Part shown: positions 1-64,000 of the stretch, piece by piece
Numbering within the stretch: position 1 is the stretch's first letter
Layout of the letters: every line of letters starts with the position of its first letter
Source: Microlunatus soli
GTDB lineage: Bacteria > Actinomycetota > Actinomycetes > Propionibacteriales > Propionibacteriaceae
Reading direction: 5' to 3'
NCBI RefSeq assembly: GCF_900105385.1
Contig: NZ_LT629772.1
Span: 4,712,001-4,776,000 of the forward strand
DNA: 64,000 nucleotides
Notes under the pieces: generated by a model
Told to the model about the DNA's origin: nothing
Databases searched by the model: none
Seen by the model: the letters and a program-made list of their open reading frames with translations, nothing else
Position numbers and translations under genes: made by a program

Positions 1-1506
1 AAGACGGTGGGGGACACCTGCCTGGGGGATGCGTACAACTCGGCCAACCAATTGCCCAACGTGCTCTTCGAGATCGCCGCCGGTGGCATCCTGGCCAGCG
101 TCGTCGTGCCGGTGGTCAGCCGTCAGCTCGCCGGTGACCGGGCGAACCACGAACAGGCGTCCCGGACCGCTTCGGCCCTGATCGCGTGGACGTTGCTGAT
201 CCTGACCCCGGTGGCGATCGCGGCGATGATCTTCTCGTCGGTGTACGCCGAGGCGTTCACCCAGCCGGGCTGCGTCGGCGGTCGGCAGACCGCGGCCGCA
301 TTGGTGGTGATCTTCGCCCCGCAGATCTGGCTGTACGGGCTGGCCGTCGTCAGCGGCGGCCTGCTGCAGGCACAGAACCGGTTCGTGGCCGCGATCGCTG
401 CGCCGCTGGCCTCCAGCGTTGTGGTGATCGCGACCTATCTGATCTTCGCGGTGGTTGCGGTTCCGGCGGGCCGGGACGATCCTGCCCAGCTGCAGTCGTC
501 GGCCCTGGCCGTGCTCGGCTGGGGGACCACTGCCGGGGTCGCGGCACTCACCCTGACCACGCTGATCCCGTTGTTGCGGTCGCCGCTCCGGCTGCGGCCG
601 ACGCTACGGTTCCCGGCCGGGGTGCCGGCAGTGATCATCTCGATCGCGGGCGCCAGCCTGGCCGGACTGATCATGCAGCAGTTGAGTGTGATGGCCGGCA
701 TGCTGACCGCGCGGGGCTCGCAGATCCCCGGTGCCTGGACCCGGGCGACCTGGGCGGCGGCGGTCTATCTGCTGCCGTATGCGGTGTTGATCAATCCGCT
801 GCATCAGATGATCTTTCCGCGGCTCAGTGCTGCCGCCAATGAGGGGGAACGGGCGATCGCTCGGGTGTTGGCCGGGATCGGACCGGCGGTCTGCACGCTG
901 GCCGGGCTGGGCGCCGGGCTGCTGATCGCCGAGAGCATCCCGGTGGCCCGGCTGCTGGTGCTCGGCCCCGGTTCGGGGGAGACGATGGCGGTCGGCTGGC
1001 CGGTCATCGGCTATGCGCCGGCCGTGGTCGGGTTCTCCCTGATGGGCTTGGCGACCAGGGCGCTGTTCGCCGAGCATCGCGCGCGGCAGGCGGGCACGGC
1101 GACCGCGATCGCCTGGGGTTCGGTGATCGCCGGGTTGGTCGTCGTCGGTCTGGTCGTGCCGGCCGAGCAGATCGTCACCGGGATCGCGGCGGCGAACTCG
1201 TTCGGGATGGTGGTGGGCGCGGTGATCGGTTGGGTGATGCTGCTCCGATCACGGACCGAACCGGTCCCGCTGGGGATGCTGCGACCCGCGCTGCGGGACA
1301 TCCCGATCGGCGTCGTCGCCGGCGTCGGCGTCTGCCTGCTGTGCCGGCCGCTGATCGACACCGGGGTGGTCGGCGCACTGATCGGTTGCCTCGCGGCCGG
1401 AGTCGGCTGCGTGCTGCTCTTCGCCGGCGGCGTCTGGCTGCTGGACCGCCGTTCGCTGACCGGTCTCACCGAACTCTGGCGCAGCCGGTCGGCGGAGCAC
1501 GCCTGA
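1..1506 (+). CDS. murJ: Lipid II flippase MurJ/MviN family, 5'-truncated by window edge
   Basis: Integral membrane flippase of the MOP superfamily that moves the undecaprenyl-linked peptidoglycan precursor to the outer face of the cytoplasmic membrane. The frame is open from base 1 (KTVGDT...), so the true start lies upstream and the GTG at 7 is not a start; only the first helix or so should be missing. The visible N-terminus carries the family signature AYNSANQLPNVLFEIA followed by GGILASVVVPVVSRQL. The remaining 501 codons hold about a dozen hydrophobic helices with short charged loops and end in a brief basic tail (WRSRSAEHA). The glycosyltransferase gene at 1531 follows after 24 bp but seems to have its own promoter. 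Family assignment is secure; transport activity is inferred from the family. Confidence 0.9.
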   Translation, partial: KTVGDTCLGDAYNSANQLPNVLFEIAAGGILASVVVPVVSRQLAGDRANHEQASRTASALIAWTLLILTPVAIAAMIFSSVYAEAFTQPGCVGGRQTAAALVVIFAPQIWLYGLAVVSGGLLQAQNRFVAAIAAPLASSVVVIATYLIFAVVAVPAGRDDPAQLQSSALAVLGWGTTAGVAALTLTTLIPLLRSPLRLRPTLRFPAGVPAVIISIAGASLAGLIMQQLSVMAGMLTARGSQIPGAWTRATWAAAVYLLPYAVLINPLHQMIFPRLSAAANEGERAIARVLAGIGPAVCTLAGLGAGLLIAESIPVARLLVLGPGSGETMAVGWPVIGYAPAVVGFSLMGLATRALFAEHRARQAGTATAIAWGSVIAGLVVVGLVVPAEQIVTGIAAANSFGMVVGAVIGWVMLLRSRTEPVPLGMLRPALRDIPIGVVAGVGVCLLCRPLIDTGVVGALIGCLAAGVGCVLLFAGGVWLLDRRSLTGLTELWRSRSAEHA

Positions 1507-1516
1507 CCGGCGCAGG

Positions 1517-1522
1517 TACGAT
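1517..1522 (+). promoter_or_regulatory. -10 box (TACGAT) of a probable leaderless promoter
   Basis: TACGAT lies 8 bp before the ATG at 1531, placing transcription start at or next to the start codon; no Shine-Dalgarno sequence is present. One of about 17 such cases in the window. Confidence 0.45.
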
Positions 1523-1530
1523 CCGTCGCT

Positions 1531-3156
1531 ATGCCTGTTCCGCCGTCCGCCGCCCCCGGACCGTCGACGTCACCGGGACCGTCGACGTCACCGGGACCGT
1601 CGACGAACCTCACCCGGGCGGGGCGTCCGGCGTTACTGCTGACGGCCTTGTCGATGGTGTTGGTGCTGCTGGTCGGCTCGTTCGGACCGACCGCCGCCCA
1701 GGCGAAGCTGCCGGGTGGCCCGGTGTGGTTGCCGCCGTACGGGCTGGGGATCGACCCCGGGCCGATGGCGGTGACGCTGCTGCTGATCGGTGCGATGGCA
1801 ATCGGGATGGCCGGTCTGTTGGTCGGTCTGCGCGCACTGAACCGCGGGTGGCGGCCCGATGTCAGACGGTTGACCCGGATCGGCACTGCCCTGACGGTGT
1901 TGATGATCTTGGTCGGTCCGATGGGTTCGACCGACGTCCTGATCTACGCCGGCTACGGCCGGCTGGCCGCCACCGGACGCAGCCCGTACGTCGACACGGT
2001 CCGTGAGCTGATCAACAGCGGCGATCCGATCGGGTTGGCCAACGGCGGGATCCGCTGGGTCGACACCACCTCGGTGTACGGGCCGATCACGACCTGGCTG
2101 CAGACCCTGGCGGCCTGGATCGGCAATGGCTCGGTGCACACCACGGTGTTCGTGATGACAGCGCTGGGCGCGGTGGCCTATCTGATCACCGGGGTGCTGT
2201 TGCGCCGGCTGGCCGGCGATGATCACCTCCGGCAGGCCCGGGTGGCGCTGCTCTGGACGATCAATCCGATCCTGCTCTTCATCGCGGTCAACTCAGGTCA
2301 CGCCGACACCTGGGGGATCGTCTTCGCGGTGGCTGCGCTGGTATCCCTGTCTCGCCGGCATTGGATCCTGACCGGCGTCCTGGTCGCCGCGGCATGCGCG
2401 GTCAAGATCACCTTCGGGATCTACGTGCTGGCTTTGGTGATCGTGCTGCGACGGTTGCCGAAGAAGCTGGCGCTGGTGATCGTCAGCGGCCTGCTCACCG
2501 GCGCGATCTGCTACCTGATCGTCGGCCCGGAGGCGATCAGGTCGACGCTGCTGGCCGGCACCAAATACGCCTCGGCCAGCCCGTGGCGCTGGCCGCTCTA
2601 TCCGCTCAGCGACCTGATCGGGCTCGCCCCCGGTGTCCGGGTGATCGTGATCGTCGGCTGGTTGTCGATGCTGGTCTTCGGCTGGCTGTTCTATCGCCTG
2701 CTGGTGCCACCGGGCAGCCGGACCGTCGAGGGTCGTCCGATCACCGCGGCGGTCGAGGAGTCCGGCGACCCGCTGGCGGCGATGCTGCCGGTGATCACCG
2801 CCCTCGGCATCGGGTGGGTGCTCACCTCGGCCTACACCCTGCCGTGGTACGACGTCGTCGCCTGGGCACCCGTGGCGTTGCTGCTCGGCGGCCTGACCGA
2901 CCAGCGGGCCGACGGTGCGCGATCGACCGATCCGTCGGGTGCCCGGCTCGTCGACCGGGTGCTGGTGATCAGGACCGGCGCTTCGGTGATCGGCTATCTC
3001 CCCGGCGCGGCCTACTACTTCCCGCCGGCGGTGCAGCTGCTGACCGACGTGGCCCGCAACGTGATGGCGCCGGCGGTCAGCTGGGCGCTGATGATCCTCG
3101 TCGTGCTTGCCGTGCTGCGACGGCGTCGGGTCGGCCGGCAGACCGGGCGCCCCTGA
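1531..3156 (+). CDS. GT-C family polyprenol-phosphate mannosyltransferase-like membrane protein (MptA/MptB type)
   Basis: Multi-pass membrane protein of 541 residues resembling the actinobacterial alpha-1,6-mannosyltransferases that use polyprenyl-phosphate-mannose to extend lipomannan-like glycans outside the membrane. After a Pro/Ser-rich N-terminus come about 12 hydrophobic helices. The first large outer loop has the acidic motif STDVLIYAGYGRLAATGRSP and then SVYGPITTW, typical of the GT-C fold. The N-terminus contains a PGPSTS hexapeptide repeated through an 18-bp DNA repeat (1560-1606). The start is the ATG 8 bp after a TACGAT box. Sugar and acceptor cannot be read from sequence; the MptB-like label is an inference from overall similarity. 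Confidence 0.7.
   Translation: MPVPPSAAPGPSTSPGPSTSPGPSTNLTRAGRPALLLTALSMVLVLLVGSFGPTAAQAKLPGGPVWLPPYGLGIDPGPMAVTLLLIGAMAIGMAGLLVGLRALNRGWRPDVRRLTRIGTALTVLMILVGPMGSTDVLIYAGYGRLAATGRSPYVDTVRELINSGDPIGLANGGIRWVDTTSVYGPITTWLQTLAAWIGNGSVHTTVFVMTALGAVAYLITGVLLRRLAGDDHLRQARVALLWTINPILLFIAVNSGHADTWGIVFAVAALVSLSRRHWILTGVLVAAACAVKITFGIYVLALVIVLRRLPKKLALVIVSGLLTGAICYLIVGPEAIRSTLLAGTKYASASPWRWPLYPLSDLIGLAPGVRVIVIVGWLSMLVFGWLFYRLLVPPGSRTVEGRPITAAVEESGDPLAAMLPVITALGIGWVLTSAYTLPWYDVVAWAPVALLLGGLTDQRADGARSTDPSGARLVDRVLVIRTGASVIGYLPGAAYYFPPAVQLLTDVARNVMAPAVSWALMILVVLAVLRRRRVGRQTGRP
1560..1606 (+). repeat. 18-bp tandem repeat, about 2.6 copies, in the glycosyltransferase N-terminus
   Basis: Two perfect copies of an 18-bp unit (1560-1577, 1578-1595) plus a partial third; each contains GTCGAC and encodes the hexapeptide PGPSTS in frame, lengthening the disordered cytoplasmic tail. 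Confidence 0.9.
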
Positions 3157-3246
3157 CTCCGGCTCGGCGGTGATCGGACGATGTCAGGAGCCGCTGTCGA
3201 TGGCAGAATCAGCCCAGCACGACCGATCCGCTGCGAAACGTGTTGA

Positions 3247-5693
<2,447 letters not shown>

Positions 5694-5897
5694 CCGACAC
5701 ACATCCGCCGGTGGTCTTGCGGTGCACCCGGGCCAACGCGGTCTCGAACCTCTCGGCCGTGCTGCGGTCGCGCCGTGCCGCGGACCGGCAGATTTCGCGT
5801 CCCGGCGGGGTCGCGACTGGGGATTCCTTCGTGGATCGGCCGGTGCGGTGGATATGCTCGCCTCACCGGGTGTCGATGGCGAGCGGAGGGAACTGGG
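5694..5897. other. 204-bp gap between Nudix and ald
   Basis: No credible gene or hairpin seen. It should contain the ald promoter; GATATGCT at about 5850-5857 is a weak -10 candidate and a good Shine-Dalgarno GGAGG sits at 5885-5889, 8 bp before the ald ATG. Confidence 0.4.
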
Positions 5898-7013
5898 ATG
5901 AAGGTTGGCGTACCCACCGAGATCAAGAGCCAGGAGTATCGGGTCGCGATCACTCCGGCCGGCGTCCAGGAGTTCACCACGCACGGCCATGACGTCCTGG
6001 TCGAGGCAGGTGCCGGTGCCGGCTCGTCGATCACCGACGAGGAGTATGCGCAGGCAGGTGCCAAGATCGTCGAGAGTGCCGACGACGTCTGGGGAGACTC
6101 CGAGTTGATCTTGAAGGTCAAGGAGCCGATCAAGGACGAGTACCACCGGATGCGGGAAGGGCAGGTGCTCTTCACCTATCTGCACCTGGCCGCCAGCCGG
6201 GAGTGCACCCAGGCCTTGCTCGACCACAAGGTGACCGGGATCGCCTACGAGACGGTGCAGTTGCCGGACAGTTCGCTGCCGCTGCTGGCACCGATGAGCG
6301 AGGTCGCGGGCCGGATGGCGCCGCAGGCCGGTGCCTACCACCTGATGCGATCCGGCGGTGGCCGTGGCGTGCTGATGGGTGGCGTCTCGGGTGTCTACGC
6401 CGCCAAGGTGGTGGTGATCGGGGCCGGTGTCTCCGGGATGAACGCGGCCGCGATCGCACTCGGGATGCACGCCGAGGTGTTGATCTTGGACAAGAACATC
6501 GAACGACTCCGGCAGGCCGACAAGATCTACCGTGGCCATCTGCAGACCGTCGCCTCCAACGCCTATGAGATCGAACGAGCGGTGCTCGATGCCGATCTGG
6601 TGATCGGGGCTGTCCTGGTGCCGGGTGCCAAGGCACCGACCTTGATCAGCAACGAGCTGGTCAGCAGGATGCAGCCCGGGAGTGTCCTGGTCGACATCGC
6701 GATCGATCAGGGTGGTTGCTTCGCCGATTCCCGGCCGACCACCCATGCCGAACCGACCTACACGGTGCACGATTCGGTGTTCTACTGTGTGGCGAACATG
6801 CCCGGCGGGGTGCCGAACACCTCGACCTTCGCGTTGACGAACGTGACCCTGCCGTACGCGATCAGCCTTGCGGACAAGGGATGGCGGGAGGCCCTCCGCG
6901 CCGATCCGGCCTTGGCCAAGGGGCTGAACACCTACGACGGTCAGGTGACCTATCCGTCGGTCGCCGATGTGCACGAGCTGCCGGTGCTGCCGATCGAGCA
7001 GCTGCTCGGCTGA
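5898..7013 (+). CDS. ald: Alanine dehydrogenase
   Basis: NAD-dependent enzyme interconverting L-alanine and pyruvate plus ammonia; in actinobacteria it feeds alanine into central metabolism or regenerates NAD under low oxygen. The 371-residue product has the standard family length. Catalytic Lys75 (LKVKEP) and His96 (TYLHLAAS) are at the expected positions. The Rossmann nucleotide site GAGVSGMNAAA follows, and the conserved DIAIDQGG stretch carries the second catalytic Asp. The ATG at 5898 has a strong ribosome-binding site, and upstream in-frame codons belong to no family sequence. It sits between the Nudix gene and xerD, apparently as an independent transcription unit. Confidence 0.97.
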   Translation: MKVGVPTEIKSQEYRVAITPAGVQEFTTHGHDVLVEAGAGAGSSITDEEYAQAGAKIVESADDVWGDSELILKVKEPIKDEYHRMREGQVLFTYLHLAASRECTQALLDHKVTGIAYETVQLPDSSLPLLAPMSEVAGRMAPQAGAYHLMRSGGGRGVLMGGVSGVYAAKVVVIGAGVSGMNAAAIALGMHAEVLILDKNIERLRQADKIYRGHLQTVASNAYEIERAVLDADLVIGAVLVPGAKAPTLISNELVSRMQPGSVLVDIAIDQGGCFADSRPTTHAEPTYTVHDSVFYCVANMPGGVPNTSTFALTNVTLPYAISLADKGWREALRADPALAKGLNTYDGQVTYPSVADVHELPVLPIEQLLG

Positions 7014-7021
7014 CGGCCCGC

Positions 7022-7969
7022 GTGCGCCCGACCAGCAGGACCGAGCGGTTGATCAACTCCTACCTTGATCATCTGGCGGTCGAACGTGGCCTGTCCGAGC
7101 ACACCGTCGCCGGCTATCGGCGTGATCTTGCCCGGTACGCGGCCTACCTCGATGATCAAGGAATCACCGAGCCGCGGGACATCGAGTCGTCGACGTTGAC
7201 CGGCTACGCCGTGAGCTTGGCCGAGGGGGTACCCGATCGTTATCCGGCGCTCGCCCAGTCGAGCGCCGCCCGGGCGTTGGCGGCGGTCCGCGGGCTGCAC
7301 AGGTTTGCGGCCGAGGAAGGGGTTACCGAGCAGAATCCGGCGGCGCAGCTGAAGCCGCCACGGCCGGCCCGGCGGCTGCCCAAGGCGTTGCCGCTGGACG
7401 CGGTCCAGACCCTGTTGGCCGCCCCGGGCACCGAGACGCCGTTGGCGCTGCGGGACACCGCGCTGCTGGAACTTCTCTACGGGACCGGGGGCCGGATCTC
7501 CGAGGTCGTCGGGCTGGATGTCGACGAGCTCTCCGGGTTGCTGTCCGAACCGGATGAGGTCGGCGGCCTGCGGGTGATCGGCAAGGGCAACAAGGAACGT
7601 TTCGTGCCGCTCGGCCGCTACGCCAAGAAGGCTGTCACCGACTATCTGGTCCGTGGCCGCCCGGACCTGGCCCGGCGGGGGCGCGGTACACCCGGGTTGT
7701 TGCTCAACGCCCGCGGTGGTCGACTGTCCCGGCAGGGTGCGTGGTTGATCATGCAGCAGACCGCCGAGCGGGCCGATCTGAAGATCGACATCTCTCCGCA
7801 CACCCTGCGGCATTCGTTCGCCACCCATCTGCTGGACGGCGGTGCCGATGTCCGGGTGGTGCAGGAGCTGCTCGGGCACGCCTCGGTGACCACGACCCAG
7901 ATCTACACCCTGGTCACCGTTGATCATCTGCGCGAGGTCTACCTGACCGCGCATCCCCGAGCCCGTTGA
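7022..7969 (+). CDS. xerD: Site-specific tyrosine recombinase XerD
   Basis: Tyrosine recombinase of 315 residues that, with XerC, resolves chromosome dimers at dif during division. The N-terminal SAM-like core-binding domain (LINSYLDHLAVERGLSEHTV) is followed by the catalytic domain. All family residues are visible: Arg in YGTGGRISE, Lys in GKGNKERFVPL, HTLRHSFATH with His and Arg, then GHASVTTTQIYT with His and the Tyr nucleophile. The GTG at 7022 lies 8 bp after the ald stop; longer in-frame extensions run inside ald and are spurious. Its stop codon abuts that of the convergent ogt-like gene, forming TGATCA at 7967-7972. Location near parA and scpAB fits a chromosome-maintenance neighbourhood. 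Confidence 0.95.
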   Translation: MRPTSRTERLINSYLDHLAVERGLSEHTVAGYRRDLARYAAYLDDQGITEPRDIESSTLTGYAVSLAEGVPDRYPALAQSSAARALAAVRGLHRFAAEEGVTEQNPAAQLKPPRPARRLPKALPLDAVQTLLAAPGTETPLALRDTALLELLYGTGGRISEVVGLDVDELSGLLSEPDEVGGLRVIGKGNKERFVPLGRYAKKAVTDYLVRGRPDLARRGRGTPGLLLNARGGRLSRQGAWLIMQQTAERADLKIDISPHTLRHSFATHLLDGGADVRVVQELLGHASVTTTQIYTLVTVDHLREVYLTAHPRAR

Positions 7970-8581
7970 TCATGCCGCCCGCTCGAGGTCGAGCAGGGTC
8001 GATTTCGCCGTCTCGCCTCCGATGTAGCCACCCAGGGTGCCGTCAGTGCGCAGTACCCGGTGGCACGGAACGACCACCGGCAGCGGGTTGGTCGCACAGG
8101 CCGTGCCGACCGCGCGAACGGCCTTCGGATTGCCGACCCGTTCAGCGACCTGTTGGTAGGTCTGGGTCCGGCCGTAGTCGATCTTGGGCAGGTAGCGCTG
8201 CACGGTCTGTCGGAAGCCGGTCGACAGGCTCAGGTCGAGGGGAACGTCGAAGCTGTGTCGGTCGCCGGCGAAGTACTCGTCCAGTTCGCGAGCGACGACG
8301 TCGAGCCGTTGCGGAGCGGCCAGGATGCGCGGGCTGATCTTGGTCGACAGCGCGTCCAGCACGGTGTCGAATCCTTCTTGCTGGTAGGCCACCCGGACCA
8401 GGCCCTGCTCGGTGGCGGCCAACAGCAGCCCGCCGACCGGGGTGTCGATGGTGCGGTAGGCGATGGCGATCAGGCTGTCATGGTCGGCGCGGGCGACCAG
8501 TCGTTCGTGCAATGCGGCCAGCTGTGCCGGGTCGATCGGTAGTTGTTCGGTCAGGGTGCTGCGTTCTGCTGCTGTGTTCAT
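7970..8581 (-). CDS. ogt: Methylated-DNA--protein-cysteine methyltransferase (Ogt/AGT type)
   Basis: Suicide DNA-repair protein of 203 residues that transfers alkyl groups from O6-alkylguanine to its own cysteine. The active site PCHRV (Cys173) lies in ATNPLPVVVPCHRVLRTDG, with the Arg-finger region and HTH upstream (YGRTQTYQQVAERVGNPKAV). The N-terminal RNase-H-like domain is present (IAYRTIDTPVGGLLLAATEQ). The preceding 33 residues, about HERLVARADHDSL, are longer than in short Ogt proteins. The ATG at 8581 overlaps the stop of the upstream sigma factor gene by one base (TGATG), so expression is almost certainly coupled to it. Role is secure; the regulatory meaning of the pairing is inference. 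Confidence 0.92.
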   Translation of the reverse strand: MNTAAERSTLTEQLPIDPAQLAALHERLVARADHDSLIAIAYRTIDTPVGGLLLAATEQGLVRVAYQQEGFDTVLDALSTKISPRILAAPQRLDVVARELDEYFAGDRHSFDVPLDLSLSTGFRQTVQRYLPKIDYGRTQTYQQVAERVGNPKAVRAVGTACATNPLPVVVPCHRVLRTDGTLGGYIGGETAKSTLLDLERAA

Positions 8582-9090
8582 CAGGGTGCTCTCTTCGGTG
8601 TCTTGCCGCTGGTCCGGGTCGGGTCGCCGTACTTGGTGCGTAGCGCTCTGATCCCGTCCGCGGCGGCGCGGCGAACGGCTTGCGGTGTGCCGCCGATCAG
8701 TTCGGCGGTCTCGGTGTGCGGCAGCCCGCCGAGGTAGTGGTAGGCGACCGCGAGTCGTTGACGTTCGGGCAGGGCACCGACAAAGGCCCACAGTTCGGTG
8801 GCCTCCGGGTCCGGATTTCCGAGCCGGGACTCGCGTTCCGGTGGTGCGTCGGTCGGCACCGCGTGTCGGGCTCTGGTTCGGGTGATGTCGATCGCCTTGC
8901 GTCCGGCGACCCGGATCAGCCAGGCCTGCACGTTGGTCGCCGGGTCCAGGTCGGGCCAGGCTCGCAGAGCTGCCAGGAAGGTCTCCGACCACGCGTCGTC
9001 GGCGTCGGGGCCCGGGCCGAGCAGGGCGCGGCAGATCCGCAACACCGCTGCGCCGTGGCGTTGCACCACCTGCTCGAACGGTTCTGTCAT
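8581..9090 (-). CDS. ECF-type RNA polymerase sigma factor
   Basis: Extracytoplasmic-function sigma factor of about 169 residues. Region 2 covers roughly residues 5-75 (VLRICRALLGPGPDADDAWS, then AWLIRVAGRKAIDITRTRAR). Region 4 covers about 105-155 (LPERQRLAVAYHYLGGLPHT, then the HTH ETAELIGGTPQAVRRAA). I favour ATG 9090 because AGGTGAT, complementary to the 16S 3' end, lies just upstream; GTG 9099 or ATG 9096 are alternatives. No anti-sigma factor gene is adjacent. The downstream overlapping gene is an alkyl-DNA repair protein, suggesting the sigma factor responds to or controls alkylation damage. That link is inferred from position only. Confidence 0.88.
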   Translation of the reverse strand: MTEPFEQVVQRHGAAVLRICRALLGPGPDADDAWSETFLAALRAWPDLDPATNVQAWLIRVAGRKAIDITRTRARHAVPTDAPPERESRLGNPDPEATELWAFVGALPERQRLAVAYHYLGGLPHTETAELIGGTPQAVRRAAADGIRALRTKYGDPTRTSGKTPKRAP

Positions 9091-9140
9091 GGTCATCACC
9101 TGGTAGACGCTCCGGGTGCGGCGAACGTGAGGTCAGGGTC

Positions 9141-9761
9141 TCAGACGTCGCCGTGCCCGGCCACCCGGTAGTGGGCGATGATCACGCCGGTCGTGGTCAC
9201 GGTGCTGTCGGTCAGGCTGAGCTCGGCGTACCGGCCCGAGGTGTCGAAGAGCCGGCTGCCGGCACCGAGGACGAGGGGATGGATCAGCAGCGTGTAACGG
9301 TCGACCAGGCCGGCGCTGTGCAGGGTGCGGACCAGCGAAGCGCTGCCGATCACCGACAGGTCCGGCCCCGGCTCCGCCTTCAGGGCCGCAATCGTGCTGG
9401 TCACGTTCCCGTCGGGCCGATGGCGGGTGGGGCGGAGCAGGATCGAGTTCTGCCAGGCATCGGCATCGTCGAGCGTGGTCGAGACGACGTATTTGGTGGC
9501 GTTGTCCAGGTGGGCACTGAACGGATTGCCGTCCTGCCGTCCGCCCCAGGCGGTGCTGAAGTCCTGCCAGGTGCGGCGGCCGAGCAGCAGGTCTCCCGGG
9601 CGGCTCATACCGGTGGCTATCTCCTCGGCCATCACCTGGTCGGTGTAGCCGGTACCCCAGCCGCCGTGGCGGAAGCGGTCGCGGGTGTCCTCATCGGCTC
9701 GTCCGGGCCCCTGGACGACGCCGTCCAGGGTGACGCTCATCGTGACGTGGATCGTGCGCAT
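9141..9761 (-). CDS. Dihydrofolate reductase family protein (RibD C-terminal fold)
   Basis: About 206 residues of the RibD-C/DHFR-like superfamily, begun by MRTIHVTMSVTLDGVVQGPG and containing LLLGRRTWQDF and the late pyridine-nucleotide motif around LSVIGSASLVRTL. Members reduce unknown pterin-like or other substrates with NADPH and are common, poorly characterised genes in actinobacteria. Start at ATG 9761 has AGGAG 8-9 bp upstream on the minus strand. It lies 50 bp before the sigma/ogt pair on the same strand, so it could be read together with them, but nothing else ties them. Exact substrate unknown. Confidence 0.85.
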   Translation of the reverse strand: MRTIHVTMSVTLDGVVQGPGRADEDTRDRFRHGGWGTGYTDQVMAEEIATGMSRPGDLLLGRRTWQDFSTAWGGRQDGNPFSAHLDNATKYVVSTTLDDADAWQNSILLRPTRHRPDGNVTSTIAALKAEPGPDLSVIGSASLVRTLHSAGLVDRYTLLIHPLVLGAGSRLFDTSGRYAELSLTDSTVTTTGVIIAHYRVAGHGDV

Positions 9762-10083
9762 GTCTGCTCCTGTTCGGTCGGGTCCGCAGGTGCGGCCGGT
9801 CACCTCTGACACGAGTCGTGATCGAGTGGATCGACAGCGCCCGGATGGGGAATCTCGTCATGCGGGCGCAGCACGGTGTCAGGTTTGCCTTCGTCGATGG
9901 CCGCCCGACGCACCGGAACCTCGACATCTGTGGGATCGTCGGCCGATCGGAGGCAGCGCCGCCGATCGGCGCGGGCTGCAGCGGGAGGTGGGCTCGTACT
10001 AGGCTCTGCCGGAACGTTGCCAGAGAGATCGAACGGTCGCGGTGTGTCGCAGCCATGCCGCCGGGCGGGGAACAGGAGGATCG
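9762..10083. other. 322-bp divergent intergenic region
   Basis: Separates the minus-strand DHFR-like gene from the parA operon. I see no supported gene: frames through it run on into the parA leader in the wrong frame. It holds the AGGAG ribosome site of the minus gene, a TAGGCT -10 candidate for parA (10000-10005) and the AGGAGG ribosome site before GTG 10084. Confidence 0.5.
10000..10005 (+). promoter_or_regulatory. -10 box candidate (TAGGCT) for the parA-scpAB operon
   Basis: TAGGCT about 80 bp before the parA start; matches the TANNNT pattern of other promoters here. No clear -35 element is visible. Confidence 0.35.
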
Positions 10084-11409
10084 GTGCAGGAATCGCAGGA
10101 TCCACGCGAGGCAGGAACCGCGGGACCCCAATCCGCTGACACCGAACACCCGACACAGCCGGACGGACAGCCGCCGCAACCCGACTCGTCCTACGGACGA
10201 CCTGCCGATCGGCCGTCGGCCCAACCGGACGGCAACCCGTTCGTCCGCCCCACGCAGGCGCTGTACGACCCGGCCACCGATGGACACTCCGGTGCCACTT
10301 TCGTGGTGCCGCCAGAACCGTCCGGCACAGCTGAGCCGAGTGCGCCCGAATCGAATGCATCCGAATCGAGTGCACCCGTGCAGAACCCACCGGGGCAGCA
10401 GAGCGGGACCGGAACCGATCGGACTCCCGAGGACCCCGGCTCGCGCGAGCCCCAGCCGCCCCAGCAGCAGGATCCGGTGGCACGACAGGCCGAGGAACCG
10501 CAGCCGCCGGGTCAGCACCCGGCGGGCAGTGACTCCGACGGCGGTTTGTTCCCGCAACCGGCGGAGCCCGAGTTGGGACCGACGGGTCGGCCCTGGCCGG
10601 AGCTGCCGACCGACTTTCCGCCACCGACCGGCGGCAAGGCGATGATCATCGCGATGTGTAACCAGAAGGGCGGCGTCGGCAAGACCACGACGACGATCAA
10701 TCTGGGTGCCTCGTTGGTCGAACTCGGCCGCAAGGTGCTGTTGGTCGACTTCGATCCGCAGGGGTCGTTGTCGGTCGGGCTCGGGGTCAATCCGCACAAT
10801 CTCGAGGTCAGTGTCTACAACCTGTTGCTCGGACGCGACGTCACCCCCGACGAGGTGATCGAACCGACCTCGGTGGACGGGATGGACATCCTGCCCAGCA
10901 ACATCGACCTGTCCGCTGCCGAGCTGCAACTGGTGTCCGAGGTCGCTCGCGAGCAGACCCTGCTGCGGGTGTTGGAGAAGGTCCGCGGCGACTACGACGT
11001 GATCTTGGTCGACTGCGCGCCGTCGTTGGGGCTGCTGACGATCAACGCCCTGACCGCGGCGGACAAGGTGCTGGTCCCGTTGGAGTGCGAGTTCTTCGCC
11101 CTGCGGGGGGTCGCGCTGTTGACCGACACGATCGAGAAGGTGCAGGAGCGGCTCAACCCCGACCTGGACATGCTCGGCATCCTGGGCACCATGTACGACC
11201 CGCGGACCCTGCACAGTCGCGAGGTGTTGGAACGGGTGGTGCAGGCCTTCGGTGACACCGTGTTCCACACGGTCATCCGGCGCACGATCAAATTTCCCGA
11301 GACCACCGTCGCCGGTGAACCGATCACCACCTACGCGTCCGACTCGCCCGGTGCCGGCGCCTACCGGATGCTCGCCCGAGAGGTACTCGCGCGATGCCTC
11401 GTCGGGTAA
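10084..11409 (+). CDS. parA: ParA/Soj-family ATPase with long disordered N-terminus
   Basis: Deviant Walker ATPase of 441 residues. The first 180 or so residues are Pro/Gln/Glu/Ser-rich and disordered. The ATPase domain then begins KAMIIAMCNQKGGVGKTTTT with Walker A, switch I near LVDFDPQGSLSVGLG and Walker B near DVILVDCAPSLGLLTINA. It corresponds by order to the ParA homologue beside scpA in mycobacteria, which is distinct from the origin-proximal ParA of parABS. GTG 10084 is preceded by AGGAGG at 10074-10079; the frame continues upstream without a better start. The next gene begins inside its last 16 bases. Probable role in nucleoid or SMC-linked segregation; the cargo is unknown. Confidence 0.9.
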   Translation: MQESQDPREAGTAGPQSADTEHPTQPDGQPPQPDSSYGRPADRPSAQPDGNPFVRPTQALYDPATDGHSGATFVVPPEPSGTAEPSAPESNASESSAPVQNPPGQQSGTGTDRTPEDPGSREPQPPQQQDPVARQAEEPQPPGQHPAGSDSDGGLFPQPAEPELGPTGRPWPELPTDFPPPTGGKAMIIAMCNQKGGVGKTTTTINLGASLVELGRKVLLVDFDPQGSLSVGLGVNPHNLEVSVYNLLLGRDVTPDEVIEPTSVDGMDILPSNIDLSAAELQLVSEVAREQTLLRVLEKVRGDYDVILVDCAPSLGLLTINALTAADKVLVPLECEFFALRGVALLTDTIEKVQERLNPDLDMLGILGTMYDPRTLHSREVLERVVQAFGDTVFHTVIRRTIKFPETTVAGEPITTYASDSPGAGAYRMLAREVLARCLVG

Positions 11410-11972
11410 GCCTTCCCGGGGCGGCCGAACTCTTCCGTACCACGCCGGCGGAGCGTCGTTCCGGTCGCCGAGACGACGAACGGGTCGACGAACGGGTCGC
11501 CGACGCCGAGCCCGAACGCGCACCGGTCGAGGCCGACCGATCTGGTCAGCCCGCGAATTCGGTGCAGGTCGGGAACCCGGGGCAGGCCGAGGGCCGTCAG
11601 GATGCCGGCGGGCGACAGCAGCCGGAGCCCCGGCCGACGGCCGCAGAATCCCCGCCCGATGAATCCCCGTCCGATGAATCCCCGTCCGAGTCCGGCCCCG
11701 CAACATCGCCGGCACGGTCGCCGATCACCCCCGAGCAGCGAACCGGTCGCCGCTCGGGCAGTGGACGGGTCCGACACGACGAGAAGATCACCGTCTACGT
11801 CAGCAATGACGAGTTGCTGGATCTCGAACGCGCCCGGCTGTCGTTGCGGGCGGAGCACCGGATGGCGGTCGACCGCGGTCGGATCGTCCGGGCAGCGTTG
11901 GCGATGGCGCTCGGCGACCTGGCCGAGCGAGGCCCCGAATCCGAGCTCGTCCGAAGGTTGTCCCAACCGTGA
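11394..11972 (+). CDS. Ribbon-helix-helix-like protein between ParA and ScpA
   Basis: Protein of 192 residues whose first 120 or so are low complexity, with an Asp-Glu-Ser-Pro repeat encoded by a 15-bp DNA repeat near 11655-11694. The C-terminal 60 residues look folded: one strand (EKITVYVS), a helix (DELLDLERARLSLRAEH) and a second helix (RGRIVRAALAMALGDLAE), the pattern of a ribbon-helix-helix DNA-binding domain. It overlaps parA by 16 bp and scpA by 4 bp, so it is firmly part of the operon. RHH proteins act as centromere-binding partners of ParA in plasmid systems, which makes a ParA-partner role attractive. I do not recognise a named family. Confidence 0.7.
   Translation: MPRRVSLPGAAELFRTTPAERRSGRRDDERVDERVADAEPERAPVEADRSGQPANSVQVGNPGQAEGRQDAGGRQQPEPRPTAAESPPDESPSDESPSESGPATSPARSPITPEQRTGRRSGSGRVRHDEKITVYVSNDELLDLERARLSLRAEHRMAVDRGRIVRAALAMALGDLAERGPESELVRRLSQP
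11655..11694 (+). repeat. 15-bp tandem repeat in the RHH-like gene
   Basis: About 2.6 copies of a 15-bp unit with core GATGAATCCCC, encoding repeated SPxDE pentapeptides in frame. Confidence 0.85.
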
Positions 11973-12949
11973 CGGCTTCCAGTGGCCCGATGCAGGACGA
12001 CCCCGACCAGATCGACCTGCAGCCGAACGACGCGGGCCAGAACGCTTCGGGCCAGGAGGTTTCGGGCCAGGAGGTTTCGGGTCAGCTCGAGATCGATGAG
12101 GGCGACAACGGTCGGACCGACGGCGGCTTCAGCGTCCGGTTGACCAACTTCGAGGGCCCGTTCGACCTGTTGCTGCAGTTGATCTCCAAGCACAAGCTGG
12201 ACATCACCGAGGTGGCCCTGTCCCGGGTGACCGACGAATTCATCGCCCACATCAAGGCCGCCGGCGACGACTGGGACCTGGAACAGACCAGCCAGTTCAT
12301 CGTGGTCGCAGCCACGCTGCTGGATCTGAAGGCCGCCCGGCTGCTGCCCAGCGGTGAGGTCACCGATCCCGAGGACCTGGCGCTGCTGGAGGCCCGGGAC
12401 CTGCTGTTCGCCCGGCTGCTGCAGTATCGCGCCTTCAAGCAGATCGCCGCCGGCTTCGGCGAACAACTGGAGGTCCAGGCCCGGCGGCGGCCACGCACCG
12501 CCGGCCTGGAGGACTGGCTGACCAAGCTGCTGCCCGAGATCACCATCAAGATCAGCCTCGAACGGTTCGCCGAGCTCGCCGCCCGGGCGATGACGCCGAA
12601 GCAGGCCGATGTCGTGTCGCTGGCCCACCTGCACAGCCCGGCGGTCACCGTTCGCGAACAGGGCGGCATCATCGTCGACCGGCTGAAGATCACCGGGCAG
12701 CTCACCTTCGCCGAGCTGACCAAGGATTCCCCGGATCGGATCACCACCGTCTGCCGGTTCCTGGCGTTGCTGGAACTGTTCCGGGAGAAGGCGATCAGCT
12801 TCGAACAGCCGACCCCCTTGGATGCGCTGACCATCCGGTGGACCGGAAGCGCCGATCAACAGGTCACGATCTCCGACGAGTTCGACACGCCACCTGAGCA
12901 ACCGGACGATGATGACAGCACCACCGAGAACGAAGGCAGCGATGACTGA
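11969..12949 (+). CDS. scpA: Segregation and condensation protein A (kleisin)
   Basis: Kleisin subunit of the SMC-ScpAB condensin that organises the chromosome and helps separate sister origins. After about 40 disordered residues the conserved N-terminal helix pair starts at FSVRLTNFEGPFDLLLQL, followed by SKHKLDITEVALSRVTDEF. The C-terminal winged helix that docks on the SMC head contains TVCRFLALLELFREKAISFE. Length (326) is somewhat above the usual 250-280 because of both tails. The GTG start overlaps the previous stop (GTGA). The N-terminal tail includes a 15-bp repeat (12046-12085) encoding SGQEV units. No smc gene is in the window. Confidence 0.95.
   Translation: MTASSGPMQDDPDQIDLQPNDAGQNASGQEVSGQEVSGQLEIDEGDNGRTDGGFSVRLTNFEGPFDLLLQLISKHKLDITEVALSRVTDEFIAHIKAAGDDWDLEQTSQFIVVAATLLDLKAARLLPSGEVTDPEDLALLEARDLLFARLLQYRAFKQIAAGFGEQLEVQARRRPRTAGLEDWLTKLLPEITIKISLERFAELAARAMTPKQADVVSLAHLHSPAVTVREQGGIIVDRLKITGQLTFAELTKDSPDRITTVCRFLALLELFREKAISFEQPTPLDALTIRWTGSADQQVTISDEFDTPPEQPDDDDSTTENEGSDD
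12046..12085 (+). repeat. 15-bp tandem repeat in scpA N-terminus
   Basis: Two perfect copies (12046-12060, 12061-12075) and a partial third of a 15-bp unit; translated as repeated SGQEV. Confidence 0.9.
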
Positions 12950-14003
12950 CCAGTACGACGAGGACATCACCGAGGAACGGGACCCTGCCCTTCGACAGGC
13001 TCAGGGCCCTGGTGACGTCGCTGCCGAGGTCCCAGATGAGGTGCCGACCGAGGAACCGGGCGAGGTGCCGACCGAGGAATCCGACAGGGTGCCCACCGAG
13101 GAGTCGGTCGAGACGCCGACCGAAGGATCCGACGGAGCTCCCGCTGAGCGGCCCGACGTGCCTGCGTCGGAGAACCCTGCGCCGGACGAAGGGACCGAAG
13201 CCGACGACGCATCCCGGCCCGAGGAACCGATGATCGCCGCGGAGCCGACGCGGACGCCGGAGGAGTTGCAGAGCGCGCTGGAAGCCCTGCTGCTGGTCGC
13301 CGACGAGCCGATCAGCGAGACGGCGCTGGCGGCGACGCTGAACACGCCGACCGCCGACGTCACCGAAGCGCTGGGCGAGCTGGTCCGGTTCTACGACGAG
13401 ACCGGTCGCGGGTTCGAGCTGCGCGCTGTCGCCGGCGGCTGGCGCTACTACACCCGGGAGCAACACGCCGAACTGCTCAGCGGCTACGTGCTGGAAGGTC
13501 AGCACGCCAAACTGTCGCAGGCTGCGTTGGAGACGCTGGCCGTGATCGCGTATCTGCAGCCGGTCTCCCGTTCCCGGGTCTCCGGGGTGCGCGGGGTCAG
13601 CGTCGACGGTGTGATGCGGACACTGCTGACCCGCGACCTGATCACCGAGATCGGGTCGGAGGACTCCGGAGCGACGCTGTTCGCCACCACCGACTACTTC
13701 CTGGAGCGGATGGGCCTGCAGTCGCTGGACGAGCTGCCCGAGATCGCGCCGTACCTGCCGGAAGCCACCGAGCTGGAGGCGGAGTTGGGTCAGCTGGCCG
13801 TGGTCCCCGATCCGGAGCCGTCGGCGGACAACGATGCGCTGCCCGACGAGCCGGAACTCGGCCTGGCCCCGGATGACCTGGCCCCGGATGACCTGGACCA
13901 GGACGGCGTGGACCAGGACGGCGTGGACCAGGACGGCGTGGACCAGGAGAGCAGCGTGGACCAGGGAGACGCCGTTGATCAGGACGAGGAGAATCGGGCG
14001 TGA
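12942..14003 (+). CDS. scpB: Segregation and condensation protein B
   Basis: ScpB (353 residues) dimerises through winged helices and binds the ScpA linker in the SMC complex. The conserved core begins at TPEELQSALEALLLVADEPI and includes GWRYYTREQHAELL, LSQAALETLAVIAYLQPVSR and RGVSVDGVMRTLLTRDLI. The core is flanked by an acidic 100-residue N-terminal tail made of EVPTEE-like repeats and a C-terminal DQDGV repeat. Residues around 16-22 (ALRQAQGP) are encoded by an inserted REP-type palindrome. ATG 12942 overlaps the scpA stop by 8 bp; the next gene overlaps its stop by 4 bp. Tails are unlikely to be needed for the core function. Confidence 0.94.
   Translation: MTDQYDEDITEERDPALRQAQGPGDVAAEVPDEVPTEEPGEVPTEESDRVPTEESVETPTEGSDGAPAERPDVPASENPAPDEGTEADDASRPEEPMIAAEPTRTPEELQSALEALLLVADEPISETALAATLNTPTADVTEALGELVRFYDETGRGFELRAVAGGWRYYTREQHAELLSGYVLEGQHAKLSQAALETLAVIAYLQPVSRSRVSGVRGVSVDGVMRTLLTRDLITEIGSEDSGATLFATTDYFLERMGLQSLDELPEIAPYLPEATELEAELGQLAVVPDPEPSADNDALPDEPELGLAPDDLAPDDLDQDGVDQDGVDQDGVDQESSVDQGDAVDQDEENRA
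12987..13007 (+). repeat. REP-type palindrome (CCTTCGACAGGCTCAGG family) inside scpB
   Basis: 21-bp interrupted palindrome with arms GCCCT/AGGGC and core TTCGACAGGCTCA. It is the reverse complement, with one mismatch, of the copy at 16234-16254. Read in frame it gives ALRQAQG. This short palindrome recurs in many GC-rich bacterial genomes. Confidence 0.85.
13863..13940 (+). repeat. Two adjacent 15-bp tandem repeats in scpB 3' end
   Basis: Two copies of CTGGCCCCGGATGAC (13863-13892) and three perfect copies of GACCAGGACGGCGTG (13896-13940) encode LAPDD and DQDGV pentapeptides in the acidic C-terminal tail. Confidence 0.92.
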
Positions 14004-14755
14004 CCGACAACGGTGAGGCCGGTCGGGACGCCGAGGGCGTCCGGCTGCAGAAGGTGCTCGCTGCCGCCGGGATCGCCTCCCGACGGGGCAGCGAGGAGCT
14101 GATCGCGCAGGGTCGGGTCGAGGTGAACGGCAAGATCGTCACCGTCCAGGGGATGCGGGTCAACCCCGACACCGACGCGATCCGGGTCGACGGCAAACGC
14201 ATCCCGCCGCCCCGCCGACACGTCTACCTGGTCTTCAACAAGCCGCGCGGCGTGGTGTCGACGATGGACGATCCGGAGGGTCGACCGACACTGGCGCAGT
14301 ATCTGGAGGGTCGCAAGGAACGGCTCTTCCACGTCGGCCGGCTGGATGCCGACACCGAGGGCCTGCTGATCCTGACCAACGACGGCGAGTTCGCCCACCG
14401 GCTGGCCCATCCGTCCTACGAGGTGCCGAAAACCTATGTCGCCGAGGTGGTCGGCAGCGTGGATCGGGCCACCTTGAGCAAGCTGCGCAAACCGTTGACC
14501 CTGGAAGACGGACCGGTACGCGCCGAGGACGTACGCCTGGTATCGGCCACCGCGGAACGTAGCATGGTCACCATTACCTTGCACGAAGGGAGAAACCGCA
14601 TCGTGCGACGCATGCTGGATGCCGTCGGTCACCCGGTCAGACGGCTGTCCCGGGTCTCGATCGGCCCGGTCAAGTTGGGCAACCTGCGGCCCGGGGAACT
14701 CCGCGAACTCGAATCCGACGAGCTGGGCAAGCTGCTCGATCTGATCGAGCGGTAA
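14000..14755 (+). CDS. rluB: 23S rRNA pseudouridine synthase, RluB/RsuA family
   Basis: Converts a specific rRNA uridine to pseudouridine; by gene order (directly after scpB) it corresponds to the RluB-type enzyme modifying the peptidyl-transferase region of 23S rRNA. An N-terminal S4 RNA-binding domain is visible ([20 protein letters not shown]). The catalytic domain has the active-site Asp in [17 protein letters not shown], then [18 protein letters not shown] and [18 protein letters not shown]. At 251 residues it has the family length without extensions. Its GTG start overlaps the scpB stop (GTGA). In mycobacteria cmk and der come next, but here pafA follows after 13 bp. Confidence 0.93.
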
Positions 14756-14768
14756 CCGGGACATCCAG

Positions 14769-16139
14769 ATGGATCGACGGATCTTCGGTCTGGAGACCGA
14801 GTACGGCGTCGCCTGCACCTCCGGCGGGAGCCGGCGGCTGACCCCCGACGAGGTGGCGCGCTACCTGTTCCGACGGGTGGTCACTTGGGGCCGGTCGAGC
14901 AATGTCTTCCTGCGCAACGGTTCCCGGATCTACCTCGACGTCGGCTCGCACCCCGAGTACGCGACCGCCGAGTGTGACAACCTGACCGAGCTGATCGCCC
15001 ATGACAAGGCCGGCGAACGGATCCTGGAGGATCTGATCATCGACGCCGAACAGCGGCTGGCCGCCGAGGGCATCACCGGCGACATCTACCTGTTCAAGAA
15101 CAACACCGACAGCCACGGGAACTCCTACGGCTGCCACGAGAACTACCTGATCAGCCGGATCGGCGACTTCTCCAAGATCACCGACGTGCTGGTGCCGTTC
15201 CTGGTCTCCCGGCAGCTGATCTGCGGTGCCGGCAAGGTGCTGACCACCGTACGGGGAGCGGAGTATTCGGTCTCCCAGCGGGCCGAGCACATCTGGGAAT
15301 CGGTCTCCAGCGCCACCACCCGGTCCCGTCCGATCATCAACACCCGCGACGAGCCGCACGCCGACCCGGAACGTTACCGCCGGCTGCACGTGATCGTCGG
15401 CGACTCCAACATGAGCGAGGCCACCACCCTGCTCAAGGTCGGGGCGACCGAGCTGGTGCTGCGACTGGTCGAGGCCGGCGTGCCGATGCGCGACCTGACC
15501 TGTGAGAACCCGATCCGGGCGATCCGCGACATCAGCCGGGACCGGACCGGCCGGGTCCAGGTGGCGTTGGCCAACGGCCGCAAGATCAGCGCTCTGGACC
15601 TGCAACGCGCCTACCTGGAGAAGGTGTCGGAATTCGTCTCCGCCCGCGGTCTGGAAACCACCACCACGATGCGGGTGCTTGATCTGTGGGAGCGGGCGAT
15701 CCGGGCGATCGAGGAGGACAAGCTGTCCTTGATCGACACCGAGATCGACTGGGCGATCAAGCTCAAGCTGCTGGACGCGTACTCCACCAAGCACGGGCTG
15801 AGCTTTGCCGACCCGCGGATCGCGCAGCTGGATCTGGCCTATCACGACATCCGCCGCGGGCGGGGTGTGTTCAGCATGCTGGAGCGGCGCGGTTCTGCGG
15901 TCCGGGTGACCACCGACCCGGCCATCTTCCGGGCCAAGTCGGTGCCGCCGCAGACCACCCGGGCCAAGCTGCGCGGCGACTTCATCCGACGCGCCCAGGA
16001 GGGGCGCAACGACTACACCGTCGATTGGGTGCACCTGAAACTGAACGATCAGGCGCAGCGGACCGTTCTCTGCAAGGACCCGTTCGCATCCTCCGACGAA
16101 CGCGTCGATCGGCTGATCGCCAGCATGCACAAGTCATGA
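14769..16139 (+). CDS. pafA: Pup--protein ligase PafA
   Basis: Attaches the prokaryotic ubiquitin-like protein Pup to substrate lysines using ATP. At 456 residues it matches PafA rather than the deamidase Dop, since I see no Dop-type loop insertion. The N-terminus [10 protein letters not shown] supplies metal-binding Glu9 and Glu11, and Asp57 sits in [17 protein letters not shown]. Other conserved stretches are [39 protein letters not shown] and [20 protein letters not shown] near the end. Proteasome core genes, pup, dop and mpa are not beside it; rluB lies 13 bp upstream. A direct repeat duplicates its last bases and stop codon (16133-16167). Confidence 0.96.
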
Positions 16140-16167
16140 GCACGGGGGCGTGTCATGAGCACGGGGG
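16133..16167 (+). repeat. 16-bp direct repeat spanning the pafA stop codon
   Basis: GTCATGAGCACGGGGG occurs at 16133-16148 and 16152-16167 (19-bp period). The first copy contains the pafA TGA. Confidence 0.92.
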
Positions 16168-16233
16168 ACGACCCCCTTGGGCCCCCGGGCGTGGTTGCTT
16201 CGGGCGTGCTCGCTCGTGCAGGAGGGGAGTGGA

Positions 16234-16254
16234 GCCCTGAGCTTGTCGAAGGGC
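16234..16254 (+). repeat. REP-type palindrome between pafA and the FKBP gene
   Basis: 21-bp palindrome GCCCT-GAGCTTGTCGA-AGGGC, second of three copies in the window (others 12987-13007 and 21692-21712). Confidence 0.85.
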
Positions 16255-16279
16255 TGTGAAGGTGGGCTCGGGGAGCAGG

Positions 16280-16285
16280 TAGGGT
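16280..16285 (+). promoter_or_regulatory. -10 box candidate (TAGGGT) for the FKBP gene
   Basis: TAGGGT 27 bp before GTG 16313; leaves room for the GAGGA ribosome-binding site at 16300-16304. Confidence 0.4.
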
Positions 16286-16312
16286 CTGGTCCGGATCCCG
16301 AGGAACTACGAA

Positions 16313-17389
16313 GTGAGGCCTAAGCGCGTGAGAACGCTGACAACCCCGACCCGACCGCGTCAGCTGGCAAAACTGTTGGTCACCGCCGCGGTCGCCGCGA
16401 GCCTGACGGTCTTGGGGGCCTGTGGCAAGGACGATCCCGCACCGAAGGGCAGTCCCAGCGCGTCGGCCAAGCCGACCAGCTCCGCAACCAAAGCCTCGCC
16501 CAGCGCCAGCCCGTCGGCGTCGGTCAAGCCGTCGAGCAACCTCGACGGGATCACCGTCAAGGGCGACTACGGCGACAAGCCGACGATCTCCTTCAAGCAC
16601 CCGTGGGCGATCAACAAGACCCAGTCCAAGGTGCTGAAGAAGGGTTCCGGCGAAGAGGTCCTGGAGTCCGGGTCGGTGACGGTGAACTACGTCGGCGTCG
16701 ATGGCCGGACCGGCAAGACGTTCGACAGCTCGTTCGCCAACGGCAAGCCGGTGTCGTTCCCGATGAACGGTGTGATCGCCGGCTTCAAGACCGGCCTGGT
16801 CGGCAAGCATGTCGGTGATCGGGTGCTGATCGCGATGACCGGACCGGACGGGTACGACTCATCGGGCGGCAACCCGCAGGCCGGGATCAACGTCGGCGAC
16901 AGCCTGATCTTCGTGGTCGACATCGAGGCGACCACGCTGAAGAGCGCCGAAGGCAAGGAGAACAAGCCGAAGAGCGGTCTGCCGACGGTGGCGATGAAGG
17001 ACGACAAACCGACCGTCACGATCCCGAAGAGCGATCCGCCGACCAAGACCACGGTCGAGCCGCTGATCACCGGCACCGGCGCCAAGGTCGCCTCCACCGA
17101 CAATGTCACCACCCGTTCGGTGACCGTGTTGTGGAAGAACGGCAAGGTCGTCGACGACAGCTGGGCCAAGCCGTTCGCCCCGCAGCAGGATCCGAGTACC
17201 GGCGCCTTCGTGCCGGAACGTAACAAGGCGATGCAGAAGGCGATGGTCGGGCAGACCGTCGGCAGTCGGGTGGTGATGGTGTTCCCGCCGAAGACCGCCT
17301 ACAAGTACGAGGACAGGACCCAGGGGATCGGTCCCGACGACACCGTGGTGATGGTGGTCGACATCCTGTTCTCCCAAGCAGGTCAGTGA
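16313..17389 (+). CDS. FKBP-type peptidyl-prolyl isomerase lipoprotein, two FKBP domains
   Basis: Secreted, lipid-anchored proline isomerase of 358 residues. A signal peptide (KLLVTAAVAASLTVLGAC) ends in the lipobox LGAC, followed by a Ser/Ala/Lys-rich linker. FKBP domain one spans about residues 95-200 (SVTVNYVGVDGRTGKTFDSS, VIAGFKTGLVGKHVGDRVL, GYDSSGG). A second, more diverged FKBP domain spans about 240-355 (NVTTRSVTVLWKNGKVVDDS, VGSRVVMVFPP). A single- or double-domain FKBP gene beside pafA and pafBC is common in actinobacteria. GTG 16313 and GTG 16328 are equally plausible starts, each with a ribosome-binding site about 9 bp upstream. Confidence 0.93.
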   Translation: MRPKRVRTLTTPTRPRQLAKLLVTAAVAASLTVLGACGKDDPAPKGSPSASAKPTSSATKASPSASPSASVKPSSNLDGITVKGDYGDKPTISFKHPWAINKTQSKVLKKGSGEEVLESGSVTVNYVGVDGRTGKTFDSSFANGKPVSFPMNGVIAGFKTGLVGKHVGDRVLIAMTGPDGYDSSGGNPQAGINVGDSLIFVVDIEATTLKSAEGKENKPKSGLPTVAMKDDKPTVTIPKSDPPTKTTVEPLITGTGAKVASTDNVTTRSVTVLWKNGKVVDDSWAKPFAPQQDPSTGAFVPERNKAMQKAMVGQTVGSRVVMVFPPKTAYKYEDRTQGIGPDDTVVMVVDILFSQAGQ

Positions 17390-17408
17390 TCTCGGCCCTT
17401 CAGCGAGC

Positions 17409-17993
17409 TCAGCGATCGAGCGCGGCCAGGAACTGCAGCGACCGGTCGGTCAGCAGCCGAGTGGCCTGCTGGTCGTAGGCCGCCAGCGAGGAGTCGGCAA
17501 ACAGGTGCCGGTCGCCGGGGTAGAGGAACAACTCCGCCTGCTGCGTCGACGCCACCAGTGCCCGCGCGGCATCAAGATCACCGCCGGGCTCGGCAAACAG
17601 GGGATCGGCTTCCATCCCGTGCACCTGGACCGGAACGTCCTCCGGCCAGCGGTCGCCGAACTCGGTGACCGGGACACAGCTGTGGAACAGCAACGCCGCG
17701 CGGGCACCGGGACGGGTCTGGGCCAGTTCCTGTGCCGGCATCCCGCCGAGCGAGAATCCCGCGTACACCAACTCGCCGCCGACGGCATCGGCGGCAGCGA
17801 GGCCACGTTCGCCGATCACGTCGAAGCCGGTCTCCCGCGCGTAGCCGATACCGCTGTCCAGATCGGCGAAGGTCTGCCCCTGGTACAGGTCGGGGGTATG
17901 CACCGTGTGTCCGGCGGACCGGAGCGTGTCGGCGAAGGCAACCACCCCCGCCGTCAAACCCTGAGCGTGATGAAACAGAACGATGTCGGCCAT
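17409..17993 (-). CDS. Dienelactone hydrolase family alpha/beta hydrolase
   Basis: Alpha/beta-hydrolase of 194 residues in the dienelactone hydrolase family; small-molecule ester or lactone substrate unknown. The nucleophile elbow is GFSLGG (a Ser, where classical dienelactone hydrolase has Cys). The acid is probably in HGMEADPLF, and the catalytic His is in YPGDRHLFADSS. Start at ATG 17993; four upstream residues in the longer frame are not needed. It is divergent from an ArsR-like regulator 58 bp away, a typical regulator-target pair. The interval contains AATATTTCGAACGTTC, with the perfect palindrome GAACGTTC at 18021-18028, a possible operator. Confidence 0.87.
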   Translation of the reverse strand: MADIVLFHHAQGLTAGVVAFADTLRSAGHTVHTPDLYQGQTFADLDSGIGYARETGFDVIGERGLAAADAVGGELVYAGFSLGGMPAQELAQTRPGARAALLFHSCVPVTEFGDRWPEDVPVQVHGMEADPLFAEPGGDLDAARALVASTQQAELFLYPGDRHLFADSSLAAYDQQATRLLTDRSLQFLAALDR

Positions 17994-18036
17994 GACCGCC
18001 CCCAATGATCCAAATATTTCGAACGTTCTGCGATGT

Positions 18037-18042
18037 TAGTCT
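18037..18042 (+). promoter_or_regulatory. -10 box (TAGTCT), near-leaderless promoter
   Basis: TAGTCT ends 9 bp before the ATG at 18052; no ribosome-binding site is visible between them. Confidence 0.4.
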
Positions 18043-18051
18043 GATCCGGCT

Positions 18052-18648
18052 ATGACCGTCAACGTTCCCGACTCCGGGCCATCCGATCAGGTGCCCGACT
18101 ACGAGCTGGCCGACCGGCTCGAGCTGACCACCGCCGATCAGGTCCGGGCGATCGGTGACGAACTGCGGACCACGATCCTCGGGCTGCTGCATGAGCGGGC
18201 GGCCACGGTCACCGAGCTGGCGACCGCGGTACGCCGCCCGAAGAGCACCGTTGCCCACCATGTCGGCGTGCTGGCCGACGCCGGCCTGCTCCGGGTGGTC
18301 CGAACCCGCCGGGTGCGGGCGATCGAGGAGCGCTACTACGGCCGGACCGCCCGGATGTTCTACATCGGTCTCGGCCGCCGGGTCGGCGGTCCCGACCAGC
18401 CGGCCGACATCAACGACTTCGAGGCCGCCGCCACCGAATCCTCGGCCGCCTACCGGGGTGGGCAGCTGCGGTCGCTGACCCGACACGTCCGGATCCCCCA
18501 AGAACGGGCCGCAGAATTCTGGACCCGGGTCGCCGACCTGGTCAGCGACTTCGAACGACTACCGCGTTCCGGCGACGTCGGGTACGGCCTGACCGTCGGC
18601 CTCTACCCGATCCCCGACTACCCGGTCCTCCCCGACAAGAAGGACTGA
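18052..18648 (+). CDS. ArsR-family winged-helix regulator
   Basis: DNA-binding regulator of 198 residues. The winged helix occupies about residues 30-100: GDELRTTILGLLHERAATVT, then ELATAVRRPKSTVAHHVGVL and the wing LLRVVRTRRVRAIEERYYGR. The C-terminal half (ARMFYIGLGRRVG to the end) is an uncharacterised effector or dimerisation region, with no cysteine metal site visible, so metal sensing is unlikely. It is divergently transcribed from the dienelactone hydrolase-like gene and probably controls it. Effector unknown. Confidence 0.85.
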   Translation: MTVNVPDSGPSDQVPDYELADRLELTTADQVRAIGDELRTTILGLLHERAATVTELATAVRRPKSTVAHHVGVLADAGLLRVVRTRRVRAIEERYYGRTARMFYIGLGRRVGGPDQPADINDFEAAATESSAAYRGGQLRSLTRHVRIPQERAAEFWTRVADLVSDFERLPRSGDVGYGLTVGLYPIPDYPVLPDKKD

Positions 18649-18738
18649 GCACGGCGCTCCGAGGAGTTGCTCGAGCAAAGGGTGGCAGATCGTCGAGATT
18701 TCCAACGCGAACCTCGAGTAACTCGGCGGGCGTCGGGG

Positions 18739-19155
18739 TTACGGCACCAGTCCGATGACCAAGGCCATGCCCAGGAACAGCGCGAGTTGGTAGGCGCCGT
18801 TGATCAGGGTCAGTCGAGTCGGCTTCTGCTCGAATCCGTTGTGTTGGGCCAGGGTGGACAGCGACAAGCCGAGCCACAGCGTGAACCCGACGGTCAGATC
18901 GATCCAGAGCGCGTCGCTCCCGACGTGGGCGGAGGTGACCGAGCAGGCGGCGGCGACTGTCAGCGCCGTCACGATGATCGATGCCACCAGGACCACGAAC
19001 GGCCGTTTGCCGACTCGCGCCGAGTCCTCCTTGGTCACGCCGGTCAGCTTCCGCCAGGTCGGACCGACGAGCCCCCAATCGCTGTACCAGACCCAGGCGA
19101 TGGCCATCCCGACCACGATCGCGGCCACGACGGCCAACCAGCTGGTGCCTGCCAC
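18739..19155 (-). CDS. DUF1761 family membrane protein
   Basis: Small membrane protein (138 residues, four hydrophobic helices) of the DUF1761 family, recognised by the first helix and the aromatic motif VWYSDWGLVGPTWRKLTG. Function unknown. I moved the start to GTG 19155 because AGAGGAG lies 7 bp before it; the frame further upstream runs into the divergent gene. It is divergent from an HxlR regulator with a 52-bp gap, suggesting that the regulator controls it. Confidence 0.82.
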   Translation of the reverse strand: MAGTSWLAVVAAIVVGMAIAWVWYSDWGLVGPTWRKLTGVTKEDSARVGKRPFVVLVASIIVTALTVAAACSVTSAHVGSDALWIDLTVGFTLWLGLSLSTLAQHNGFEQKPTRLTLINGAYQLALFLGMALVIGLVP

Positions 19156-19192
19156 GGAAGATCTCCTCTGCTCGACGACCGAATCACCGTGG

Positions 19193-19205
19193 TTGATACA
19201 ATCAA
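19193..19205 (+). promoter_or_regulatory. Inverted repeat TTGAT-ACA-ATCAA over a -10 box
   Basis: 13-bp palindrome TTGATACAATCAA that includes TACAAT (19197-19202), a -10 box 5 bp before the HxlR ATG at 19208. Position suggests an autoregulatory operator. Confidence 0.45.
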
Positions 19206-19207
19206 GC

Positions 19208-19879
19208 ATGATGGAAGACGTCAACCAGACCCCGGTCAAGCTGGCTCCGAAGGGTCAACGCAGCTACCGGCAGTTCTGCGCACTGGCTCGCGCCTTGGAC
19301 GTCGTGGGCGAGCGGTGGTCGCTGCTGATCGTGCGAGAGCTGCTTCCCGGTCCGATGCGCTACACCGACCTGAAGGGCTCGCTGGCGGGGATTGCGACGA
19401 ATCTGCTGGCGTCACGACTGCGGACGCTGGAAGACAACGGGATCGTCGAGCGACAGCTGGACCGGGCGGGTGTCGTCTACGGTCTCACGTCTTGGGGTGC
19501 CGAGCTGCGCGAGCCGATGGAGGCGCTCGGGCGGTGGGGTACGCCGCTGCTCGCGTCCGGCCGCGGCGACGACACCTTTCAGCCACGCTGGCTGACGCTC
19601 GCGCTGCCCGCCCTGCTGCGGGGGACGACGGCGAACCCACCGGTGGAGCTGGGCATCGAGACCGACGGATCCCTGATGGTGCTGCGCGTCGATGCAGACG
19701 GCCCGAGCGCCCACATCCGACCCGGCGACCAGCCGGAGTCGGTCCTCACCGCCAGCTCGGACGTGGTTGTCGCTCTCGCTGCTGGCGGCATGACGATCGA
19801 TCAGGCCGTGGACAGCGGCGAATTCACCGGCGAGCCCGACATCCTCCGTACGATCTTCGCGCGAGGAACGGGTGGGTGA
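19208..19879 (+). CDS. HxlR-type regulator with C-terminal SCP2-like domain
   Basis: Regulator of 223 residues. The N-terminal HxlR winged helix covers about residues 15-100 (YRQFCALARALDVVGERWSL, LIVRELLPGPMRYTDLKGSL, GIATNLLASRLRTLEDNGIV). The C-terminal 100 residues (LTLALPALLRGTTANPPVEL and on) resemble a sterol-carrier/SCP2-like fold, which in such fusions may sense a hydrophobic ligand. ATG codons at 19208 and 19211 are both possible; the -10 box suggests the first. Divergent from the DUF1761 membrane protein gene, its likely target. Confidence 0.85.
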   Translation: MMEDVNQTPVKLAPKGQRSYRQFCALARALDVVGERWSLLIVRELLPGPMRYTDLKGSLAGIATNLLASRLRTLEDNGIVERQLDRAGVVYGLTSWGAELREPMEALGRWGTPLLASGRGDDTFQPRWLTLALPALLRGTTANPPVELGIETDGSLMVLRVDADGPSAHIRPGDQPESVLTASSDVVVALAAGGMTIDQAVDSGEFTGEPDILRTIFARGTGG

Positions 19880-19891
19880 TCGGCGAAGTTC

Positions 19892-20488
19892 TCACCGCGA
19901 ATCTCGAGCACCTCGGCCGGCGACCTCGCGGACCATCACGCAGTTGCCCTGACCCTTGGGTCGGTCGTAGCTGAAGCCCTCGCGCTCGTACATCGTCCGG
20001 GTCGCGTTGTAGAGGAAGGAGGAGTTCTTCTTCCGGACCCCGCCGGTGTCGTGCGGATAGCCTTCGACCCGGCCGCCGCCGGCGTCGGCGATCAGCTCGA
20101 CGGCGCCGCGCAGCGCGGCCGCAGCCAGTCCCTGACCGCGATGATCACGCTCGACCAGGATGCAGGTGATCCGGTAGTCGGGAAGTTGATCGGTGGTGGC
20201 GAGATACTCCTTGCGGTGATGGATGTTGGGCAGCTCATCGGGCGTTCCGTACTCTGCCCAGGCGACCGCCTGGTCGCCGTCGTAGACCAGGGCGGCGTGG
20301 GCGATTCCCTCGGCCACCAGACGTTGCTTGAGCGCCCGATTCCCCTCTGCGCTCTGCCGCTTCTCCGCGCAGTCGGGATGGAAGTGCGTACACCAGCAGC
20401 TGGCGAACATGCCCTTGTTGCGCTCGACGAGCGCGGCGAAGTCGTCGAACGTCTCCGGCGTCAGTGCCTTGATCGTGTAGTCGGACAT
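19892..20488 (-). CDS. GNAT family N-acetyltransferase
   Basis: Acetyltransferase of 198 residues that would transfer acetyl from acetyl-CoA to an amine of unknown identity. The N-terminal Cys/His-rich stretch NKGMFASCWCTHFHPDCAEK is characteristic of a GNAT subgroup. The acetyl-CoA loop is ILVERDHRGQGLAAAALRGA, followed by GGGRVEGYPHDTGG and the C-terminal strand RTMYEREGFSYDRPKG. Start at ATG 20488 follows a TACGTT box by 6 bp, giving a probable leaderless mRNA. Transcribed alone on the minus strand. Confidence 0.9.
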   Translation of the reverse strand: MSDYTIKALTPETFDDFAALVERNKGMFASCWCTHFHPDCAEKRQSAEGNRALKQRLVAEGIAHAALVYDGDQAVAWAEYGTPDELPNIHHRKEYLATTDQLPDYRITCILVERDHRGQGLAAAALRGAVELIADAGGGRVEGYPHDTGGVRKKNSSFLYNATRTMYEREGFSYDRPKGQGNCVMVREVAGRGARDSR

Positions 20489-20494
20489 GTCGGC

Positions 20495-20500
20495 AACGTA
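20495..20500 (-). promoter_or_regulatory. -10 box (TACGTT), leaderless promoter of the GNAT gene
   Basis: On the minus strand TACGTT lies 6 bp before the ATG at 20488; no ribosome-binding site. Confidence 0.45.
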
Positions 20501-20526
20501 CAACGATTCGAGGGGCTCCGTCCGCG

Positions 20527-21669
20527 TCAGAACCGGTCGGCGGCCAGCCGGCCCGCCGCCGCGGCGGCCAGGAAGTAGGCCGGGTCGGCGTCCAGGTCGC
20601 GGCCCATGCTGGACAGCCGCACCGGCGTCTCGGCGAGAGCCTGGTCCAGGCCGTCCAGGGGGACCCGGTGCAGCCGATGGACCTGGCCCAGGCCGGCTAC
20701 CGCCTCATCGATCCGCGGTGCCAGCCGGGGCAGCGTGGAGAGGTCGCGAATGCCGGACAACGCCGAGACGTCGGAGAAGTCGGGCACGGCGATGTCGGCC
20801 GGCCGCAGCGCTACCTTGCCGTAGGCGGTCAGACTGTGGTGGGAGACCCCGCGGTGTCGCGGCCGCGGGTCGGCGCTGGAGATCCGCAGTGAACCGATCG
20901 GCCGGCCGCCGAGCACCTCCGCAGCATTGATCGCTTCTCCGACACCGGTGCCGGAGAAGCCCCATCGGGTGCCGGTGCCGAGATTGCCGGGCCCTTGAGT
21001 GATCAGCACCACATCGGCCGCGGCCGCGATCTTCGCGGCCAGCAGACCCGAGTGCACGTTGACCGCCTCGAAGTCACCACCGTAGGCCTGCCCGCAGGTG
21101 ATCGTCGCGGCCAGCCAGCCGGCCTCCCGCAACGCGGCGACGGTCTTGGAGAAGGCCAACGGAAGGGCTGCCTGGTCGGTCATCAGATAGGCGACCCGCG
21201 GAAGTTGATCATGGCCTGCGTTTCGGGCCCGGTCGTAGCGCAGCGCGGCGATGATCGGCGTCAGTGCCGAATGCAGGTCGGCGACGATCACCGGCAGCCC
21301 GTCAAGATCATCGGCGGCGTCGAGTTGATCATGGTACGGCGCACCCTGCTCGTCGACGCCGTTGATCATCGCCTGGGTGGGGGTGTACCGCGCCTTGACC
21401 AGGTGGCCGCGCGGCGCGGGTGGCTGTCCGGTCAAGCGGCCGTGTTGATCAAGCACAGCGACCACCAACGCATAGCCGCCGGTGCCGAGGCGCTGTTCGA
21501 CGGCGGCGATGTTGATCACCGCCCGATCACCCACTCGCGGTTCGGCCACCAGATCGAGATAGGCCAGCGACCGGAAGCTCCGACCGTCGTCGGCGTCGAC
21601 GGTGACCTCCAGCGCACCGGACCAGCGGTCGCCGACCGTGGCCACTGTTCCTTCAGCCCAGATGATCAC
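20527..21669 (-). CDS. DUF3866 family protein
   Basis: Conserved actinobacterial protein of 380 residues of the DUF3866 family, function unknown. The N-terminus (MIIWAEGTVATVGDRWSGAL) is beta-rich; the centre contains LPVIVADLHSALTPIIAALR and the Gly-rich VVLITQGPGNLGTGTRWGFS; the conserved late motif is HRGVSHHSLTAYGKVAL. GTG 21669 follows a TAGGCT box by 7 bp. The gene carries five copies of TTGATCA or its complement, with unusual codons such as CAT GAT CAA CTT, the densest cluster of that word in the window. No partner gene suggests a role. Confidence 0.9.
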   Translation of the reverse strand: MIIWAEGTVATVGDRWSGALEVTVDADDGRSFRSLAYLDLVAEPRVGDRAVINIAAVEQRLGTGGYALVVAVLDQHGRLTGQPPAPRGHLVKARYTPTQAMINGVDEQGAPYHDQLDAADDLDGLPVIVADLHSALTPIIAALRYDRARNAGHDQLPRVAYLMTDQAALPLAFSKTVAALREAGWLAATITCGQAYGGDFEAVNVHSGLLAAKIAAAADVVLITQGPGNLGTGTRWGFSGTGVGEAINAAEVLGGRPIGSLRISSADPRPRHRGVSHHSLTAYGKVALRPADIAVPDFSDVSALSGIRDLSTLPRLAPRIDEAVAGLGQVHRLHRVPLDGLDQALAETPVRLSSMGRDLDADPAYFLAAAAAGRLAADRF

Positions 21670-21676
21670 CCGGCCG

Positions 21677-21682
21677 AGCCTA
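21677..21682 (-). promoter_or_regulatory. -10 box (TAGGCT), leaderless promoter of the DUF3866 gene
   Basis: Minus-strand TAGGCT 7 bp before the GTG at 21669. Confidence 0.45.
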
Positions 21683-21691
21683 GTGCGAAGA

Positions 21692-21712
21692 GTCCTGAGC
21701 TTGTCGAAGGAC
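21692..21712 (+). repeat. REP-type palindrome, third copy
   Basis: GTCCT-GAGCTTGTCGA-AGGAC at 21692-21712 between the DUF3866 promoter and the 3' end of gluQ. The arms differ from the other two copies but remain complementary, so the stem rather than the sequence is conserved. Confidence 0.85.
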
Positions 21713-21750
21713 AGGATCTGCGCGGTTGCGATCGCGTCCTTCCGGCCGGC

Positions 21751-22647
21751 TCAGGAGCCGGGGGACACGATCCAAGGCCGGTGGGGGAGGGCAGCTGGAT
21801 CGAAGCGTTGCCGCAGGTCGGCGAGGGTGACCGATTCGCCGGGTACGGCGAGCTCGAGGGAGACCGCGATCATGGTCAGCACGTCGCCCGGGTCGACGCC
21901 CCGGACAGCGAGGTCGGCCAGCGTGACCGCGCCGTCCCGTTTGGCCAGTCGGCGACCGTCGGCGTTCAGGGCCAGCGGCACGTGGGCGTAGGTCGGGGCA
22001 GGAAACCCGAGCAGGTCGGCGAGATAGCTCTGGTTGACCGCGGATTCCAACAGGTCGTCGCCGCGGACCACCTGGTCGACCCCGCTCCCGGCGTCGTCGA
22101 CGACCACCGCCAGGTTGTAGGCCGCGACGCCGTCGTTGCGGCGCAGCACGATGTCGTCGGGCACGGCGGTGACCTCGCCGTGCAGCAGGTCGGTGACGGT
22201 GACCGGGGCCGACTCGGCCCGCAATCGGATCGCCGGCGTTCGGTCGCGGCCGCGTACTGCCTGCTCGGTGGCGGTCAGGGATCGGCAGGTGCCGGGATAG
22301 CGTCCCGCGGTCGCATGGGGTGCCGATGCGGCCTCGGCGATCTCCCGGCGGGTACAGAAGCAGGGGAACGTACGGTCGGTCAGCCGGCGCAACGCCTCGT
22401 CGTATGCGGTGAAACGGTCGGACTGGACGACGGTCGGCGGATCGAAGGTGAGTCCGAGGGACTCCAGGTCGGCACGTTGTCGGTCGGCCAGCCCGGGCCG
22501 CACCCGGGAGGCGTCCAGATCCTCGATCCGATACAGCAGTTCGCCATCCGGATCGGAGTGGGCGAAGAGCCAGGCAAGCACCGCGGTCCGCAGATTGCCC
22601 AGATGCAGATCTCCGGTCGGGCTGGGTGCATACCGGCCGCGGGTCAC
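21751..22647 (-). CDS. gluQ: Glutamyl-Q tRNA(Asp) synthetase
   Basis: Truncated glutamyl-tRNA synthetase homologue of 298 residues that charges the queuosine base of tRNA-Asp with glutamate. It keeps the class I catalytic core: HIGH-type motif in YAPSPTGDLHLGNLRTA and KMSKS-type motif in RRLAKRDGAV. The zinc-type cysteines CFCTRRE and YPGTC are present and the anticodon-binding domain is absent, which separates it from GltX. GTG 22647 is preceded by TACGCT at 7 bp and directly starts MTRGRYAPSP; the longer frame overlaps pafB. Divergent from pafB. Confidence 0.93.
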   Translation of the reverse strand: MTRGRYAPSPTGDLHLGNLRTAVLAWLFAHSDPDGELLYRIEDLDASRVRPGLADRQRADLESLGLTFDPPTVVQSDRFTAYDEALRRLTDRTFPCFCTRREIAEAASAPHATAGRYPGTCRSLTATEQAVRGRDRTPAIRLRAESAPVTVTDLLHGEVTAVPDDIVLRRNDGVAAYNLAVVVDDAGSGVDQVVRGDDLLESAVNQSYLADLLGFPAPTYAHVPLALNADGRRLAKRDGAVTLADLAVRGVDPGDVLTMIAVSLELAVPGESVTLADLRQRFDPAALPHRPWIVSPGS

Positions 22648-22654
22648 ACCGGCG

Positions 22655-22660
22655 AGCGTA
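22655..22660 (-). promoter_or_regulatory. -10 box (TACGCT), leaderless promoter of gluQ
   Basis: Minus-strand TACGCT 7 bp before the GTG at 22647. Confidence 0.45.
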
Positions 22661-22745
22661 CCGGTGTGTGTCGCCGGAAGGGTGCCCGCGTCGCGGTCGA
22701 CGGGCCGACTCCGAGTGTCGCGATAATCGAACTCCTGTGTGATGA

Positions 22746-22751
22746 TAGCGT
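22746..22751 (+). promoter_or_regulatory. -10 box candidate (TAGCGT) for pafBC
   Basis: TAGCGT 36 bp before the pafB ATG; a GAGGAG ribosome site follows closer to the start. I do not see a convincing PafBC-type -35 (TTGTCGGTG) upstream. Confidence 0.35.
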
Positions 22752-22787
22752 GCGAATTCTCACCCGGCCGCCACCTGAGGAGCCCTG

Positions 22788-23822
22788 ATGGCACCGCGGA
22801 AGACCGAGCGGATCCTCAACCTGACGATCTGCCTGCTGGTCACGCGGAACTACCTGCCCAAAAGCCGGATCCGGGAGATCGTCGAGGGTTATCACGACCT
22901 GACCGACCAGGCGTTCGAGCGCACCTTCGAGCGGGACAAGGAGGAGCTGCGTCGGCTCGGGATCCCGCTCCAGGTCGGCTCCTTCGATGCGATGTTCGAC
23001 GACGAGCCGGGCTACCGGATCGAGCGTACCGACTTCGAACTGCCGCCGATCGAACTGGACGCCGAGGAGGCGGCGGTGGTCGGTGTGGCGGCCCGGTCCT
23101 GGCGGCATACGTCGGTCGCGGAGTCCACCCGCAGCGCGCTGGCCAAACTCCGTGCCGCCGGTATCGAGCCGGACACCTCGCAACTTTCCGCCCTGGAGCC
23201 CAATGTCACCGCCAATGAGCCGGCGTTCGAACCACTCTGGAGCGCGGTCCTGGACCGGGCCCGGGTGACCTTCGACTACCGCGGCCGCGGCACCCGGACC
23301 CTGGAGCCCTGGGGCCTGACCTCAAACAAGGGTCGCTGGTACGTGGTCGGTCACGACACCGATCGCAACGCGGTCCGGATGTTCAAGCTGTCCCGGATCA
23401 TCACGCTGCCGCGGCGGGTATCCCGTGACGGCGCCTACGAGGTCCCGGCCGATCTCGACCTGCGCCGGCTGGCCCGCTCGCTGGCGCCCGAGGAGGCCCA
23501 TGCGACGGCCCTGGTCGCGGTCCGACCGGGCAAGGCACCGGGAGTCCGTCGTCGGGGCCGTCCGTTGGATGCCGACCGGCTGGCAACGCTGGAGATCCGG
23601 TGGCCGAACGGTTTCGAGGTGGTCGAGGTCGGGTACGCCGACCCGGCGTTCATCGGTGAGGAACTGGCCGGTTACGCGGCCGACGTGGTGGTGCTCGAGC
23701 CGGCCGAGCTGCGCGCCGCGGTGATCGAGCGGCTGAGTGCGGTCTCCGGTACCCGTTCCACACCGCGGCGCTACCGCGAACCGGTGGTCGGCGTCGCACC
23801 CCGGCAGGAGCAGCAGTCATGA
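22788..23822 (+). CDS. pafB: WYL-domain transcription factor PafB
   Basis: One half of the PafBC heterodimer, which in mycobacteria activates most DNA-damage genes independently of LexA. The 344-residue protein has an N-terminal winged helix (KTERILNLTICLLVTRNYLP, then IREIVEGYHDLTDQAFERTF), a central WYL domain (TLEPWGLTSNKGRWYVVGHD, RMFKLSRI) and a C-terminal WCX-like extension. The name reflects its position in proteasome accessory loci rather than a role in degradation. ATG 22788 has GAGGAG upstream; its stop overlaps the pafC start (ATGA). Here it is separated from pafA by 6.6 kb. Confidence 0.94.
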   Translation: MAPRKTERILNLTICLLVTRNYLPKSRIREIVEGYHDLTDQAFERTFERDKEELRRLGIPLQVGSFDAMFDDEPGYRIERTDFELPPIELDAEEAAVVGVAARSWRHTSVAESTRSALAKLRAAGIEPDTSQLSALEPNVTANEPAFEPLWSAVLDRARVTFDYRGRGTRTLEPWGLTSNKGRWYVVGHDTDRNAVRMFKLSRIITLPRRVSRDGAYEVPADLDLRRLARSLAPEEAHATALVAVRPGKAPGVRRRGRPLDADRLATLEIRWPNGFEVVEVGYADPAFIGEELAGYAADVVVLEPAELRAAVIERLSAVSGTRSTPRRYREPVVGVAPRQEQQS

Positions 23823-24790
23823 CCAGTGCACAGACCTCGCAGTCCCAGGTCCGCCGGCTGCTCAGCCTGATCCCGTACCTGCGGGAACACGACGGTATCC
23901 CCATCGCCGACGTCGCGGAGGCGTTCGGGGTCACCTCGCAGCGGATCCGCGACGATCTGGGCGTGCTGTGGATGTGTGGGCTGCCGGGGCTGAGCCCGGG
24001 CGACCTGATCGACATCGACATGGACGCGGTCGACGGCGAGGGCGTCATCCACCTGTCCAACGCCGACTATCTGACCCGGCCGCTGCGGCTGTCCGCCGAT
24101 GAGGCACTGGCCCTGATCCTGGCCCTGCGGACGCTGCGCGGGGTCGCTGCCCAGGGCGATCGGGCAGCGATCGACCGGGTGTTGGACAAGCTGCAGGCGG
24201 TGGCCGGCTCGATTCCGGACCGGGCCGAGGTCCGGGTCACCGGCGGCGCCGACGAGGTGCAGGACACCGTCAACGAGGCGTTCCGGCGAGGCAAGCGGCT
24301 GGAACTGACCTACGACGTGGCTTCCCGCGCCGAAACCACGCATCGCTTCGTCGATCCGCTGCGGGTGTTCGTGCTGGACGGCTACGGCTACCTGGACGCC
24401 TGGTGCTACTCGGCGAACGGGATGCGGTCGTTCCGGCTGGACCGGATCGCCGAGGCACGGATGACCGATGTCGACGTCGCCGACCATGACGTGGTGCTGC
24501 GGGACCTGTCCGGCGGTTGGTTCGACGCCCTGAAGGACGCTCCGCTGGTCACCCTGGCGTTGGATCACAGTGCCGCCTGGGTGGCGGAGTACTACCCGAT
24601 GGAGCAGGTCGCCGAGGCGGCCGACGGCGGGCTGACGGTGACGACGAGGATCAGCGATCCGGCCTGGCTGCGCAGCCTGCTGCTCCGGCTCGGCGGCGCC
24701 GTACGGGTGCTGTCGCCGGCGGGAGCCGGCGACTCGGCCGCCGATGCCGCCACCGAGGCACTCGACCAGTACGCCGCCCTGGCCCACTGA
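23819..24790 (+). CDS. pafC: WYL-domain transcription factor PafC
   Basis: Partner of PafB (323 residues). The N-terminal HTH is VRRLLSLIPYLREHDGIPIA with VAEAFGVTSQRIRDDLGVLW. The WYL domain contains RGKRLELTYDVASRAETTHR and GYGYLDAWCYSANGMRSFRL. In the characterised dimer the WYL domains bind single-stranded DNA as the damage signal. Start overlaps pafB (ATGA), implying stoichiometric translation. The stop codon lies in the first unit of a fourfold 16-bp tandem repeat (24783-24846). Confidence 0.94.
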   Translation: MTSAQTSQSQVRRLLSLIPYLREHDGIPIADVAEAFGVTSQRIRDDLGVLWMCGLPGLSPGDLIDIDMDAVDGEGVIHLSNADYLTRPLRLSADEALALILALRTLRGVAAQGDRAAIDRVLDKLQAVAGSIPDRAEVRVTGGADEVQDTVNEAFRRGKRLELTYDVASRAETTHRFVDPLRVFVLDGYGYLDAWCYSANGMRSFRLDRIAEARMTDVDVADHDVVLRDLSGGWFDALKDAPLVTLALDHSAAWVAEYYPMEQVAEAADGGLTVTTRISDPAWLRSLLLRLGGAVRVLSPAGAGDSAADAATEALDQYAALAH

Positions 24791-24846
24791 GTCGACGGCC
24801 CACTGAGTCGACGGCCCACTGAGTCGACGGCACACTGAGTCGATGG
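24783..24846 (+). repeat. Four 16-bp tandem repeats at the pafC stop codon
   Basis: Units 24783-24798, 24799-24814 and 24815-24830 are identical (CCCACTGAGTCGACGG); the fourth, 24831-24846, has two changes. The first unit contains the pafC TGA, and each carries GTCGAC or a variant. Confidence 0.95.
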
Positions 24847-24867
24847 CGTGCCGGATCGGTACGAGGT

Positions 24868-24873
24868 TAGGGT
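24868..24873 (+). promoter_or_regulatory. -10 box (TAGGGT), leaderless promoter of the small membrane protein
   Basis: TAGGGT 6 bp before GTG 24880, just downstream of the tandem repeats. Confidence 0.45.
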
Positions 24874-24879
24874 GGCGTC

Positions 24880-25122
24880 GTGATCTGGGTATTCGTGTTC
24901 GGCGGCATCGCCGTGGTTGGCCTCATCATGGTGGTCAGCTACGCGATCTGGCTGGCGCACAAGGCCTCCGATGTCTATGCCGAGGCGAAGGTGCTGGGAG
25001 CCCGCGCCGAGCAGTTCCTCGAGATCACGTCCGGAATCGAGGTGCCCGAGGGAGCTTTGGATTCTGTGAAGCAGACCAGATTGCAACCTGCTCGGCGCAG
25101 ACGGCGCCGTTCGACGACGTAG
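24880..25122 (+). CDS. Small single-pass membrane protein upstream of tatA
   Basis: Eighty-residue protein with one N-terminal transmembrane helix (VFVFGGIAVVGLIMVVSYAI), an amphipathic stretch (HKASDVYAEAKVLGARAEQF) and a very basic C-terminus (ARRRRRRSTT). Not recognised as a named family. Support for being real: GTG start correctly placed after a -10 box, sensible membrane-protein composition, and a position between pafC and tatA with no competing frame. Topology superficially resembles TatA-like proteins, but it lacks the FG hinge, so I do not call it one. Confidence 0.6.
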   Translation: MIWVFVFGGIAVVGLIMVVSYAIWLAHKASDVYAEAKVLGARAEQFLEITSGIEVPEGALDSVKQTRLQPARRRRRRSTT

Positions 25123-25125
25123 GAT
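25120..25125 (+). promoter_or_regulatory. -10 box candidate (TAGGAT) for tatAC
   Basis: TAGGAT overlaps the end of the small membrane protein gene and lies 73 bp before the tatA ATG. Confidence 0.35.
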
Positions 25126-25197
25126 GGCCACTGTTGCGGCCTCGGCACCGATGCGGAGGGCCAACCGCAGCCGCACTGGATCGAAATGAGGACTTTC

Positions 25198-25569
25198 ATG
25201 ACTCCGATGGCATTCCCGATCGGCCCCACCGAGATGATCATCATTCTGGTGATCGTGCTGGTGCTGTTCGGCGGCGCCCGGCTGGCCGGGCTCGGTAAGA
25301 GCACCGGTCGCGCGATCCGGGAGTTCAAGGAAGAGACCAAGAATCTCGGCGGCGACAAGTCCGAGGACGTCGTCGACGCCGAGGTGGTCGAGCCGCAGAA
25401 CCAGCAGTCTCAGCAGCAGAATCCGCCGGCAGTCGGCGGAGCGCAGCAGCAACAGGCTCCGCAGGAGCCGCAACAGCAGAGCGCGCAGCAGTCCGGTGGC
25501 AGCTCGACGCAGTCGACACAGTCCTACGGCAGCGCGACCCAGCCGACCGAGGCCCGCCGCGACGCCTGA
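25198..25569 (+). CDS. tatA: Sec-independent protein translocase TatA
   Basis: Pore-forming subunit of the twin-arginine translocase that exports folded proteins. The 123-residue product has the single helix GPTEMIIILVIVLVLFGGAR with the conserved FG hinge, the amphipathic helix LAGLGKSTGRAIREFKEETK, then an acidic patch and a long Gln/Ser-rich disordered tail. ATG 25198 has GAGGA at the right distance; ATG 25186 in the same frame has none. Three Tat-type signal peptides in the window (multicopper oxidase, DUF4185 protein, berberine-bridge-like oxidase) are plausible cargo. Confidence 0.93.
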   Translation: MTPMAFPIGPTEMIIILVIVLVLFGGARLAGLGKSTGRAIREFKEETKNLGGDKSEDVVDAEVVEPQNQQSQQQNPPAVGGAQQQQAPQEPQQQSAQQSGGSSTQSTQSYGSATQPTEARRDA

Positions 25570-25600
25570 GGCGTAGCGCCCAGCACTCGCGAACCCTGTA

Positions 25601-26614
25601 GTGGCACTCAGCATCCGGGGCCGGCCGATCCGGTTCAGCCTCGCCTGGTTGAAGCCGCCTCCGATGCCGGAGGACGGCAACATGACGCTGTTCGAGCATC
25701 TGCGCGAACTGCGATATCGCCTGGTCATCATCGTGTTGGCGATCGCGGTCGGACTGATCGTGGCGTTCATCTTCAACGCCCAGTTGTTCGACCTGATCAT
25801 GCACCCGTTCAAGATCGCCCAGGCGGTCGTCCAGGAACAGCATCCCGACATCAAATTGCAGACCATCGTCGAGGGCGTCGGCAGTTCGTTCACCCTGGTG
25901 CTGAAGACCTGCTTGATCGCGGCGATCATCGGCACCTCACCGATCTGGATCTACCAGATCTGGGCGTTCATCGTCCCTGGCCTGATGGCCAAGGAGAAGA
26001 AGTGGACGCTGATCTTCCTGAGCGCGGCGATCCCGCTGTTCCTGTTCGGTGTGGCTCTGGCCTACTTCGTGATCCCGAAGGGGATCGCGGTGATGATCGG
26101 CTTCAACCCCGACGCCGGCACCATCACCAACCTGCTCGACGTGCAGGGCTTCCTGACCTTCCTGATCCGCGTCATGATCGTGTTCGGTGCCGGATTCGAA
26201 CTGCCGGTGTTCGTGCTCGGTCTGAACTTCCTCGGCGTGGTCAAGGCCAAGCAGTTGTCCAAGGCCCGGCCGTTCATCATCTTCGCCTGTTTCGTGTTCG
26301 GCGCGGTGGCAACGCCGCAGACCGACCCGATCTCGATGCTGATGCTGGCCGCTCCGATGACGATCCTGTACATCGCCGCCGAGATCATCGCTCACATCCA
26401 CGATCGCGCGCTGGCCAGGCGTGGGGTCGACGGTGGGGTCGACGCCAACAGCGGCATCGCCAACGACCGGGCACTGGCTGCGCTCGAGGGGCGCGACCTG
26501 GACGCCACCGAGCCGTCCACCCAGCAGACCGTGGCCGATCTGCTCGGCCTCGGCCCGGCAACGACCAAGCCGGATGACGCGTCCGGCCCGGCCAAGGACG
26601 ATGACCGCTCCTGA
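25601..26614 (+). CDS. tatC: Sec-independent protein translocase TatC
   Basis: Six-helix core of the Tat translocase that recognises the twin-arginine signal peptide. Characteristic stretches are MTLFEHLRELRYRLVIIVLA at the cytoplasmic N-terminus, SPIWIYQIWAFIVPGLMAKE, then the fourth-helix region FGAGFELPVFVLGL and ATPQTDPISMLMLAAPM. At 337 residues it is longer than the usual 250-310 because of N- and C-terminal hydrophilic tails. GTG 25601 follows tatA by 31 bp. The lipid kinase gene overlaps its last 14 bp. Actinobacterial order pafC-tatA-tatC is retained. Confidence 0.95.
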   Translation: MALSIRGRPIRFSLAWLKPPPMPEDGNMTLFEHLRELRYRLVIIVLAIAVGLIVAFIFNAQLFDLIMHPFKIAQAVVQEQHPDIKLQTIVEGVGSSFTLVLKTCLIAAIIGTSPIWIYQIWAFIVPGLMAKEKKWTLIFLSAAIPLFLFGVALAYFVIPKGIAVMIGFNPDAGTITNLLDVQGFLTFLIRVMIVFGAGFELPVFVLGLNFLGVVKAKQLSKARPFIIFACFVFGAVATPQTDPISMLMLAAPMTILYIAAEIIAHIHDRALARRGVDGGVDANSGIANDRALAALEGRDLDATEPSTQQTVADLLGLGPATTKPDDASGPAKDDDRS

Positions 26615-27533
26615 GCCTGGCCGACGGGCGGCCGGCAGGGTCGCGCTGGTGGTCAACCCGTCGGCGGGTAAGGGCCGTGCCCAGGAAGTTCTGCCCGAGA
26701 TCGCGGGACGGATCCGCGACGCCGGCCACACTCTGGACATCTGGCTCAGCCGGGACTTCGGTGAGGCGCGGGAACTGATCCACAAGGCGGCCAACTCCGC
26801 CGCCGACGTGGTCGCGGTGATGGGCGGCGACGGGATCCTGCATCTGGGCGTCAACGAGGCGGCCCGCGCCCAGCTGTCCGGGCCGTCGGCACCGACGCTG
26901 GGCCTGATCCCGGCCGGCACCGGCAACGACCTGTGCCGCGGGTTGGACATCGGCGAGGACCCGCTGAAGGCACTGGACGTGATCCTGGCCGGCCACGAGC
27001 GACAGATCGACCTGGCCCGGGTCGGTGAGGCGTTCATCGGGACCATCGTCGCCACCGGCTTCGACGCGCTGGTCAATCGGCGGGCCAACGACATGAACTG
27101 GCCGAAGGGGTCGGCCCGCTATCCGCTGGCCCTGATGGCCGTGCTGCGGACCTTCCAGCCGTTGCAGTACCAGCTCACCATCGACGGCGTACGGCGTGAC
27201 CTGGACGCGATGCTGGTCGCCGTCGGCAACACCCGCAGCTACGGCGGCGGGATCAGGATCTGTCCCGACGCCGACCCGTCCGACGGGCTGCTCGAGGTGA
27301 CCATCATCCATCCGGTGGGCCGCCCGACGCTGTTGCGGCTGATGCCGTCGCTGTACACCGGGAAGTTCGTCTCCGACCCCTGCGTCGAGCTGCTCCGGGT
27401 GCGGGACATCACCATCGACGGCCCCGGCCTGGTCGGGTTCGGCGACGGCGAGATGATCGGCGCCGCCCCGCTGACGGTCAGCCAGGTCCCCGCCGCGCTC
27501 CGCGTCTGCCTACCCCCGATCCCAACCCGCTGA
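26601..27533 (+). CDS. Diacylglycerol kinase-family lipid kinase
   Basis: Soluble lipid kinase of 310 residues (DgkB/YegS family) that would phosphorylate diacylglycerol or a related lipid. The catalytic domain holds VALVVNPSAGKGRAQEV, the nucleotide-binding Gly-rich motif VMGGDGILHLGVNEA (family GGDGT, here GGDGI) and LIPAGTGNDLCRGL. The second domain contains VAVGNTRSYGGGIRICPDAD and the closing VGFGDGEMIGAAPL. ATG 26601 overlaps tatC by 14 bp. The Thr-to-Ile change in GGDG(T) is unusual and could alter ATP binding. A second family member lies at 33658-34641. Confidence 0.9.
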   Translation: MTAPEPGRRAAGRVALVVNPSAGKGRAQEVLPEIAGRIRDAGHTLDIWLSRDFGEARELIHKAANSAADVVAVMGGDGILHLGVNEAARAQLSGPSAPTLGLIPAGTGNDLCRGLDIGEDPLKALDVILAGHERQIDLARVGEAFIGTIVATGFDALVNRRANDMNWPKGSARYPLALMAVLRTFQPLQYQLTIDGVRRDLDAMLVAVGNTRSYGGGIRICPDADPSDGLLEVTIIHPVGRPTLLRLMPSLYTGKFVSDPCVELLRVRDITIDGPGLVGFGDGEMIGAAPLTVSQVPAALRVCLPPIPTR

Positions 27534-27587
27534 CCCGTCAGTTTCTCCCCGACACGCCGGGCGTGTCGGGGAGAAACTGACGGGTCA
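27531..27587 (+). terminator. Perfect 57-bp palindrome after the lipid kinase gene
   Basis: Two 28-bp arms, exactly complementary, around a single central G (27559). The left arm begins with the TGA stop of the kinase gene, and the right arm ends 33 bp before the helicase ATG. Likely an intrinsic terminator, although no U tract follows; a mobile palindromic element is the alternative. Confidence 0.65.
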
Positions 27588-27605
27588 GCGTGGATGGGCG
27601 CCGAG

Positions 27606-27611
27606 TACCGT
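27606..27611 (+). promoter_or_regulatory. -10 box (TACCGT), leaderless promoter of the helicase
   Basis: TACCGT 8 bp before ATG 27620, and 18 bp after the palindrome. Confidence 0.4.
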
Positions 27612-27619
27612 GGGCGGCG

Positions 27620-30580
27620 ATGTCCGCAGAGCAACGGGGTGATTCGTCCCCCTCCGATTCCCCCGCCCGGTCGAGCAGCCCATCCGAGGCGTACGCGCAG
27701 TTCCGCGCCACCCAACTGAGCGCTTCGCTCGCCGGCTTCGCCAGTGCCTACGGCTTCGACTTCGACGACTACCAGCGTGAGGCCTGCCACCACGTGGAGG
27801 ACGGATCCGGGGTGCTGGTCGCCGCACCGACCGGGGCCGGCAAGACCATCGTCGGCGAATACGCGGTCTATCTCGCCCTGCAGCAGGGCCGCAAGGCCTT
27901 CTACACCACGCCGATCAAGGCCCTGTCCAACCAGAAGTACGCCGACCTGGTCCGCCGGCACGGCGCCGACAATGTCGGTCTGCTGACCGGCGACTCCTCG
28001 ATCAACTCCGAAGCCCCGGTCGTGGTGATGACCACCGAGGTGCTGCGGAACATGATCTACGCCGGGTCCAAGACCCTGAACGGTCTCGGTTACGTGGTGA
28101 TGGACGAGGTGCACTATCTCGCCGACCGGTTCCGCGGTGCGGTCTGGGAAGAGGTGATCATCGGGCTGGCCGAGTCGGTCCAGGTGGTCGCGCTGTCGGC
28201 GACGGTCAGCAACGCCGAGGAATTCGGCGACTGGCTGGCCGAGGTCCGCGGCGACATGGCCGTGGTGGTCTCCGAACGGCGGCCGGTGCCGCTGTTCCAG
28301 CACGTGCTGGTCGGCCGCAAGCTGCACGACCTGTTCCAGGGGGTGGCGCCGACGGCGATCACGGCCGCCGACGGCAAACAGCGCGGCGGCAAGAAGGCCG
28401 AGGTCAATCCGGCGTTGACCCGGATCGCCAAGGACGAGGCCCGCGCCGTCCGCGACGACTCCCGGCGGCCCCGGGGACGCAGTGGCAAGGGCAAGCGGTC
28501 GGTCTCCTACGGCAGCGGTCGCTACGGTGGCGCCGCACACCGCAAGAACTGGGACGGCCCCGGTGAGAAAGGTGACCGCCGCCGGCCCCGCTCGCTCTCG
28601 GTGCCCAGCCGCTACGACGTCGTCGACGCCCTGGAACGCGACGGGCTGCTGCCCGCGATCGTATTCATCTTCTCCCGGGCCGGCTGCGACGCCGCGGTCC
28701 GCCAACTGCTCGGCTCCCATCTGCGGTTGACCGACCTCGACGAGCAGGCCGAACTGATCGCGATCGCCGAACGACACACCGCCGGCCTGAGCCGGTCCGA
28801 CAAACGGGCGCTCGGCTACGACAATTTCATCGAGGGGCTGATCCGCGGGATCGCGGCGCACCATGCCGGGCTGCTGCCGGCATTCAAGGAATGCGTCGAG
28901 GAAGCCTTCGTGAAGGGTCTGGTCAAGGTGGTGTTCGCCACCGAGACCCTGGCGCTGGGCATCAACATGCCGGCCCGCAGCGTGGTGCTGGAGAAGCTGG
29001 TCAAGTTCAACGGCGAAACCCATGCCGACATCACGCCGGGGGAGTACACCCAGCTCACCGGTCGCGCCGGCCGCCGCGGCATCGACGTCGAGGGGCACGC
29101 GGTGGTGCTCTGGCAGCCGGGCCTGGACCCGCGCGCGGTCGCCGGGCTGGCGTCACGGCGTACCTATCCGTTGAACTCATCCTTCGCGCCGACCTACAAC
29201 ATGGCGGTCAACCTGGTCGGGGCGGTCGGCCGGGACCGAGCCCGTACGCTGCTGGAACAGTCGTTCGCGCAGTACCAGTCCGACCGCTCGGTGGTCGGAC
29301 TGGCCCGCAAGGTGGCCCGGAACAAGACCGAGATCGACCGGTTGTTCGGCGAGGCGGCCTGTGACCGCGGCGACTTCATCGAGTACGCCGGGATGCGGGA
29401 GGAGATCACCCGGATCGAGTCCGAGGCTGCCCGGGATCGCAAGCTCAACCGGCAGTCCGAGGCGATCGCCGCCCTGCAGGACCTCAGCCGGGGCGACATC
29501 ATCCGGATCCCGTCCGGACGGTCCACGGGCTGGGCGGTGGTGATCGATCCCGGCGTCCAGGGTCACCGGCAGGCACCCCAACCTCAGGTGGAGACCGAGG
29601 AGGGGCAGGTCCGCCGCCTCGGCATCGTCGACTTCCCGACCCCGCCGCCGGTGGTCGGCCGGATCAAGGTGCCCAAGCACTACCACCCGAAGGACAAGGC
29701 GACCGTCCGCAACCTGCGGGCGGCCCTGGAGGCCAAGCTGCACACCCTCGATCTTGATCTTGGTCGGTACAAGCCGTCGGCGATGGACCCGGAGGCGACC
29801 GCCCGGGTCGCGGTGTTGCGGGAGCGGCTGGAGAATCATCCCTGCCACAACTGCCCCGAACGGGAGACCCACGCCAGGATCGCGGCGGCCGCCTTCCGGC
29901 TGCAGCGCGAAAATGATCAAGCAGATCGGCAGATGGATCGGCGGACGTCGACCATCGCGGTCCAGTTCGACAAGATCTGCCAGATCCTCACCGCCTTCGG
30001 CTACCTCGGCGACGGCGCGGCCGACGACCGGGTCACCGACGCCGGCCGGATGCTGGCCAGGATCTATGCCGAACTTGATCTTGTGGCCGCCGAATGCATC
30101 CGTGCCGGTGTCTTCGACGGTCTCACCGTGCCGCAGTTGGCGGCGGTGCTGTCGACGTTGATCTACGAGGCACGGCGTACTGATCATGGTCGGTTCCGTC
30201 CGCAGATGCCGGATCGGCAGAGCGAGGACGCGATGGTGGCACTGCGTCGGATCTGGCGCGAGGTGTCCTTCGCCGAGCGGGACGTCCGGTTGGAACGCGG
30301 CCCGGAGCCCGACATCGGCTTCGCCCGCGCCGCCTACGCCTGGGCCGCGGACCGGCCGCTGTCCGCCGTGCTGGACGACAACGACCTGACCGCCGGCGAC
30401 TTCGTGCGCTGGGTCCGGCAGGTGATCGACTTCGCCGGCCAGATCGCCGACGCCGCCGGACCGACCCCACTGCGGGAGACCGCCCGCACGGTGGTCACCG
30501 CGATGCGTCGCGGAGTGATCGACTTCACCCCCGACGAGCCGGACGGCAGCCCTGATCCGTACGTCGCCGATGACCGCTGA
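27620..30580 (+). CDS. helY: Ski2-like DEAD/DExH-box RNA helicase (HelY type)
   Basis: Large ATP-dependent helicase of 986 residues, related to eukaryotic Ski2/Mtr4 and called HelY in mycobacteria. Motif I is VAAPTGAGKTIVGEYAVYLA, motif Ia YTTPIKALSNQKY, motif II VVMDEVHYLADRFRGAVWEE and motif III ALSATVSNAEEFGDWL. Domain 2 has INMPARSVVLEKLVKFNG and motif VI QLTGRAGRRGIDVEG. The C-terminal half includes a Cys pair motif PCHNCPERE and a DSHCT-like end. A basic insertion at about residues 245-325 (RRPRGRSGKGKRSVSYGSGR) may bind RNA. It ends the conserved pafBC-tatAC-helY block. Confidence 0.93.
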   Translation: MSAEQRGDSSPSDSPARSSSPSEAYAQFRATQLSASLAGFASAYGFDFDDYQREACHHVEDGSGVLVAAPTGAGKTIVGEYAVYLALQQGRKAFYTTPIKALSNQKYADLVRRHGADNVGLLTGDSSINSEAPVVVMTTEVLRNMIYAGSKTLNGLGYVVMDEVHYLADRFRGAVWEEVIIGLAESVQVVALSATVSNAEEFGDWLAEVRGDMAVVVSERRPVPLFQHVLVGRKLHDLFQGVAPTAITAADGKQRGGKKAEVNPALTRIAKDEARAVRDDSRRPRGRSGKGKRSVSYGSGRYGGAAHRKNWDGPGEKGDRRRPRSLSVPSRYDVVDALERDGLLPAIVFIFSRAGCDAAVRQLLGSHLRLTDLDEQAELIAIAERHTAGLSRSDKRALGYDNFIEGLIRGIAAHHAGLLPAFKECVEEAFVKGLVKVVFATETLALGINMPARSVVLEKLVKFNGETHADITPGEYTQLTGRAGRRGIDVEGHAVVLWQPGLDPRAVAGLASRRTYPLNSSFAPTYNMAVNLVGAVGRDRARTLLEQSFAQYQSDRSVVGLARKVARNKTEIDRLFGEAACDRGDFIEYAGMREEITRIESEAARDRKLNRQSEAIAALQDLSRGDIIRIPSGRSTGWAVVIDPGVQGHRQAPQPQVETEEGQVRRLGIVDFPTPPPVVGRIKVPKHYHPKDKATVRNLRAALEAKLHTLDLDLGRYKPSAMDPEATARVAVLRERLENHPCHNCPERETHARIAAAAFRLQRENDQADRQMDRRTSTIAVQFDKICQILTAFGYLGDGAADDRVTDAGRMLARIYAELDLVAAECIRAGVFDGLTVPQLAAVLSTLIYEARRTDHGRFRPQMPDRQSEDAMVALRRIWREVSFAERDVRLERGPEPDIGFARAAYAWAADRPLSAVLDDNDLTAGDFVRWVRQVIDFAGQIADAAGPTPLRETARTVVTAMRRGVIDFTPDEPDGSPDPYVADDR

Positions 30581-30589
30581 GCCGACGGT

Positions 30590-31030
30590 TCAGCGCAGCG
30601 ACTCCAGCACCTTCTGCAGTCGGCGGTCGCGGGTCTGGTCGGTCTTGGCACCGGAGATCGACTCCGCGTGCTGCCGTTGTTTGCTGACCGACAACTTCGC
30701 CCAGGCGTCGGCGGCCGCCGTGTCGTCGGCGAGGGCGGCCGCCAGCGCGGCAGGAGTCTCGACGGTGCGTGGTGCATCGTCCAGTTCGAGACGCACCTCG
30801 ATCTCGTCGCCGGCGCCGCGTCCGGTCGCCTTCCGGGTCTCGGCATTGAACGAGATCAGGAAGCGGCCGCCCATCGAGGAGATGGTGTTGCGGTAGCTGT
30901 AGTCGCCGTCGACGGTGACGACCACCGGCACCCGCCTGCCGTGATCGAAGCTCTGCACGACGTCGTCCGGGACGACGATCCCGACGTTGTTGCCGCCGGT
31001 CGCCGCGAGCACGGTCCGGAACGTGGGCAT
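30590..31030 (-). CDS. DUF1905/YdeI-family protein
   Basis: Protein of 146 residues. The N-terminal DUF1905 domain (beta-barrel-like, about 1-90) has RTVLAATGGNNVGIVVPDDV and ISSMGGRFLISFNAETRKAT. The C-terminal half (AALADDTAAADAWAKLSVSK onward) is the YdeI/OmdA-type helical segment, ending RRLQKVLESLR. Exact function unknown; some relatives protect against peptides or participate in stress responses. ATG 31030 has GGAGG upstream on the minus strand. Convergent with the helicase gene. Confidence 0.85.
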   Translation of the reverse strand: MPTFRTVLAATGGNNVGIVVPDDVVQSFDHGRRVPVVVTVDGDYSYRNTISSMGGRFLISFNAETRKATGRGAGDEIEVRLELDDAPRTVETPAALAAALADDTAAADAWAKLSVSKQRQHAESISGAKTDQTRDRRLQKVLESLR

Positions 31031-31134
31031 GATGCACCTCCGAGGTGGGGCCGTCTCGGTGTGGCCGCCGAGATCGGATGGGCCAACACTACGGCGCAGT
31101 CGAGGTCACGATTCACCGCAGCTCCGCCGGCAGC

Positions 31135-31536
31135 TCAGTGCTCGGCGTGCTGGTCGAACCCTTCCGGTGGCTGGTCGACGAAGGCCGAGACCGCTGCGAT
31201 CCTTCCGTCGTCGGTGAGGTCCAGGATGTCGGTGCCGGTGGCGAACGAGGTGCCGTCGGCCAGCACGATCTCCCACGGCACCCGGGCCCGATCATGATGA
31301 TGATCGGCGGCGCCCCGGCCCCGGTACGAGACCGGCCCGACGTGCTCGGTGAACTCGGCACGGAAGCCGATCAGCTGGTCGACGCCGTGGAAGATCCCCG
31401 GCAACGCGTGATACTCGACGTCGTCGGCGAAGACCTCGGCAGCGATGGCGCGCTGGTCGACCTCGGTCGCGGCACTCCAGAACTGCAGGTACTGCTCGAT
31501 CGTGCTCTCGGTTGTGTGCTCGGTGGTGGTGGACAT
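31135..31536 (-). CDS. SnoaL-like/NTF2-fold protein
   Basis: Small NTF2-superfamily protein of 133 residues; members are polyketide cyclases, isomerases or ligand-binding proteins, and the role here is unknown. Typical features are the start helix EQYLQFWSAATEVDQRAIAA, VFADDVEYHALPGIFHGVDQ and the closing strand pair IVLADGTSFATGTDILDLTD. The His-rich loop GRGAADHHHDRARV is unusual. ATG 31536 follows AGAGGAAA. Divergent from an MmyB-like regulator 133 bp away, suggesting regulation by it. Confidence 0.83.
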   Translation of the reverse strand: MSTTTEHTTESTIEQYLQFWSAATEVDQRAIAAEVFADDVEYHALPGIFHGVDQLIGFRAEFTEHVGPVSYRGRGAADHHHDRARVPWEIVLADGTSFATGTDILDLTDDGRIAAVSAFVDQPPEGFDQHAEH

Positions 31537-31669
31537 GGTTGTTTCCTCTGCTGTCGGATCGGCCGACCACCGGGTGGCGGTCTCGATCCAGCGTCGCTCG
31601 GTCGACGTCCGGAGTCGATTACCTCCCAGGTCATTGTTCTGCCGCACCGGTTCGCGAGAGGCTGGCTGC

Positions 31670-32497
31670 ATGTCCGCTCCGACCTCGGCTGCCCCAACGG
31701 TCCCGGCCTCGTCAGTGATCGGTGATCTGCTCCGCGACTGGCGGATCCGGCGCCGCCGTTCGCAACTCGATGTCGCGATCGCGGCCGAGGTGTCGACCCG
31801 ACATCTGAGCTTCGTCGAGACCGGCCGGTCGCGCCCGAGCCCGATGATGATCGAACGGCTCTGCGACGAGCTGGACGTTCCGCTGCGGGAACGCAATGCG
31901 CTGCATCTGGCCGCCGGCCTCGCCCCGCCGCATCGGGAGAGTGGGCTGCAGGACCTCGGTTCGGCACGGTCCGCGATCGACGCGGTGCTGACCGGTCATC
32001 TGCCGAGCCCTGCCGCAGCGGTCGACGTGCACTGGGACCTGGTCGCCGCGAACCCGATGATGCAGTATTTTCTCGCCGACCTCCCCGAACGGCTCCGCGA
32101 GCCGGTGAACATGCTGCGTTCGACGCTGCACCCCGACGGCCTGCTGCCGCGGCTGGCCAATCCGCGACAGTGGCGGCGGCACGCGCTGAACCGGGTCCGT
32201 CGCCAGTTCGACCGCACCGGCGACCCGGGCCTCAGCGAGCTGTACGCCGAACTGTCGGCCTATCCGGAACCGGAGCCCGGTCCGGGTGAGCACGGCAGCC
32301 CCGACGACGACCTCGTCGTCGGCTTGCGGATGCTGACCGACAACGGTGAGCTCGCGTTCCTGTACACCGTCACCGTCTTCGGAGCGCCGCGGGATGTGAC
32401 GCTGGACGAGCTCGCCATCGAGACCTTCTTCCCGGCCGACGACGCCACCCGAGAACAGTTGGCGATGCTGGCGACGCGGATCGCCACTGATCACTGA
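31670..32497 (+). CDS. XRE-family regulator with MmyB-like ligand-binding domain
   Basis: Regulator of 275 residues. The N-terminal HTH covers about residues 12-75 (IGDLLRDWRIRRRRSQLDVA, then STRHLSFVETGRSRPSPMM). The C-terminal MmyB-like domain of PAS-related fold contains HWDLVAANPMMQYFLADLPE and LRMLTDNGELAFLYTVTVFG. This architecture is very common in actinobacteria, and its ligands appear to be fatty-acid-like. Divergent from the SnoaL-like gene, the obvious candidate target. Start ATG 31670 chosen from the MSAPTSAAP N-terminus; upstream frame is non-coding. Confidence 0.9.
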   Translation: MSAPTSAAPTVPASSVIGDLLRDWRIRRRRSQLDVAIAAEVSTRHLSFVETGRSRPSPMMIERLCDELDVPLRERNALHLAAGLAPPHRESGLQDLGSARSAIDAVLTGHLPSPAAAVDVHWDLVAANPMMQYFLADLPERLREPVNMLRSTLHPDGLLPRLANPRQWRRHALNRVRRQFDRTGDPGLSELYAELSAYPEPEPGPGEHGSPDDDLVVGLRMLTDNGELAFLYTVTVFGAPRDVTLDELAIETFFPADDATREQLAMLATRIATDH

Positions 32498-32524
32498 GTT
32501 CGCCGATCCCGGCGATCCTCGGTT

Positions 32525-32655
32525 ACCCTGATCGGGCAGGGGAGTATCCCGATACGTCGTGTCGTCAATCCGGTCACCCACGTGACCCGGCACGCTCGGG
32601 CCCAATGGTCGGGCTGGGGGAGACCTGATCACCTCACGATGCCCCCGGAGGTCTT
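32525..32655 (+). promoter_or_regulatory. yybP-ykoY type (Mn2+) riboswitch upstream of terC
   Basis: The leader contains AGGGGAGTA (32538-32546) and GGGGGAGACCTGATC (32616-32630), the two conserved halves of the yybP-ykoY aptamer. P1 can form between TGATCGG (32529-32535) and CTGATCA (32625-32631). AGACCT (32621-32626) is complementary to AGGTCT (32649-32654), which covers the ribosome-binding site GGAGG (32647-32651) of the GTG at 32656. P1 and the sequestering stem share bases 32625-32626, giving a translational on-switch when metal is bound. The following gene is TerC, a typical target of this class. Confidence 0.8.
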
Positions 32656-33657
32656 GTGGTTGTCCCGATCTGGGTCTGGCTGGTCACCATCGGCGTGACA
32701 GCGGCCTTCTTCGTCTTCGAATTCCTCACCCACGTCCGTACTCCGCATGAGCCGACGATCCGCGAATCGGCGATCTGGTCGGGTGTCTACATCGGTCTGG
32801 CGTTGCTGTTCGGTGTCGGCATCTCGATCGTCAACGGTCCCGAGTACGGCGGCGAGTACTTCGCCGGCTATCTGACCGAGAAGGCATTGTCGGTCGACAA
32901 CCTGTTCGTCTTCCTGCTGCTGATGAGCGGATTCGCGGTGCCGCGTGCCTACCAGCAGAAGGTGTTGTTGATCGGCATCGTGATCGCGTTGATCATGCGG
33001 GGCATCTTCATCGCGGTCGGCGCGACCTTGATCGCCAATCTGTCCTGGGTCTTCTACATCTTCGGTGCGCTGCTGCTCATCCTTGCCTGGCGGCAGTTGC
33101 GGCACACCGACGAGAAGGATCCGGGGGACAACCTGATCACCCGGTGGGCACGCCGGGTGCTGCCGGTCACCGACGGTTTCCACGCCGACCGGCTGCTCAC
33201 CCGGGTCGACGGTCGCCGGATGGTGACGCCGCTGTTCATCACCGTCGTCGCTGTCGGATTCATCGATCTGATCTTCGCCGTCGACTCGATCCCGGCCATC
33301 TACGGGCTGACCGACCAGGCCTACATCGTCTTCACCGCCAACGCCTTCGCGCTGATGGGGCTGCGGCAGCTGTACTTCCTGCTGGGTGGCGTCCTGGAGC
33401 GATTGGTCTATCTGGCGCAGGGATTGGCGTTCATCCTCGGCTTCATCGGTGTGAAGTTGATCTTGCACGCGTTGCACGTGAACGAGCTGCCGTTCGTCAA
33501 CGGCGGTCAACCGGTGGCGTGGGCGCCGGAGATCCCGACCTGGCTGTCGTTGGTGGTGATCGCCGCGGCGATCCTGGTCGCGACCGTCGCCAGCCTGGCC
33601 CGTACCCGGGGGCAGGTGCAGTCGACGGCAGTCCCGGGCGACGACAACGCCGGGTGA
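32656..33657 (+). CDS. TerC/Alx family membrane protein, probable manganese exporter
   Basis: Integral membrane protein of 333 residues with about nine helices, of the TerC family (Alx-like branch), members of which export Mn2+ or load it onto secreted proteins. Conserved acidic motifs are EKALSVDNLFVFLLLMSGFA in helix 3 and FIDLIFAVDSIPAIYGLTDQ, with the paired Asp residues expected to bind metal. FTANAFALMGLRQLYFLL follows. It is preceded by a yybP-ykoY type riboswitch, which strongly supports manganese. Its stop abuts the stop of the convergent lipid kinase gene, forming TGATCA (33655-33660). Confidence 0.92.
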   Translation: MVVPIWVWLVTIGVTAAFFVFEFLTHVRTPHEPTIRESAIWSGVYIGLALLFGVGISIVNGPEYGGEYFAGYLTEKALSVDNLFVFLLLMSGFAVPRAYQQKVLLIGIVIALIMRGIFIAVGATLIANLSWVFYIFGALLLILAWRQLRHTDEKDPGDNLITRWARRVLPVTDGFHADRLLTRVDGRRMVTPLFITVVAVGFIDLIFAVDSIPAIYGLTDQAYIVFTANAFALMGLRQLYFLLGGVLERLVYLAQGLAFILGFIGVKLILHALHVNELPFVNGGQPVAWAPEIPTWLSLVVIAAAILVATVASLARTRGQVQSTAVPGDDNAG

Positions 33658-34641
33658 TCAGCGGATCCTCGGCATCGGCGGATCCTGACCGGCGTCCAGT
33701 CGCGCGGCGGTTGAGTCGACCGGCACCAGCACCCGGAGGGCGTTGCGCGCAACGTGGAACTCCTGCGGGGTCCGAGCAACCAGCTCACCATCGACGTTGA
33801 CCGGCAACGGTGGCTCTGTCGTCACTGTCACCGAGCGGGTCACCAGATGGGTGACGTTGTCCCGATGCACGAAGGCGCCGCTGCGGAAGCTGCGGAGTAC
33901 GGCGGTCAGGTCGCGGCGCCGTTCGGCGCGGATGGCGTAGACGTCGAGCGCATGATCATCCAGGCCGGCGTCCGGCGCGACGACGTTGCCGCCGCCGTAG
34001 TGCCGCCCGTTGCCGACCGCGATCTGGACCAGCTGGTCGAGCTCGATCGGGTCCCGGCTGCCGTCCGGGAAGGTGAACATGGCCGAGAACGGGCGCTGCC
34101 GCCGGACCGCGCCGAGGACGGCGATCGGGTAGGCCAGCCGGCCCGCTCGTCGCTTGAGCCGATCGGTGAGCACCTCGGTCGTCGTCACCGACAGGCCGAC
34201 CGAGGCGACATTGGCGAAATAGTTGGTGCCCATCACTCCGAGGTCGACGTCGACGACGTGATGCTGGGCGATCACCTCGCAGGCGGCAGCGACCGTCGTC
34301 GGGATCCCCAGGGTGCGGGCGAAGTCGTTGGCGGTGCCGAGCGGCAGGATGCCGAGCACGGGCAGCTGGTCGGCCAGGTGATCGACAACGGCACTGATCG
34401 TCCCGTCGCCGCCGCCGAGGACGACCAGATCGGTGCCGGAGCGGACCAACTCCTGAACGACCTCGGGGATCCTCGCCGGGTCGTCGATCCCGAAGGTCGA
34501 TGTCAACGGCAGTCCGCGATCCAGCAGCAGTTGCCGGGCGGTCCGGAAATCGCGTTCGCCGGTACGGGATCGGGTGTTGACCACCAGGGCCGCCGCGCTC
34601 GGCCGCCGGCTCGCTTCGTTCGACGCCCCCGTACGATCCAC
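33658..34641 (-). CDS. Diacylglycerol kinase-family protein (second copy)
   Basis: Lipid kinase of 327 residues in the DgkB/YegS family. Motifs: AALVVNTRSRTGERDF, the glycine-rich VVLGGGDGTISAVVDHL with the canonical GGDGT, LGILPLGTANDFARTLGIPT, and VGNGRHYGGGNVVAPDA in the second domain. Compared with the copy at 26601 it keeps the Thr of GGDGT and is more typical. The start is GTG 34641, 6 bp after a minus-strand TACCCT box. Transcribed away from the FAD/Fe-S dehydrogenase, with a 51-bp gap. Confidence 0.92.
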   Translation of the reverse strand: MDRTGASNEASRRPSAAALVVNTRSRTGERDFRTARQLLLDRGLPLTSTFGIDDPARIPEVVQELVRSGTDLVVLGGGDGTISAVVDHLADQLPVLGILPLGTANDFARTLGIPTTVAAACEVIAQHHVVDVDLGVMGTNYFANVASVGLSVTTTEVLTDRLKRRAGRLAYPIAVLGAVRRQRPFSAMFTFPDGSRDPIELDQLVQIAVGNGRHYGGGNVVAPDAGLDDHALDVYAIRAERRRDLTAVLRSFRSGAFVHRDNVTHLVTRSVTVTTEPPLPVNVDGELVARTPQEFHVARNALRVLVPVDSTAARLDAGQDPPMPRIR

Positions 34642-34647
34642 GTGCCA

Positions 34648-34653
34648 AGGGTA
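34648..34653 (-). promoter_or_regulatory. -10 box (TACCCT), leaderless promoter
   Basis: Minus-strand TACCCT 6 bp before the lipid kinase GTG at 34641. Confidence 0.45.
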
Positions 34654-34692
34654 GTCGGCTGCTGTCGGGCCGCCGCGCGGCGGAGAGCGGGG

Positions 34693-37611
34693 CTACCGGG
34701 CCAGCAGGTCGGCCAGGCTGATCGCCGACCGGTCGCTGAGCTCGGCCAGCTGGGTGCGGCAGGAGAAGCCGTCGGCCAGCACGATCGCGTCCGGGCCCGC
34801 CTGCCGGACCGCGGGCAGCAGGTCGTGTTCGGCGACCTTCAGGCTCACCTCGTAATGTCCTTGCTCCATACCGAAGTTGCCTGCCAGACCGCAACACCCG
34901 CCGACAGTGGTGATCTTCGCCCCGGTCCGGGCGAGCAGGGCGGCATCGGTCTGCCAGCCGATCACCGAGCTGTGGTGGCAGTGCGGCTGGACGACCAGCT
35001 CGACGTCGGTCAGGTCCGGCGGCTGCCAGCCCTCGGTGCCGGTCAGCAGTTCGGCCAGGGTGGAGACCTGGGCCGCCACTGTCGGCACCCGATGATCATC
35101 GGGCAACAACTCGGGGGCGTCGCTGCGCCAGACCGCCAGGCAGGACGGCTCCAGACCGACGATCGGAATCCCGGCCTCGGCGTACGGTGCCAACACGTCC
35201 AGCGCGTGCCGCAACTGCCGACGGGCGCCGTCCAACTGACCGGTGGTGATCCAGGTCAGCCCACAGCAGGCGTCCCGACCCAACAGGTACGGCTGGTAGC
35301 CGGCCGATCGCAGCACCGTGATAGCGGACGCGATCGGTCCACCGGCGAACTGCGAGGACAGTGAGTCGGTCCAGATGATCACCGGGCCGTGCTTGGTGAC
35401 ACTTCCCAAGCCCTGCAGGGATCTGGCGGGCCCGGCAACCGCAGCCCGAGACCTGATCTGCCGGGCGGCGGTCTCGAAGGACGGCAACGAACGGCGCGGA
35501 TCGATGCCGGCGATGATCTTCAGCAAGCGGCCGACACCGGGCAGCCCGAGGGACAGGTTGGCCAGCCGGGCCAGGCCCGGGATCCGGGTGATCAACCGTC
35601 CCCAGCGCGGCAGCCAGCCCAGCGCGTAGTGCGCCCGCGGCCGCAGCCGGCCGTCGTAGGTCCGGTCCAGCACCTCGGCCTTGTACGCGGCCATGTCGAT
35701 GCCGGTCGGGCAGTCCCGGCGGCATCCCTTGCAGGACAGGCACAGATCGAGCGCGTCGTGCACCTGTGGCGACGACCAGCCGCCGTCGATCAACGTGCCG
35801 TTGATCATCTCCTCCAACACCCGGGACCGGCCCCGGGTGGAGTCCTTCTCCTCGCCGGTGGCCTGGAAGGAGGGACACATCACGCCGCCCGTTCCGCTGC
35901 CGGCCGGGTTGCTGGCCACGCACTTGCCGACACCGGTGCAGCGGTGCACCTCGCCGGTGAAGTGCGGTTCCAACATCGCCAACGGCCGGGTCCTGACCTG
36001 AGGGATCCGCAGATCGGCGTCCAGTGGCGCCGGGTCGACCAGCACACCGGGGTTGAGCAGGTTCTTCGGATCGAAGATCTGCTTCACCGCGCCGAACAGT
36101 TCGATCGCCCGCGGTGAGTACATCTTCGGCAACAGCGCCGAACGGTGCCGGCCGTCGCCGTGCTCGCCGGACATCGAGCCGCCGTAGCCGGCGACCAGGT
36201 CGGCGGCCTCTTCCACGAAGCGCCGATAGCGGGCGGCGCCGTCGTCCTCCCACAACGGGAAGTCGATCCGGATGTGCACACACCCGTCGCCGAAGTGCCC
36301 GTACGGCAACCCCTCCACCCCGTGTTCGCCCATCAGCTCGTCGAACCGACGCAGATAGGAACCGAGGTGCTCCGGCGGCACCGCCGTATCCTCCCAGCCG
36401 GCGTGCGCCGGCCGGGACAGGCTGACCGCGGCCAGTCCGGCGCCGTCCTCACGGATCTTCCACAGCCGCGCGGCCTGGGCGGGATCATCGACCAGGAAGC
36501 CGTCCAGGCAACCGGAGTCGGCCAGCACCCGCTGCGCCCGGGACCGGACCTCCTGGTCGTCCTCACCGGTCAGCTCGACCAGCATCCAGCCGGCTCCGCG
36601 CGGCAGTGCCGGTACCGAGCCCTCGCCCTGCTGGCGGCGTACCACGTCGACGATCCGGGAATCCAGGCCTTCGGCGGCTGTCGGTCGGTAGGGCAGGATG
36701 GCCGGTACGGCGTCGGCCGCCTCGGGCATGCTCGGATAGCCGAGCGCGATCATGATCTTGCTCGGGGCGTCGGCCACCAACCGGACGGTGGCGCGGGTGA
36801 TCATGCCCAGCGTGCCTTCGGTGCCGGCGAAGAACTTCAGGATGTCGAAGCCGCGTTCGGGCAGCAGATTTTCCATCGCATAACCGGAGACCTGACGGCC
36901 GAAGGTGCCGAACTCGGTGCGGATCGTCGCCAGTCGATCATGAACGAGCCGCTCCAGCGATCCGAACAGCGGCGAGTCTGCGGGGGAGCTGTCCGGCCGC
37001 AGCGTGTGCCGGCCGCCGTCCAGGGTGGCGACCTCCAGCTCGGCCAGATTGTCCGAGGTCCGGCCGTAGCCCAGCGCTCGGGAGCCGCAGGCGTTGTTGC
37101 CGATCATGCCGCCGACGGTGCACCGGGTGTGCGAGGACGGATCCGGGCCGAACCGCAGTCCGACCTTGGTGGCCTCGCGTTGCAGCGCGGCGTGCACGAT
37201 GCCCGGCTCGACCGTTGCGGTCCGGGCTTCGGGGTCGATGTCGATGATCTTGTTCAGATGGCGCGAGGTGTTCAGGATGATGCCGGCGCCGACGGCGTTG
37301 CCGGCGATGGACGTGCCGGCACCGCGGCTGGTGATCGGCACCCCGTGCTCGGCGGCCAACAGGCCGATCTCGACCAGTTCGTCGGCGGTCCGCGGCCGGG
37401 CGACCAGCTGGGGCACGATCCGATACAGCGACGCGTCGCTGGAATACAGCGCCCGGGTCAGGGTGTCGGCGTGCACGGCATCGTCGAGTCCGCGGCGCTG
37501 CGCTGCGGCGAGCATCTCGGCGGCGGCAGAGCCGATCCCGTTGGGCTCCGGGGCGGTCAGTGCCGAGGAACGCTGCCCCGTTCGCGGCTCGGTCGTGCGC
37601 AGCTCAGTCAT
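34693..37611 (-). CDS. FAD-linked and Fe-S-binding dehydrogenase (D-lactate/glycolate type)
   Basis: Very large flavoprotein of 972 residues combining an FAD-binding PCMH/VAO-type domain with a ferredoxin/CCG electron-transfer half, as in quinone-linked D-lactate or D-2-hydroxyacid dehydrogenases. The FAD domain has VPITSRGAGTSIAGNAVGAG and CTVGGMIGNNACGSRALGYG. Two 4Fe-4S clusters are suggested by HRCTGVGKC...MCPSFQATGEE and CLSCKGCRRDCPTGIDMAAY. The C-terminal CCG region includes GRDACCGLTW and GGCCGLAGNFGMEQG. ATG 37611 follows TAGGCT by 8 bp. A MarR regulator lies 44 bp upstream on the same strand. Substrate inferred only from family. Confidence 0.92.
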   Translation of the reverse strand: MTELRTTEPRTGQRSSALTAPEPNGIGSAAAEMLAAAQRRGLDDAVHADTLTRALYSSDASLYRIVPQLVARPRTADELVEIGLLAAEHGVPITSRGAGTSIAGNAVGAGIILNTSRHLNKIIDIDPEARTATVEPGIVHAALQREATKVGLRFGPDPSSHTRCTVGGMIGNNACGSRALGYGRTSDNLAELEVATLDGGRHTLRPDSSPADSPLFGSLERLVHDRLATIRTEFGTFGRQVSGYAMENLLPERGFDILKFFAGTEGTLGMITRATVRLVADAPSKIMIALGYPSMPEAADAVPAILPYRPTAAEGLDSRIVDVVRRQQGEGSVPALPRGAGWMLVELTGEDDQEVRSRAQRVLADSGCLDGFLVDDPAQAARLWKIREDGAGLAAVSLSRPAHAGWEDTAVPPEHLGSYLRRFDELMGEHGVEGLPYGHFGDGCVHIRIDFPLWEDDGAARYRRFVEEAADLVAGYGGSMSGEHGDGRHRSALLPKMYSPRAIELFGAVKQIFDPKNLLNPGVLVDPAPLDADLRIPQVRTRPLAMLEPHFTGEVHRCTGVGKCVASNPAGSGTGGVMCPSFQATGEEKDSTRGRSRVLEEMINGTLIDGGWSSPQVHDALDLCLSCKGCRRDCPTGIDMAAYKAEVLDRTYDGRLRPRAHYALGWLPRWGRLITRIPGLARLANLSLGLPGVGRLLKIIAGIDPRRSLPSFETAARQIRSRAAVAGPARSLQGLGSVTKHGPVIIWTDSLSSQFAGGPIASAITVLRSAGYQPYLLGRDACCGLTWITTGQLDGARRQLRHALDVLAPYAEAGIPIVGLEPSCLAVWRSDAPELLPDDHRVPTVAAQVSTLAELLTGTEGWQPPDLTDVELVVQPHCHHSSVIGWQTDAALLARTGAKITTVGGCCGLAGNFGMEQGHYEVSLKVAEHDLLPAVRQAGPDAIVLADGFSCRTQLAELSDRSAISLADLLAR

Positions 37612-37619
37612 CGGCGCTC

Positions 37620-37625
37620 AGCCTA
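37620..37625 (-). promoter_or_regulatory. -10 box (TAGGCT), leaderless promoter of the dehydrogenase
   Basis: Minus-strand TAGGCT 8 bp before ATG 37611, in the gap to the MarR gene. Confidence 0.45.
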
Positions 37626-37655
37626 AGCCCACAGCCACCGGACCGGGTCGGCGGA

Positions 37656-38219
37656 TCAGCCGGTGGCGGCGGTGCCGAAGTCGTCCAACTCCTGCTCCGA
37701 GCTGTCGGTGGGACCGTCGGTCGGACACGGCGCCACCCGAAGCAGTTGGCGCGGCGCCAGTCGGCCGTCGTCACGCGGAGTGTCCAGGACGGCGTCGAAA
37801 GCCCGACCGAGCGCGGCGAAGTCCTCCGGGCCGGCGGCATCGACGAAATGTCGCCGGACCGATGCGACATGGGCCGGCGCTGCCCGTTCCAGCAGTGCCG
37901 CTCCGGCGTCGGTCAGCAGGGCCCAGACACCGCGGCGGTCGGCCCCACAGCTGGTCCGGGTCACCCGGCCGGCGGCCTCCATCCGGGTGACCGTGTGGGT
38001 GAGCCGGGACCGCGACTGATGCACCGCGTCGGCCAGTTCCGACATCCGCAGCCGGTGATCGGGACTCTCCGACAGGCAGACCAGGATGCTGTACTCGTTC
38101 AGGGACACGTCGAACGGGCGGAGCGCGACGTCCATCCGCTCCAACAGCTCGGCACCGCCCATCAGATAGGTGCGCCAGATCCGCTGTTCGGCCTCGCTGA
38201 GCCACCGCGTGTCGTCCAT
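37656..38219 (-). CDS. MarR-family transcriptional regulator
   Basis: Winged-helix regulator of 187 residues. Helices around LMGGAELLERMDVALRPFDV lead into the HTH LSESPDHRLRMSELADAVHQ, recognition helix SRSRLTHTVTRMEAAGRVTR and wing CGADRRGVWALLTDAG. The last 30 residues (CPTDGPTDSSEQELDDFGTA) are an acidic tail beyond the usual MarR length. ATG 38219 follows TAGATT by 6 bp. It lies directly upstream of the FAD/Fe-S dehydrogenase on the same strand; whether it regulates that gene is a guess. Confidence 0.9.
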   Translation of the reverse strand: MDDTRWLSEAEQRIWRTYLMGGAELLERMDVALRPFDVSLNEYSILVCLSESPDHRLRMSELADAVHQSRSRLTHTVTRMEAAGRVTRTSCGADRRGVWALLTDAGAALLERAAPAHVASVRRHFVDAAGPEDFAALGRAFDAVLDTPRDDGRLAPRQLLRVAPCPTDGPTDSSEQELDDFGTAATG

Positions 38220-38225
38220 CCGGTA

Positions 38226-38231
38226 AATCTA
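38226..38231 (-). promoter_or_regulatory. -10 box (TAGATT), leaderless promoter of the MarR gene
   Basis: Minus-strand TAGATT 6 bp before ATG 38219. Confidence 0.45.
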
Positions 38232-38260
38232 TGTCGACTGTGGGGCACAACAAATTTGTG

Positions 38261-38953
38261 TTAGGGAATGCGGTTGGAAAACTGAGGTCGCGTTGGGGTC
38301 AGGGTGTGCCGGACCGCGTTCACCGCAGCCGCCATCATCACCCAGGAGACGGCCAGGCTGACCAACTGGACGATCGTTCGGGCCGTGGCCTCGGTCGTCG
38401 CCGCGTGCGGGTCGGCGTGGGTGAGCGTTGCGAGCAGGTAGGTCAGGCCGATCGACAGGGCCGTCATCGCGCCGAAGCCGAGCGCGATCCCTCGGCGAGG
38501 CCGCCGGCCGATGCGAGAACGATGACTGGTCAGCCAGGCGGCGGCGGTCGCTCCGCCGGCGGTCAGCACCCCGACCAGGCTGAACGCCTCGATCGCCGAG
38601 CGTCCGGTCGCGGTGTGCGCGCCCGGCCCGAAGAAGTGGCCGAACAGGGTCCAACAGCCCAGGATCACCGGATAGGCGATCGCCACCAGGATCGCCGACC
38701 GGATGGTGCAGTCGGCGCTGATCTCGTCCCGGCAGAGCTCGGCGACGGTGCCGGCGTCGCCGAATTCGTCGAGCGCTCGACGTTCGGCGGACGCCCGGTC
38801 GAGGCCGTCGGCTCGATGGGCGTCGATCGCGTCGGTCAGGCCGTCGCGGACCTCGGCGATCAGCTCCCTGCTGCGCCGGCCGCGCGGCAGTTCGCGTCGC
38901 AACCGGCGGATCAGATGGTCGATGCTGTCCGGTGTCGTGGTCGTCATGGTCAT
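38261..38953 (-). CDS. HAAS-type membrane protein cotranscribed with PadR
   Basis: Protein of 230 residues. Its N-terminal 75 residues form the helical domain found after PadR regulators (DHLIRRLRRELPRGRRSREL, ALDEFGDAGTVAELCRDEIS). Four hydrophobic helices then occupy about 85-225 (AILVAIAYPVILGCWTLFGH, AIEAFSLVGVLTAGGATAAA and two more). The function is probably as sensory or partner membrane protein to the PadR repressor. ATG 38953 overlaps the PadR stop by 4 bp (ATGA), which fixes the start; the longer frame runs inside padR. Confidence 0.82.
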   Translation of the reverse strand: MTMTTTTPDSIDHLIRRLRRELPRGRRSRELIAEVRDGLTDAIDAHRADGLDRASAERRALDEFGDAGTVAELCRDEISADCTIRSAILVAIAYPVILGCWTLFGHFFGPGAHTATGRSAIEAFSLVGVLTAGGATAAAWLTSHRSRIGRRPRRGIALGFGAMTALSIGLTYLLATLTHADPHAATTEATARTIVQLVSLAVSWVMMAAAVNAVRHTLTPTRPQFSNRIP

Positions 38954-39312
38954 CCCGAGGTCGCCGGTCGACCGATGGCCGACTGCGCACGTCCCGATCC
39001 GCCGAGCACCCGCTGGATCGTCCCGGAGAAGCGCATCCATTCCGACCGGCGGTCGCTCAGTGCCCGGCGGCCGGCGCTGGTCAGGGTGTAGGTCCGTCGC
39101 CGTCGTCCGCCGACCGTGCTCCAGCTGCCGCGCAGCCAGCCGGCGTTCTCCAGTCGCCGTAATGCCGGATAGACGGTGCCGGTCGGCAGGTCCAGCTCGC
39201 CGGCGCTGCGCCGCTGGAGTGCCTCGATGACGGCGTAGCCGTGCAACGGGCCGTCCTCCAGGACGGCGAGCAGCAACGAGTCCAGGTGTCCCTTGACATT
39301 GTCAGCTGCCAT
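38950..39312 (-). CDS. PadR-family transcriptional regulator
   Basis: Regulator of 120 residues with the PadR winged helix: KGHLDSLLLAVLEDGPLHGY, AVIEALQRRSAGELDLPTGT, VYPALRRLENAGWLRGSWST and the wing GGRRRRTYTLTSAGRRAL. The C-terminal dimerisation helix is short. ATG 39312 follows a minus-strand TACAGT box by 7 bp. It forms a two-gene unit with the overlapping HAAS-type membrane protein, a widespread PadR arrangement. Divergent from the multicopper oxidase operon. Confidence 0.92.
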   Translation of the reverse strand: MAADNVKGHLDSLLLAVLEDGPLHGYAVIEALQRRSAGELDLPTGTVYPALRRLENAGWLRGSWSTVGGRRRRTYTLTSAGRRALSDRRSEWMRFSGTIQRVLGGSGRAQSAIGRPATSG

Positions 39313-39319
39313 GCGTCCG

Positions 39320-39325
39320 ACTGTA
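39320..39325 (-). promoter_or_regulatory. -10 box (TACAGT), leaderless promoter of padR
   Basis: Minus-strand TACAGT 7 bp before ATG 39312. Confidence 0.45.
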
Positions 39326-39416
39326 CGCGGTTGCGGGGCCGATGGGTTGGCTGCCTGGGTATTGATCGGTGTGCGATCGGTGCTGACCCCAACCTGAGAT
39401 CAGGGCATAACCCGAT

Positions 39417-39441
39417 GTATAGGTAGACAGTCTACGTATAC
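39417..39441 (+). promoter_or_regulatory. 25-bp palindromic operator over the promoter of the oxidase operon
   Basis: GTATA-G-GTAGAC-A-GTCTAC-G-TATAC: an odd palindrome with a perfect 13-bp centre (39423-39435) and matching outer arms. A TACGGT -10 box (39439-39444) overlaps its right edge and lies 6 bp before ATG 39451, so a bound repressor would block RNA polymerase. The TAGAC/GTCTA core is TetR-operator-like; no TetR gene is adjacent. Confidence 0.65.
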
Positions 39442-39450
39442 GGTCTGATC

Positions 39451-39936
39451 ATGACCTCAGTATCGACACCGACGACCGGGCCGCGGTCGTCCGCCGTGTT
39501 CGGCGTGAGTCGGTGGCTGTTGCGGATCCTGCTGACGCTGACCGCGCTGCTGCTGTTCACCCAACCGGTCAGCATCGGCCAGTATCTGCAGGGCCGCTTC
39601 ACCATGCTCGACATGCACGCCGCCGTGGGCAGCGGCGTGATCGTCGTGTCCTTCTTCGCCGCCTGCGCGGCTGTCTTCTACACCATCGTCGGTGGGCGGG
39701 TCTGGGTCCCGATCACGGTCGGCGTCACCGGCTTCCTGATCGAGATCCAGGTCGGCATGGGGTACGCCCATCAGCTCGGCATCCACGTCCCGCTCGGAGT
39801 GACGATCATCGCGGCCGGCATCCTGCTGGCGATCTGGGTCTGGACGCCCGCGTCGGGTCGTTCCCGGGCCCGCCGGCGGCCACCGATCAAGACACCGGAC
39901 GAGGTCGACCGGGACCCGGAGCGGGTGATCGGATGA
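39451..39936 (+). CDS. Four-helix membrane protein in multicopper oxidase operon
   Basis: Membrane protein of 161 residues with four hydrophobic helices (LLRILLTLTALLLFTQPV, GSGVIVVSFFAACAAVFYTI, VWVPITVGVTGFLIEIQVGM, VPLGVTIIAAGILLAIWVWT) and a basic cytoplasmic tail. His-containing helix 2 start (MLDMHAAVG) and helix 3 end (GYAHQLGIHVPLG) resemble small haem- or copper-associated membrane proteins, but I cannot name the family with confidence. ATG 39451 immediately follows a -10 box, giving a leaderless start. Its stop overlaps the oxidase ATG (ATGA), so they work as a pair. Confidence 0.8.
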   Translation: MTSVSTPTTGPRSSAVFGVSRWLLRILLTLTALLLFTQPVSIGQYLQGRFTMLDMHAAVGSGVIVVSFFAACAAVFYTIVGGRVWVPITVGVTGFLIEIQVGMGYAHQLGIHVPLGVTIIAAGILLAIWVWTPASGRSRARRRPPIKTPDEVDRDPERVIG

Positions 39937-41507
39937 GACGCCGGACGCTGTTGACCGCGGCCGGGATCGGGCTCGCCGGTGCCGCGGTCGGCGGGCTCGC
40001 CGGCTGCGCCGACAGTCCGGCCGACCAGACCGCGCGACTGTTGCCCAGCACCGGCCGGCTGCCGGCGCCGTACCAGGTGCCGCTACCGATCCCGGCGATC
40101 AAGGAGCCGGTCGCTCGCCGGAACGGCGTGACGCGCTACGAGATCATCCAACGCACTGCCGACGTCGAGATCCTGCCCGGCACCCGAACCACGATCATGG
40201 GCTACGACGGCAGCTTTCCGGGGCCGACGATCAGGGCCCGTCGCGGTGAACGGGTCGTGGTCCGGCACCGCAACCGGCTGCCGGTGCCGACGGTGGTCCA
40301 CCTGCACGGCGGCAACACCGCGGCCGAGGACGACGGCTACCCGGTGGACCTGGTGCTGCCGGTCCGCGACGCCGACAGGTTCGAGCACGGTGGCGGGTCG
40401 ATGGGTGGCGGGCACGCCCCGATGGCGATGAACGGCGACGTCTCGCACGGGTTCCGCGACTATCACTACGACCATGATCAACAAGCTGCGACGCTGTGGT
40501 ATCACGATCATCGGATGGACTTCACCGGAGCCCAGGTCTGGCGTGGGTTGGCCGGCTTCCACCTGATCAACGACGACGTCGAGGACGGGCTCGGGCTGCC
40601 GCATGACGAGCGGGACATCCCGCTGATGCTCACCGATCGGTCGTTCGCCGAGGACGGCAGCCTGCTCTACCCGGCGGCGGATCCACAGCTGGTCGACAAG
40701 CCCGGCGTCACCGAGGACTACGCGTCCGGTGTGCTCGGCGACGTCATCCTGGTCAACGGCGCTCCCTGGCCCGAGCTGGAGGTCGAGGCCGCGCGCTACC
40801 GCTTCCGGATCCTGAACGCCTCCAACGCCCGGCGCTACCAGTTGCAGTTGGATCCGCCGCCCCCGGGCGGTACGGCGTTCACCCAGGTGGGATCGGATGC
40901 GGGCCTGCTGGCGGCACCGGTCAAACATGGCGACCTGACGATTGCGGCCGCCGAACGGTACGACACGATCGTCGACTTCTCCGGCTATCCGGTGGGCACC
41001 CGGGTCGAGTTGCGCAACGCGCTGGGATCGGGCCGGACGGCGCAGGTGATGCGGTTCACGGTGGCTCGGCAGGCCGCCGACGACTCGACCGTGCCGGCCA
41101 AGCTGGCCGAGATCGAGCCGCTGAACATCGCCGGCGCGGTGCACCGGGAGTGGCGGTTCGCGCGCAAACGGACCCACGGGATGACGATGTGGGCGATCAA
41201 CGGCAAGTTCTTCGACCCGCAGCGGATGGATGCCGACCCCCGGCTCGGACGGACCGAGGTCTGGCGCTTCGCCACCGATCTGCATCACCCGGTGCACGTC
41301 CACCTGTCGCCGTTCCAGGTGCTCAGCCGCAACGGCCACCCGCCGGGGCCGACCGATGCCGGCTGGAAGGACACCCTGGACCTGCGCCCCACCGAATACG
41401 CCGACGTGGCGATCCGGTTCGAGAACCATCGCGGGCACTACCTGATGCACTGCCACAACCTGGAGCACGAGGACATGGGGATGATGTCGGCCTTCAAGGT
41501 GGTCTGA
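39933..41507 (+). CDS. Tat-exported multicopper oxidase lipoprotein
   Basis: Multicopper oxidase of 524 residues (CueO/CotA/bilirubin oxidase-like). The N-terminus MRRRTLLTAAGIGLAGAAVG is a twin-arginine signal ending in the lipobox LAGC, so the folded enzyme would be exported by Tat and lipid-anchored. Copper ligands are visible in all four places: HLHGGNTAAEDDG, LWYHDHRMDF, HPVHVHLSPFQ and HYLMHCHNLEHEDMGMM. A Met/His-rich loop (HGGGSMGGGHAPMAMNG) near residue 155 may bind Cu(I), as in cuprous oxidases. Overlaps the upstream membrane protein gene by 4 bp. Copper detoxification is the likely role. Confidence 0.92.
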   Translation: MRRRTLLTAAGIGLAGAAVGGLAGCADSPADQTARLLPSTGRLPAPYQVPLPIPAIKEPVARRNGVTRYEIIQRTADVEILPGTRTTIMGYDGSFPGPTIRARRGERVVVRHRNRLPVPTVVHLHGGNTAAEDDGYPVDLVLPVRDADRFEHGGGSMGGGHAPMAMNGDVSHGFRDYHYDHDQQAATLWYHDHRMDFTGAQVWRGLAGFHLINDDVEDGLGLPHDERDIPLMLTDRSFAEDGSLLYPAADPQLVDKPGVTEDYASGVLGDVILVNGAPWPELEVEAARYRFRILNASNARRYQLQLDPPPPGGTAFTQVGSDAGLLAAPVKHGDLTIAAAERYDTIVDFSGYPVGTRVELRNALGSGRTAQVMRFTVARQAADDSTVPAKLAEIEPLNIAGAVHREWRFARKRTHGMTMWAINGKFFDPQRMDADPRLGRTEVWRFATDLHHPVHVHLSPFQVLSRNGHPPGPTDAGWKDTLDLRPTEYADVAIRFENHRGHYLMHCHNLEHEDMGMMSAFKVV

Positions 41508-41658
41508 GCCTCAGAGGCGACCGCCGGACCGTGATGTGGGGCCTGTCCTGGACCGTACTGCGCCAGTGCGGCGGAACCGACGATTATTGTTGAGGCCAGG
41601 GATCGGCGTACGGTGCCTGCCGTCACGCGATCAGTCCGAATCACGGGAGCGAGCGTCA

Positions 41659-43494
41659 ATGTCGTCCAGCAACGGGTCCCCCTACAGCGCCGGCAGCCTG
41701 GAACGGGTCCAGGCGCGCCCGGGCACGGTCGGGGAGATGTTCCTGGCCCAGGTGGCCGCTTCCGGGCCGCGCGAGGCCTATCGGTATCCCGAGGGGGACC
41801 GATGGGTGTCGCTCAGCTGGGACCAGGCCAAGGACTACGCGTTCAAGCTGGCCGCAGGGCTGATCTCTCTCGGCCTGGAGCCGGAGGACCGGGTGGGCAT
41901 CGCCTCCGGCACCCGGATCGAATGGGTGCTGGCCGACCTCGCGGTGGTCTGCGCGGCCGGTGCCACGACCACGGTCTACCCCAACACCCAGGCCGCCGAG
42001 GTCGCGTTCATCCTCAGCGACTCCGGTTCGAAGATGATCTTCACCGAGGACGACGGCCAGACCCGGAAGATCCTTGATCAACTCGACGCGCTGCCCGAGG
42101 TCACCAAGATCATCCAGATCGACGGCCGGATCGAACACGATCGGGTGATCGGCTGGCAACAGCTGCTCGCACAGGGTGCCGAGCTGCTGGCCGAACGCCC
42201 GGACGTGGTCGATGTCGCGATGGCGAAGGTCGGGCCGGAGAGCCTGGCCACCCTGATCTACACCTCCGGCACCACCGGCAAGCCGAAGGGGGTTCGGCTG
42301 GTCCACGACAGCTGGACCTACGAAGGTGCGGCGATGAACGAGCTCGGCTTCGCCGGCTCCGACGATCTGCAGTATCTGTGGCTGCCGCTGGCGCATTCGT
42401 TCGGCAAGCTGCTCAGCGTCGTGCAGTTCAAGATCGGTTTCACCACCGCCGTCGACGGCCGGATCGACAAGATCGTCGACGGTCTCGGCCAGGTCCGGCC
42501 CACCTTCATGGCCGGGGCGCCGCGGATCTTCGAGAAGGTGCGGGCCACGATCATGCTGCAGGCCAACAGTGGTCTGAAGGCCAAGATCTTCGGCTGGGCC
42601 TTCGGCGTCGGACGTCGGACCGCTCCGGTCCGGTTGGCCGGCAAACAGCCGACCGGGCTGCTGAAACTGCAGGCCAAGCTCGCCGATCGGCTGGTCTTCT
42701 CCAAGATCAAGGAACGGATGGGCGGCCGGATCCGGTTCTTCGTCTCCGGGTCTGCCGGCCTCGCCGACGAGGTCCAGGAATGGTTCTACGACGCCGGAAT
42801 GCTGGTCATCGAGGGCTACGGGATGACCGAGACCAGCGCGGCCACCTTCGTCGACGACCCGCGCAATCCACACTTCGGCACGGTCGGTCCGCCGGCGGTC
42901 GGAACCGAGGTCAAGATCGCCGAGGACGGCGAGATCATGATCTCCGGGCCAGGGGTGATGCGCGGCTACCACAAGCTGCCGGACGCCACTGCCGAGACGC
43001 TGGTCGACGGTTGGTTGATGACCGGTGACATCGGCCATGTCGACGACTCCGGTTGCCTGGTGATCACCGACCGGAAGAAGGACCTGATCAAGACCTCCGG
43101 CGGCAAGTACGTCGCACCGCAGAAGGTCGAGGGAGCGGTCAAGGCGGTCTGTCCCTACGTCAGCCAGGTCGTCGTGCACGGCGAACATCGCAAGTACATC
43201 AGCGCACTGATCACCCTGGACCCGGACGCCTTGAAGCGCTGGGCCGGTGAGAACGATCTTGCCGACACGCCGCTGGACGAGCTGTCCCGGCTGCCCCAGG
43301 TGCGCACCCTGATCGAGGGCTACGTCGAGCGGGCCAACGGCCAACTGGCACGCTGGGAGACGATCAAGCGCTTCGAGATCCTGCCGGCGGAGTTGTCGGT
43401 CGAGGACGGCGAGGTGACACCGAGCCTGAAGGTCAAGCGCCGCGCCGTCGAGACCCGCTACGCCGAGCTGCTGGACTCGCTGTACGACGACTGA
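41659..43494 (+). CDS. Long-chain acyl-CoA synthetase (AMP-binding)
   Basis: Adenylate-forming enzyme of 611 residues that activates fatty acids to acyl-CoA. The AMP-binding signature is LATLIYTSGTTGKPKGVRLV; further motifs are the linker region GYGMTETSAATF, VDGWLMTGDIGHVDDSGCLV with the conserved TGD, and DLIKTSGGKYVAPQKVEGAV with the C-terminal catalytic Lys region. Overall form matches the FadD15-like long-chain group of actinobacteria. ATG 41659 has GGGAGCGAG upstream. A 17-bp duplication repeats the last codons and the stop (43482-43514). Chain-length preference unknown. Confidence 0.93.
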   Translation: MSSSNGSPYSAGSLERVQARPGTVGEMFLAQVAASGPREAYRYPEGDRWVSLSWDQAKDYAFKLAAGLISLGLEPEDRVGIASGTRIEWVLADLAVVCAAGATTTVYPNTQAAEVAFILSDSGSKMIFTEDDGQTRKILDQLDALPEVTKIIQIDGRIEHDRVIGWQQLLAQGAELLAERPDVVDVAMAKVGPESLATLIYTSGTTGKPKGVRLVHDSWTYEGAAMNELGFAGSDDLQYLWLPLAHSFGKLLSVVQFKIGFTTAVDGRIDKIVDGLGQVRPTFMAGAPRIFEKVRATIMLQANSGLKAKIFGWAFGVGRRTAPVRLAGKQPTGLLKLQAKLADRLVFSKIKERMGGRIRFFVSGSAGLADEVQEWFYDAGMLVIEGYGMTETSAATFVDDPRNPHFGTVGPPAVGTEVKIAEDGEIMISGPGVMRGYHKLPDATAETLVDGWLMTGDIGHVDDSGCLVITDRKKDLIKTSGGKYVAPQKVEGAVKAVCPYVSQVVVHGEHRKYISALITLDPDALKRWAGENDLADTPLDELSRLPQVRTLIEGYVERANGQLARWETIKRFEILPAELSVEDGEVTPSLKVKRRAVETRYAELLDSLYDD

Positions 43495-43514
43495 TCCGGT
43501 ACGACGACTGATCC
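43482..43514 (+). repeat. 17-bp tandem duplication spanning the acyl-CoA synthetase stop codon
   Basis: GTACGACGACTGATCC at 43482-43497 recurs at 43499-43514; each copy includes an in-frame TGA relative to its own phase (Y-D-D-stop). Confidence 0.92.
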
Positions 43515-43524
43515 CGGGGCGTGA

Positions 43525-44175
43525 TCAGAGCCAGTGTGCCTCGGTGCGGTCCTTGTCGTTGGCCGGATCGGGCCGCCGGAACTCTGCCCGCCAGCGGATC
43601 TCACCGGCACCGACCGGGACGGTCTCGACCACGGCGCGCTGCACGCCGTCGACCGCGTAGTGGCCGAGCTCATCGGCGGTCAGCGGCCAGGGCGGGCCGT
43701 CCGGCACGACCTCGGTGGTGCGGGCAGCGGTGATCACCACCACCAGGCCGCCGACGCCGCACAGCGAGGCGACCGCTGCCGCCGCCCGCCGATGCAGCTC
43801 CGGCGGCAGCGACTGGACGGTGATCGACTCGATCACCAGATCGAACCCCTGCAGCCAGTCGGTGGGTAACTCGAGCAGGTCGGCCCGTCGGTAGTCGACC
43901 ACCGATTCCGGGTAGCGCTTGCGGGCCAGCTCGACCGCGGTCGGCGCGATGTCGAAGGCGGTGGTGGCGAACCCGCGCGCCGCGATCAGTTCGGCATCGT
44001 CGCCGAAGCCGGATCCGACCACGATCGCCCGTTTGCCGTCGGCCTCCAACGGATGGTTGGCCAGCCATTCGACCAACAACGGGTTGGGCGTGCCCCGGTC
44101 CCACGGCACGGTCGCCTCGCCGCGGGCCGCGTCGGCGTACAACGTCTCGAACCAGCCGGTCGGGTCTGCGCTCAT
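43525..44175 (-). CDS. Class I SAM-dependent methyltransferase (TPMT-like)
   Basis: Methyltransferase of 216 residues resembling the thiopurine S-methyltransferase/TehB-like group. The SAM-binding motif I is RAIVVGSGFGDDAELIAARG, followed by TTAFDIAPTAVELARKRYPE (acidic motif II) and FDLVIESITVQSLPPELHRR. N-terminal WFETLYADAARGEATVPWDR and GTPNPLLVEWL are typical of that subgroup. Acceptor substrate unknown. ATG 44175 follows a minus-strand TAGCGT box by 6 bp. Divergent from the next gene with only 64 bp between. Confidence 0.9.
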   Translation of the reverse strand: MSADPTGWFETLYADAARGEATVPWDRGTPNPLLVEWLANHPLEADGKRAIVVGSGFGDDAELIAARGFATTAFDIAPTAVELARKRYPESVVDYRRADLLELPTDWLQGFDLVIESITVQSLPPELHRRAAAAVASLCGVGGLVVVITAARTTEVVPDGPPWPLTADELGHYAVDGVQRAVVETVPVGAGEIRWRAEFRRPDPANDKDRTEAHWL

Positions 44176-44181
44176 GGACTC

Positions 44182-44187
44182 ACGCTA
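44182..44187 (-). promoter_or_regulatory. -10 box (TAGCGT), leaderless promoter of the methyltransferase
   Basis: Minus-strand TAGCGT 6 bp before ATG 44175. Confidence 0.45.
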
Positions 44188-44227
44188 CTCACGGCCCGAT
44201 GGGCGACGGCGGGGACCACCGTCGGTC

Positions 44228-44233
44228 TACAGT
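44228..44233 (+). promoter_or_regulatory. -10 box (TACAGT), leaderless promoter
   Basis: TACAGT 6 bp before GTG 44240. Confidence 0.45.
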
Positions 44234-44239
44234 GCTCCA

Positions 44240-45391
44240 GTGAATTCAGCGGGAAACTCCGGACAGGACGGCTTCGGCGGCGCGGCCGACGGATCGGAGC
44301 GTCCCGACTTCGTCGGACCGGATTTCGCGCCCCCGACCTACCGGCAGCCGCCGTCGTACGGTCAGCCGGCGGCACCCGACTTCCCGTCTCCGGAGCCGCA
44401 ACGACCCGCCACCGCGAACCAGCCGCCGACCTTCGATCCCGGACGGTCGAACGGCGGCGGTCCCCGGTCGAAGATCGTCCTGATCACGATTGCGGCGGTC
44501 GCCGTGTTGGCTGTCATCGCGACGGTTGCGGTGCTGGTCCAACGCACCCGGCAGCCGGAGGAGAAGCCGGCACCGGCGCCGCAGCACCCCTCCTCGGCCC
44601 GACCGTCGACGCGCCCGAGCTCGTCGACCCCGTCACGACCGGCCGATGACGAGCTGGGCCGAGGGCTGCAGCAGACCGGGCTGGCCTGCGTCCGGGTCAG
44701 CGACGCGCCGGTGATCAACCACTGCGGCGGCAAGCCGGGGACGTCGTTCTCGATGCTGCGCTGGATGGTCGACGATGGCCGGTTCAAGGCCTTCCGCTTC
44801 TACGGCAATGCGGACTCCCGCGACGATGTGGAGCTGTTCGAACGGCGGATCGGGCAACTCCATCGTGCGGGCCTGCGCGGCGACGACGAGCGCAAGATCA
44901 TCAAGGCCATGCCCAAGTCCAAGAAGACCGACAAGACCGTCGACGTCTCAACCCGCTGGGGTGAGGTCACCGTCACCTACATCGAGCCCGTCAAGGCCTA
45001 TCAGGTGATCGGGACCCGCGACGGCACGTCGGTGAGCTTCGCAGGGCCCACCTTCGAGCCCAGGACCCGGGATCTGATCAAGCACCTGAAGGGGCTGAGG
45101 TTCTCCTGCAAGGCCGACTCCGCTGCCCTGACCTGCTCGCACGGCTCGGGCACTCTGTCTTTCTACCGAGCGGCGGACGATTCCTACAACTACCTCAGCA
45201 GCGTTCCCCGCGAGAGCGCCGCCGACCAGAACGTGGTCGATCTCCTCCCGTTCCTGTTGGGGTCCGACGTCGACACGGTCAGACCCATGATCCTGGACAA
45301 CCTCGATGCGCCGTTCTATCTCGGAGGTCAGGACGGCTACCTGGTGGAGATCAGCCCCGGCGAGGTGATGATCGAAGGCGTCAGCTGGTGA
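44240..45391 (+). CDS. Membrane-anchored protein of unknown function
   Basis: Protein of 383 residues with a cytoplasmic Pro/Gln/Tyr-rich N-terminus (about 1-70), one transmembrane helix (KIVLITIAAVAVLAVIATVA, about 75-97), a Pro/Ser linker and an extracytoplasmic domain of about 260 residues. The domain has two Cys pairs (GLACVRVSDAPVINHC near 155-170 and FSCKADSAALTC near 295-306), which may form disulfides. I do not recognise a family. GTG 44240 follows a TACAGT box by 6 bp, and the codon use is like its neighbours. It converges on the LacI regulator; their stops are one base apart. Confidence 0.75.
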   Translation: MNSAGNSGQDGFGGAADGSERPDFVGPDFAPPTYRQPPSYGQPAAPDFPSPEPQRPATANQPPTFDPGRSNGGGPRSKIVLITIAAVAVLAVIATVAVLVQRTRQPEEKPAPAPQHPSSARPSTRPSSSTPSRPADDELGRGLQQTGLACVRVSDAPVINHCGGKPGTSFSMLRWMVDDGRFKAFRFYGNADSRDDVELFERRIGQLHRAGLRGDDERKIIKAMPKSKKTDKTVDVSTRWGEVTVTYIEPVKAYQVIGTRDGTSVSFAGPTFEPRTRDLIKHLKGLRFSCKADSAALTCSHGSGTLSFYRAADDSYNYLSSVPRESAADQNVVDLLPFLLGSDVDTVRPMILDNLDAPFYLGGQDGYLVEISPGEVMIEGVSW

Positions 45392-45392
45392 G

Positions 45393-46421
45393 TCAGCCGG
45401 CAGTCGACTGCCGGATCACCAACTCCGGTTGGAACACGACCTGCTCGTGATCGACCTCGGCACCGGATTCGATGGCCTCCAACTCGGCCAACAGCAGCTC
45501 GACGGCGGTCCGGCCGATCAGCTCCGACGGCTGCCGGATCGAGGACAGCGGCACCACGGTGGCGGCAGCGAAGTCGATGTCGTCGTAACCGATCAACGCG
45601 ATCTCGCCGGGGATCAGCCGATGGTCGAGCATCTGCAGCGACTGCATCAGCCCGATCGCCACCATGTCATTGGCCGCGAAGATCGCGTCCGGTCGGTCGG
45701 CCGCGGCGCGGCCGATCAATTCCTGGCCGACCAGCCGGCCGGTCTCGACGGTCAGGCCGTCGGCCCCGATGACCTCCAGACTCGCGGCACCTGCCGCGAC
45801 CGCCTGCTGGGCACCGGCCAGCCGGTCGGCCACCTGTCGGATGGTGGTCGGGCCGCCGACGAAGGCGATCCGACGACGGCCGGCCTGCAGCAGATGCTCC
45901 ACCGCCATCCGCCCGCCGGCGACGTCGTCGACCGAGACCGAGGAGTACGGGTTCGCCCCGGCCGGCCGGTCCACCAGCACGATCGGCGTACCGCGTCGAC
46001 GCAGTCGACCCAACCGGGCCGAGAGATCACCGAGCGGGGAGATCAACAGGCCGCGGACGCGTTGCTGCTCGAACAGATCGAGATGCGCCGACTCCCGGTC
46101 CTCGCTCTCGTCGGAGTTGCCGAGCAGCACCGACAGGCTGTCCTCGGCGGCGCGGTCCTCGACACCGCGAGCAACCTCGGTGAAGAACGGGTTGGCGACA
46201 TCCAGGACCACCAGCCCGAGGGTCCGGCTGAGACCTGCGCGCAACTGCCGAGCCGCGTCGTTGCGGACGAAGCCGAGCTCGTCGATCGCGTCCAGCACCC
46301 GCTTCCGGGTGGGTTCGGCGACCTTCTGTGGGCGATTGAGCACATTGGACACAGTTCCCAGCGCCACCCCCGCGCGCACGGCGACGTCACGGATACTGAC
46401 TGCGGTCGTGCGTTCCACCAT
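45393..46421 (-). CDS. LacI-family regulator, probable rhamnose repressor
   Basis: Regulator of 342 residues. The N-terminal LacI HTH is VSIRDVAVRAGVALGTVSNV with the hinge LNRPQKVAEPTRKRVLDAID. The periplasmic-binding-protein-like core includes TLGLVVLDVANPFFTEVARG, RGLLISPLG, IAFVGGPTTIRQVADRLAGA and ALIGYDDIDFAAATVVPLSS. Start MVERTTAVSIRD at 46421; the longer frame has no family support. Divergent from rhaI; a LacI-type operator (46495-46506) lies between them, so it most likely represses the rhamnose operon and is relieved by rhamnose or a catabolite. Confidence 0.92.
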   Translation of the reverse strand: MVERTTAVSIRDVAVRAGVALGTVSNVLNRPQKVAEPTRKRVLDAIDELGFVRNDAARQLRAGLSRTLGLVVLDVANPFFTEVARGVEDRAAEDSLSVLLGNSDESEDRESAHLDLFEQQRVRGLLISPLGDLSARLGRLRRRGTPIVLVDRPAGANPYSSVSVDDVAGGRMAVEHLLQAGRRRIAFVGGPTTIRQVADRLAGAQQAVAAGAASLEVIGADGLTVETGRLVGQELIGRAAADRPDAIFAANDMVAIGLMQSLQMLDHRLIPGEIALIGYDDIDFAAATVVPLSSIRQPSELIGRTAVELLLAELEAIESGAEVDHEQVVFQPELVIRQSTAG

Positions 46422-46562
46422 GCGCCCATCTTGCCCTACCACTGGTGCCACTGGTTGACGCCGGGCTGGCCGGGGCAGTAATGTCCTCACAGGATGAAAC
46501 GATTCAAGATCTGATCATCCGTGTGCTGTCACCGACACGTGCTCGAAGAGGAGAAAACGATC
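46422..46562. promoter_or_regulatory. Divergent control region of the rhamnose locus
   Basis: 141-bp region between the LacI gene and rhaI. For rhaI a TAATGT -10 candidate lies at 46479-46484, followed by the operator and the GAGGAG ribosome site. A short direct repeat of CCACTGGT (about 46439-46455) could be an additional site. Confidence 0.5.
46495..46506 (+). promoter_or_regulatory. LacI-type operator TGAAACGATTCA
   Basis: TGAAACGATTCA is a near-perfect palindrome with the central CG typical of LacI-family sites. It sits about 10 bp downstream of the TAATGT box, where binding would block transcription of rhaI. Confidence 0.65.
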
Positions 46563-47729
46563 ATGCCGAGCTTCGACGAGATCGCCCCACAGCTGGAACA
46601 TCAGGCGATCGAGTTGCCGTCCTGGGCGTTCGGGAATTCCGGGACCCGCTTCAAGGTGTTCGGCCAGGCCGGTGTGCCGCGCGACCCGGAGGAGAAGATC
46701 GCCGACGCTGCGAAGGTCCACGAATTCACCGGGCTGGCGCCGACGGTCGCGCTGCACATCCCGTGGGACAAGGTCGACGACTACGACAAGCTCGGCCGGT
46801 TCGCTGCCGATCATGGTGTGGCGCTCGGGACGATCAACTCCAACACGTTCCAGGACGACGACTACATGCTGGGCAGCCTGACCCACCATGATCGCAAGAT
46901 CCGGGAGAAGGCCGTCGCGCATCTGCACGAGTGCATCGAGATCATGAACGTGACCGGGTCGCGGGACCTGAAGATCTGGTTGGCCGACGGCACCAACTAT
47001 CCCGGCCAGGCCGACATCCGCAGCCGCCAGGAGTGGCTCGCCGAAGGTCTGCAGGCGACGTACGACAAGCTCGGGCCGAAACAGCGGTTGATCTTGGAGT
47101 ACAAGTTCTTCGAGCCGGCGTTCTACCACACCGATGTGCCCGACTGGGGCACCTCGTACGCTCATTGCGTCGCGCTCGGCGAGCAGGCGAAGGTGTGTCT
47201 GGACACCGGCCACCATGCCCCGGGCACCAACATCGAATTCATCGTCGCCCAGCTGCTCCGACTGGGCAAGCTCGGCTCCTTCGACTTCAACTCCCGGTTC
47301 TACGCCGACGACGACCTGATCGTCGGGGCGGCCGATCCGTTCCAGCTCTTCCGGATCATCTACGAGGTGATCCAGGGTGGCGGCTACGGACCGGACTCCG
47401 AGGTCGCCTTCATGCTCGACCAGTGCCACAACATCGAGGCCAAGATCCCCGGCCAGATCCGTTCGGTGCTGAACGTTTCCGAGATGACCGCACGGGCGTT
47501 GCTCGTTGATCATGAAGCGCTGAGCCAGGCTCAGAATGCTGGTGACGTGCTGGCCGCCAACCAGATCCTGATGGACGCCTTCTACACCGACGTCCGCGGC
47601 GATCTCGCTGATTGGCGATCCGGCCGCGGGCTGCCGGCCGACCCGATGGCGGCGTATGCCACGAGCGGCTACGCCGAGCAGATCGCCGCCGACCGGGTCG
47701 GCGGCACCCAGGCCGGCTGGGGCGCCTGA
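46563..47729 (+). CDS. rhaI: L-rhamnose isomerase
   Basis: Converts L-rhamnose to L-rhamnulose, first step of the phosphorylating rhamnose pathway. The 388-residue TIM-barrel protein belongs to the RhaI type found in Pseudomonas and actinobacteria rather than E. coli RhaA. Metal-site stretches are RLILEYKFFEPAFYHTD, KVCLDTGHHAPGTNIEF and GSFDFNSRFYADDDLIVG; also DLKIWLADGTNYPGQADIRS. ATG 46563 has GAGGAG 11-16 bp upstream; the longer frame begins in the promoter region. The aldolase/dehydrogenase and kinase genes follow in the same direction after a hairpin. Confidence 0.93.
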   Translation: MPSFDEIAPQLEHQAIELPSWAFGNSGTRFKVFGQAGVPRDPEEKIADAAKVHEFTGLAPTVALHIPWDKVDDYDKLGRFAADHGVALGTINSNTFQDDDYMLGSLTHHDRKIREKAVAHLHECIEIMNVTGSRDLKIWLADGTNYPGQADIRSRQEWLAEGLQATYDKLGPKQRLILEYKFFEPAFYHTDVPDWGTSYAHCVALGEQAKVCLDTGHHAPGTNIEFIVAQLLRLGKLGSFDFNSRFYADDDLIVGAADPFQLFRIIYEVIQGGGYGPDSEVAFMLDQCHNIEAKIPGQIRSVLNVSEMTARALLVDHEALSQAQNAGDVLAANQILMDAFYTDVRGDLADWRSGRGLPADPMAAYATSGYAEQIAADRVGGTQAGWGA

Positions 47730-47738
47730 AGCCCTACC

Positions 47739-47798
47739 CGCACCAGCTACGTCACTTCGCACTAGGTGTACGTGGTGCGAAGTGACGCAGCTAGTGCG
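47739..47798 (+). terminator. Long imperfect hairpin between rhaI and rhaEW
   Basis: Arms 47739-47762 and 47775-47798 (24 nt each) are complementary with two mismatches around a 12-nt loop. It may act as an attenuating terminator or as mRNA stabiliser between two genes that should be coexpressed; no U tract follows. Confidence 0.6.
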
Positions 47799-47827
47799 AC
47801 GTGGTGATGTTGGGAAGGATGAGGTTC

Positions 47828-49861
47828 GTGAACAAAACGGTTGAGCAGTTGCTGGCGCGGTCCAATCGGTTGGGGGCCGACAAGGCCAACACCAACTACG
47901 CCGGAGGGAACACCTCGGCCAAGGGCGCAGAGACCGATCCGGTGACCGGCGAGGATGTCGAACTGCTGTGGGTGAAGGGATCCGGGGGTGACCTCGGTAC
48001 GTTGACCGAACCCGGACTGGCGGTGTTGCGACTGGACCGGATGCGGGCGCTGCCCGACGTCTACCCGGGGCTGGACCGCGAGGACGAGATGGTCGCGGCC
48101 TTCGACTTCTGCCTGCATGGCAAGGGTGGTGCGGCCCCGTCGATCGACACCGCGATGCACGGACTGGTGGACGCGCCGCACGTCGATCATCTGCACCCCG
48201 ACGCCGGGATCGCGATCGCGACCGCTGCGGACGGGCGGAACTTGACCGCGGAGATCTTCGGCGGATCGGTCGTCTGGGTGCCCTGGCGTCGACCGGGGTT
48301 CCAACTGGGGCTGGACATCGCCAAGGTCAAGCAGTCCAATCCGCAGGCCATCGGCTGCATCCTCGGCGGCCACGGCATCACCGCCTGGGGCACGACCAGC
48401 GAGGAATGCGAAGCCAACTCGCTGAAGATCATCAGGACCGCAACGGAGTATCTGGCAGCGCACGGCAAACCGGATCCGTTCGGTGCCGAACTTTCCGGCT
48501 ATGGTGCACTTCCGGAGGAGGAGCGACGCGCCAAGGCCGCTGCACTGGCGCCACACATCCGGGCGATCGCCTCCCGGGACAAGCCGACGGTCGGTAACTT
48601 CACCGACGACCCGGCGGTGTTGGATTTCCTGGCCCACGCCGAACATCCGCGACTGGCCGGGCTCGGCACCTCCTGTCCGGACCACTTCCTGCGGACCAAG
48701 ATCAAACCGCTGGTGCTCGACCTGCCGGCCGACACATCGGTCGAGGACAGCATCGACCGACTGCACGAGTTGCACGAGCAATACCGCGCCGACTACGCCG
48801 GCTACTACCAGAAGTACGCCGCTGCGGATTCGCCGGCGATGCGGGGTGCCGATCCGGCGATCATCCTGATCCCCGGCGTCGGGATGTTCTCCTACGGGGC
48901 GAACAAGCAGACCGCGCGGGTGGCCGGTGAGTTCTACGTCAACGCGATCAACGTGATGCGTGGCGCGGAGTCGGTGTCGACCTACACCCCGATCGACGAC
49001 CGGGAGAAGTTCCGGATCGAGTACTGGGCGTTGGAGGAGGCCAAGCTGCAGCGGATGCCCAAGCCGCGCAGCCACGCCGGTCGGATCGCGCTGGTCACCG
49101 GTGCTGCCAGTGGGATCGGCAAGGCGATCGCGACCCGACTGGCGGCCGAAGGCGCCTGCGTCGTGATCGCCGATCTCGATCGGGCCAAGGCGACCGAAGC
49201 AGCCGCAGAACTGGGCAACACCGATGTTGCGATCGGCGTCGCCGCCGACGTGACCGACCCCGAGCAGGTACGCGCTGCGGTGGAGCAGGCGGTGCTCGCC
49301 TTCGGCGGCGTTGATCTTGTGGTGAACAATGCCGGACTCTCGATCTCCAAGCCGCTGCTGGAGACCAGCGAGCAGGACTGGGACCTGCAGCACAACGTGA
49401 TGGCGAAGGGATCCTTCCTGGTCTCCCAGGCGGCTGCGAAGATCATGATCGACCAGAACCTTGGTGGCGACATCGTCTACATCTCCAGCAAGAACTCGGT
49501 GTTCGCCGGGCCGAACAACATCGCCTACAGCGCGGTGAAGGCCGACCAGGCCCACCAGGTCCGGCTGTTGGCCGCCGAGCTGGGGGAGTACGGGATCCGG
49601 GTCAACGGCATCAACCCCGACGGTGTGGTCCGCGGTTCCGGCATCTTCGCCGGCGGCTGGGGAGCCCAACGGGCCAAGGTGTACGGCGTACCGGAGGAGG
49701 ACCTGGGCAAGTTCTACGCCCAGCGCACCCTGCTCAAGCGCGAGGTGCTTCCCGAACACTGCGCCAACGCGGTCGCGGTGATCACCTCGGCCGAACTCGA
49801 TCACACGACCGGCCTGCACATCCCGGTCGACGCCGGGGTGGCGGCAGCCTTCCTGCGATGA
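47828..49861 (+). CDS. rhaEW: Bifunctional rhamnulose-1-phosphate aldolase / L-lactaldehyde dehydrogenase
   Basis: Fusion of 677 residues. The N-terminal class II aldolase domain (about 1-400) splits rhamnulose-1-phosphate into dihydroxyacetone phosphate and L-lactaldehyde; zinc ligands are likely in APHVDHLHPDAG and ILGGHGITAWG. The C-terminal short-chain dehydrogenase (about 415-677) oxidises lactaldehyde: RIALVTGAASGIGKAIATRL, NNAG and the catalytic YSAVK. I chose GTG 47828 because GGAAGGA (47813-47819) is well spaced; ATG 47819 has its ribosome site too close and GTG 47801 touches the hairpin. The rhamnulokinase gene overlaps its stop (ATGA). Confidence 0.93.
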   Translation: MNKTVEQLLARSNRLGADKANTNYAGGNTSAKGAETDPVTGEDVELLWVKGSGGDLGTLTEPGLAVLRLDRMRALPDVYPGLDREDEMVAAFDFCLHGKGGAAPSIDTAMHGLVDAPHVDHLHPDAGIAIATAADGRNLTAEIFGGSVVWVPWRRPGFQLGLDIAKVKQSNPQAIGCILGGHGITAWGTTSEECEANSLKIIRTATEYLAAHGKPDPFGAELSGYGALPEEERRAKAAALAPHIRAIASRDKPTVGNFTDDPAVLDFLAHAEHPRLAGLGTSCPDHFLRTKIKPLVLDLPADTSVEDSIDRLHELHEQYRADYAGYYQKYAAADSPAMRGADPAIILIPGVGMFSYGANKQTARVAGEFYVNAINVMRGAESVSTYTPIDDREKFRIEYWALEEAKLQRMPKPRSHAGRIALVTGAASGIGKAIATRLAAEGACVVIADLDRAKATEAAAELGNTDVAIGVAADVTDPEQVRAAVEQAVLAFGGVDLVVNNAGLSISKPLLETSEQDWDLQHNVMAKGSFLVSQAAAKIMIDQNLGGDIVYISSKNSVFAGPNNIAYSAVKADQAHQVRLLAAELGEYGIRVNGINPDGVVRGSGIFAGGWGAQRAKVYGVPEEDLGKFYAQRTLLKREVLPEHCANAVAVITSAELDHTTGLHIPVDAGVAAAFLR

Positions 49862-51288
49862 GTCCGGGGCCTGTGTTCGGCGCCGTCGACATCGGTGCAT
49901 CCGGCGGTCGGGTGATTGCCGGCTGGATCGACGACGGCACGATCCACACCGATGTGGTGCATCGCTTCGGCAACGGTCCCAGCGAGACCGCGGACGGTCT
50001 GCGCTGGGACATCCGTGGCCTGTACGCCGAGGTGATCACCGGACTCGGCCGGTTGGCCGAGTGCTATCCGCGGGTGATCAGCATCGGGATCGACACCTGG
50101 GCGGTGGACTACGGGCTGCTGGACGCTGCCGGTGAGCTGATCGAGGATCCGCACTGCTATCGGGACCCGCGGACCGAAGCCGCGGTGGACACCGTTCACG
50201 ATCGGATCGATCCGGCGGCGCTGTACGCGATCACCGGGCTGCAGTTCCTGCCGTTCAACACGATCTATCAACTGGTCGCCGAACAATCCTGCCCGGCCTG
50301 GGAACGCGCCGCGACGATCCTGATGTTGCCCGACCTGCTGGCCTACTGGCTGACCGGTGAGCAGGGGACCGACGTCACCAACGCGTCCAGCACCGCGCTG
50401 CTGGACGCGACCGCCCGTGACTGGTCGGCCGAGCTGTTGAAGGTCGCCGGTGTCGACCCGGGAATGCTGCCCGCGGTGCAGGCCGCCGGGACGATCCGGG
50501 GTCCGCTGTCGGCAGAGGTGATCAAGCAGACCGGGCTGCCGGCGGAGACCGTCCTCACCTCGGTCGGCTCCCATGACACGGCCTCGGCCGTGGCGGCCGT
50601 CCCCGCCACCGAGCCGAACTTCGGCTACATCTCCTCCGGCACCTGGTCGCTGGTCGGGATCGAGACCCCGGAGCCGATCCTGACCGAGGACAGCCGGGCG
50701 GCCAACTTCACCAACGAGGGCGGCGTCGATCGCCGGATCCGCTACCTGCGCAACGAAGGCGGGCTCTGGCTGCTGCAGGAATCGCTCCGCCAATGGCAGC
50801 TGGACGGCACCGACCATGACCTTGATCAACTGCTCGCCGAGGCCGCGACGCTGGCGGCCGGCGGCCCGACGGTCGATGTCGGAGCCGACGAATTCATCGC
50901 ACCGGGCGGGATGCCCGAACGGATCGCCGCGGCCTGTCGCCGCGACGGTCGACCGGAACCACGAACTGCTGCGGAGTTCACCCGCTGCATCCTGGACTCG
51001 CTGGCGATCGCCTACGACGCGACCGTGCAGGCCGCCGAACAACTGGCCGGACAGCCGATCGAGCGGGTGCACGTCGTCGGCGGCGGGTCGCAGAATGCGC
51101 TGCTCTGCCAGCTGACCGCCGATGCGACAGGCCGTCCGGTGATCGCAGGCCCGGTCGAAGCGACCGCGCTGGGCAACCTGCTGGTGCAGGCCCGCGCCCA
51201 CGGTGCGGTGGCCGGCGCCCTGGAGGATCTGCGGCCCATCGTCGCCGCCTCCAGCACCCTGACCCGCTACGAGCCGGCCGCCTCCTGA
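49858..51288 (+). CDS. rhaB: Rhamnulokinase
   Basis: FGGY-family kinase of 476 residues that phosphorylates L-rhamnulose to rhamnulose-1-phosphate. The N-terminal phosphate-binding segment is FGAVDIGASGGRVIAGWI; the sugar site region includes SIGIDTWAVDYGLLDAAG. The C-terminal ATPase motifs are VGSHDTASAVAAVPATEPNF, SSGTWSLVGIE and VHVVGGGSQNALLCQLTADA. The start overlaps the upstream gene (ATGA). With rhaI and the fused aldolase/dehydrogenase this completes conversion of rhamnose to dihydroxyacetone phosphate and lactate; no transporter or mutarotase gene is in the window. Confidence 0.95.
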   Translation: MSPGPVFGAVDIGASGGRVIAGWIDDGTIHTDVVHRFGNGPSETADGLRWDIRGLYAEVITGLGRLAECYPRVISIGIDTWAVDYGLLDAAGELIEDPHCYRDPRTEAAVDTVHDRIDPAALYAITGLQFLPFNTIYQLVAEQSCPAWERAATILMLPDLLAYWLTGEQGTDVTNASSTALLDATARDWSAELLKVAGVDPGMLPAVQAAGTIRGPLSAEVIKQTGLPAETVLTSVGSHDTASAVAAVPATEPNFGYISSGTWSLVGIETPEPILTEDSRAANFTNEGGVDRRIRYLRNEGGLWLLQESLRQWQLDGTDHDLDQLLAEAATLAAGGPTVDVGADEFIAPGGMPERIAAACRRDGRPEPRTAAEFTRCILDSLAIAYDATVQAAEQLAGQPIERVHVVGGGSQNALLCQLTADATGRPVIAGPVEATALGNLLVQARAHGAVAGALEDLRPIVAASSTLTRYEPAAS

Positions 51289-51686
51289 GCCTGGCGGGCT
51301 TCGGCCAACGCCTCCCCCCGCATAACGCTGCTGCAATGGCGTTCCGACCCGTTCGGCCCAGGAGCGCGCGGCTGTGAATTCGATGATCGCCGCGTCGGTG
51401 TCGCCTGCTCGGTCCACCGCCCGGCAGGGTCGGAATCGGCGATCGCCAGCATGTGCAGGGCGTCGATCCGGAGGAAGTCGAACCCGGCCGCAGCCGCCCG
51501 CTCGGCGGCCGTGAGTGTCCGCGCCTCGGTGAACCGGTGCTGCAGCCCCAGCGATCGAGCGACCTGGGTCAGGTACTCCTCGCGATCCGGCGACGGTGCC
51601 GAGTCGGCGGCGGACCACAGCCGTCGCTCCGACGCAACAGGATCGTCAAAGTCCCACAAGACGTCCAATTCGACCTGAGTGATCAT
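51267..51686 (-). pseudogene. Decayed tetratricopeptide-repeat protein gene
   Basis: The N-terminal 50 residues (VELDVLWDFDDPVASERRLW, YLTQVARSLGLQHRFTEART) match an actinobacterial TPR protein family. The expected central repeat is then missing, and GFDFLRIDALHMLAIADSD follows at once. After WTEQA the coding match moves to another frame (GDTDAAIIEFTAARSWAERV) and then returns (ALAEARQAQEAAGS). So there are at least one internal deletion and two frameshifts; relatives are roughly twice as long. It overlaps the rhaB 3' end by 22 bp. A MITE-like element starts 12 bp upstream of its ATG. Confidence 0.65.
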
Positions 51687-51987
51687 CCGATCAACCTAGG
51701 GAAGCACTGATCTATTCGGGCTACTGCGGCCCGCGTTGCACGACCGCTCGCTGCGTTGCACTCGTTTGACGGGCCCCGGCCCGCCTGCACTCGTGCGCCT
51801 TGCGATCGGCCGCGCATCGCGGGTCCGCAGCTCAGCCCGAAGAAATCAGTGCTTCCCTCATGGCGCGACGAAACCCTGGCGGGCTGGGATGCTTCAGCCT
51901 GTGGAGTGTCGAATTCCGGCTCCGCGGTTCGACGTCCGAACGGTTGCGCGAATGGCGCGCCGGCAGAATCCGAGATCAGGAGTCGAG
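51687..51987. other. 301-bp intergenic region with an inverted-repeat element
   Basis: Holds the MITE-like element (51698-51858) and about 130 bp of promoter region for the monooxygenase gene. An inverted repeat GTTCG-ACGTC-CGAAC lies at 51927-51941 and could be an operator; no regulator gene is adjacent. AGGAG precedes ATG 51988. Confidence 0.5.
51698..51858. mobile_element. MITE-like element with about 40-bp inverted repeats
   Basis: Outer 14 bp are perfect (AGGGAAGCACTGAT / ATCAGTGCTTCCCT), and the similarity continues inward through TTCGGGCT and CTGCGG...CCCGCG for about 40 bp with a few mismatches. The 80-bp centre codes for nothing recognisable. Size and structure fit a non-autonomous transposon remnant; target-site duplications are not clear. 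Confidence 0.65.
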
Positions 51988-53178
51988 ATGAGCGATGTCA
52001 CGGTGTTGGTGTCCGGAGCAAGTGTCGCCGGGCCGGCGCTTGCGCACTGGCTGTGCCGAGCCGGCGCCGCGGTGACCGTGGTGGAACAGGCACCCGGTCT
52101 GCGACCGGGCGGACAGGCCGTGGACGCCCGAGGGGTGGCCAAGGAAGTCATCGCGCGGATGGGTTTGGATGCCGCTGTGCGTGCGGCGTGCACCGACACC
52201 TCCGGTGCGTACATCGTCGACACCGACGGCACGGTGTTGGAGACGCACAGCGCCGAGGACCACGACGGCGACGGCTACATCGCCGACATCGAGATCCTGC
52301 GCGGCGACCTGACCCGCGTCCTGTACGACGACACCCGCGAGACGGCGAAGTACATCTTCGGAGACCGGATCGCTTCGCTGACCCAGGACGCCGCGGGCGT
52401 TGACGTGACGTTCGCCGGTGGCAGCAGCCGACGGTTCGATCTGGTGATCGGGGCCGAGGGTCTGCATTCGGCGTTACGAGCGATGGTGTTCGGTCCCCGG
52501 GAGCGATACGTCCGCGGGCTGGGTCTGATGTTGGCCTACTACAGCGTCCCCAACGAGTTCGGTCTGGACCGCTGGATGATCGACTACCCGGACGGCGGGC
52601 GCTCGGCGGGGCTGCGACCGATCCAGGACGCCACCCGGGCGATCGCCATGTTCTGCTTCCCTGCAAGCGATGTGACCGTGGACCACAGAGACATCGCGGC
52701 GCAGAAGAGGCTGGTGCGCGAGGGGATGGCCGGCTTCGGCTGGAAGACCGATCAGATCCTCGCGCATCTGGATGACACACCCGACTTCTACCTCGACGAG
52801 GTCTCCCAGGTGCTGATGGATCGCTGGTCCAGTGGGCGAGTGGGCCTGCTCGGCGATGCGGCGTACAGCGCTTCGCCGATGTCCGGCGGCGGCACCGGAC
52901 TGGCCCTGGTCGGTGCCTACCTGCTGGCCGGGGAGCTGGCGGCCTCGGGCTGGGATCCGGAGACCGGTTTTGCCCGGTACGAGCAGCGGATGCGCGACTA
53001 CGTCGAGGCCAATCAGGAGATCGGTCGGCTGCATGTGAACAGCCTCAGCGGTTCCCAGCACGGCGACGAGCCGGACGCGGAGCCCGACATGGCAGCCCTG
53101 ACCGGTCTGATCGAACGTGCCGTCGGCGGTCCGACACTGCCCGAGTACGACACCCTGCGGCCGATCGTCGGCAGCTGA
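51988..53178 (+). CDS. FAD-dependent monooxygenase (PHBH/tetracycline-hydroxylase type)
   Basis: Class A flavin monooxygenase of 396 residues. The N-terminal dinucleotide motif is VLVSGASVAGPALAHWLCRA (a variant GxSxxG), followed by VVEQAPGLRPGGQAVDARG. The FAD-ribityl GD motif is GRVGLLGDAAYSASPMSGGG and the C-terminal helix is TGLALVGAYLLAGELAASG. Similar enzymes hydroxylate aromatic compounds or antibiotics; the substrate is unknown. ATG 51988 has AGGAG 7 bp upstream. It lies alone between a MITE-like element and the hipBA operators, in the part of the window that looks most like accessory DNA. Confidence 0.92.
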   Translation: MSDVTVLVSGASVAGPALAHWLCRAGAAVTVVEQAPGLRPGGQAVDARGVAKEVIARMGLDAAVRAACTDTSGAYIVDTDGTVLETHSAEDHDGDGYIADIEILRGDLTRVLYDDTRETAKYIFGDRIASLTQDAAGVDVTFAGGSSRRFDLVIGAEGLHSALRAMVFGPRERYVRGLGLMLAYYSVPNEFGLDRWMIDYPDGGRSAGLRPIQDATRAIAMFCFPASDVTVDHRDIAAQKRLVREGMAGFGWKTDQILAHLDDTPDFYLDEVSQVLMDRWSSGRVGLLGDAAYSASPMSGGGTGLALVGAYLLAGELAASGWDPETGFARYEQRMRDYVEANQEIGRLHVNSLSGSQHGDEPDAEPDMAALTGLIERAVGGPTLPEYDTLRPIVGS

Positions 53179-53193
53179 GGCTCGCGCTATGCT

Positions 53194-53209
53194 ACTACGA
53201 TATCGTAGT
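53194..53209. promoter_or_regulatory. hipBA operator O1
   Basis: Perfect 16-bp palindrome ACTACGATATCGTAGT. Confidence 0.75.
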
Positions 53210-53219
53210 CACTCATCTT

Positions 53220-53237
53220 GACTACGAAAACGTAGTC
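53220..53237. promoter_or_regulatory. hipBA operator O2
   Basis: GACTACG-AAAA-CGTAGTC, perfect arms; centre 27 bp from that of O1. Confidence 0.78.
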
Positions 53238-53246
53238 AACTACTCT

Positions 53247-53264
53247 GACTACAAAACCGTAGTC
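53247..53264. promoter_or_regulatory. hipBA operator O3
   Basis: GACTAC-AAAACC-GTAGTC; centre 27 bp from that of O2. It ends just before the AGGAG ribosome site of hipB. Confidence 0.75.
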
Positions 53265-53277
53265 AGGAGCGTCGGAC

Positions 53278-53571
53278 GTGACGGAACATGAGCCGTACAG
53301 CGGACGAGTGACCAGCCCCGATTCCCTGGGGCGGATCCTGCAACAGGCGCGCCTGTTGGCCGGCCTCAGTCAACGAGAGCTGGCCGATCGGATCGGCGCC
53401 AGTCAGCGATACATCTGGGAGATCGAATCAGGGAAACCGTCGATCTTCGTCGAGCGCCTGTTCTCCTACATGACAGAGACCGGTGTGTCGCTCACCGCGA
53501 CGGTCAACCCGCCGGTGGCGAACCGTGACGACAGCGCCGCGACACGGGGCGGTGCTCAATCCGATGGCTGA
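53278..53571 (+). CDS. hipB: HipB-type XRE antitoxin
   Basis: DNA-binding antitoxin of 97 residues. The XRE/Cro HTH spans about residues 16-75 (LGRILQQARLLAGLSQRELA, DRIGASQRYIWEIESGKPSI). The C-terminal tail (TVNPPVANRDDSAATRGGAQ) is flexible, like the HipB tail that contacts HipA. GTG 53278 has AGGAG 8 bp upstream. Three palindromic operators precede it, consistent with cooperative autorepression by HipBA. It overlaps hipA by 8 bp. Confidence 0.88.
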   Translation: MTEHEPYSGRVTSPDSLGRILQQARLLAGLSQRELADRIGASQRYIWEIESGKPSIFVERLFSYMTETGVSLTATVNPPVANRDDSAATRGGAQSDG

Positions 53572-54796
53572 CCTTCTCGTCGAGCTCTACGGCAACCCGA
53601 TCGGCGCGCTGCGTGGGACCTGGCGGACCTTCGACTTCCATGCCGACCGGAGAGCTGTCGGTCGATACGGACTCGACAGCATGATCTTGTCCGTCGCCAT
53701 CCCGCTCGCCGCCGTCACTCAGCGGTCCAACCGGGCGAGGCGGCAGTTGTTCTTCGCGGGTCTGCTGCCTGAAGGGCGGATGCTCAGCGGCCTTGCCGAC
53801 GAAGCATCGCTTCCGGTCCACGACACGATCGGGCTGCTGCGACGTTACGGTCGCGACGTCGCGGGCGCATTACAGATCTGGGATCCCGACGTTCCGGGCG
53901 AGCCGAAACGACCTGCGGTCGATGCTCTCACCGAGAGCGGTGTCGCCGAACTCCTTCTTGACGTGGGAAATCATCCGCTGGCCAACAAGCCACAGGGCGG
54001 CAAGACCTCATTGGCGGGTGTCCAGGACAAGATCGTTCTTGCTCGAACGGTCGACGGCTGGGCGCGGGTCCTCGACGGATATCCGTCCACCCACATCCTC
54101 AAGCCGCAGACCGGCGATCATCCGACGATGATCTACGACGAGGAATACGGATCGCGTATCGCCCGCGCGCTCGGACTGATCGGTTACTCGACCACGATCG
54201 ACAGCTTCGACGACGTACCTGCGCTCGTGATCGAACGCTATGACCGCAGCCCGGACGACGCAGGCGACGGCAGGATCCATCAGGAGGACTTCAGTCAGGC
54301 GCTCGGGCTGTCGGGTGATCAGAAGTATCAGCGATATGGGGGCGGTGCGAGCCTGGCTCGTGTCGCCTCTGTCCTGGCCCGCCATGCCGGTCAGGACTCT
54401 CTGCGCAGACTCCTCACCCTGACCACATTGTCGGTCGCGATCGGCAACCTCGACCTGCACACGAAGAACCTGTCGCTGCTGCACTCAACGAATCAGGCGA
54501 TCACTCTCGCGCCGGCCTATGACGTCGTGCCCCAGACCCATCTTCCGACTGATGGCGAGATGGCGTTGACTGTCGCCGGAAAGTACCGTCACGCGGCGAT
54601 CACGCGGGATGACCTGGTGCAGGAGGGCACTGCTTGGGGAATCCGCGGCGCTGCCTCGATCGTGGCCGACACGCTCGACCGCATCGTCGATGTCGTCGGG
54701 GCAGAGGCGCCCCTCCCGAACTCCTACCCGGGCCTGGCCGACGACATCGGTCGATTCACTCGCAATCTTGCGGCCGGCAAGCCTGCCGGTGGATGA
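53564..54796 (+). CDS. hipA: HipA-type serine/threonine kinase toxin
   Basis: Kinase toxin of 410 residues. An N-terminal subdomain (VELYGNPIGALRGTW, FFAGLLPEGRMLSGLADEA) is followed by the kinase core. The Gly/Ser loop GGKTSLAGVQDKIVL carries Ser149, equivalent in position to the autophosphorylated Ser150 of E. coli HipA. Further motifs are STHILKP (nucleotide Lys), the catalytic loop GNLDLHTKN (Asp297) and the metal-binding LAPAYDVV (Asp320). In E. coli, HipA phosphorylates glutamyl-tRNA synthetase and halts translation; the target here is not known. All catalytic residues appear intact. ATG 53564 is inside the end of hipB. Confidence 0.9.
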   Translation: MADLLVELYGNPIGALRGTWRTFDFHADRRAVGRYGLDSMILSVAIPLAAVTQRSNRARRQLFFAGLLPEGRMLSGLADEASLPVHDTIGLLRRYGRDVAGALQIWDPDVPGEPKRPAVDALTESGVAELLLDVGNHPLANKPQGGKTSLAGVQDKIVLARTVDGWARVLDGYPSTHILKPQTGDHPTMIYDEEYGSRIARALGLIGYSTTIDSFDDVPALVIERYDRSPDDAGDGRIHQEDFSQALGLSGDQKYQRYGGGASLARVASVLARHAGQDSLRRLLTLTTLSVAIGNLDLHTKNLSLLHSTNQAITLAPAYDVVPQTHLPTDGEMALTVAGKYRHAAITRDDLVQEGTAWGIRGAASIVADTLDRIVDVVGAEAPLPNSYPGLADDIGRFTRNLAAGKPAGG

Positions 54797-54825
54797 CGGC
54801 GATCTCGACATCCTGATCGTGCAGC

Positions 54826-55968
54826 TCAGCCGAGGCCCTGGACCCGGAACTGCATCACGTGGTACGGCCAGTTGCCCGCACCTTCGGTGGTGTTCCACTG
54901 GCTGACCGACAGATGCAGATCGTTCAGTGTCGAACCGGGGATGATGTAGCCGCCGTAGAGCTGCGCGACGTGAGTGTCGTCCTCCTGGCCCCAGCTGCCG
55001 CCGTGGATCAGCGTCTGCCGGTCCGCCTCGTACAGGTTGGACGTGGGAGTGTCCATGATCATGGAGTCGATCCGGTAGTTGCCGGCGTCGAACCAGGTGA
55101 GGATCCACTTGCCACCCATCGGGCGCAGGCACATTTCGCCGGCTTTCCCTTCCAGGACAGGGGTTGGCGCGTTGCCCCAACCCCAGGTGCCACCGGCGTA
55201 ACCCCACGGTTCGTACGCGTCCGGCTGGGCGATCCGATCGGCCGGCACCCGATGCAGGATGATCGGTTTGTCGCGTTGGAAGCCGGTGGAGTAGACATAC
55301 ACGAACCCGTCGTCGCCCAGACCCCAGGTGATCAACTGGAACAGGCCGTTGTCGCGGCCGGCGTCGAATTTCGCCCCGGTGTGCACCCAGCTGCCGCCGT
55401 TGTCGTCGGATCGCCAGATCTCGGTCCAGACCACGTTGCCCAGGCCCTTGTTGACCATCACGTGCAGATACAGGCTGCCGCCGATCGTGATCACGTCCGA
55501 GGGCAGCACGGTGGAGAACTCCGGATTGTCGTGCTGGTAGGCCCAGAGTTGTTCGGCCCGGTCACCGCCGAAGGCGCCGGACCAGGTGACACCGGCGGCC
55601 AGGTCGGTCGTTGCAGAGAACAGCGCGGTCGGTGATCGCCAGTCCGGATCGCCGACGGTCCGGGCGAAGCTGTCGCCGAAGATGAAGATCATCCGGCCGT
55701 CGGGCATCCGGGTCGGGATGCCGAGGTCGGTGGCCTCCATCTGATAGGCGCTGGTCAGTCCGGGGCCGGTCAGGTCCTTGATCTTGTGCACGGTCGGTGC
55801 GGCGGACGCCGTCGGAGTACCCCGGATCAAGCTGCTGCCGGTCAAGCCGAGCCCGACCGTGGTCCCCGCGGCTCCGCGCAGCAACGCGGCCCTGCTGAAG
55901 CGTCGGCCGGAGCGGTCGGATGGCGTAGGTGGGTCCGCGTGTGACGTGGCCGGGGTGGTGTTCGACAT
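54826..55968 (-). CDS. Tat-secreted DUF4185 protein
   Basis: Secreted protein of 380 residues. The signal has the twin-arginine motif GRRFSRAALLRGAAGTTVG, a hydrophobic stretch and a cleavage site near TASAAPT. The mature part is DUF4185, a beta-propeller-like domain related to glycoside hydrolase folds: GRMIFIFGDSFARTVGDPDW, YLHVMVNKGLGNVVWTEIWR, SDDNGGSWVHTGAKFD and WILTWFDAGNYRIDSMIM. Likely acts on or binds extracellular polysaccharide, possibly in cell-envelope arabinan metabolism, but this is inference. ATG 55968 has GAGGAG upstream. Divergent from dprE1 with 120 bp between. Confidence 0.87.
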   Translation of the reverse strand: MSNTTPATSHADPPTPSDRSGRRFSRAALLRGAAGTTVGLGLTGSSLIRGTPTASAAPTVHKIKDLTGPGLTSAYQMEATDLGIPTRMPDGRMIFIFGDSFARTVGDPDWRSPTALFSATTDLAAGVTWSGAFGGDRAEQLWAYQHDNPEFSTVLPSDVITIGGSLYLHVMVNKGLGNVVWTEIWRSDDNGGSWVHTGAKFDAGRDNGLFQLITWGLGDDGFVYVYSTGFQRDKPIILHRVPADRIAQPDAYEPWGYAGGTWGWGNAPTPVLEGKAGEMCLRPMGGKWILTWFDAGNYRIDSMIMDTPTSNLYEADRQTLIHGGSWGQEDDTHVAQLYGGYIIPGSTLNDLHLSVSQWNTTEGAGNWPYHVMQFRVQGLG

Positions 55969-56076
55969 CGTTGCTCCTCATCGAGCGGCGAAGGACGGGC
56001 ACCGAAGCCCGCCGGTTGACGAAATCGATTTCACGCTAGCATCGAAGGCCACCGCCGGGCCAGGCCCGCCGACGTC

Positions 56077-56082
56077 TACGCT
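56077..56082 (+). promoter_or_regulatory. -10 box (TACGCT), leaderless promoter of dprE1
   Basis: TACGCT 6 bp before GTG 56089. Confidence 0.5.
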
Positions 56083-56088
56083 GGCACC

Positions 56089-57480
56089 GTGGCCGAGCTG
56101 CAGACACTGACCGGGTGGGCGCGTACCTCGCCGAGCGCCTCCGAGCTGATCCCGGCAACCGACCTGACGGCGGTCCGCGCCGCCGTCGCCACCGCCGGCC
56201 GCAGGGATCGGGTCGGTGGCGGCCGCCGAGGTGTGATCGCCCGCGGCCTCGGTCGCAGCTACGGCGATCCCGCCCAGAACGCCGGCGGTGTCGTGCTGGA
56301 CATGACCGCGCTGCGGCGGATCCACCGGATCGACGCCGGCAACGACGGCGAGTGGGGCGAAGCGGTCGTCGACGCCGGCGTCTCCCTTGATCAACTGCTG
56401 CGGACCGCGGTCCGTTTCGGGCTCTGGCTGCCGGTGATGCCGGGCACCCGGCAGGTGACGATCGGCGGGGCGATCGGCTCCGACGTGCACGGCAAGAATC
56501 ACCACACCGCCGGCAGTTTCGGCAATCACGTCCGGTCGCTGGAGCTGCTGACCGCCGACGGCGAGGTCCGGACGTTGACGCCGGACGGAGCCGACCGGGA
56601 CCTGTTCTGGGCGACGGTCGGCGGGATGGGGCTGACCGGGATCGTTCTCGGCGCGACCATTGCGTTGAAGCGGGTGCCGACGGCCTACTTCGTGGTGGAC
56701 AGCGACCGGACCAGCGACCTGGACGAGACGCTCGCCTTCTACAGCGACGGCCGGGACGCCAGCTACGACTACTCGATGGCCTGGTTCGACTCGATGTCGA
56801 CCGATCATCGGATGGGTCGGGCTGCCTTCTCCCGCGGCTCGATCGCCACCGTTGATCAACTGCCGAAGAAGCTGCGTCGCGATCCACTGAAATTCGATGC
56901 ACCGCAGTTGATCACGTTGCCCGATGTCTTTCCGAACGGGTTGGCGAACAAGATCACTTTCGGCACGGTCAGCACGGCCTGGTATTACAAGACGCCGAGA
57001 CGAGGCCGCCGGCAGATCCAGAATCTGACCAGCTTCTATCACCCGCTGGACATGATCGGGGAGTGGAACCGCGGCTACGGCAGCAGGGGATTCCTGCAGT
57101 ACCAATGCCTGCTGCCGTTCGAGCGGGATGATCAACTGCGGGCGATGGTGCGGCGGATCGCCGACAGCGGACAGGTCTCGTTCCTCAATGTGCTGAAGCG
57201 GATGGGGGACGCCAACCCGGCGCCGCTGTCGTTTCCTCGCCCCGGCTGGACGATCACCATGGACTTCCCGGTCGGACGCGGACTCGATCGGCTGTGTGCC
57301 GATCTTGATGCGATGGTCGCCGAGGCCGACGGACGGCTCTACCTGGCCAAAGATTCTCGGATGACGCCGGAGGCGTTCGCCGCCATGTATCCGCGGCTCG
57401 ACGAGTGGCGAGCGATCAGGGACGCCGTCGATCCCGATCGGGTGTTCACCTCCGACCAGTCCCGTCGACTGGGGCTGTGA
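56089..57480 (+). CDS. dprE1: Decaprenylphosphoryl-beta-D-ribose 2-oxidase DprE1
   Basis: FAD-dependent oxidase of 463 residues that starts epimerisation of polyprenylphosphoryl-ribose to the arabinose donor of cell-wall arabinan. Close match along the whole length: [40 protein letters not shown] (with NHH), [38 protein letters not shown] and LYLAKDSR (catalytic Lys). The position equal to M. tuberculosis Cys387, the benzothiazinone target, is Thr390 here ([10 protein letters not shown] against PGWNICVDFP). GTG 56089 follows TACGCT by 6 bp. No dprE2 gene adjoins. Its 3' end overlaps the convergent haemoglobin fusion gene by 35 bp. Confidence 0.92.
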
Positions 57481-58258
57481 CCTCCGACCGCCAAGGCGGC
57501 AACGCCCAATCCCAGGAAGGCATTGCCGCGTGCGGATCGGGTTCGCCGACGCCGGGCGCCGACAACTGCACCGCCATCCGGCTTCCCCATTCGAGATAGC
57601 CGACGAACGAGCCGCGGAACTCCGGGTCGGCCGGCATCCCGATCTCGTCGTCGGTCTGCAGCAGGACGTCGACCCAGCGGCGTCGTTGGGGTTCGGTGAG
57701 GCGACGGCCGCGATGCTGGTTGATCATGGTCGCGTGCCCGCCGCGGGCCGCCGTCGCCCGCTGTTCGGAGTACGCTCTCGGGCCGCCGAACACCTCACCC
57801 AACCACTGCGCAACCCGGACCTGATGGTCACTCGGCATCGCCGCGAAGACCGGCGCCAGCAGTTCGTCGTCGGGCACCTTGGCGTAGAACACCCGGGTCA
57901 GTTCGGCGAACGCCTCGGCACCGCCCGCCCACTCGTACAGGGTCGGCACGGCGGCGCCGCGGCCGACCACCGCCGTCGGCCGATAGTGCCGCATCTCCTC
58001 GATCCGGTCGACGTAGGGCGAGATGGCGGCGAAGAACGCGGGGAACCGTTCACTGCCCCGGAAGCCGTGCAGATGATCTTCGGTGGAGGTCCAGGTGATC
58101 CGCAGCACGTAACAGGCCGGATCCTCTTCGCAGCGGCTGAGCTCGTAGTCATGGCATTGCGATGCCCCGGTGAGCTGTCGCGCGGCTCTGGCATAGTCGG
58201 ACTCGAATTCGGCGGCATCGCCATCGGGGATCCGATAGCGAATGTATTCGGTGATCAT
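57446..58258 (-). CDS. ABM-domain / group II truncated haemoglobin fusion
   Basis: Chimera of 270 residues. Residues 1-95 form an antibiotic biosynthesis monooxygenase (ABM, ferredoxin-like) domain ([40 protein letters not shown]). Residues 105-235 are a group II truncated haemoglobin with expected haem-pocket residues: Tyr125 (B10, in TRVFYAKV), Phe138 (CD1), proximal His182 (INQHRGRRL) and Trp195 (G8). Such fusions are known from Streptomyces avermitilis. A role in NO, peroxide or quinone chemistry is likely but unproven. Start ATG 58258; divergent from an HxlR regulator 76 bp away, probably its controller. Confidence 0.88.
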
Positions 58259-58334
58259 GGCACTACTCGACCATCGGCGGCGTCGCCGCACAAGAACGCA
58301 CCAACCGGTGCGTACCCGTTCCGAGGAGGGGCCG

Positions 58335-58691
58335 ATGCGGCGTGCCGACAGCAGCGACGCGATCTATCACTGCCCGGTGGAGGTGTCCTTGGAGGTCCTG
58401 GACGGCAAGTGGACGCCGGTCATCCTGGCTCACCTCAAGGAGGGGGTGCAGCGCTACGGCGACCTGCACCGTCGGATGCCTCAGGTCAGTGAGAAGATGC
58501 TCACCCAGCGGCTCCGTGACCTGATCGCCGACGGCCTGGTCGACCGGCACGTCGGTGACGGCAAACCGGCGCCCGTGTCCTACCGGCTGACCGAAGAGGG
58601 GCGGACCCTCACGCCGGTGCTTGAGGCGTTGTACGCCTGGGGCGCCGGACGTGCCGAGCGGTTCGGCCTCACCGTCCGGCAAATCCGGTAA
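58335..58691 (+). CDS. HxlR-family transcriptional regulator
   Basis: Regulator of 118 residues with a complete HxlR winged helix: CPVEVSLEVLDGKWTPVILA, HLKEGVQRYGDLHRRMPQVS, EKMLTQRLRDLIADGLVDRH and the wing PAPVSYRLTEEGRTLTPVLE. One Cys near the N-terminus (YHCPVEV) is at the position used for redox or aldehyde sensing in some HxlR/QorR proteins. ATG 58335 has GAGGAGG 5 bp upstream; the longer frame is unsupported. Divergent from the ABM-haemoglobin fusion. Confidence 0.9.
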   Translation: MRRADSSDAIYHCPVEVSLEVLDGKWTPVILAHLKEGVQRYGDLHRRMPQVSEKMLTQRLRDLIADGLVDRHVGDGKPAPVSYRLTEEGRTLTPVLEALYAWGAGRAERFGLTVRQIR

Positions 58692-58713
58692 CCCGGGCTG
58701 GGAAGATGGTGCG

Positions 58714-59556
58714 GTGTCGTTCCATTACCAGGTGCCGAAGCGGTTCTCCGATCTCAACGTCGGCGGTCATGTTGATCATGCCGTGCTGATCGACTACCTG
58801 CAGGAGGCACGGACCGAGTTGTTGCTGTCGGCCCCCGAGCCGATGCCGGCGATGCTGGACAGCGGGGTGCTGGTCACCGGGCATCAGGTCGAATACCTGG
58901 CGCCGATCGGTTATCGCGCCCCGGTCGTCGACGCCGAGGTCTGGGTCGATCAGGTCGGCGCGGCACGATTCTCGATCAGCTATCGGCTCAGCGACGATGG
59001 CGTCCCGGTCGCTCGAGCTCGGACCTTCTGTGTCCCGTACGACCTGACGACGGCGACCATGCGCCGGTTGGCCGCCGATGAGCGGGCGCTGCTCACCGGC
59101 GCGATCGAGACTCCGGTGCCGATCACGCCACTGCCGAAGGTCCGGGTCGACCTCGGCTCGGCCGCGGAACTGCCGATCCGGGTGCGCTGGGCCGACCTGG
59201 ACTCCTACCGGCATGTCAACAACGTGAAATTCTACGACTATGTCGCGCAGGGGCGGATGGAACTGCTGTCCGGCGCCCGACTCGGCGGCGGCGTGGATCC
59301 GTGGGTGGTCCGGCAGCAGGATCTGGACTACCGGCTGCCGATCGACTTCCGGCGGGAACCGTACCGGGTGCGGACCGCGGTCACCGCGCTCGGCGACACC
59401 TCCTGCACCCTCAGCGCCGACATCGTCGACCCGTCAGATCAACGCTGCTTCGCCACCGCACGATCGGTCGTGGTGCTGCTCGGTGCCGACGGCAGGCCGC
59501 AACCGATCCCCGGCGAGTGGCGGGACAAGCTGGTCACAGTAGGCTCCCCGGCATGA
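58714..59556 (+). CDS. Double-hotdog acyl-CoA thioesterase
   Basis: Protein of 280 residues with two hotdog domains of the 4-hydroxybenzoyl-CoA thioesterase type, probably hydrolysing acyl-CoA. Domain 1 contains DLNVGGHVDHAVLIDYLQEA and domain 2 DLDSYRHVNNVKFYDYVAQG; both have the catalytic-helix Asp/His-Asn pattern, clearer in domain 2 (HVNN). GTG 58714 has GGAAGA upstream and lies 22 bp after the HxlR stop, so it may be cotranscribed with it. The next gene overlaps its stop (ATGA). Confidence 0.88.
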   Translation: MSFHYQVPKRFSDLNVGGHVDHAVLIDYLQEARTELLLSAPEPMPAMLDSGVLVTGHQVEYLAPIGYRAPVVDAEVWVDQVGAARFSISYRLSDDGVPVARARTFCVPYDLTTATMRRLAADERALLTGAIETPVPITPLPKVRVDLGSAAELPIRVRWADLDSYRHVNNVKFYDYVAQGRMELLSGARLGGGVDPWVVRQQDLDYRLPIDFRREPYRVRTAVTALGDTSCTLSADIVDPSDQRCFATARSVVVLLGADGRPQPIPGEWRDKLVTVGSPA

Positions 59557-60590
59557 CGGATGTACAGGTACCGACCGGACAGCGGCGGTCGTTGTTGATC
59601 AAGCCCGGCGAGGTCGAGGTGGAGCAGGCGACGGTGCCGCAACCGGGGCCGGACCAGGTGTTGATCGAGATCTCGGCGGTCGGGATCTGTGGCTCCGACG
59701 TGCACTACTTCGAACACGGTCGGATCGCCGATTTCGTGGTCGAGCAGCCGCTGGTGCTGGGCCACGAGGCGTCCGGTGTGATCCGCGCGCTGGGCAGCGC
59801 GGTCACCGATCGACAGCTCGGGCAGCGGGTCGCGCTGGAGCCGCAGGAGACCTGCGGTCACTGCAAACAGTGCCAGGCCGGCCGCTACAACCTGTGTTCC
59901 GACGTCCAGTTCTACGCCACGCCGCCGGTGCACGGCGCCTTCGCCGAGTATGTGGTGTTGAACGCCGGCCGCGCCCACCCGATCCCGGACACGCTGTCCG
60001 ACGAAGCCGGAGCGTTGATCGAACCGCTCGCGGTCGGGGTGTCGGCCAACCGCAAGGCCGCCGTCGAACCGGGGGACCGGGTGCTGGTCACCGGTGCCGG
60101 TCCGGTCGGGCTGCTCGCTGCCGGGGTCGCCCGCGCCCGCGGCGGCTGGGTCGCCGTCAGCGACACCAACGCGTACCGGTTGCAGGTCGCCCGGGACCGT
60201 GGCGCGCACGCGACCATCGACGCCACCCAGGGTTCGCCCCGCGACCAGCAGGGTGAATTCGACGTCATCCTGGAGTGCAGCGGGGCCGGACCTGCGGTGC
60301 TGGGGGCCTTCGACGCCGCGGCGCCGGCGGCTCGGGTGGTGCTGATCGGGATGGGGGCTGCCAGCCTCGAGCTGCCGGTCAGTCTGATTCAGAACCGTGA
60401 GCTGTGGGTCACCGGCGTCTTCCGCTACGCCAACTGCTACCCGGCCGCCATCGCGTTGGCCGCCGACGGCGCCATCGACCTGGACTCGCTGGTCACCGCC
60501 CGGTTCGGGATCGACGAGGTCGCCGACGCGCTCACCGCGCTGCGCCGCGACCCGCACACCCTGAAGCCGGTCGTCTACCCGAGTCGCTGA
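59553..60590 (+). CDS. Zinc-dependent polyol dehydrogenase (sorbitol/xylitol dehydrogenase-like)
   Basis: Medium-chain zinc dehydrogenase of 345 residues. Catalytic zinc site: VGICGSDVHYFEHGRIADF (Cys, His pair) and LGHEASGVI (His-Glu). Structural zinc Cys set: ETCGHCKQCQAGRYNLC. The Rossmann motif is VLVTGAGPVGLLAAGVARAR. FEHGRIADF and ALEPQETCGHCKQC place it near sorbitol/L-iditol dehydrogenases. The substrate is inferred. Start overlaps the thioesterase stop (ATGA). Its stop abuts that of the convergent globin gene in TGATCA (60588-60593). Confidence 0.92.
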   Translation: MTDVQVPTGQRRSLLIKPGEVEVEQATVPQPGPDQVLIEISAVGICGSDVHYFEHGRIADFVVEQPLVLGHEASGVIRALGSAVTDRQLGQRVALEPQETCGHCKQCQAGRYNLCSDVQFYATPPVHGAFAEYVVLNAGRAHPIPDTLSDEAGALIEPLAVGVSANRKAAVEPGDRVLVTGAGPVGLLAAGVARARGGWVAVSDTNAYRLQVARDRGAHATIDATQGSPRDQQGEFDVILECSGAGPAVLGAFDAAAPAARVVLIGMGAASLELPVSLIQNRELWVTGVFRYANCYPAAIALAADGAIDLDSLVTARFGIDEVADALTALRRDPHTLKPVVYPSR

Positions 60591-61043
60591 TCAGCTCGGC
60601 CGTGGGGTGATCCCCAGGCCGGGTGCCGGCTGATCGGGGCTGCCGGTCTCATCGAAGGTGTTGACCATTGCGTACGCGGCCCGGCTGAGGTAGTCCCAGA
60701 AGATCTGGTCCTGTTCAGCGGGCAGGGCGACTTCGTCCAGGGCGGCCCGCATGTGCTGCAGCCAGCGGTCCCGCATGTCCGGGGTGACGGCGAACGGCAG
60801 GTGCCGCATCCGCAGCCGCGGATGGCCGCGCTGCTCGCTGTAGGTCGTCGGGCCACCCCAGTACTGCTCCAGGAACATCCGCAGCCGCACCTCCGCCGGC
60901 CCCAGATCCTCCTCCGGGTAGAGCGCCCGCAGTTCGGGGTCGTCGGCCACGCCGAGGTAGAAGTGGTGCACCAGCTTCTCGAAGACTGGTGCGCCGCCGA
61001 ACTGTTCGTAGAAGGTCTGGGTGCTGGGCTCATGACTGGACAT
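60591..61043 (-). CDS. glbO: Group II truncated haemoglobin (GlbO)
   Basis: Haemoglobin of 150 residues with the two-over-two fold. Haem-pocket residues are at expected places: Tyr29 (B10, HHFYLGV), Tyr42 (CD1 region, RALYPEED), proximal His81 (LRMRHLPFAVT) and Trp94 (G8, MRDRWLQH). QYWGGPTTYSEQRGHPRLRM is characteristic of actinobacterial GlbO. It likely binds oxygen or handles peroxide and NO at the membrane. Start ATG 61043. This is the second group II globin within 3.5 kb; the first is fused to an ABM domain. Confidence 0.94.
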   Translation of the reverse strand: MSSHEPSTQTFYEQFGGAPVFEKLVHHFYLGVADDPELRALYPEEDLGPAEVRLRMFLEQYWGGPTTYSEQRGHPRLRMRHLPFAVTPDMRDRWLQHMRAALDEVALPAEQDQIFWDYLSRAAYAMVNTFDETGSPDQPAPGLGITPRPS

Positions 61044-61072
61044 CACTGCCCATTGTGACGCACCGCCGGCGT

Positions 61073-61242
61073 GGCTCAGCCTCGATCCACCGATGTGCCG
61101 CGTAGCGAGCGGCACCAGACGGGTGCATCGGCAAGGCGCCGACGCGAGGGCGGTCTGGTTGACCGTTGAGCGGCGGCAACGCCGCCGATGTGCCCGGATG
61201 GGGCCGCGCAGTAGCGGCACATCGGTGGATCGAGGCTTAGCC
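61073..61242. mobile_element. 170-bp inverted-repeat element between globin and oxidase genes
   Basis: Arms 61073-61101 and 61214-61242 (29 nt) are complementary with one mismatch; 24 bp (61078-61101 / 61214-61237) are perfect. A second nested hairpin uses GTGCCGC...GCGGCAC at the left arm. The element supplies the stop codon of the oxidase gene. Small non-coding palindromic element or strong bidirectional terminator. Confidence 0.6.
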
Positions 61243-62709
61243 AGGCAGGGAGTAGCGGGAGTCGAAGACGCCGTGCGGATCGTACGACTTGTTGATGGAG
61301 ACCAGCTTGGAGTAGTTGGCGCCGTAGTAGTCGGAGAGCTCGCGGCCCGGCTCGAGATAGTTGACGTAGCCGCCGACCGACGCGCTGCCGATCGCGCCGT
61401 GGCACCGCTCCACCCAGGCCGCGGCCTTGTCCAGGTTGGTGCTGCCGGTCTTGGTCAGACCGACATACCACTGCACATCAGCCAGGGCACTCCGCCAACG
61501 AAACGCCGTGCTGCCGGCCGAGTGGTCTGCCACGGCCCCGCCGAGCGGGTCGAAGATCGCCGCCACCGATCCGGCGCCGTCCCAGCTGCCGACCGCCCGG
61601 ATCACCTTGTCGGCCCGGTCGCCGTAGATCTTGGATCCGACGACATCGGAGCCCGCATACCAGGACTGTCGCTTGCTGCCGGCCGATCCGCCGGCGAACC
61701 AGCTCATCGCTCCGGCGTGCGACTCCTGCCAGATCTGCTTGCTGGACGGCGATTTTCCGATCGCGGACACGATCGCCCTGATCTCGGCCGACGCGCTGCC
61801 GTCCCAGCAGACACCGGTGATGCTCGGCGTCACGGCACCACCGGAGGAGTCCAGATGCAGATTGGCCCAACTGTGCCGCGGCTGCTCGGCGAGCCGATGC
61901 TGCCAGCCGGTCAGGACGCGATGGGCGTCCTTGGACGACCAGCGCAACCGGAAGATCTCGCCCGGCAATGCGGGATAGGTCTTGTACCGCAGCCAGGTGA
62001 CGATGCCGATGTTGCCGCCACCACCGCCACGCATCGCCCAGAACATGTCGGACAGATGGCTGCTGGTCGGATTGTGCACCAGACCGTCGGCCGTGACGAT
62101 CGACGCCGTGGTCAGCGCGTCCTGGGTCAGCCCGTACAGCCGGTTTTCGGTGCCGATGCCGCCGCCCAGGGTGAGTCCGGCAGCGCCGACGGTCGGGCAG
62201 GTGCCGGTCGGCACCGTACGGCGGTGCTTGTCCAGTGCGGTGTGCAGGGCTCCGAGCCGGACTCCGGCGCCGATCGAGACCGACTTGTCGGAGTGGTAGA
62301 CGATCTTGTTCATGCCTCCGACATCGATCACCAGGACACCGTTGCCGGTGGAGGCGCCGACGTAGGAATGGCCGCCCGACCGAGGCCGCGGTTTGAGGTC
62401 GTACTTGACGGTGAACCGGAGCGCTTCGGACACGTCGGTGGTGTTCGCCGCGCGCACGATCGCCAACGGGCGTTGACCGTCGCGGCGCGGGTCGAAGGTC
62501 TTCAGCGCGCTGGTGTAGCCGTCATCGCCCGGACGGTAGAGCCGTCCGTCCAGTTGCTTGCGCAGTGCTGTCCAGGCCGACGCGGGCGGATTGCCCGAGG
62601 CCATCGCGGGACGGGCGGCGATCGGACCGGCCAGCCCGGCACCGAGCACGGCTGCGGAGCCGCCGACGAACGTTCGGCGGGCGATTTTGGCGTCATGAAC
62701 GGAGGACAT
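61237..62709 (-). CDS. Tat-secreted berberine-bridge-type FAD oxidase
   Basis: Secreted flavoprotein of 490 residues. The N-terminus (KIARRTFVGGSAAVLGAGLA) is a twin-arginine signal with cleavage near AMASGN. The PCMH FAD domain includes PRSGGHSYVGAS with His114 and GTCPTVGAAGLTLGGGIG with Cys171, the two residues that bind FAD covalently in berberine-bridge enzymes and sugar oxidases. The C-terminal BBE motif is YVNYLEPGRELSDYYGANYS followed by KSYDPHGVFDSRYSLPG. Substrate is likely a carbohydrate or alkaloid-like compound, not determinable here. ATG 62709 chosen from the signal peptide. Confidence 0.92.
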   Translation of the reverse strand: MSSVHDAKIARRTFVGGSAAVLGAGLAGPIAARPAMASGNPPASAWTALRKQLDGRLYRPGDDGYTSALKTFDPRRDGQRPLAIVRAANTTDVSEALRFTVKYDLKPRPRSGGHSYVGASTGNGVLVIDVGGMNKIVYHSDKSVSIGAGVRLGALHTALDKHRRTVPTGTCPTVGAAGLTLGGGIGTENRLYGLTQDALTTASIVTADGLVHNPTSSHLSDMFWAMRGGGGGNIGIVTWLRYKTYPALPGEIFRLRWSSKDAHRVLTGWQHRLAEQPRHSWANLHLDSSGGAVTPSITGVCWDGSASAEIRAIVSAIGKSPSSKQIWQESHAGAMSWFAGGSAGSKRQSWYAGSDVVGSKIYGDRADKVIRAVGSWDGAGSVAAIFDPLGGAVADHSAGSTAFRWRSALADVQWYVGLTKTGSTNLDKAAAWVERCHGAIGSASVGGYVNYLEPGRELSDYYGANYSKLVSINKSYDPHGVFDSRYSLPG

Positions 62710-62861
62710 GTGCCGAGTGTCCGGCTCGCCCGCACCGGTCCGGTCACGGTGCAGGCACGGGGCGGACAAGAGGGGGCACCGATTCGGGCAATGAGCGATC
62801 GGGCATGATCACGGGTAGCAGGACCGCAGCACAGATACCGCATTCGACAACGGGAGATGAC

Positions 62862-63290
62862 ATGGCAACCGTCCGCACCGCCAACGCACATTGGGAAGGC
62901 TCGCTGTTCGAGGGCCAAGGCACCGTCGAGCTCGCCTCGTCCGGGATCGGCAGCTACCCGGTCACCTGGGCCTCGCGCGCCGAGGAGGCGAACGGCAAGA
63001 CCAGCCCCGAGGAGCTGATCGCGGCCGCGCACTCGACCTGCTTCTCGATGGCCTTCTCCAACGGGCTGGCCAAGGCCGGTACGCCGCCGACCGCGCTGGA
63101 CACCACCGCCGAGGTGACCTTCCAGCCGGGTGAGGGCATCACCGGCATCAAGCTGATCGTCAAGGGCGCGGTCCCGGGCCTGAACGCCGAGCAGTTCGCC
63201 GCTGCCGCCGAGGACGCCAAGACCAACTGCCCGGTCAGCCAGGCGCTCGCCGGCACCACGATCACCCTCGAGGCGACCCTCGCCGAGTAA
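62862..63290 (+). CDS. osmC: OsmC-family peroxiredoxin
   Basis: Peroxide-reducing protein of 142 residues with the OsmC/Ohr fold. The redox cysteines are Cys60 (AAAHSTCFSMAFSNGL) and Cys123 (AKTNCPVSQALAG). The N-terminal Arg/Glu region matches OsmC more than Ohr. It would reduce organic hydroperoxides with a thiol reductant. ATG 62862 has GGGAG 6 bp upstream. Divergent from the FAD oxidase gene, whose product would generate hydrogen peroxide outside the cell; a functional link is speculative. Confidence 0.94.
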   Translation: MATVRTANAHWEGSLFEGQGTVELASSGIGSYPVTWASRAEEANGKTSPEELIAAAHSTCFSMAFSNGLAKAGTPPTALDTTAEVTFQPGEGITGIKLIVKGAVPGLNAEQFAAAAEDAKTNCPVSQALAGTTITLEATLAE

Positions 63291-63317
63291 GAACGTCGAG
63301 GGTCGGTGGGCTGCCGC

Positions 63318-63974
63318 TCACCGACCCTCCGGCGTCTCCGACGGGGTAGCGGGCGTGATCGGCGTCGGGCGTCCGTTGCCCGAGCCCTGGCTGTAATTGG
63401 CGACCTTGGCGATGTCGCCGTTGCGGAAGTACCAGATGGTGCCGCTGTCGTCACGGAGCTGGGTGACCCGCAGCCCGATCTCCTCGACGACGCCGTCGAT
63501 GTCGCCGACCTGGACGTAGTCGCCCATCCCGAGCTGGTCCTCGAAGAGGATGAAAATGCCGGAGATGATGTCCCGCAGGATGGTCTGCACGCCGAAGGCG
63601 ACGGCGATGCCGACGATCGACGTCCCGGCCAGCAGGGCGGCGATGTTGAAGTGCAGCTCCTGCAAGATCATCAGCACCACGATCACCAGCAGGATGATCG
63701 TGACGGTGCTCCGGCCCAGAGATCCGAGCGCACCGATCCGCTGCTCACGCCGCTTGTCCATCGATGTGGCCCGGGCGACCAACCGGGCGGCCCTGTTGTC
63801 GGTGACCTTGCGCGGCACCACCGGCCGTCGCTCATGGGACTGACGGGTCACCATCATCCGGACGGCCTTGTCGATCATCCGGACCGCGATGAACCGGACG
63901 ATCCCGGCGACGATCAGGATCAGCGCGATCTTGACCGGCACGAACCACATCGACTCGAAGAAGTTCTCAAGCAT
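63318..63974 (-). CDS. MscS-family mechanosensitive channel
   Basis: Small-conductance mechanosensitive channel homologue of 218 residues. Helices: VPVKIALILIVAGIVRFIAV, VTIILLVIVVLMILQELHFN and the pore-lining helix IAALLAGTSIVGIAVAFGVQ; then TILRDIISGIFILFEDQLGM and the beta domain DYVQVGDIDGVVEEIGLRVT, typical of MscS. The C-terminal alpha/beta cage is shortened (ends SQGSGNGRPTPITPATPSET), so the cytoplasmic vestibule is incomplete relative to E. coli MscS. ATG 63974 has GGAGGGGG upstream, so the gene is complete. Confidence 0.92.
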   Translation of the reverse strand: MLENFFESMWFVPVKIALILIVAGIVRFIAVRMIDKAVRMMVTRQSHERRPVVPRKVTDNRAARLVARATSMDKRREQRIGALGSLGRSTVTIILLVIVVLMILQELHFNIAALLAGTSIVGIAVAFGVQTILRDIISGIFILFEDQLGMGDYVQVGDIDGVVEEIGLRVTQLRDDSGTIWYFRNGDIAKVANYSQGSGNGRPTPITPATPSETPEGR

Positions 63975-64000
63975 CCGATCCCCCTCCGAACCTCGGATCG

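Follow-up and report, generated by a model that had tools for sequence, protein, structure and literature searches.

The locus described here raises a simple question: how is an ECF sigma factor controlled when no anti-sigma gene lies beside it and the gene that follows it in its operon encodes a suicide DNA repair enzyme? The window, i.e. the whole stretch of 64,000 nucleotides that was analysed (G000:C1:4712001-4776000, part of a single-contig genome of 6.73 Mb), carries the two genes as follows:

8581..9099, minus strand: ECF sigma gene, ECF122-like, 172 amino acids, regions 2 and 4 only
9099, minus strand: GTG start codon of sigma, with an alternative ATG at 9096 (ORF reading)
8583-8581, minus strand: TGA stop codon of sigma (ORF reading)
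7970..8581, minus strand: ogt, O6-alkylguanine-DNA alkyltransferase, 203 amino acids (Pfam and fold match)
8581-8579, minus strand: ATG start codon of ogt (ORF reading)
8063..8065, minus strand: catalytic cysteine codon, Cys173 of the PCHR motif of Ogt, invariant in 74 alignment rows

The sigma protein matches Sigma70_r2 (52.4 bits) and r4_2 (35.8 bits), and the two domains (PF04542 and PF08281) span residues 12-152 of 172, the ECF architecture. An acidic DADD stretch can be read in region 2.2. The NCBIfam top match is SigE-fam_strep, under its cut-off, and a PDB search with the sigma profile retrieved ordinary ECF factors only. Ogt matches PF01035 (102.7 bits) and PF02870 (44.4 bits), and PF01035 together with the PCHR cysteine identifies it as an alkyltransferase. 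The initial annotation had reported a one-base overlap between the two genes and the lack of an anti-sigma gene, and both statements are confirmed by ORF reading and Pfam: the sigma stop and the ogt start form TGATG, with one base in common, and none of the four proteins compared with Pfam (sigma, Ogt, RibD_C, and XerD) matches an anti-sigma family. The xerD gene (7016-7969) is convergent and lies downstream of ogt. A PADLOC scan gave no match.

The ECF122 group, reportedly introduced in the Casas-Pastor 2021 classification, shares these traits. In the accessible passages of a 2022 review (PMC8999054), ECF122 stands among the groups without an anti-sigma factor, its mechanism is listed as unknown, its conserved neighbour is a 6-O-methylguanine DNA methyltransferase, and its model member comes from Cellulomonas; the sigma-ogt pairing is hence already recorded and is not new. 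The window has the same combination, namely an ECF factor with regions 2 and 4 only, no adjacent anti-sigma gene as cognate partner, and a methyltransferase neighbour. What is new here, as far as it can be read from sequence, is an Ogt extension, a putative promoter, further repair genes, and the co-occurrence of these features with sigma; the account of ECF122 in the same passages includes neither the extension, nor the promoter, nor the further repair genes. The pair is also present in Cellulomonas composti (L054). A literature search, with most subscription journals outside its scope, found no experimental study of the pair.

Conservation of the pair in relatives, on which the initial annotation had made its proposal depend, was borne out. 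A 22-row sigma alignment, used to scan the collection, returned at least 593 stretches and at least 573 relatives, of which the best 80 were kept for analysis, all Actinomycetota by record name. In 78 of these best 80 of at least 573 loci, ogt lies directly downstream of sigma on the same strand; in the two exceptions (L060 and L114), the contig ends at or just after sigma. Within the same best 80, Ogt accompanies sigma at all complete linked loci, and no other partner does. Sigma matches occur in 85 of 396 genomes at E values up to 1e-20 and in 52 of 394 at up to 1e-30 (phylum and class samples).

All fetched loci together yielded 197 sigma-ogt pairs in which Ogt exceeds 150 amino acids. This set is not fully deduplicated: some pairs represent one genome under two sources (e.g. 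L034 and L159), while extensions are identical in L040/L155 and in L088/L163, repeats for which the DCA weights used below allow. Ten of 144 loci were left out of the pair reading (four, plus L115, plus five duplicates of family loci). The overlap as such proved ordinary: an ATGA four-base overlap (-4) occurs in 159 of the 197 pairs and the one-base form in five, and the latter was therefore rejected as a special feature. The PCHR motif is present in 195 of the 197 linked Ogt proteins, and no natural sigma-Ogt fusion occurs among the pairs read. To note, the sigma gene of L225 (G858) is frameshifted at about residue 70, by a sequencing error or in a decaying copy.

The gene content of these operons bears on what the sigma factor serves. 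A tblastn search of the 80 loci for repair families, with one representative protein per family checked in Pfam, found at least one further alkylation gene in 45 of them (second ogt, tag, alkB, PF09859 oxygenase, or Ada-Zn). The 3-methyladenine glycosylase tag (PF03352) is encoded in 21 loci, AlkB (PF13532) in 16, and a PF09859 oxygenase in eight. Tag, alkB, PF09859, and Ada-Zn account for 52 placements, every one downstream and on the same strand, while a second ogt is found just upstream in 24 of 80 loci. The earlier proposal that a sigma factor may be dedicated to alkylation repair thus gains in substance: the operons gather further repair genes behind one promoter, and such a circuit appears well supported. 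A free-standing Ada zinc domain is found in L035, L037, L045 (the same locus as L006; Granulicoccus phenolivorans), L047, L077, L081, and L092, and this protein could possibly be a phosphotriester sensor split from Ada.

The predicted promoter of the window operon has the following parts:

9101..9134, minus strand: sigma-ogt operon promoter, PWM score 34.8
9131-9126, minus strand: -35 element CTCACG, with a spacer of 16 nt to the -10 element
9109-9103, minus strand: -10 element CGTCTAC, with about 3 nt between it and the GTG start

It is the sole site above 14 bits in a PWM scan of the window. The consensus CTCACR-N16-CGWCTA was first read by eye upstream of the operons and then scanned, with up to two mismatches, up to 1 kb upstream, and with CGTTCT and CGTTTA allowed as alternatives for the -10 element. 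It was found at 124 of 127 sigma loci, with identical spacing in 120. A matrix built from these sites gave 94 matches across the 80 named loci and no match when each locus was shuffled once; the test is partly circular, as most of the 94 sites had trained the matrix. With this matrix, all 80 named loci possess a site, which lies within 62 nt of sigma in 67 and farther upstream in 13, mostly ahead of a second ogt. Sites at -960 (L050), -346 (L066), and -194 (L100) from sigma precede a first gene that is only partly identified; the same is true of an extra site in L092, at -701 from sigma on the opposite strand. Among 77 newer sigma loci from more distant families, 33 lack a site scoring over 14 bits, which suggests that the motif or the matrix drifts there. 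The distance from the -10 element to the start codon is mostly 3 to 6 nt; leaderless transcripts are therefore likely, and the mRNA of the window operon is probably leaderless. The RibD_C-type (dihydrofolate-reductase-like) gene located 5' of sigma on the same strand (9141-9812, minus) abuts the promoter and was not seen as an operon member in relatives. It was rejected as a member here too, since the promoter at 9101-9134 falls wholly between its stop (9141) and sigma.

The promoter is also selective at the genome scale. Within its own 6.73-Mb genome, the exact pattern has a single match, at the sigma-ogt operon, versus two for a control pattern; a longer pattern, allowed up to three mismatches, adds five sites, each of which has three, while the control yields seven. 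No site was found within the loci examined for the alkB-type and tag genes of this genome and for its three other PF01035 genes. A stricter pattern was used to search 44 genomes, 30 with sigma and 14 taken as sigma-less. Exact sites, 24 in all, occur in 23 of the 30 sigma genomes, with none exact in the other seven. Nineteen of the 24 are at sigma or ogt-sigma operons (including the ogt operons of three genomes with sigma in trans, described below) and three lie before separate ogt genes (G783, G130, and G140), with the ATG 5 nt after the site, so that 22 of 24 belong to sigma/ogt operons or separate ogt genes. One exact site in G906 is not ahead of any ORF, and neither is the one site found in the sigma-less set (G020). 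The control pattern matched five times in the 44 genomes. An exact site in G056 (L271, G056:C12:118277-118306) is located 5 nt before the ATG of a 172-amino-acid protein with no family assigned, a possible extra regulon member.

The second new feature resides in Ogt itself, upstream of its catalytic core:

8468..8581, minus strand: residues 1-38 of Ogt, an N-terminal extension that neither M. tuberculosis OGT nor the sigma-less relatives possess
8480..8530, minus strand: predicted extension helix, residues 18-34 (AlphaFold2 model), with an L24-R27-L28-A32 face

The closest solved fold is that of M. tuberculosis OGT (PDB IDs 4wxc and 4bhb; TM 0.71 by query and 0.86 by target, 37% identity), the best PDB match covering 163 columns of the 203 residues. 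M. tuberculosis OGT does not possess the extension: its phmmer matches begin at residue 40 of the window Ogt. No Pfam match in Ogt falls outside residues 40-201, and the extension exhibits no resemblance to known anti-sigma families and no cysteine in residues 1-38. For the window Ogt, AlphaFold2 (74 rows, pLDDT 94.3) models two helices before the core, residues 3-13 with low confidence and residues 18-34 with high confidence; pLDDT block means are 80-94 over residues 11-40. Since the helix is modelled confidently on Ogt alone, it may pack on Ogt. Its face is conserved among 196 linked rows: L24 in 152, R27 in 139, L28 in 165, and A32 in 189. Linked Ogt proteins have a median of 43.5 residues before the core motif (minimum 22); in distant families the extension shrinks to 22-30 residues and the motif is weaker. 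The ogt gene of L014 (G076) has a frameshift in the extension region, from a sequencing error or in a decaying copy.

Presence and absence across the family suggest that extension, promoter, and sigma are gained and lost together. Among 53 family loci (56 less L021 at a contig edge, L032, a duplicate of L253, and the frameshifted L014), sigma, extension, and promoter are all present in 28 of the 28 sigma-bearing loci, and extension and promoter are both absent in 24 of the 25 sigma-less ones, the extension being called by a simple regex that was drawn up post hoc. The exception, L244, is a regex match in the stretch ahead of the likely start codon. An extension HMM trained on the named loci gives scores between 22.8 and -0.9 for 26 linked family loci and between -2.7 and 2.3 for the in-trans loci, overlapping the sigma-less loci, hence the use of the regex. 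Sigma changes six times on the best tree. Two independent sigma gain/loss pairs lie on starred branches and both agree in nearly all random pairings, modest statistics, as a sign test on two pairs cannot reach significance.

Two situations are particularly instructive. A genome-wide check for sigma absence covered 16 genomes, of which 14 gave no match at 1e-15 and G139 a weak one. G088 has a strong sigma match far from ogt, as do G120 and G059. In these three genomes, where sigma would act in trans, an ogt2-ogt operon carries both the promoter (scores of 36.1, 37.1, and 32.4, respectively) and the Ogt extension, which suggests that the extension works in trans as a protein or is retained for that purpose. 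No promoter site was found within the sigma locus examined in any of the three, which suggests that self-amplification is not universal. The reverse case is L015 (G113; an assembly fragmented into 610 contigs with 8% contamination), whose flanks are 89% identical to those of L007 (G096). The promoter is missing, as is almost the whole of sigma, of which a 3'-end stub remains; 30 in-frame extension codons have been lost by a deletion separate from that of sigma, and the Ogt core is kept.

The reading favoured here is that Ogt would be the missing anti-sigma factor as well as the alkylation sensor, the pair forming a self-amplifying alkylation-response switch; we put its probability at about 0.5. 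Ogt is proposed as the holder of sigma because it is the only universal companion and because its extension accompanies sigma whether the genes are linked or unlinked and disappears with it. The initial annotation had suggested Ogt as a sensor or regulator: this role gains circumstantial support, the extension tracking sigma even when the two genes are unlinked. The sigma factor would recognise CTCACR-N16-CGWCTA and thereby drive the operon that encodes it, as well as other ogt genes in relatives. The N-terminal helix of Ogt would bind sigma and keep it off RNA polymerase. Alkylated transferases unfold or get degraded; once Ogt is alkylated at its cysteine in suicide repair, its hold might be lost or Ogt itself destroyed, and sigma would be freed. 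Freed sigma would then boost synthesis of itself and of new Ogt until there is once more an excess of unmodified Ogt over damage. An autoregulated sigma factor with an intact acidic region 2.2 would be expected to run away if nothing restrained it. We infer sigma binding by the extension, inhibition by Ogt, release on alkylation, and promoter recognition from the patterns above; the specific version in which the helix sequesters a private sigma factor and irreversible methylation of the active-site cysteine frees it falls a little short of even odds.

Sigma might also be controlled otherwise, by proteolysis, an unlinked factor, free Ada-Zn, or basal transcription, the extension having a sigma-related but non-sensing role such as bringing Ogt to the transcription complex or tuning Ogt turnover. 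This explanation, which we consider rather unlikely, finds a candidate in the free Ada zinc domain (PF02805) encoded in seven of 80 operons, and a precedent in other anti-sigma-less ECF groups, which use transcriptional control or proteolysis according to the accessible part of PMC8999054. Mean-field DCA on 196 sigma-Ogt pairs (effective number 160), too few sequences for this method, does not single out the extension: it is involved in five of the top 50 inter-protein couplings versus 9.0 expected, and in 16 of the top 100 versus 18.1, a result compatible both with contact and with its absence. However, Ada-Zn was not found in the other 73 of the 80 loci, nor is any other partner universal.

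A second explanation turns Ogt into a positive partner: alkylated Ogt would bind sigma through the extension and activate or stabilise it. Methylated Ada becomes an activator, and the co-occurrence of extension and sigma serves this explanation equally well. Alkylation as a signal has precedents in Ada and in Cada2 (accessible part of PMC10957082). Yet the sigma factor looks complete, with the acidic residues of region 2.2 present, and should need no activator, and an unrestrained positive loop would presumably lock on; activation by alkylated Ogt is accordingly judged unlikely.

The extension could also be a by-product of the gene overlap, reflecting translational coupling or RNA structure at the junction, as most pairs overlap by ATGA or a similar form. 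This is disfavoured and very improbable: the three in-trans genomes keep the extension with no sigma gene preceding ogt, which led to the rejection of mere translational coupling, and the helix residues are conserved at the protein level, above all A32. A chance association of sigma and ogt in one operon, with sigma serving another stress, is hardly credible given the near-constant downstream position of ogt, the richness of the operons in alkylation genes, and the promoter sites at unlinked ogt genes.

Compared with known systems, the proposed switch, with Ogt as both anti-sigma factor and sensor, would combine familiar parts in a different way. As in Ada of E. coli and Cada2 of Caulobacter, alkylation repair appears to be under a dedicated regulator with a suicide alkyltransferase as plausible sensor. 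Whereas an Ada regulator unites an Ada zinc domain and an AraC-type domain in one protein, Ogt here has neither, only PF01035 and PF02870, and a separate sigma factor would provide transcription. Cada2 is described as another methylation-dependent design in the available part of PMC10957082. By analogy with ECF factors and their class I anti-sigma (ASDI) partners, whose binding is treated in the accessible part of PMC7406223, the locus has a co-transcribed downstream partner, a putatively autoregulated promoter, and a helical segment proposed to hold sigma. It differs from them in that the partner is a DNA repair enzyme, in which neither an ASDI domain (Pfam) nor an HxxxCxxC zinc motif (no cysteine in residues 1-38) was found.

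If Ogt is indeed the anti-sigma factor, the suicide of an enzyme becomes the signal, a design not described in the accessible parts of the literature found. The cell would then count spent repair molecules, and a third adaptive-response design would stand beside Ada and Cada2 and be widespread in Actinomycetota. The mechanism of ECF122 becomes directly testable through the promoter, the extension helix, and the three natural situations (linked, in trans, and both lost). The promoter, found once in 6.7 Mb, may point to additional regulon members and could serve as an orthogonal promoter. Finally, the minus-strand RibD_C-sigma-ogt block splits, between xerD and parA, a plus-strand block at window positions 3256-14755, which we take to comprise pyrG, a NUDIX gene, alanine dehydrogenase, xerD, parA, scpA, scpB, and rluB (xerD alone was checked).
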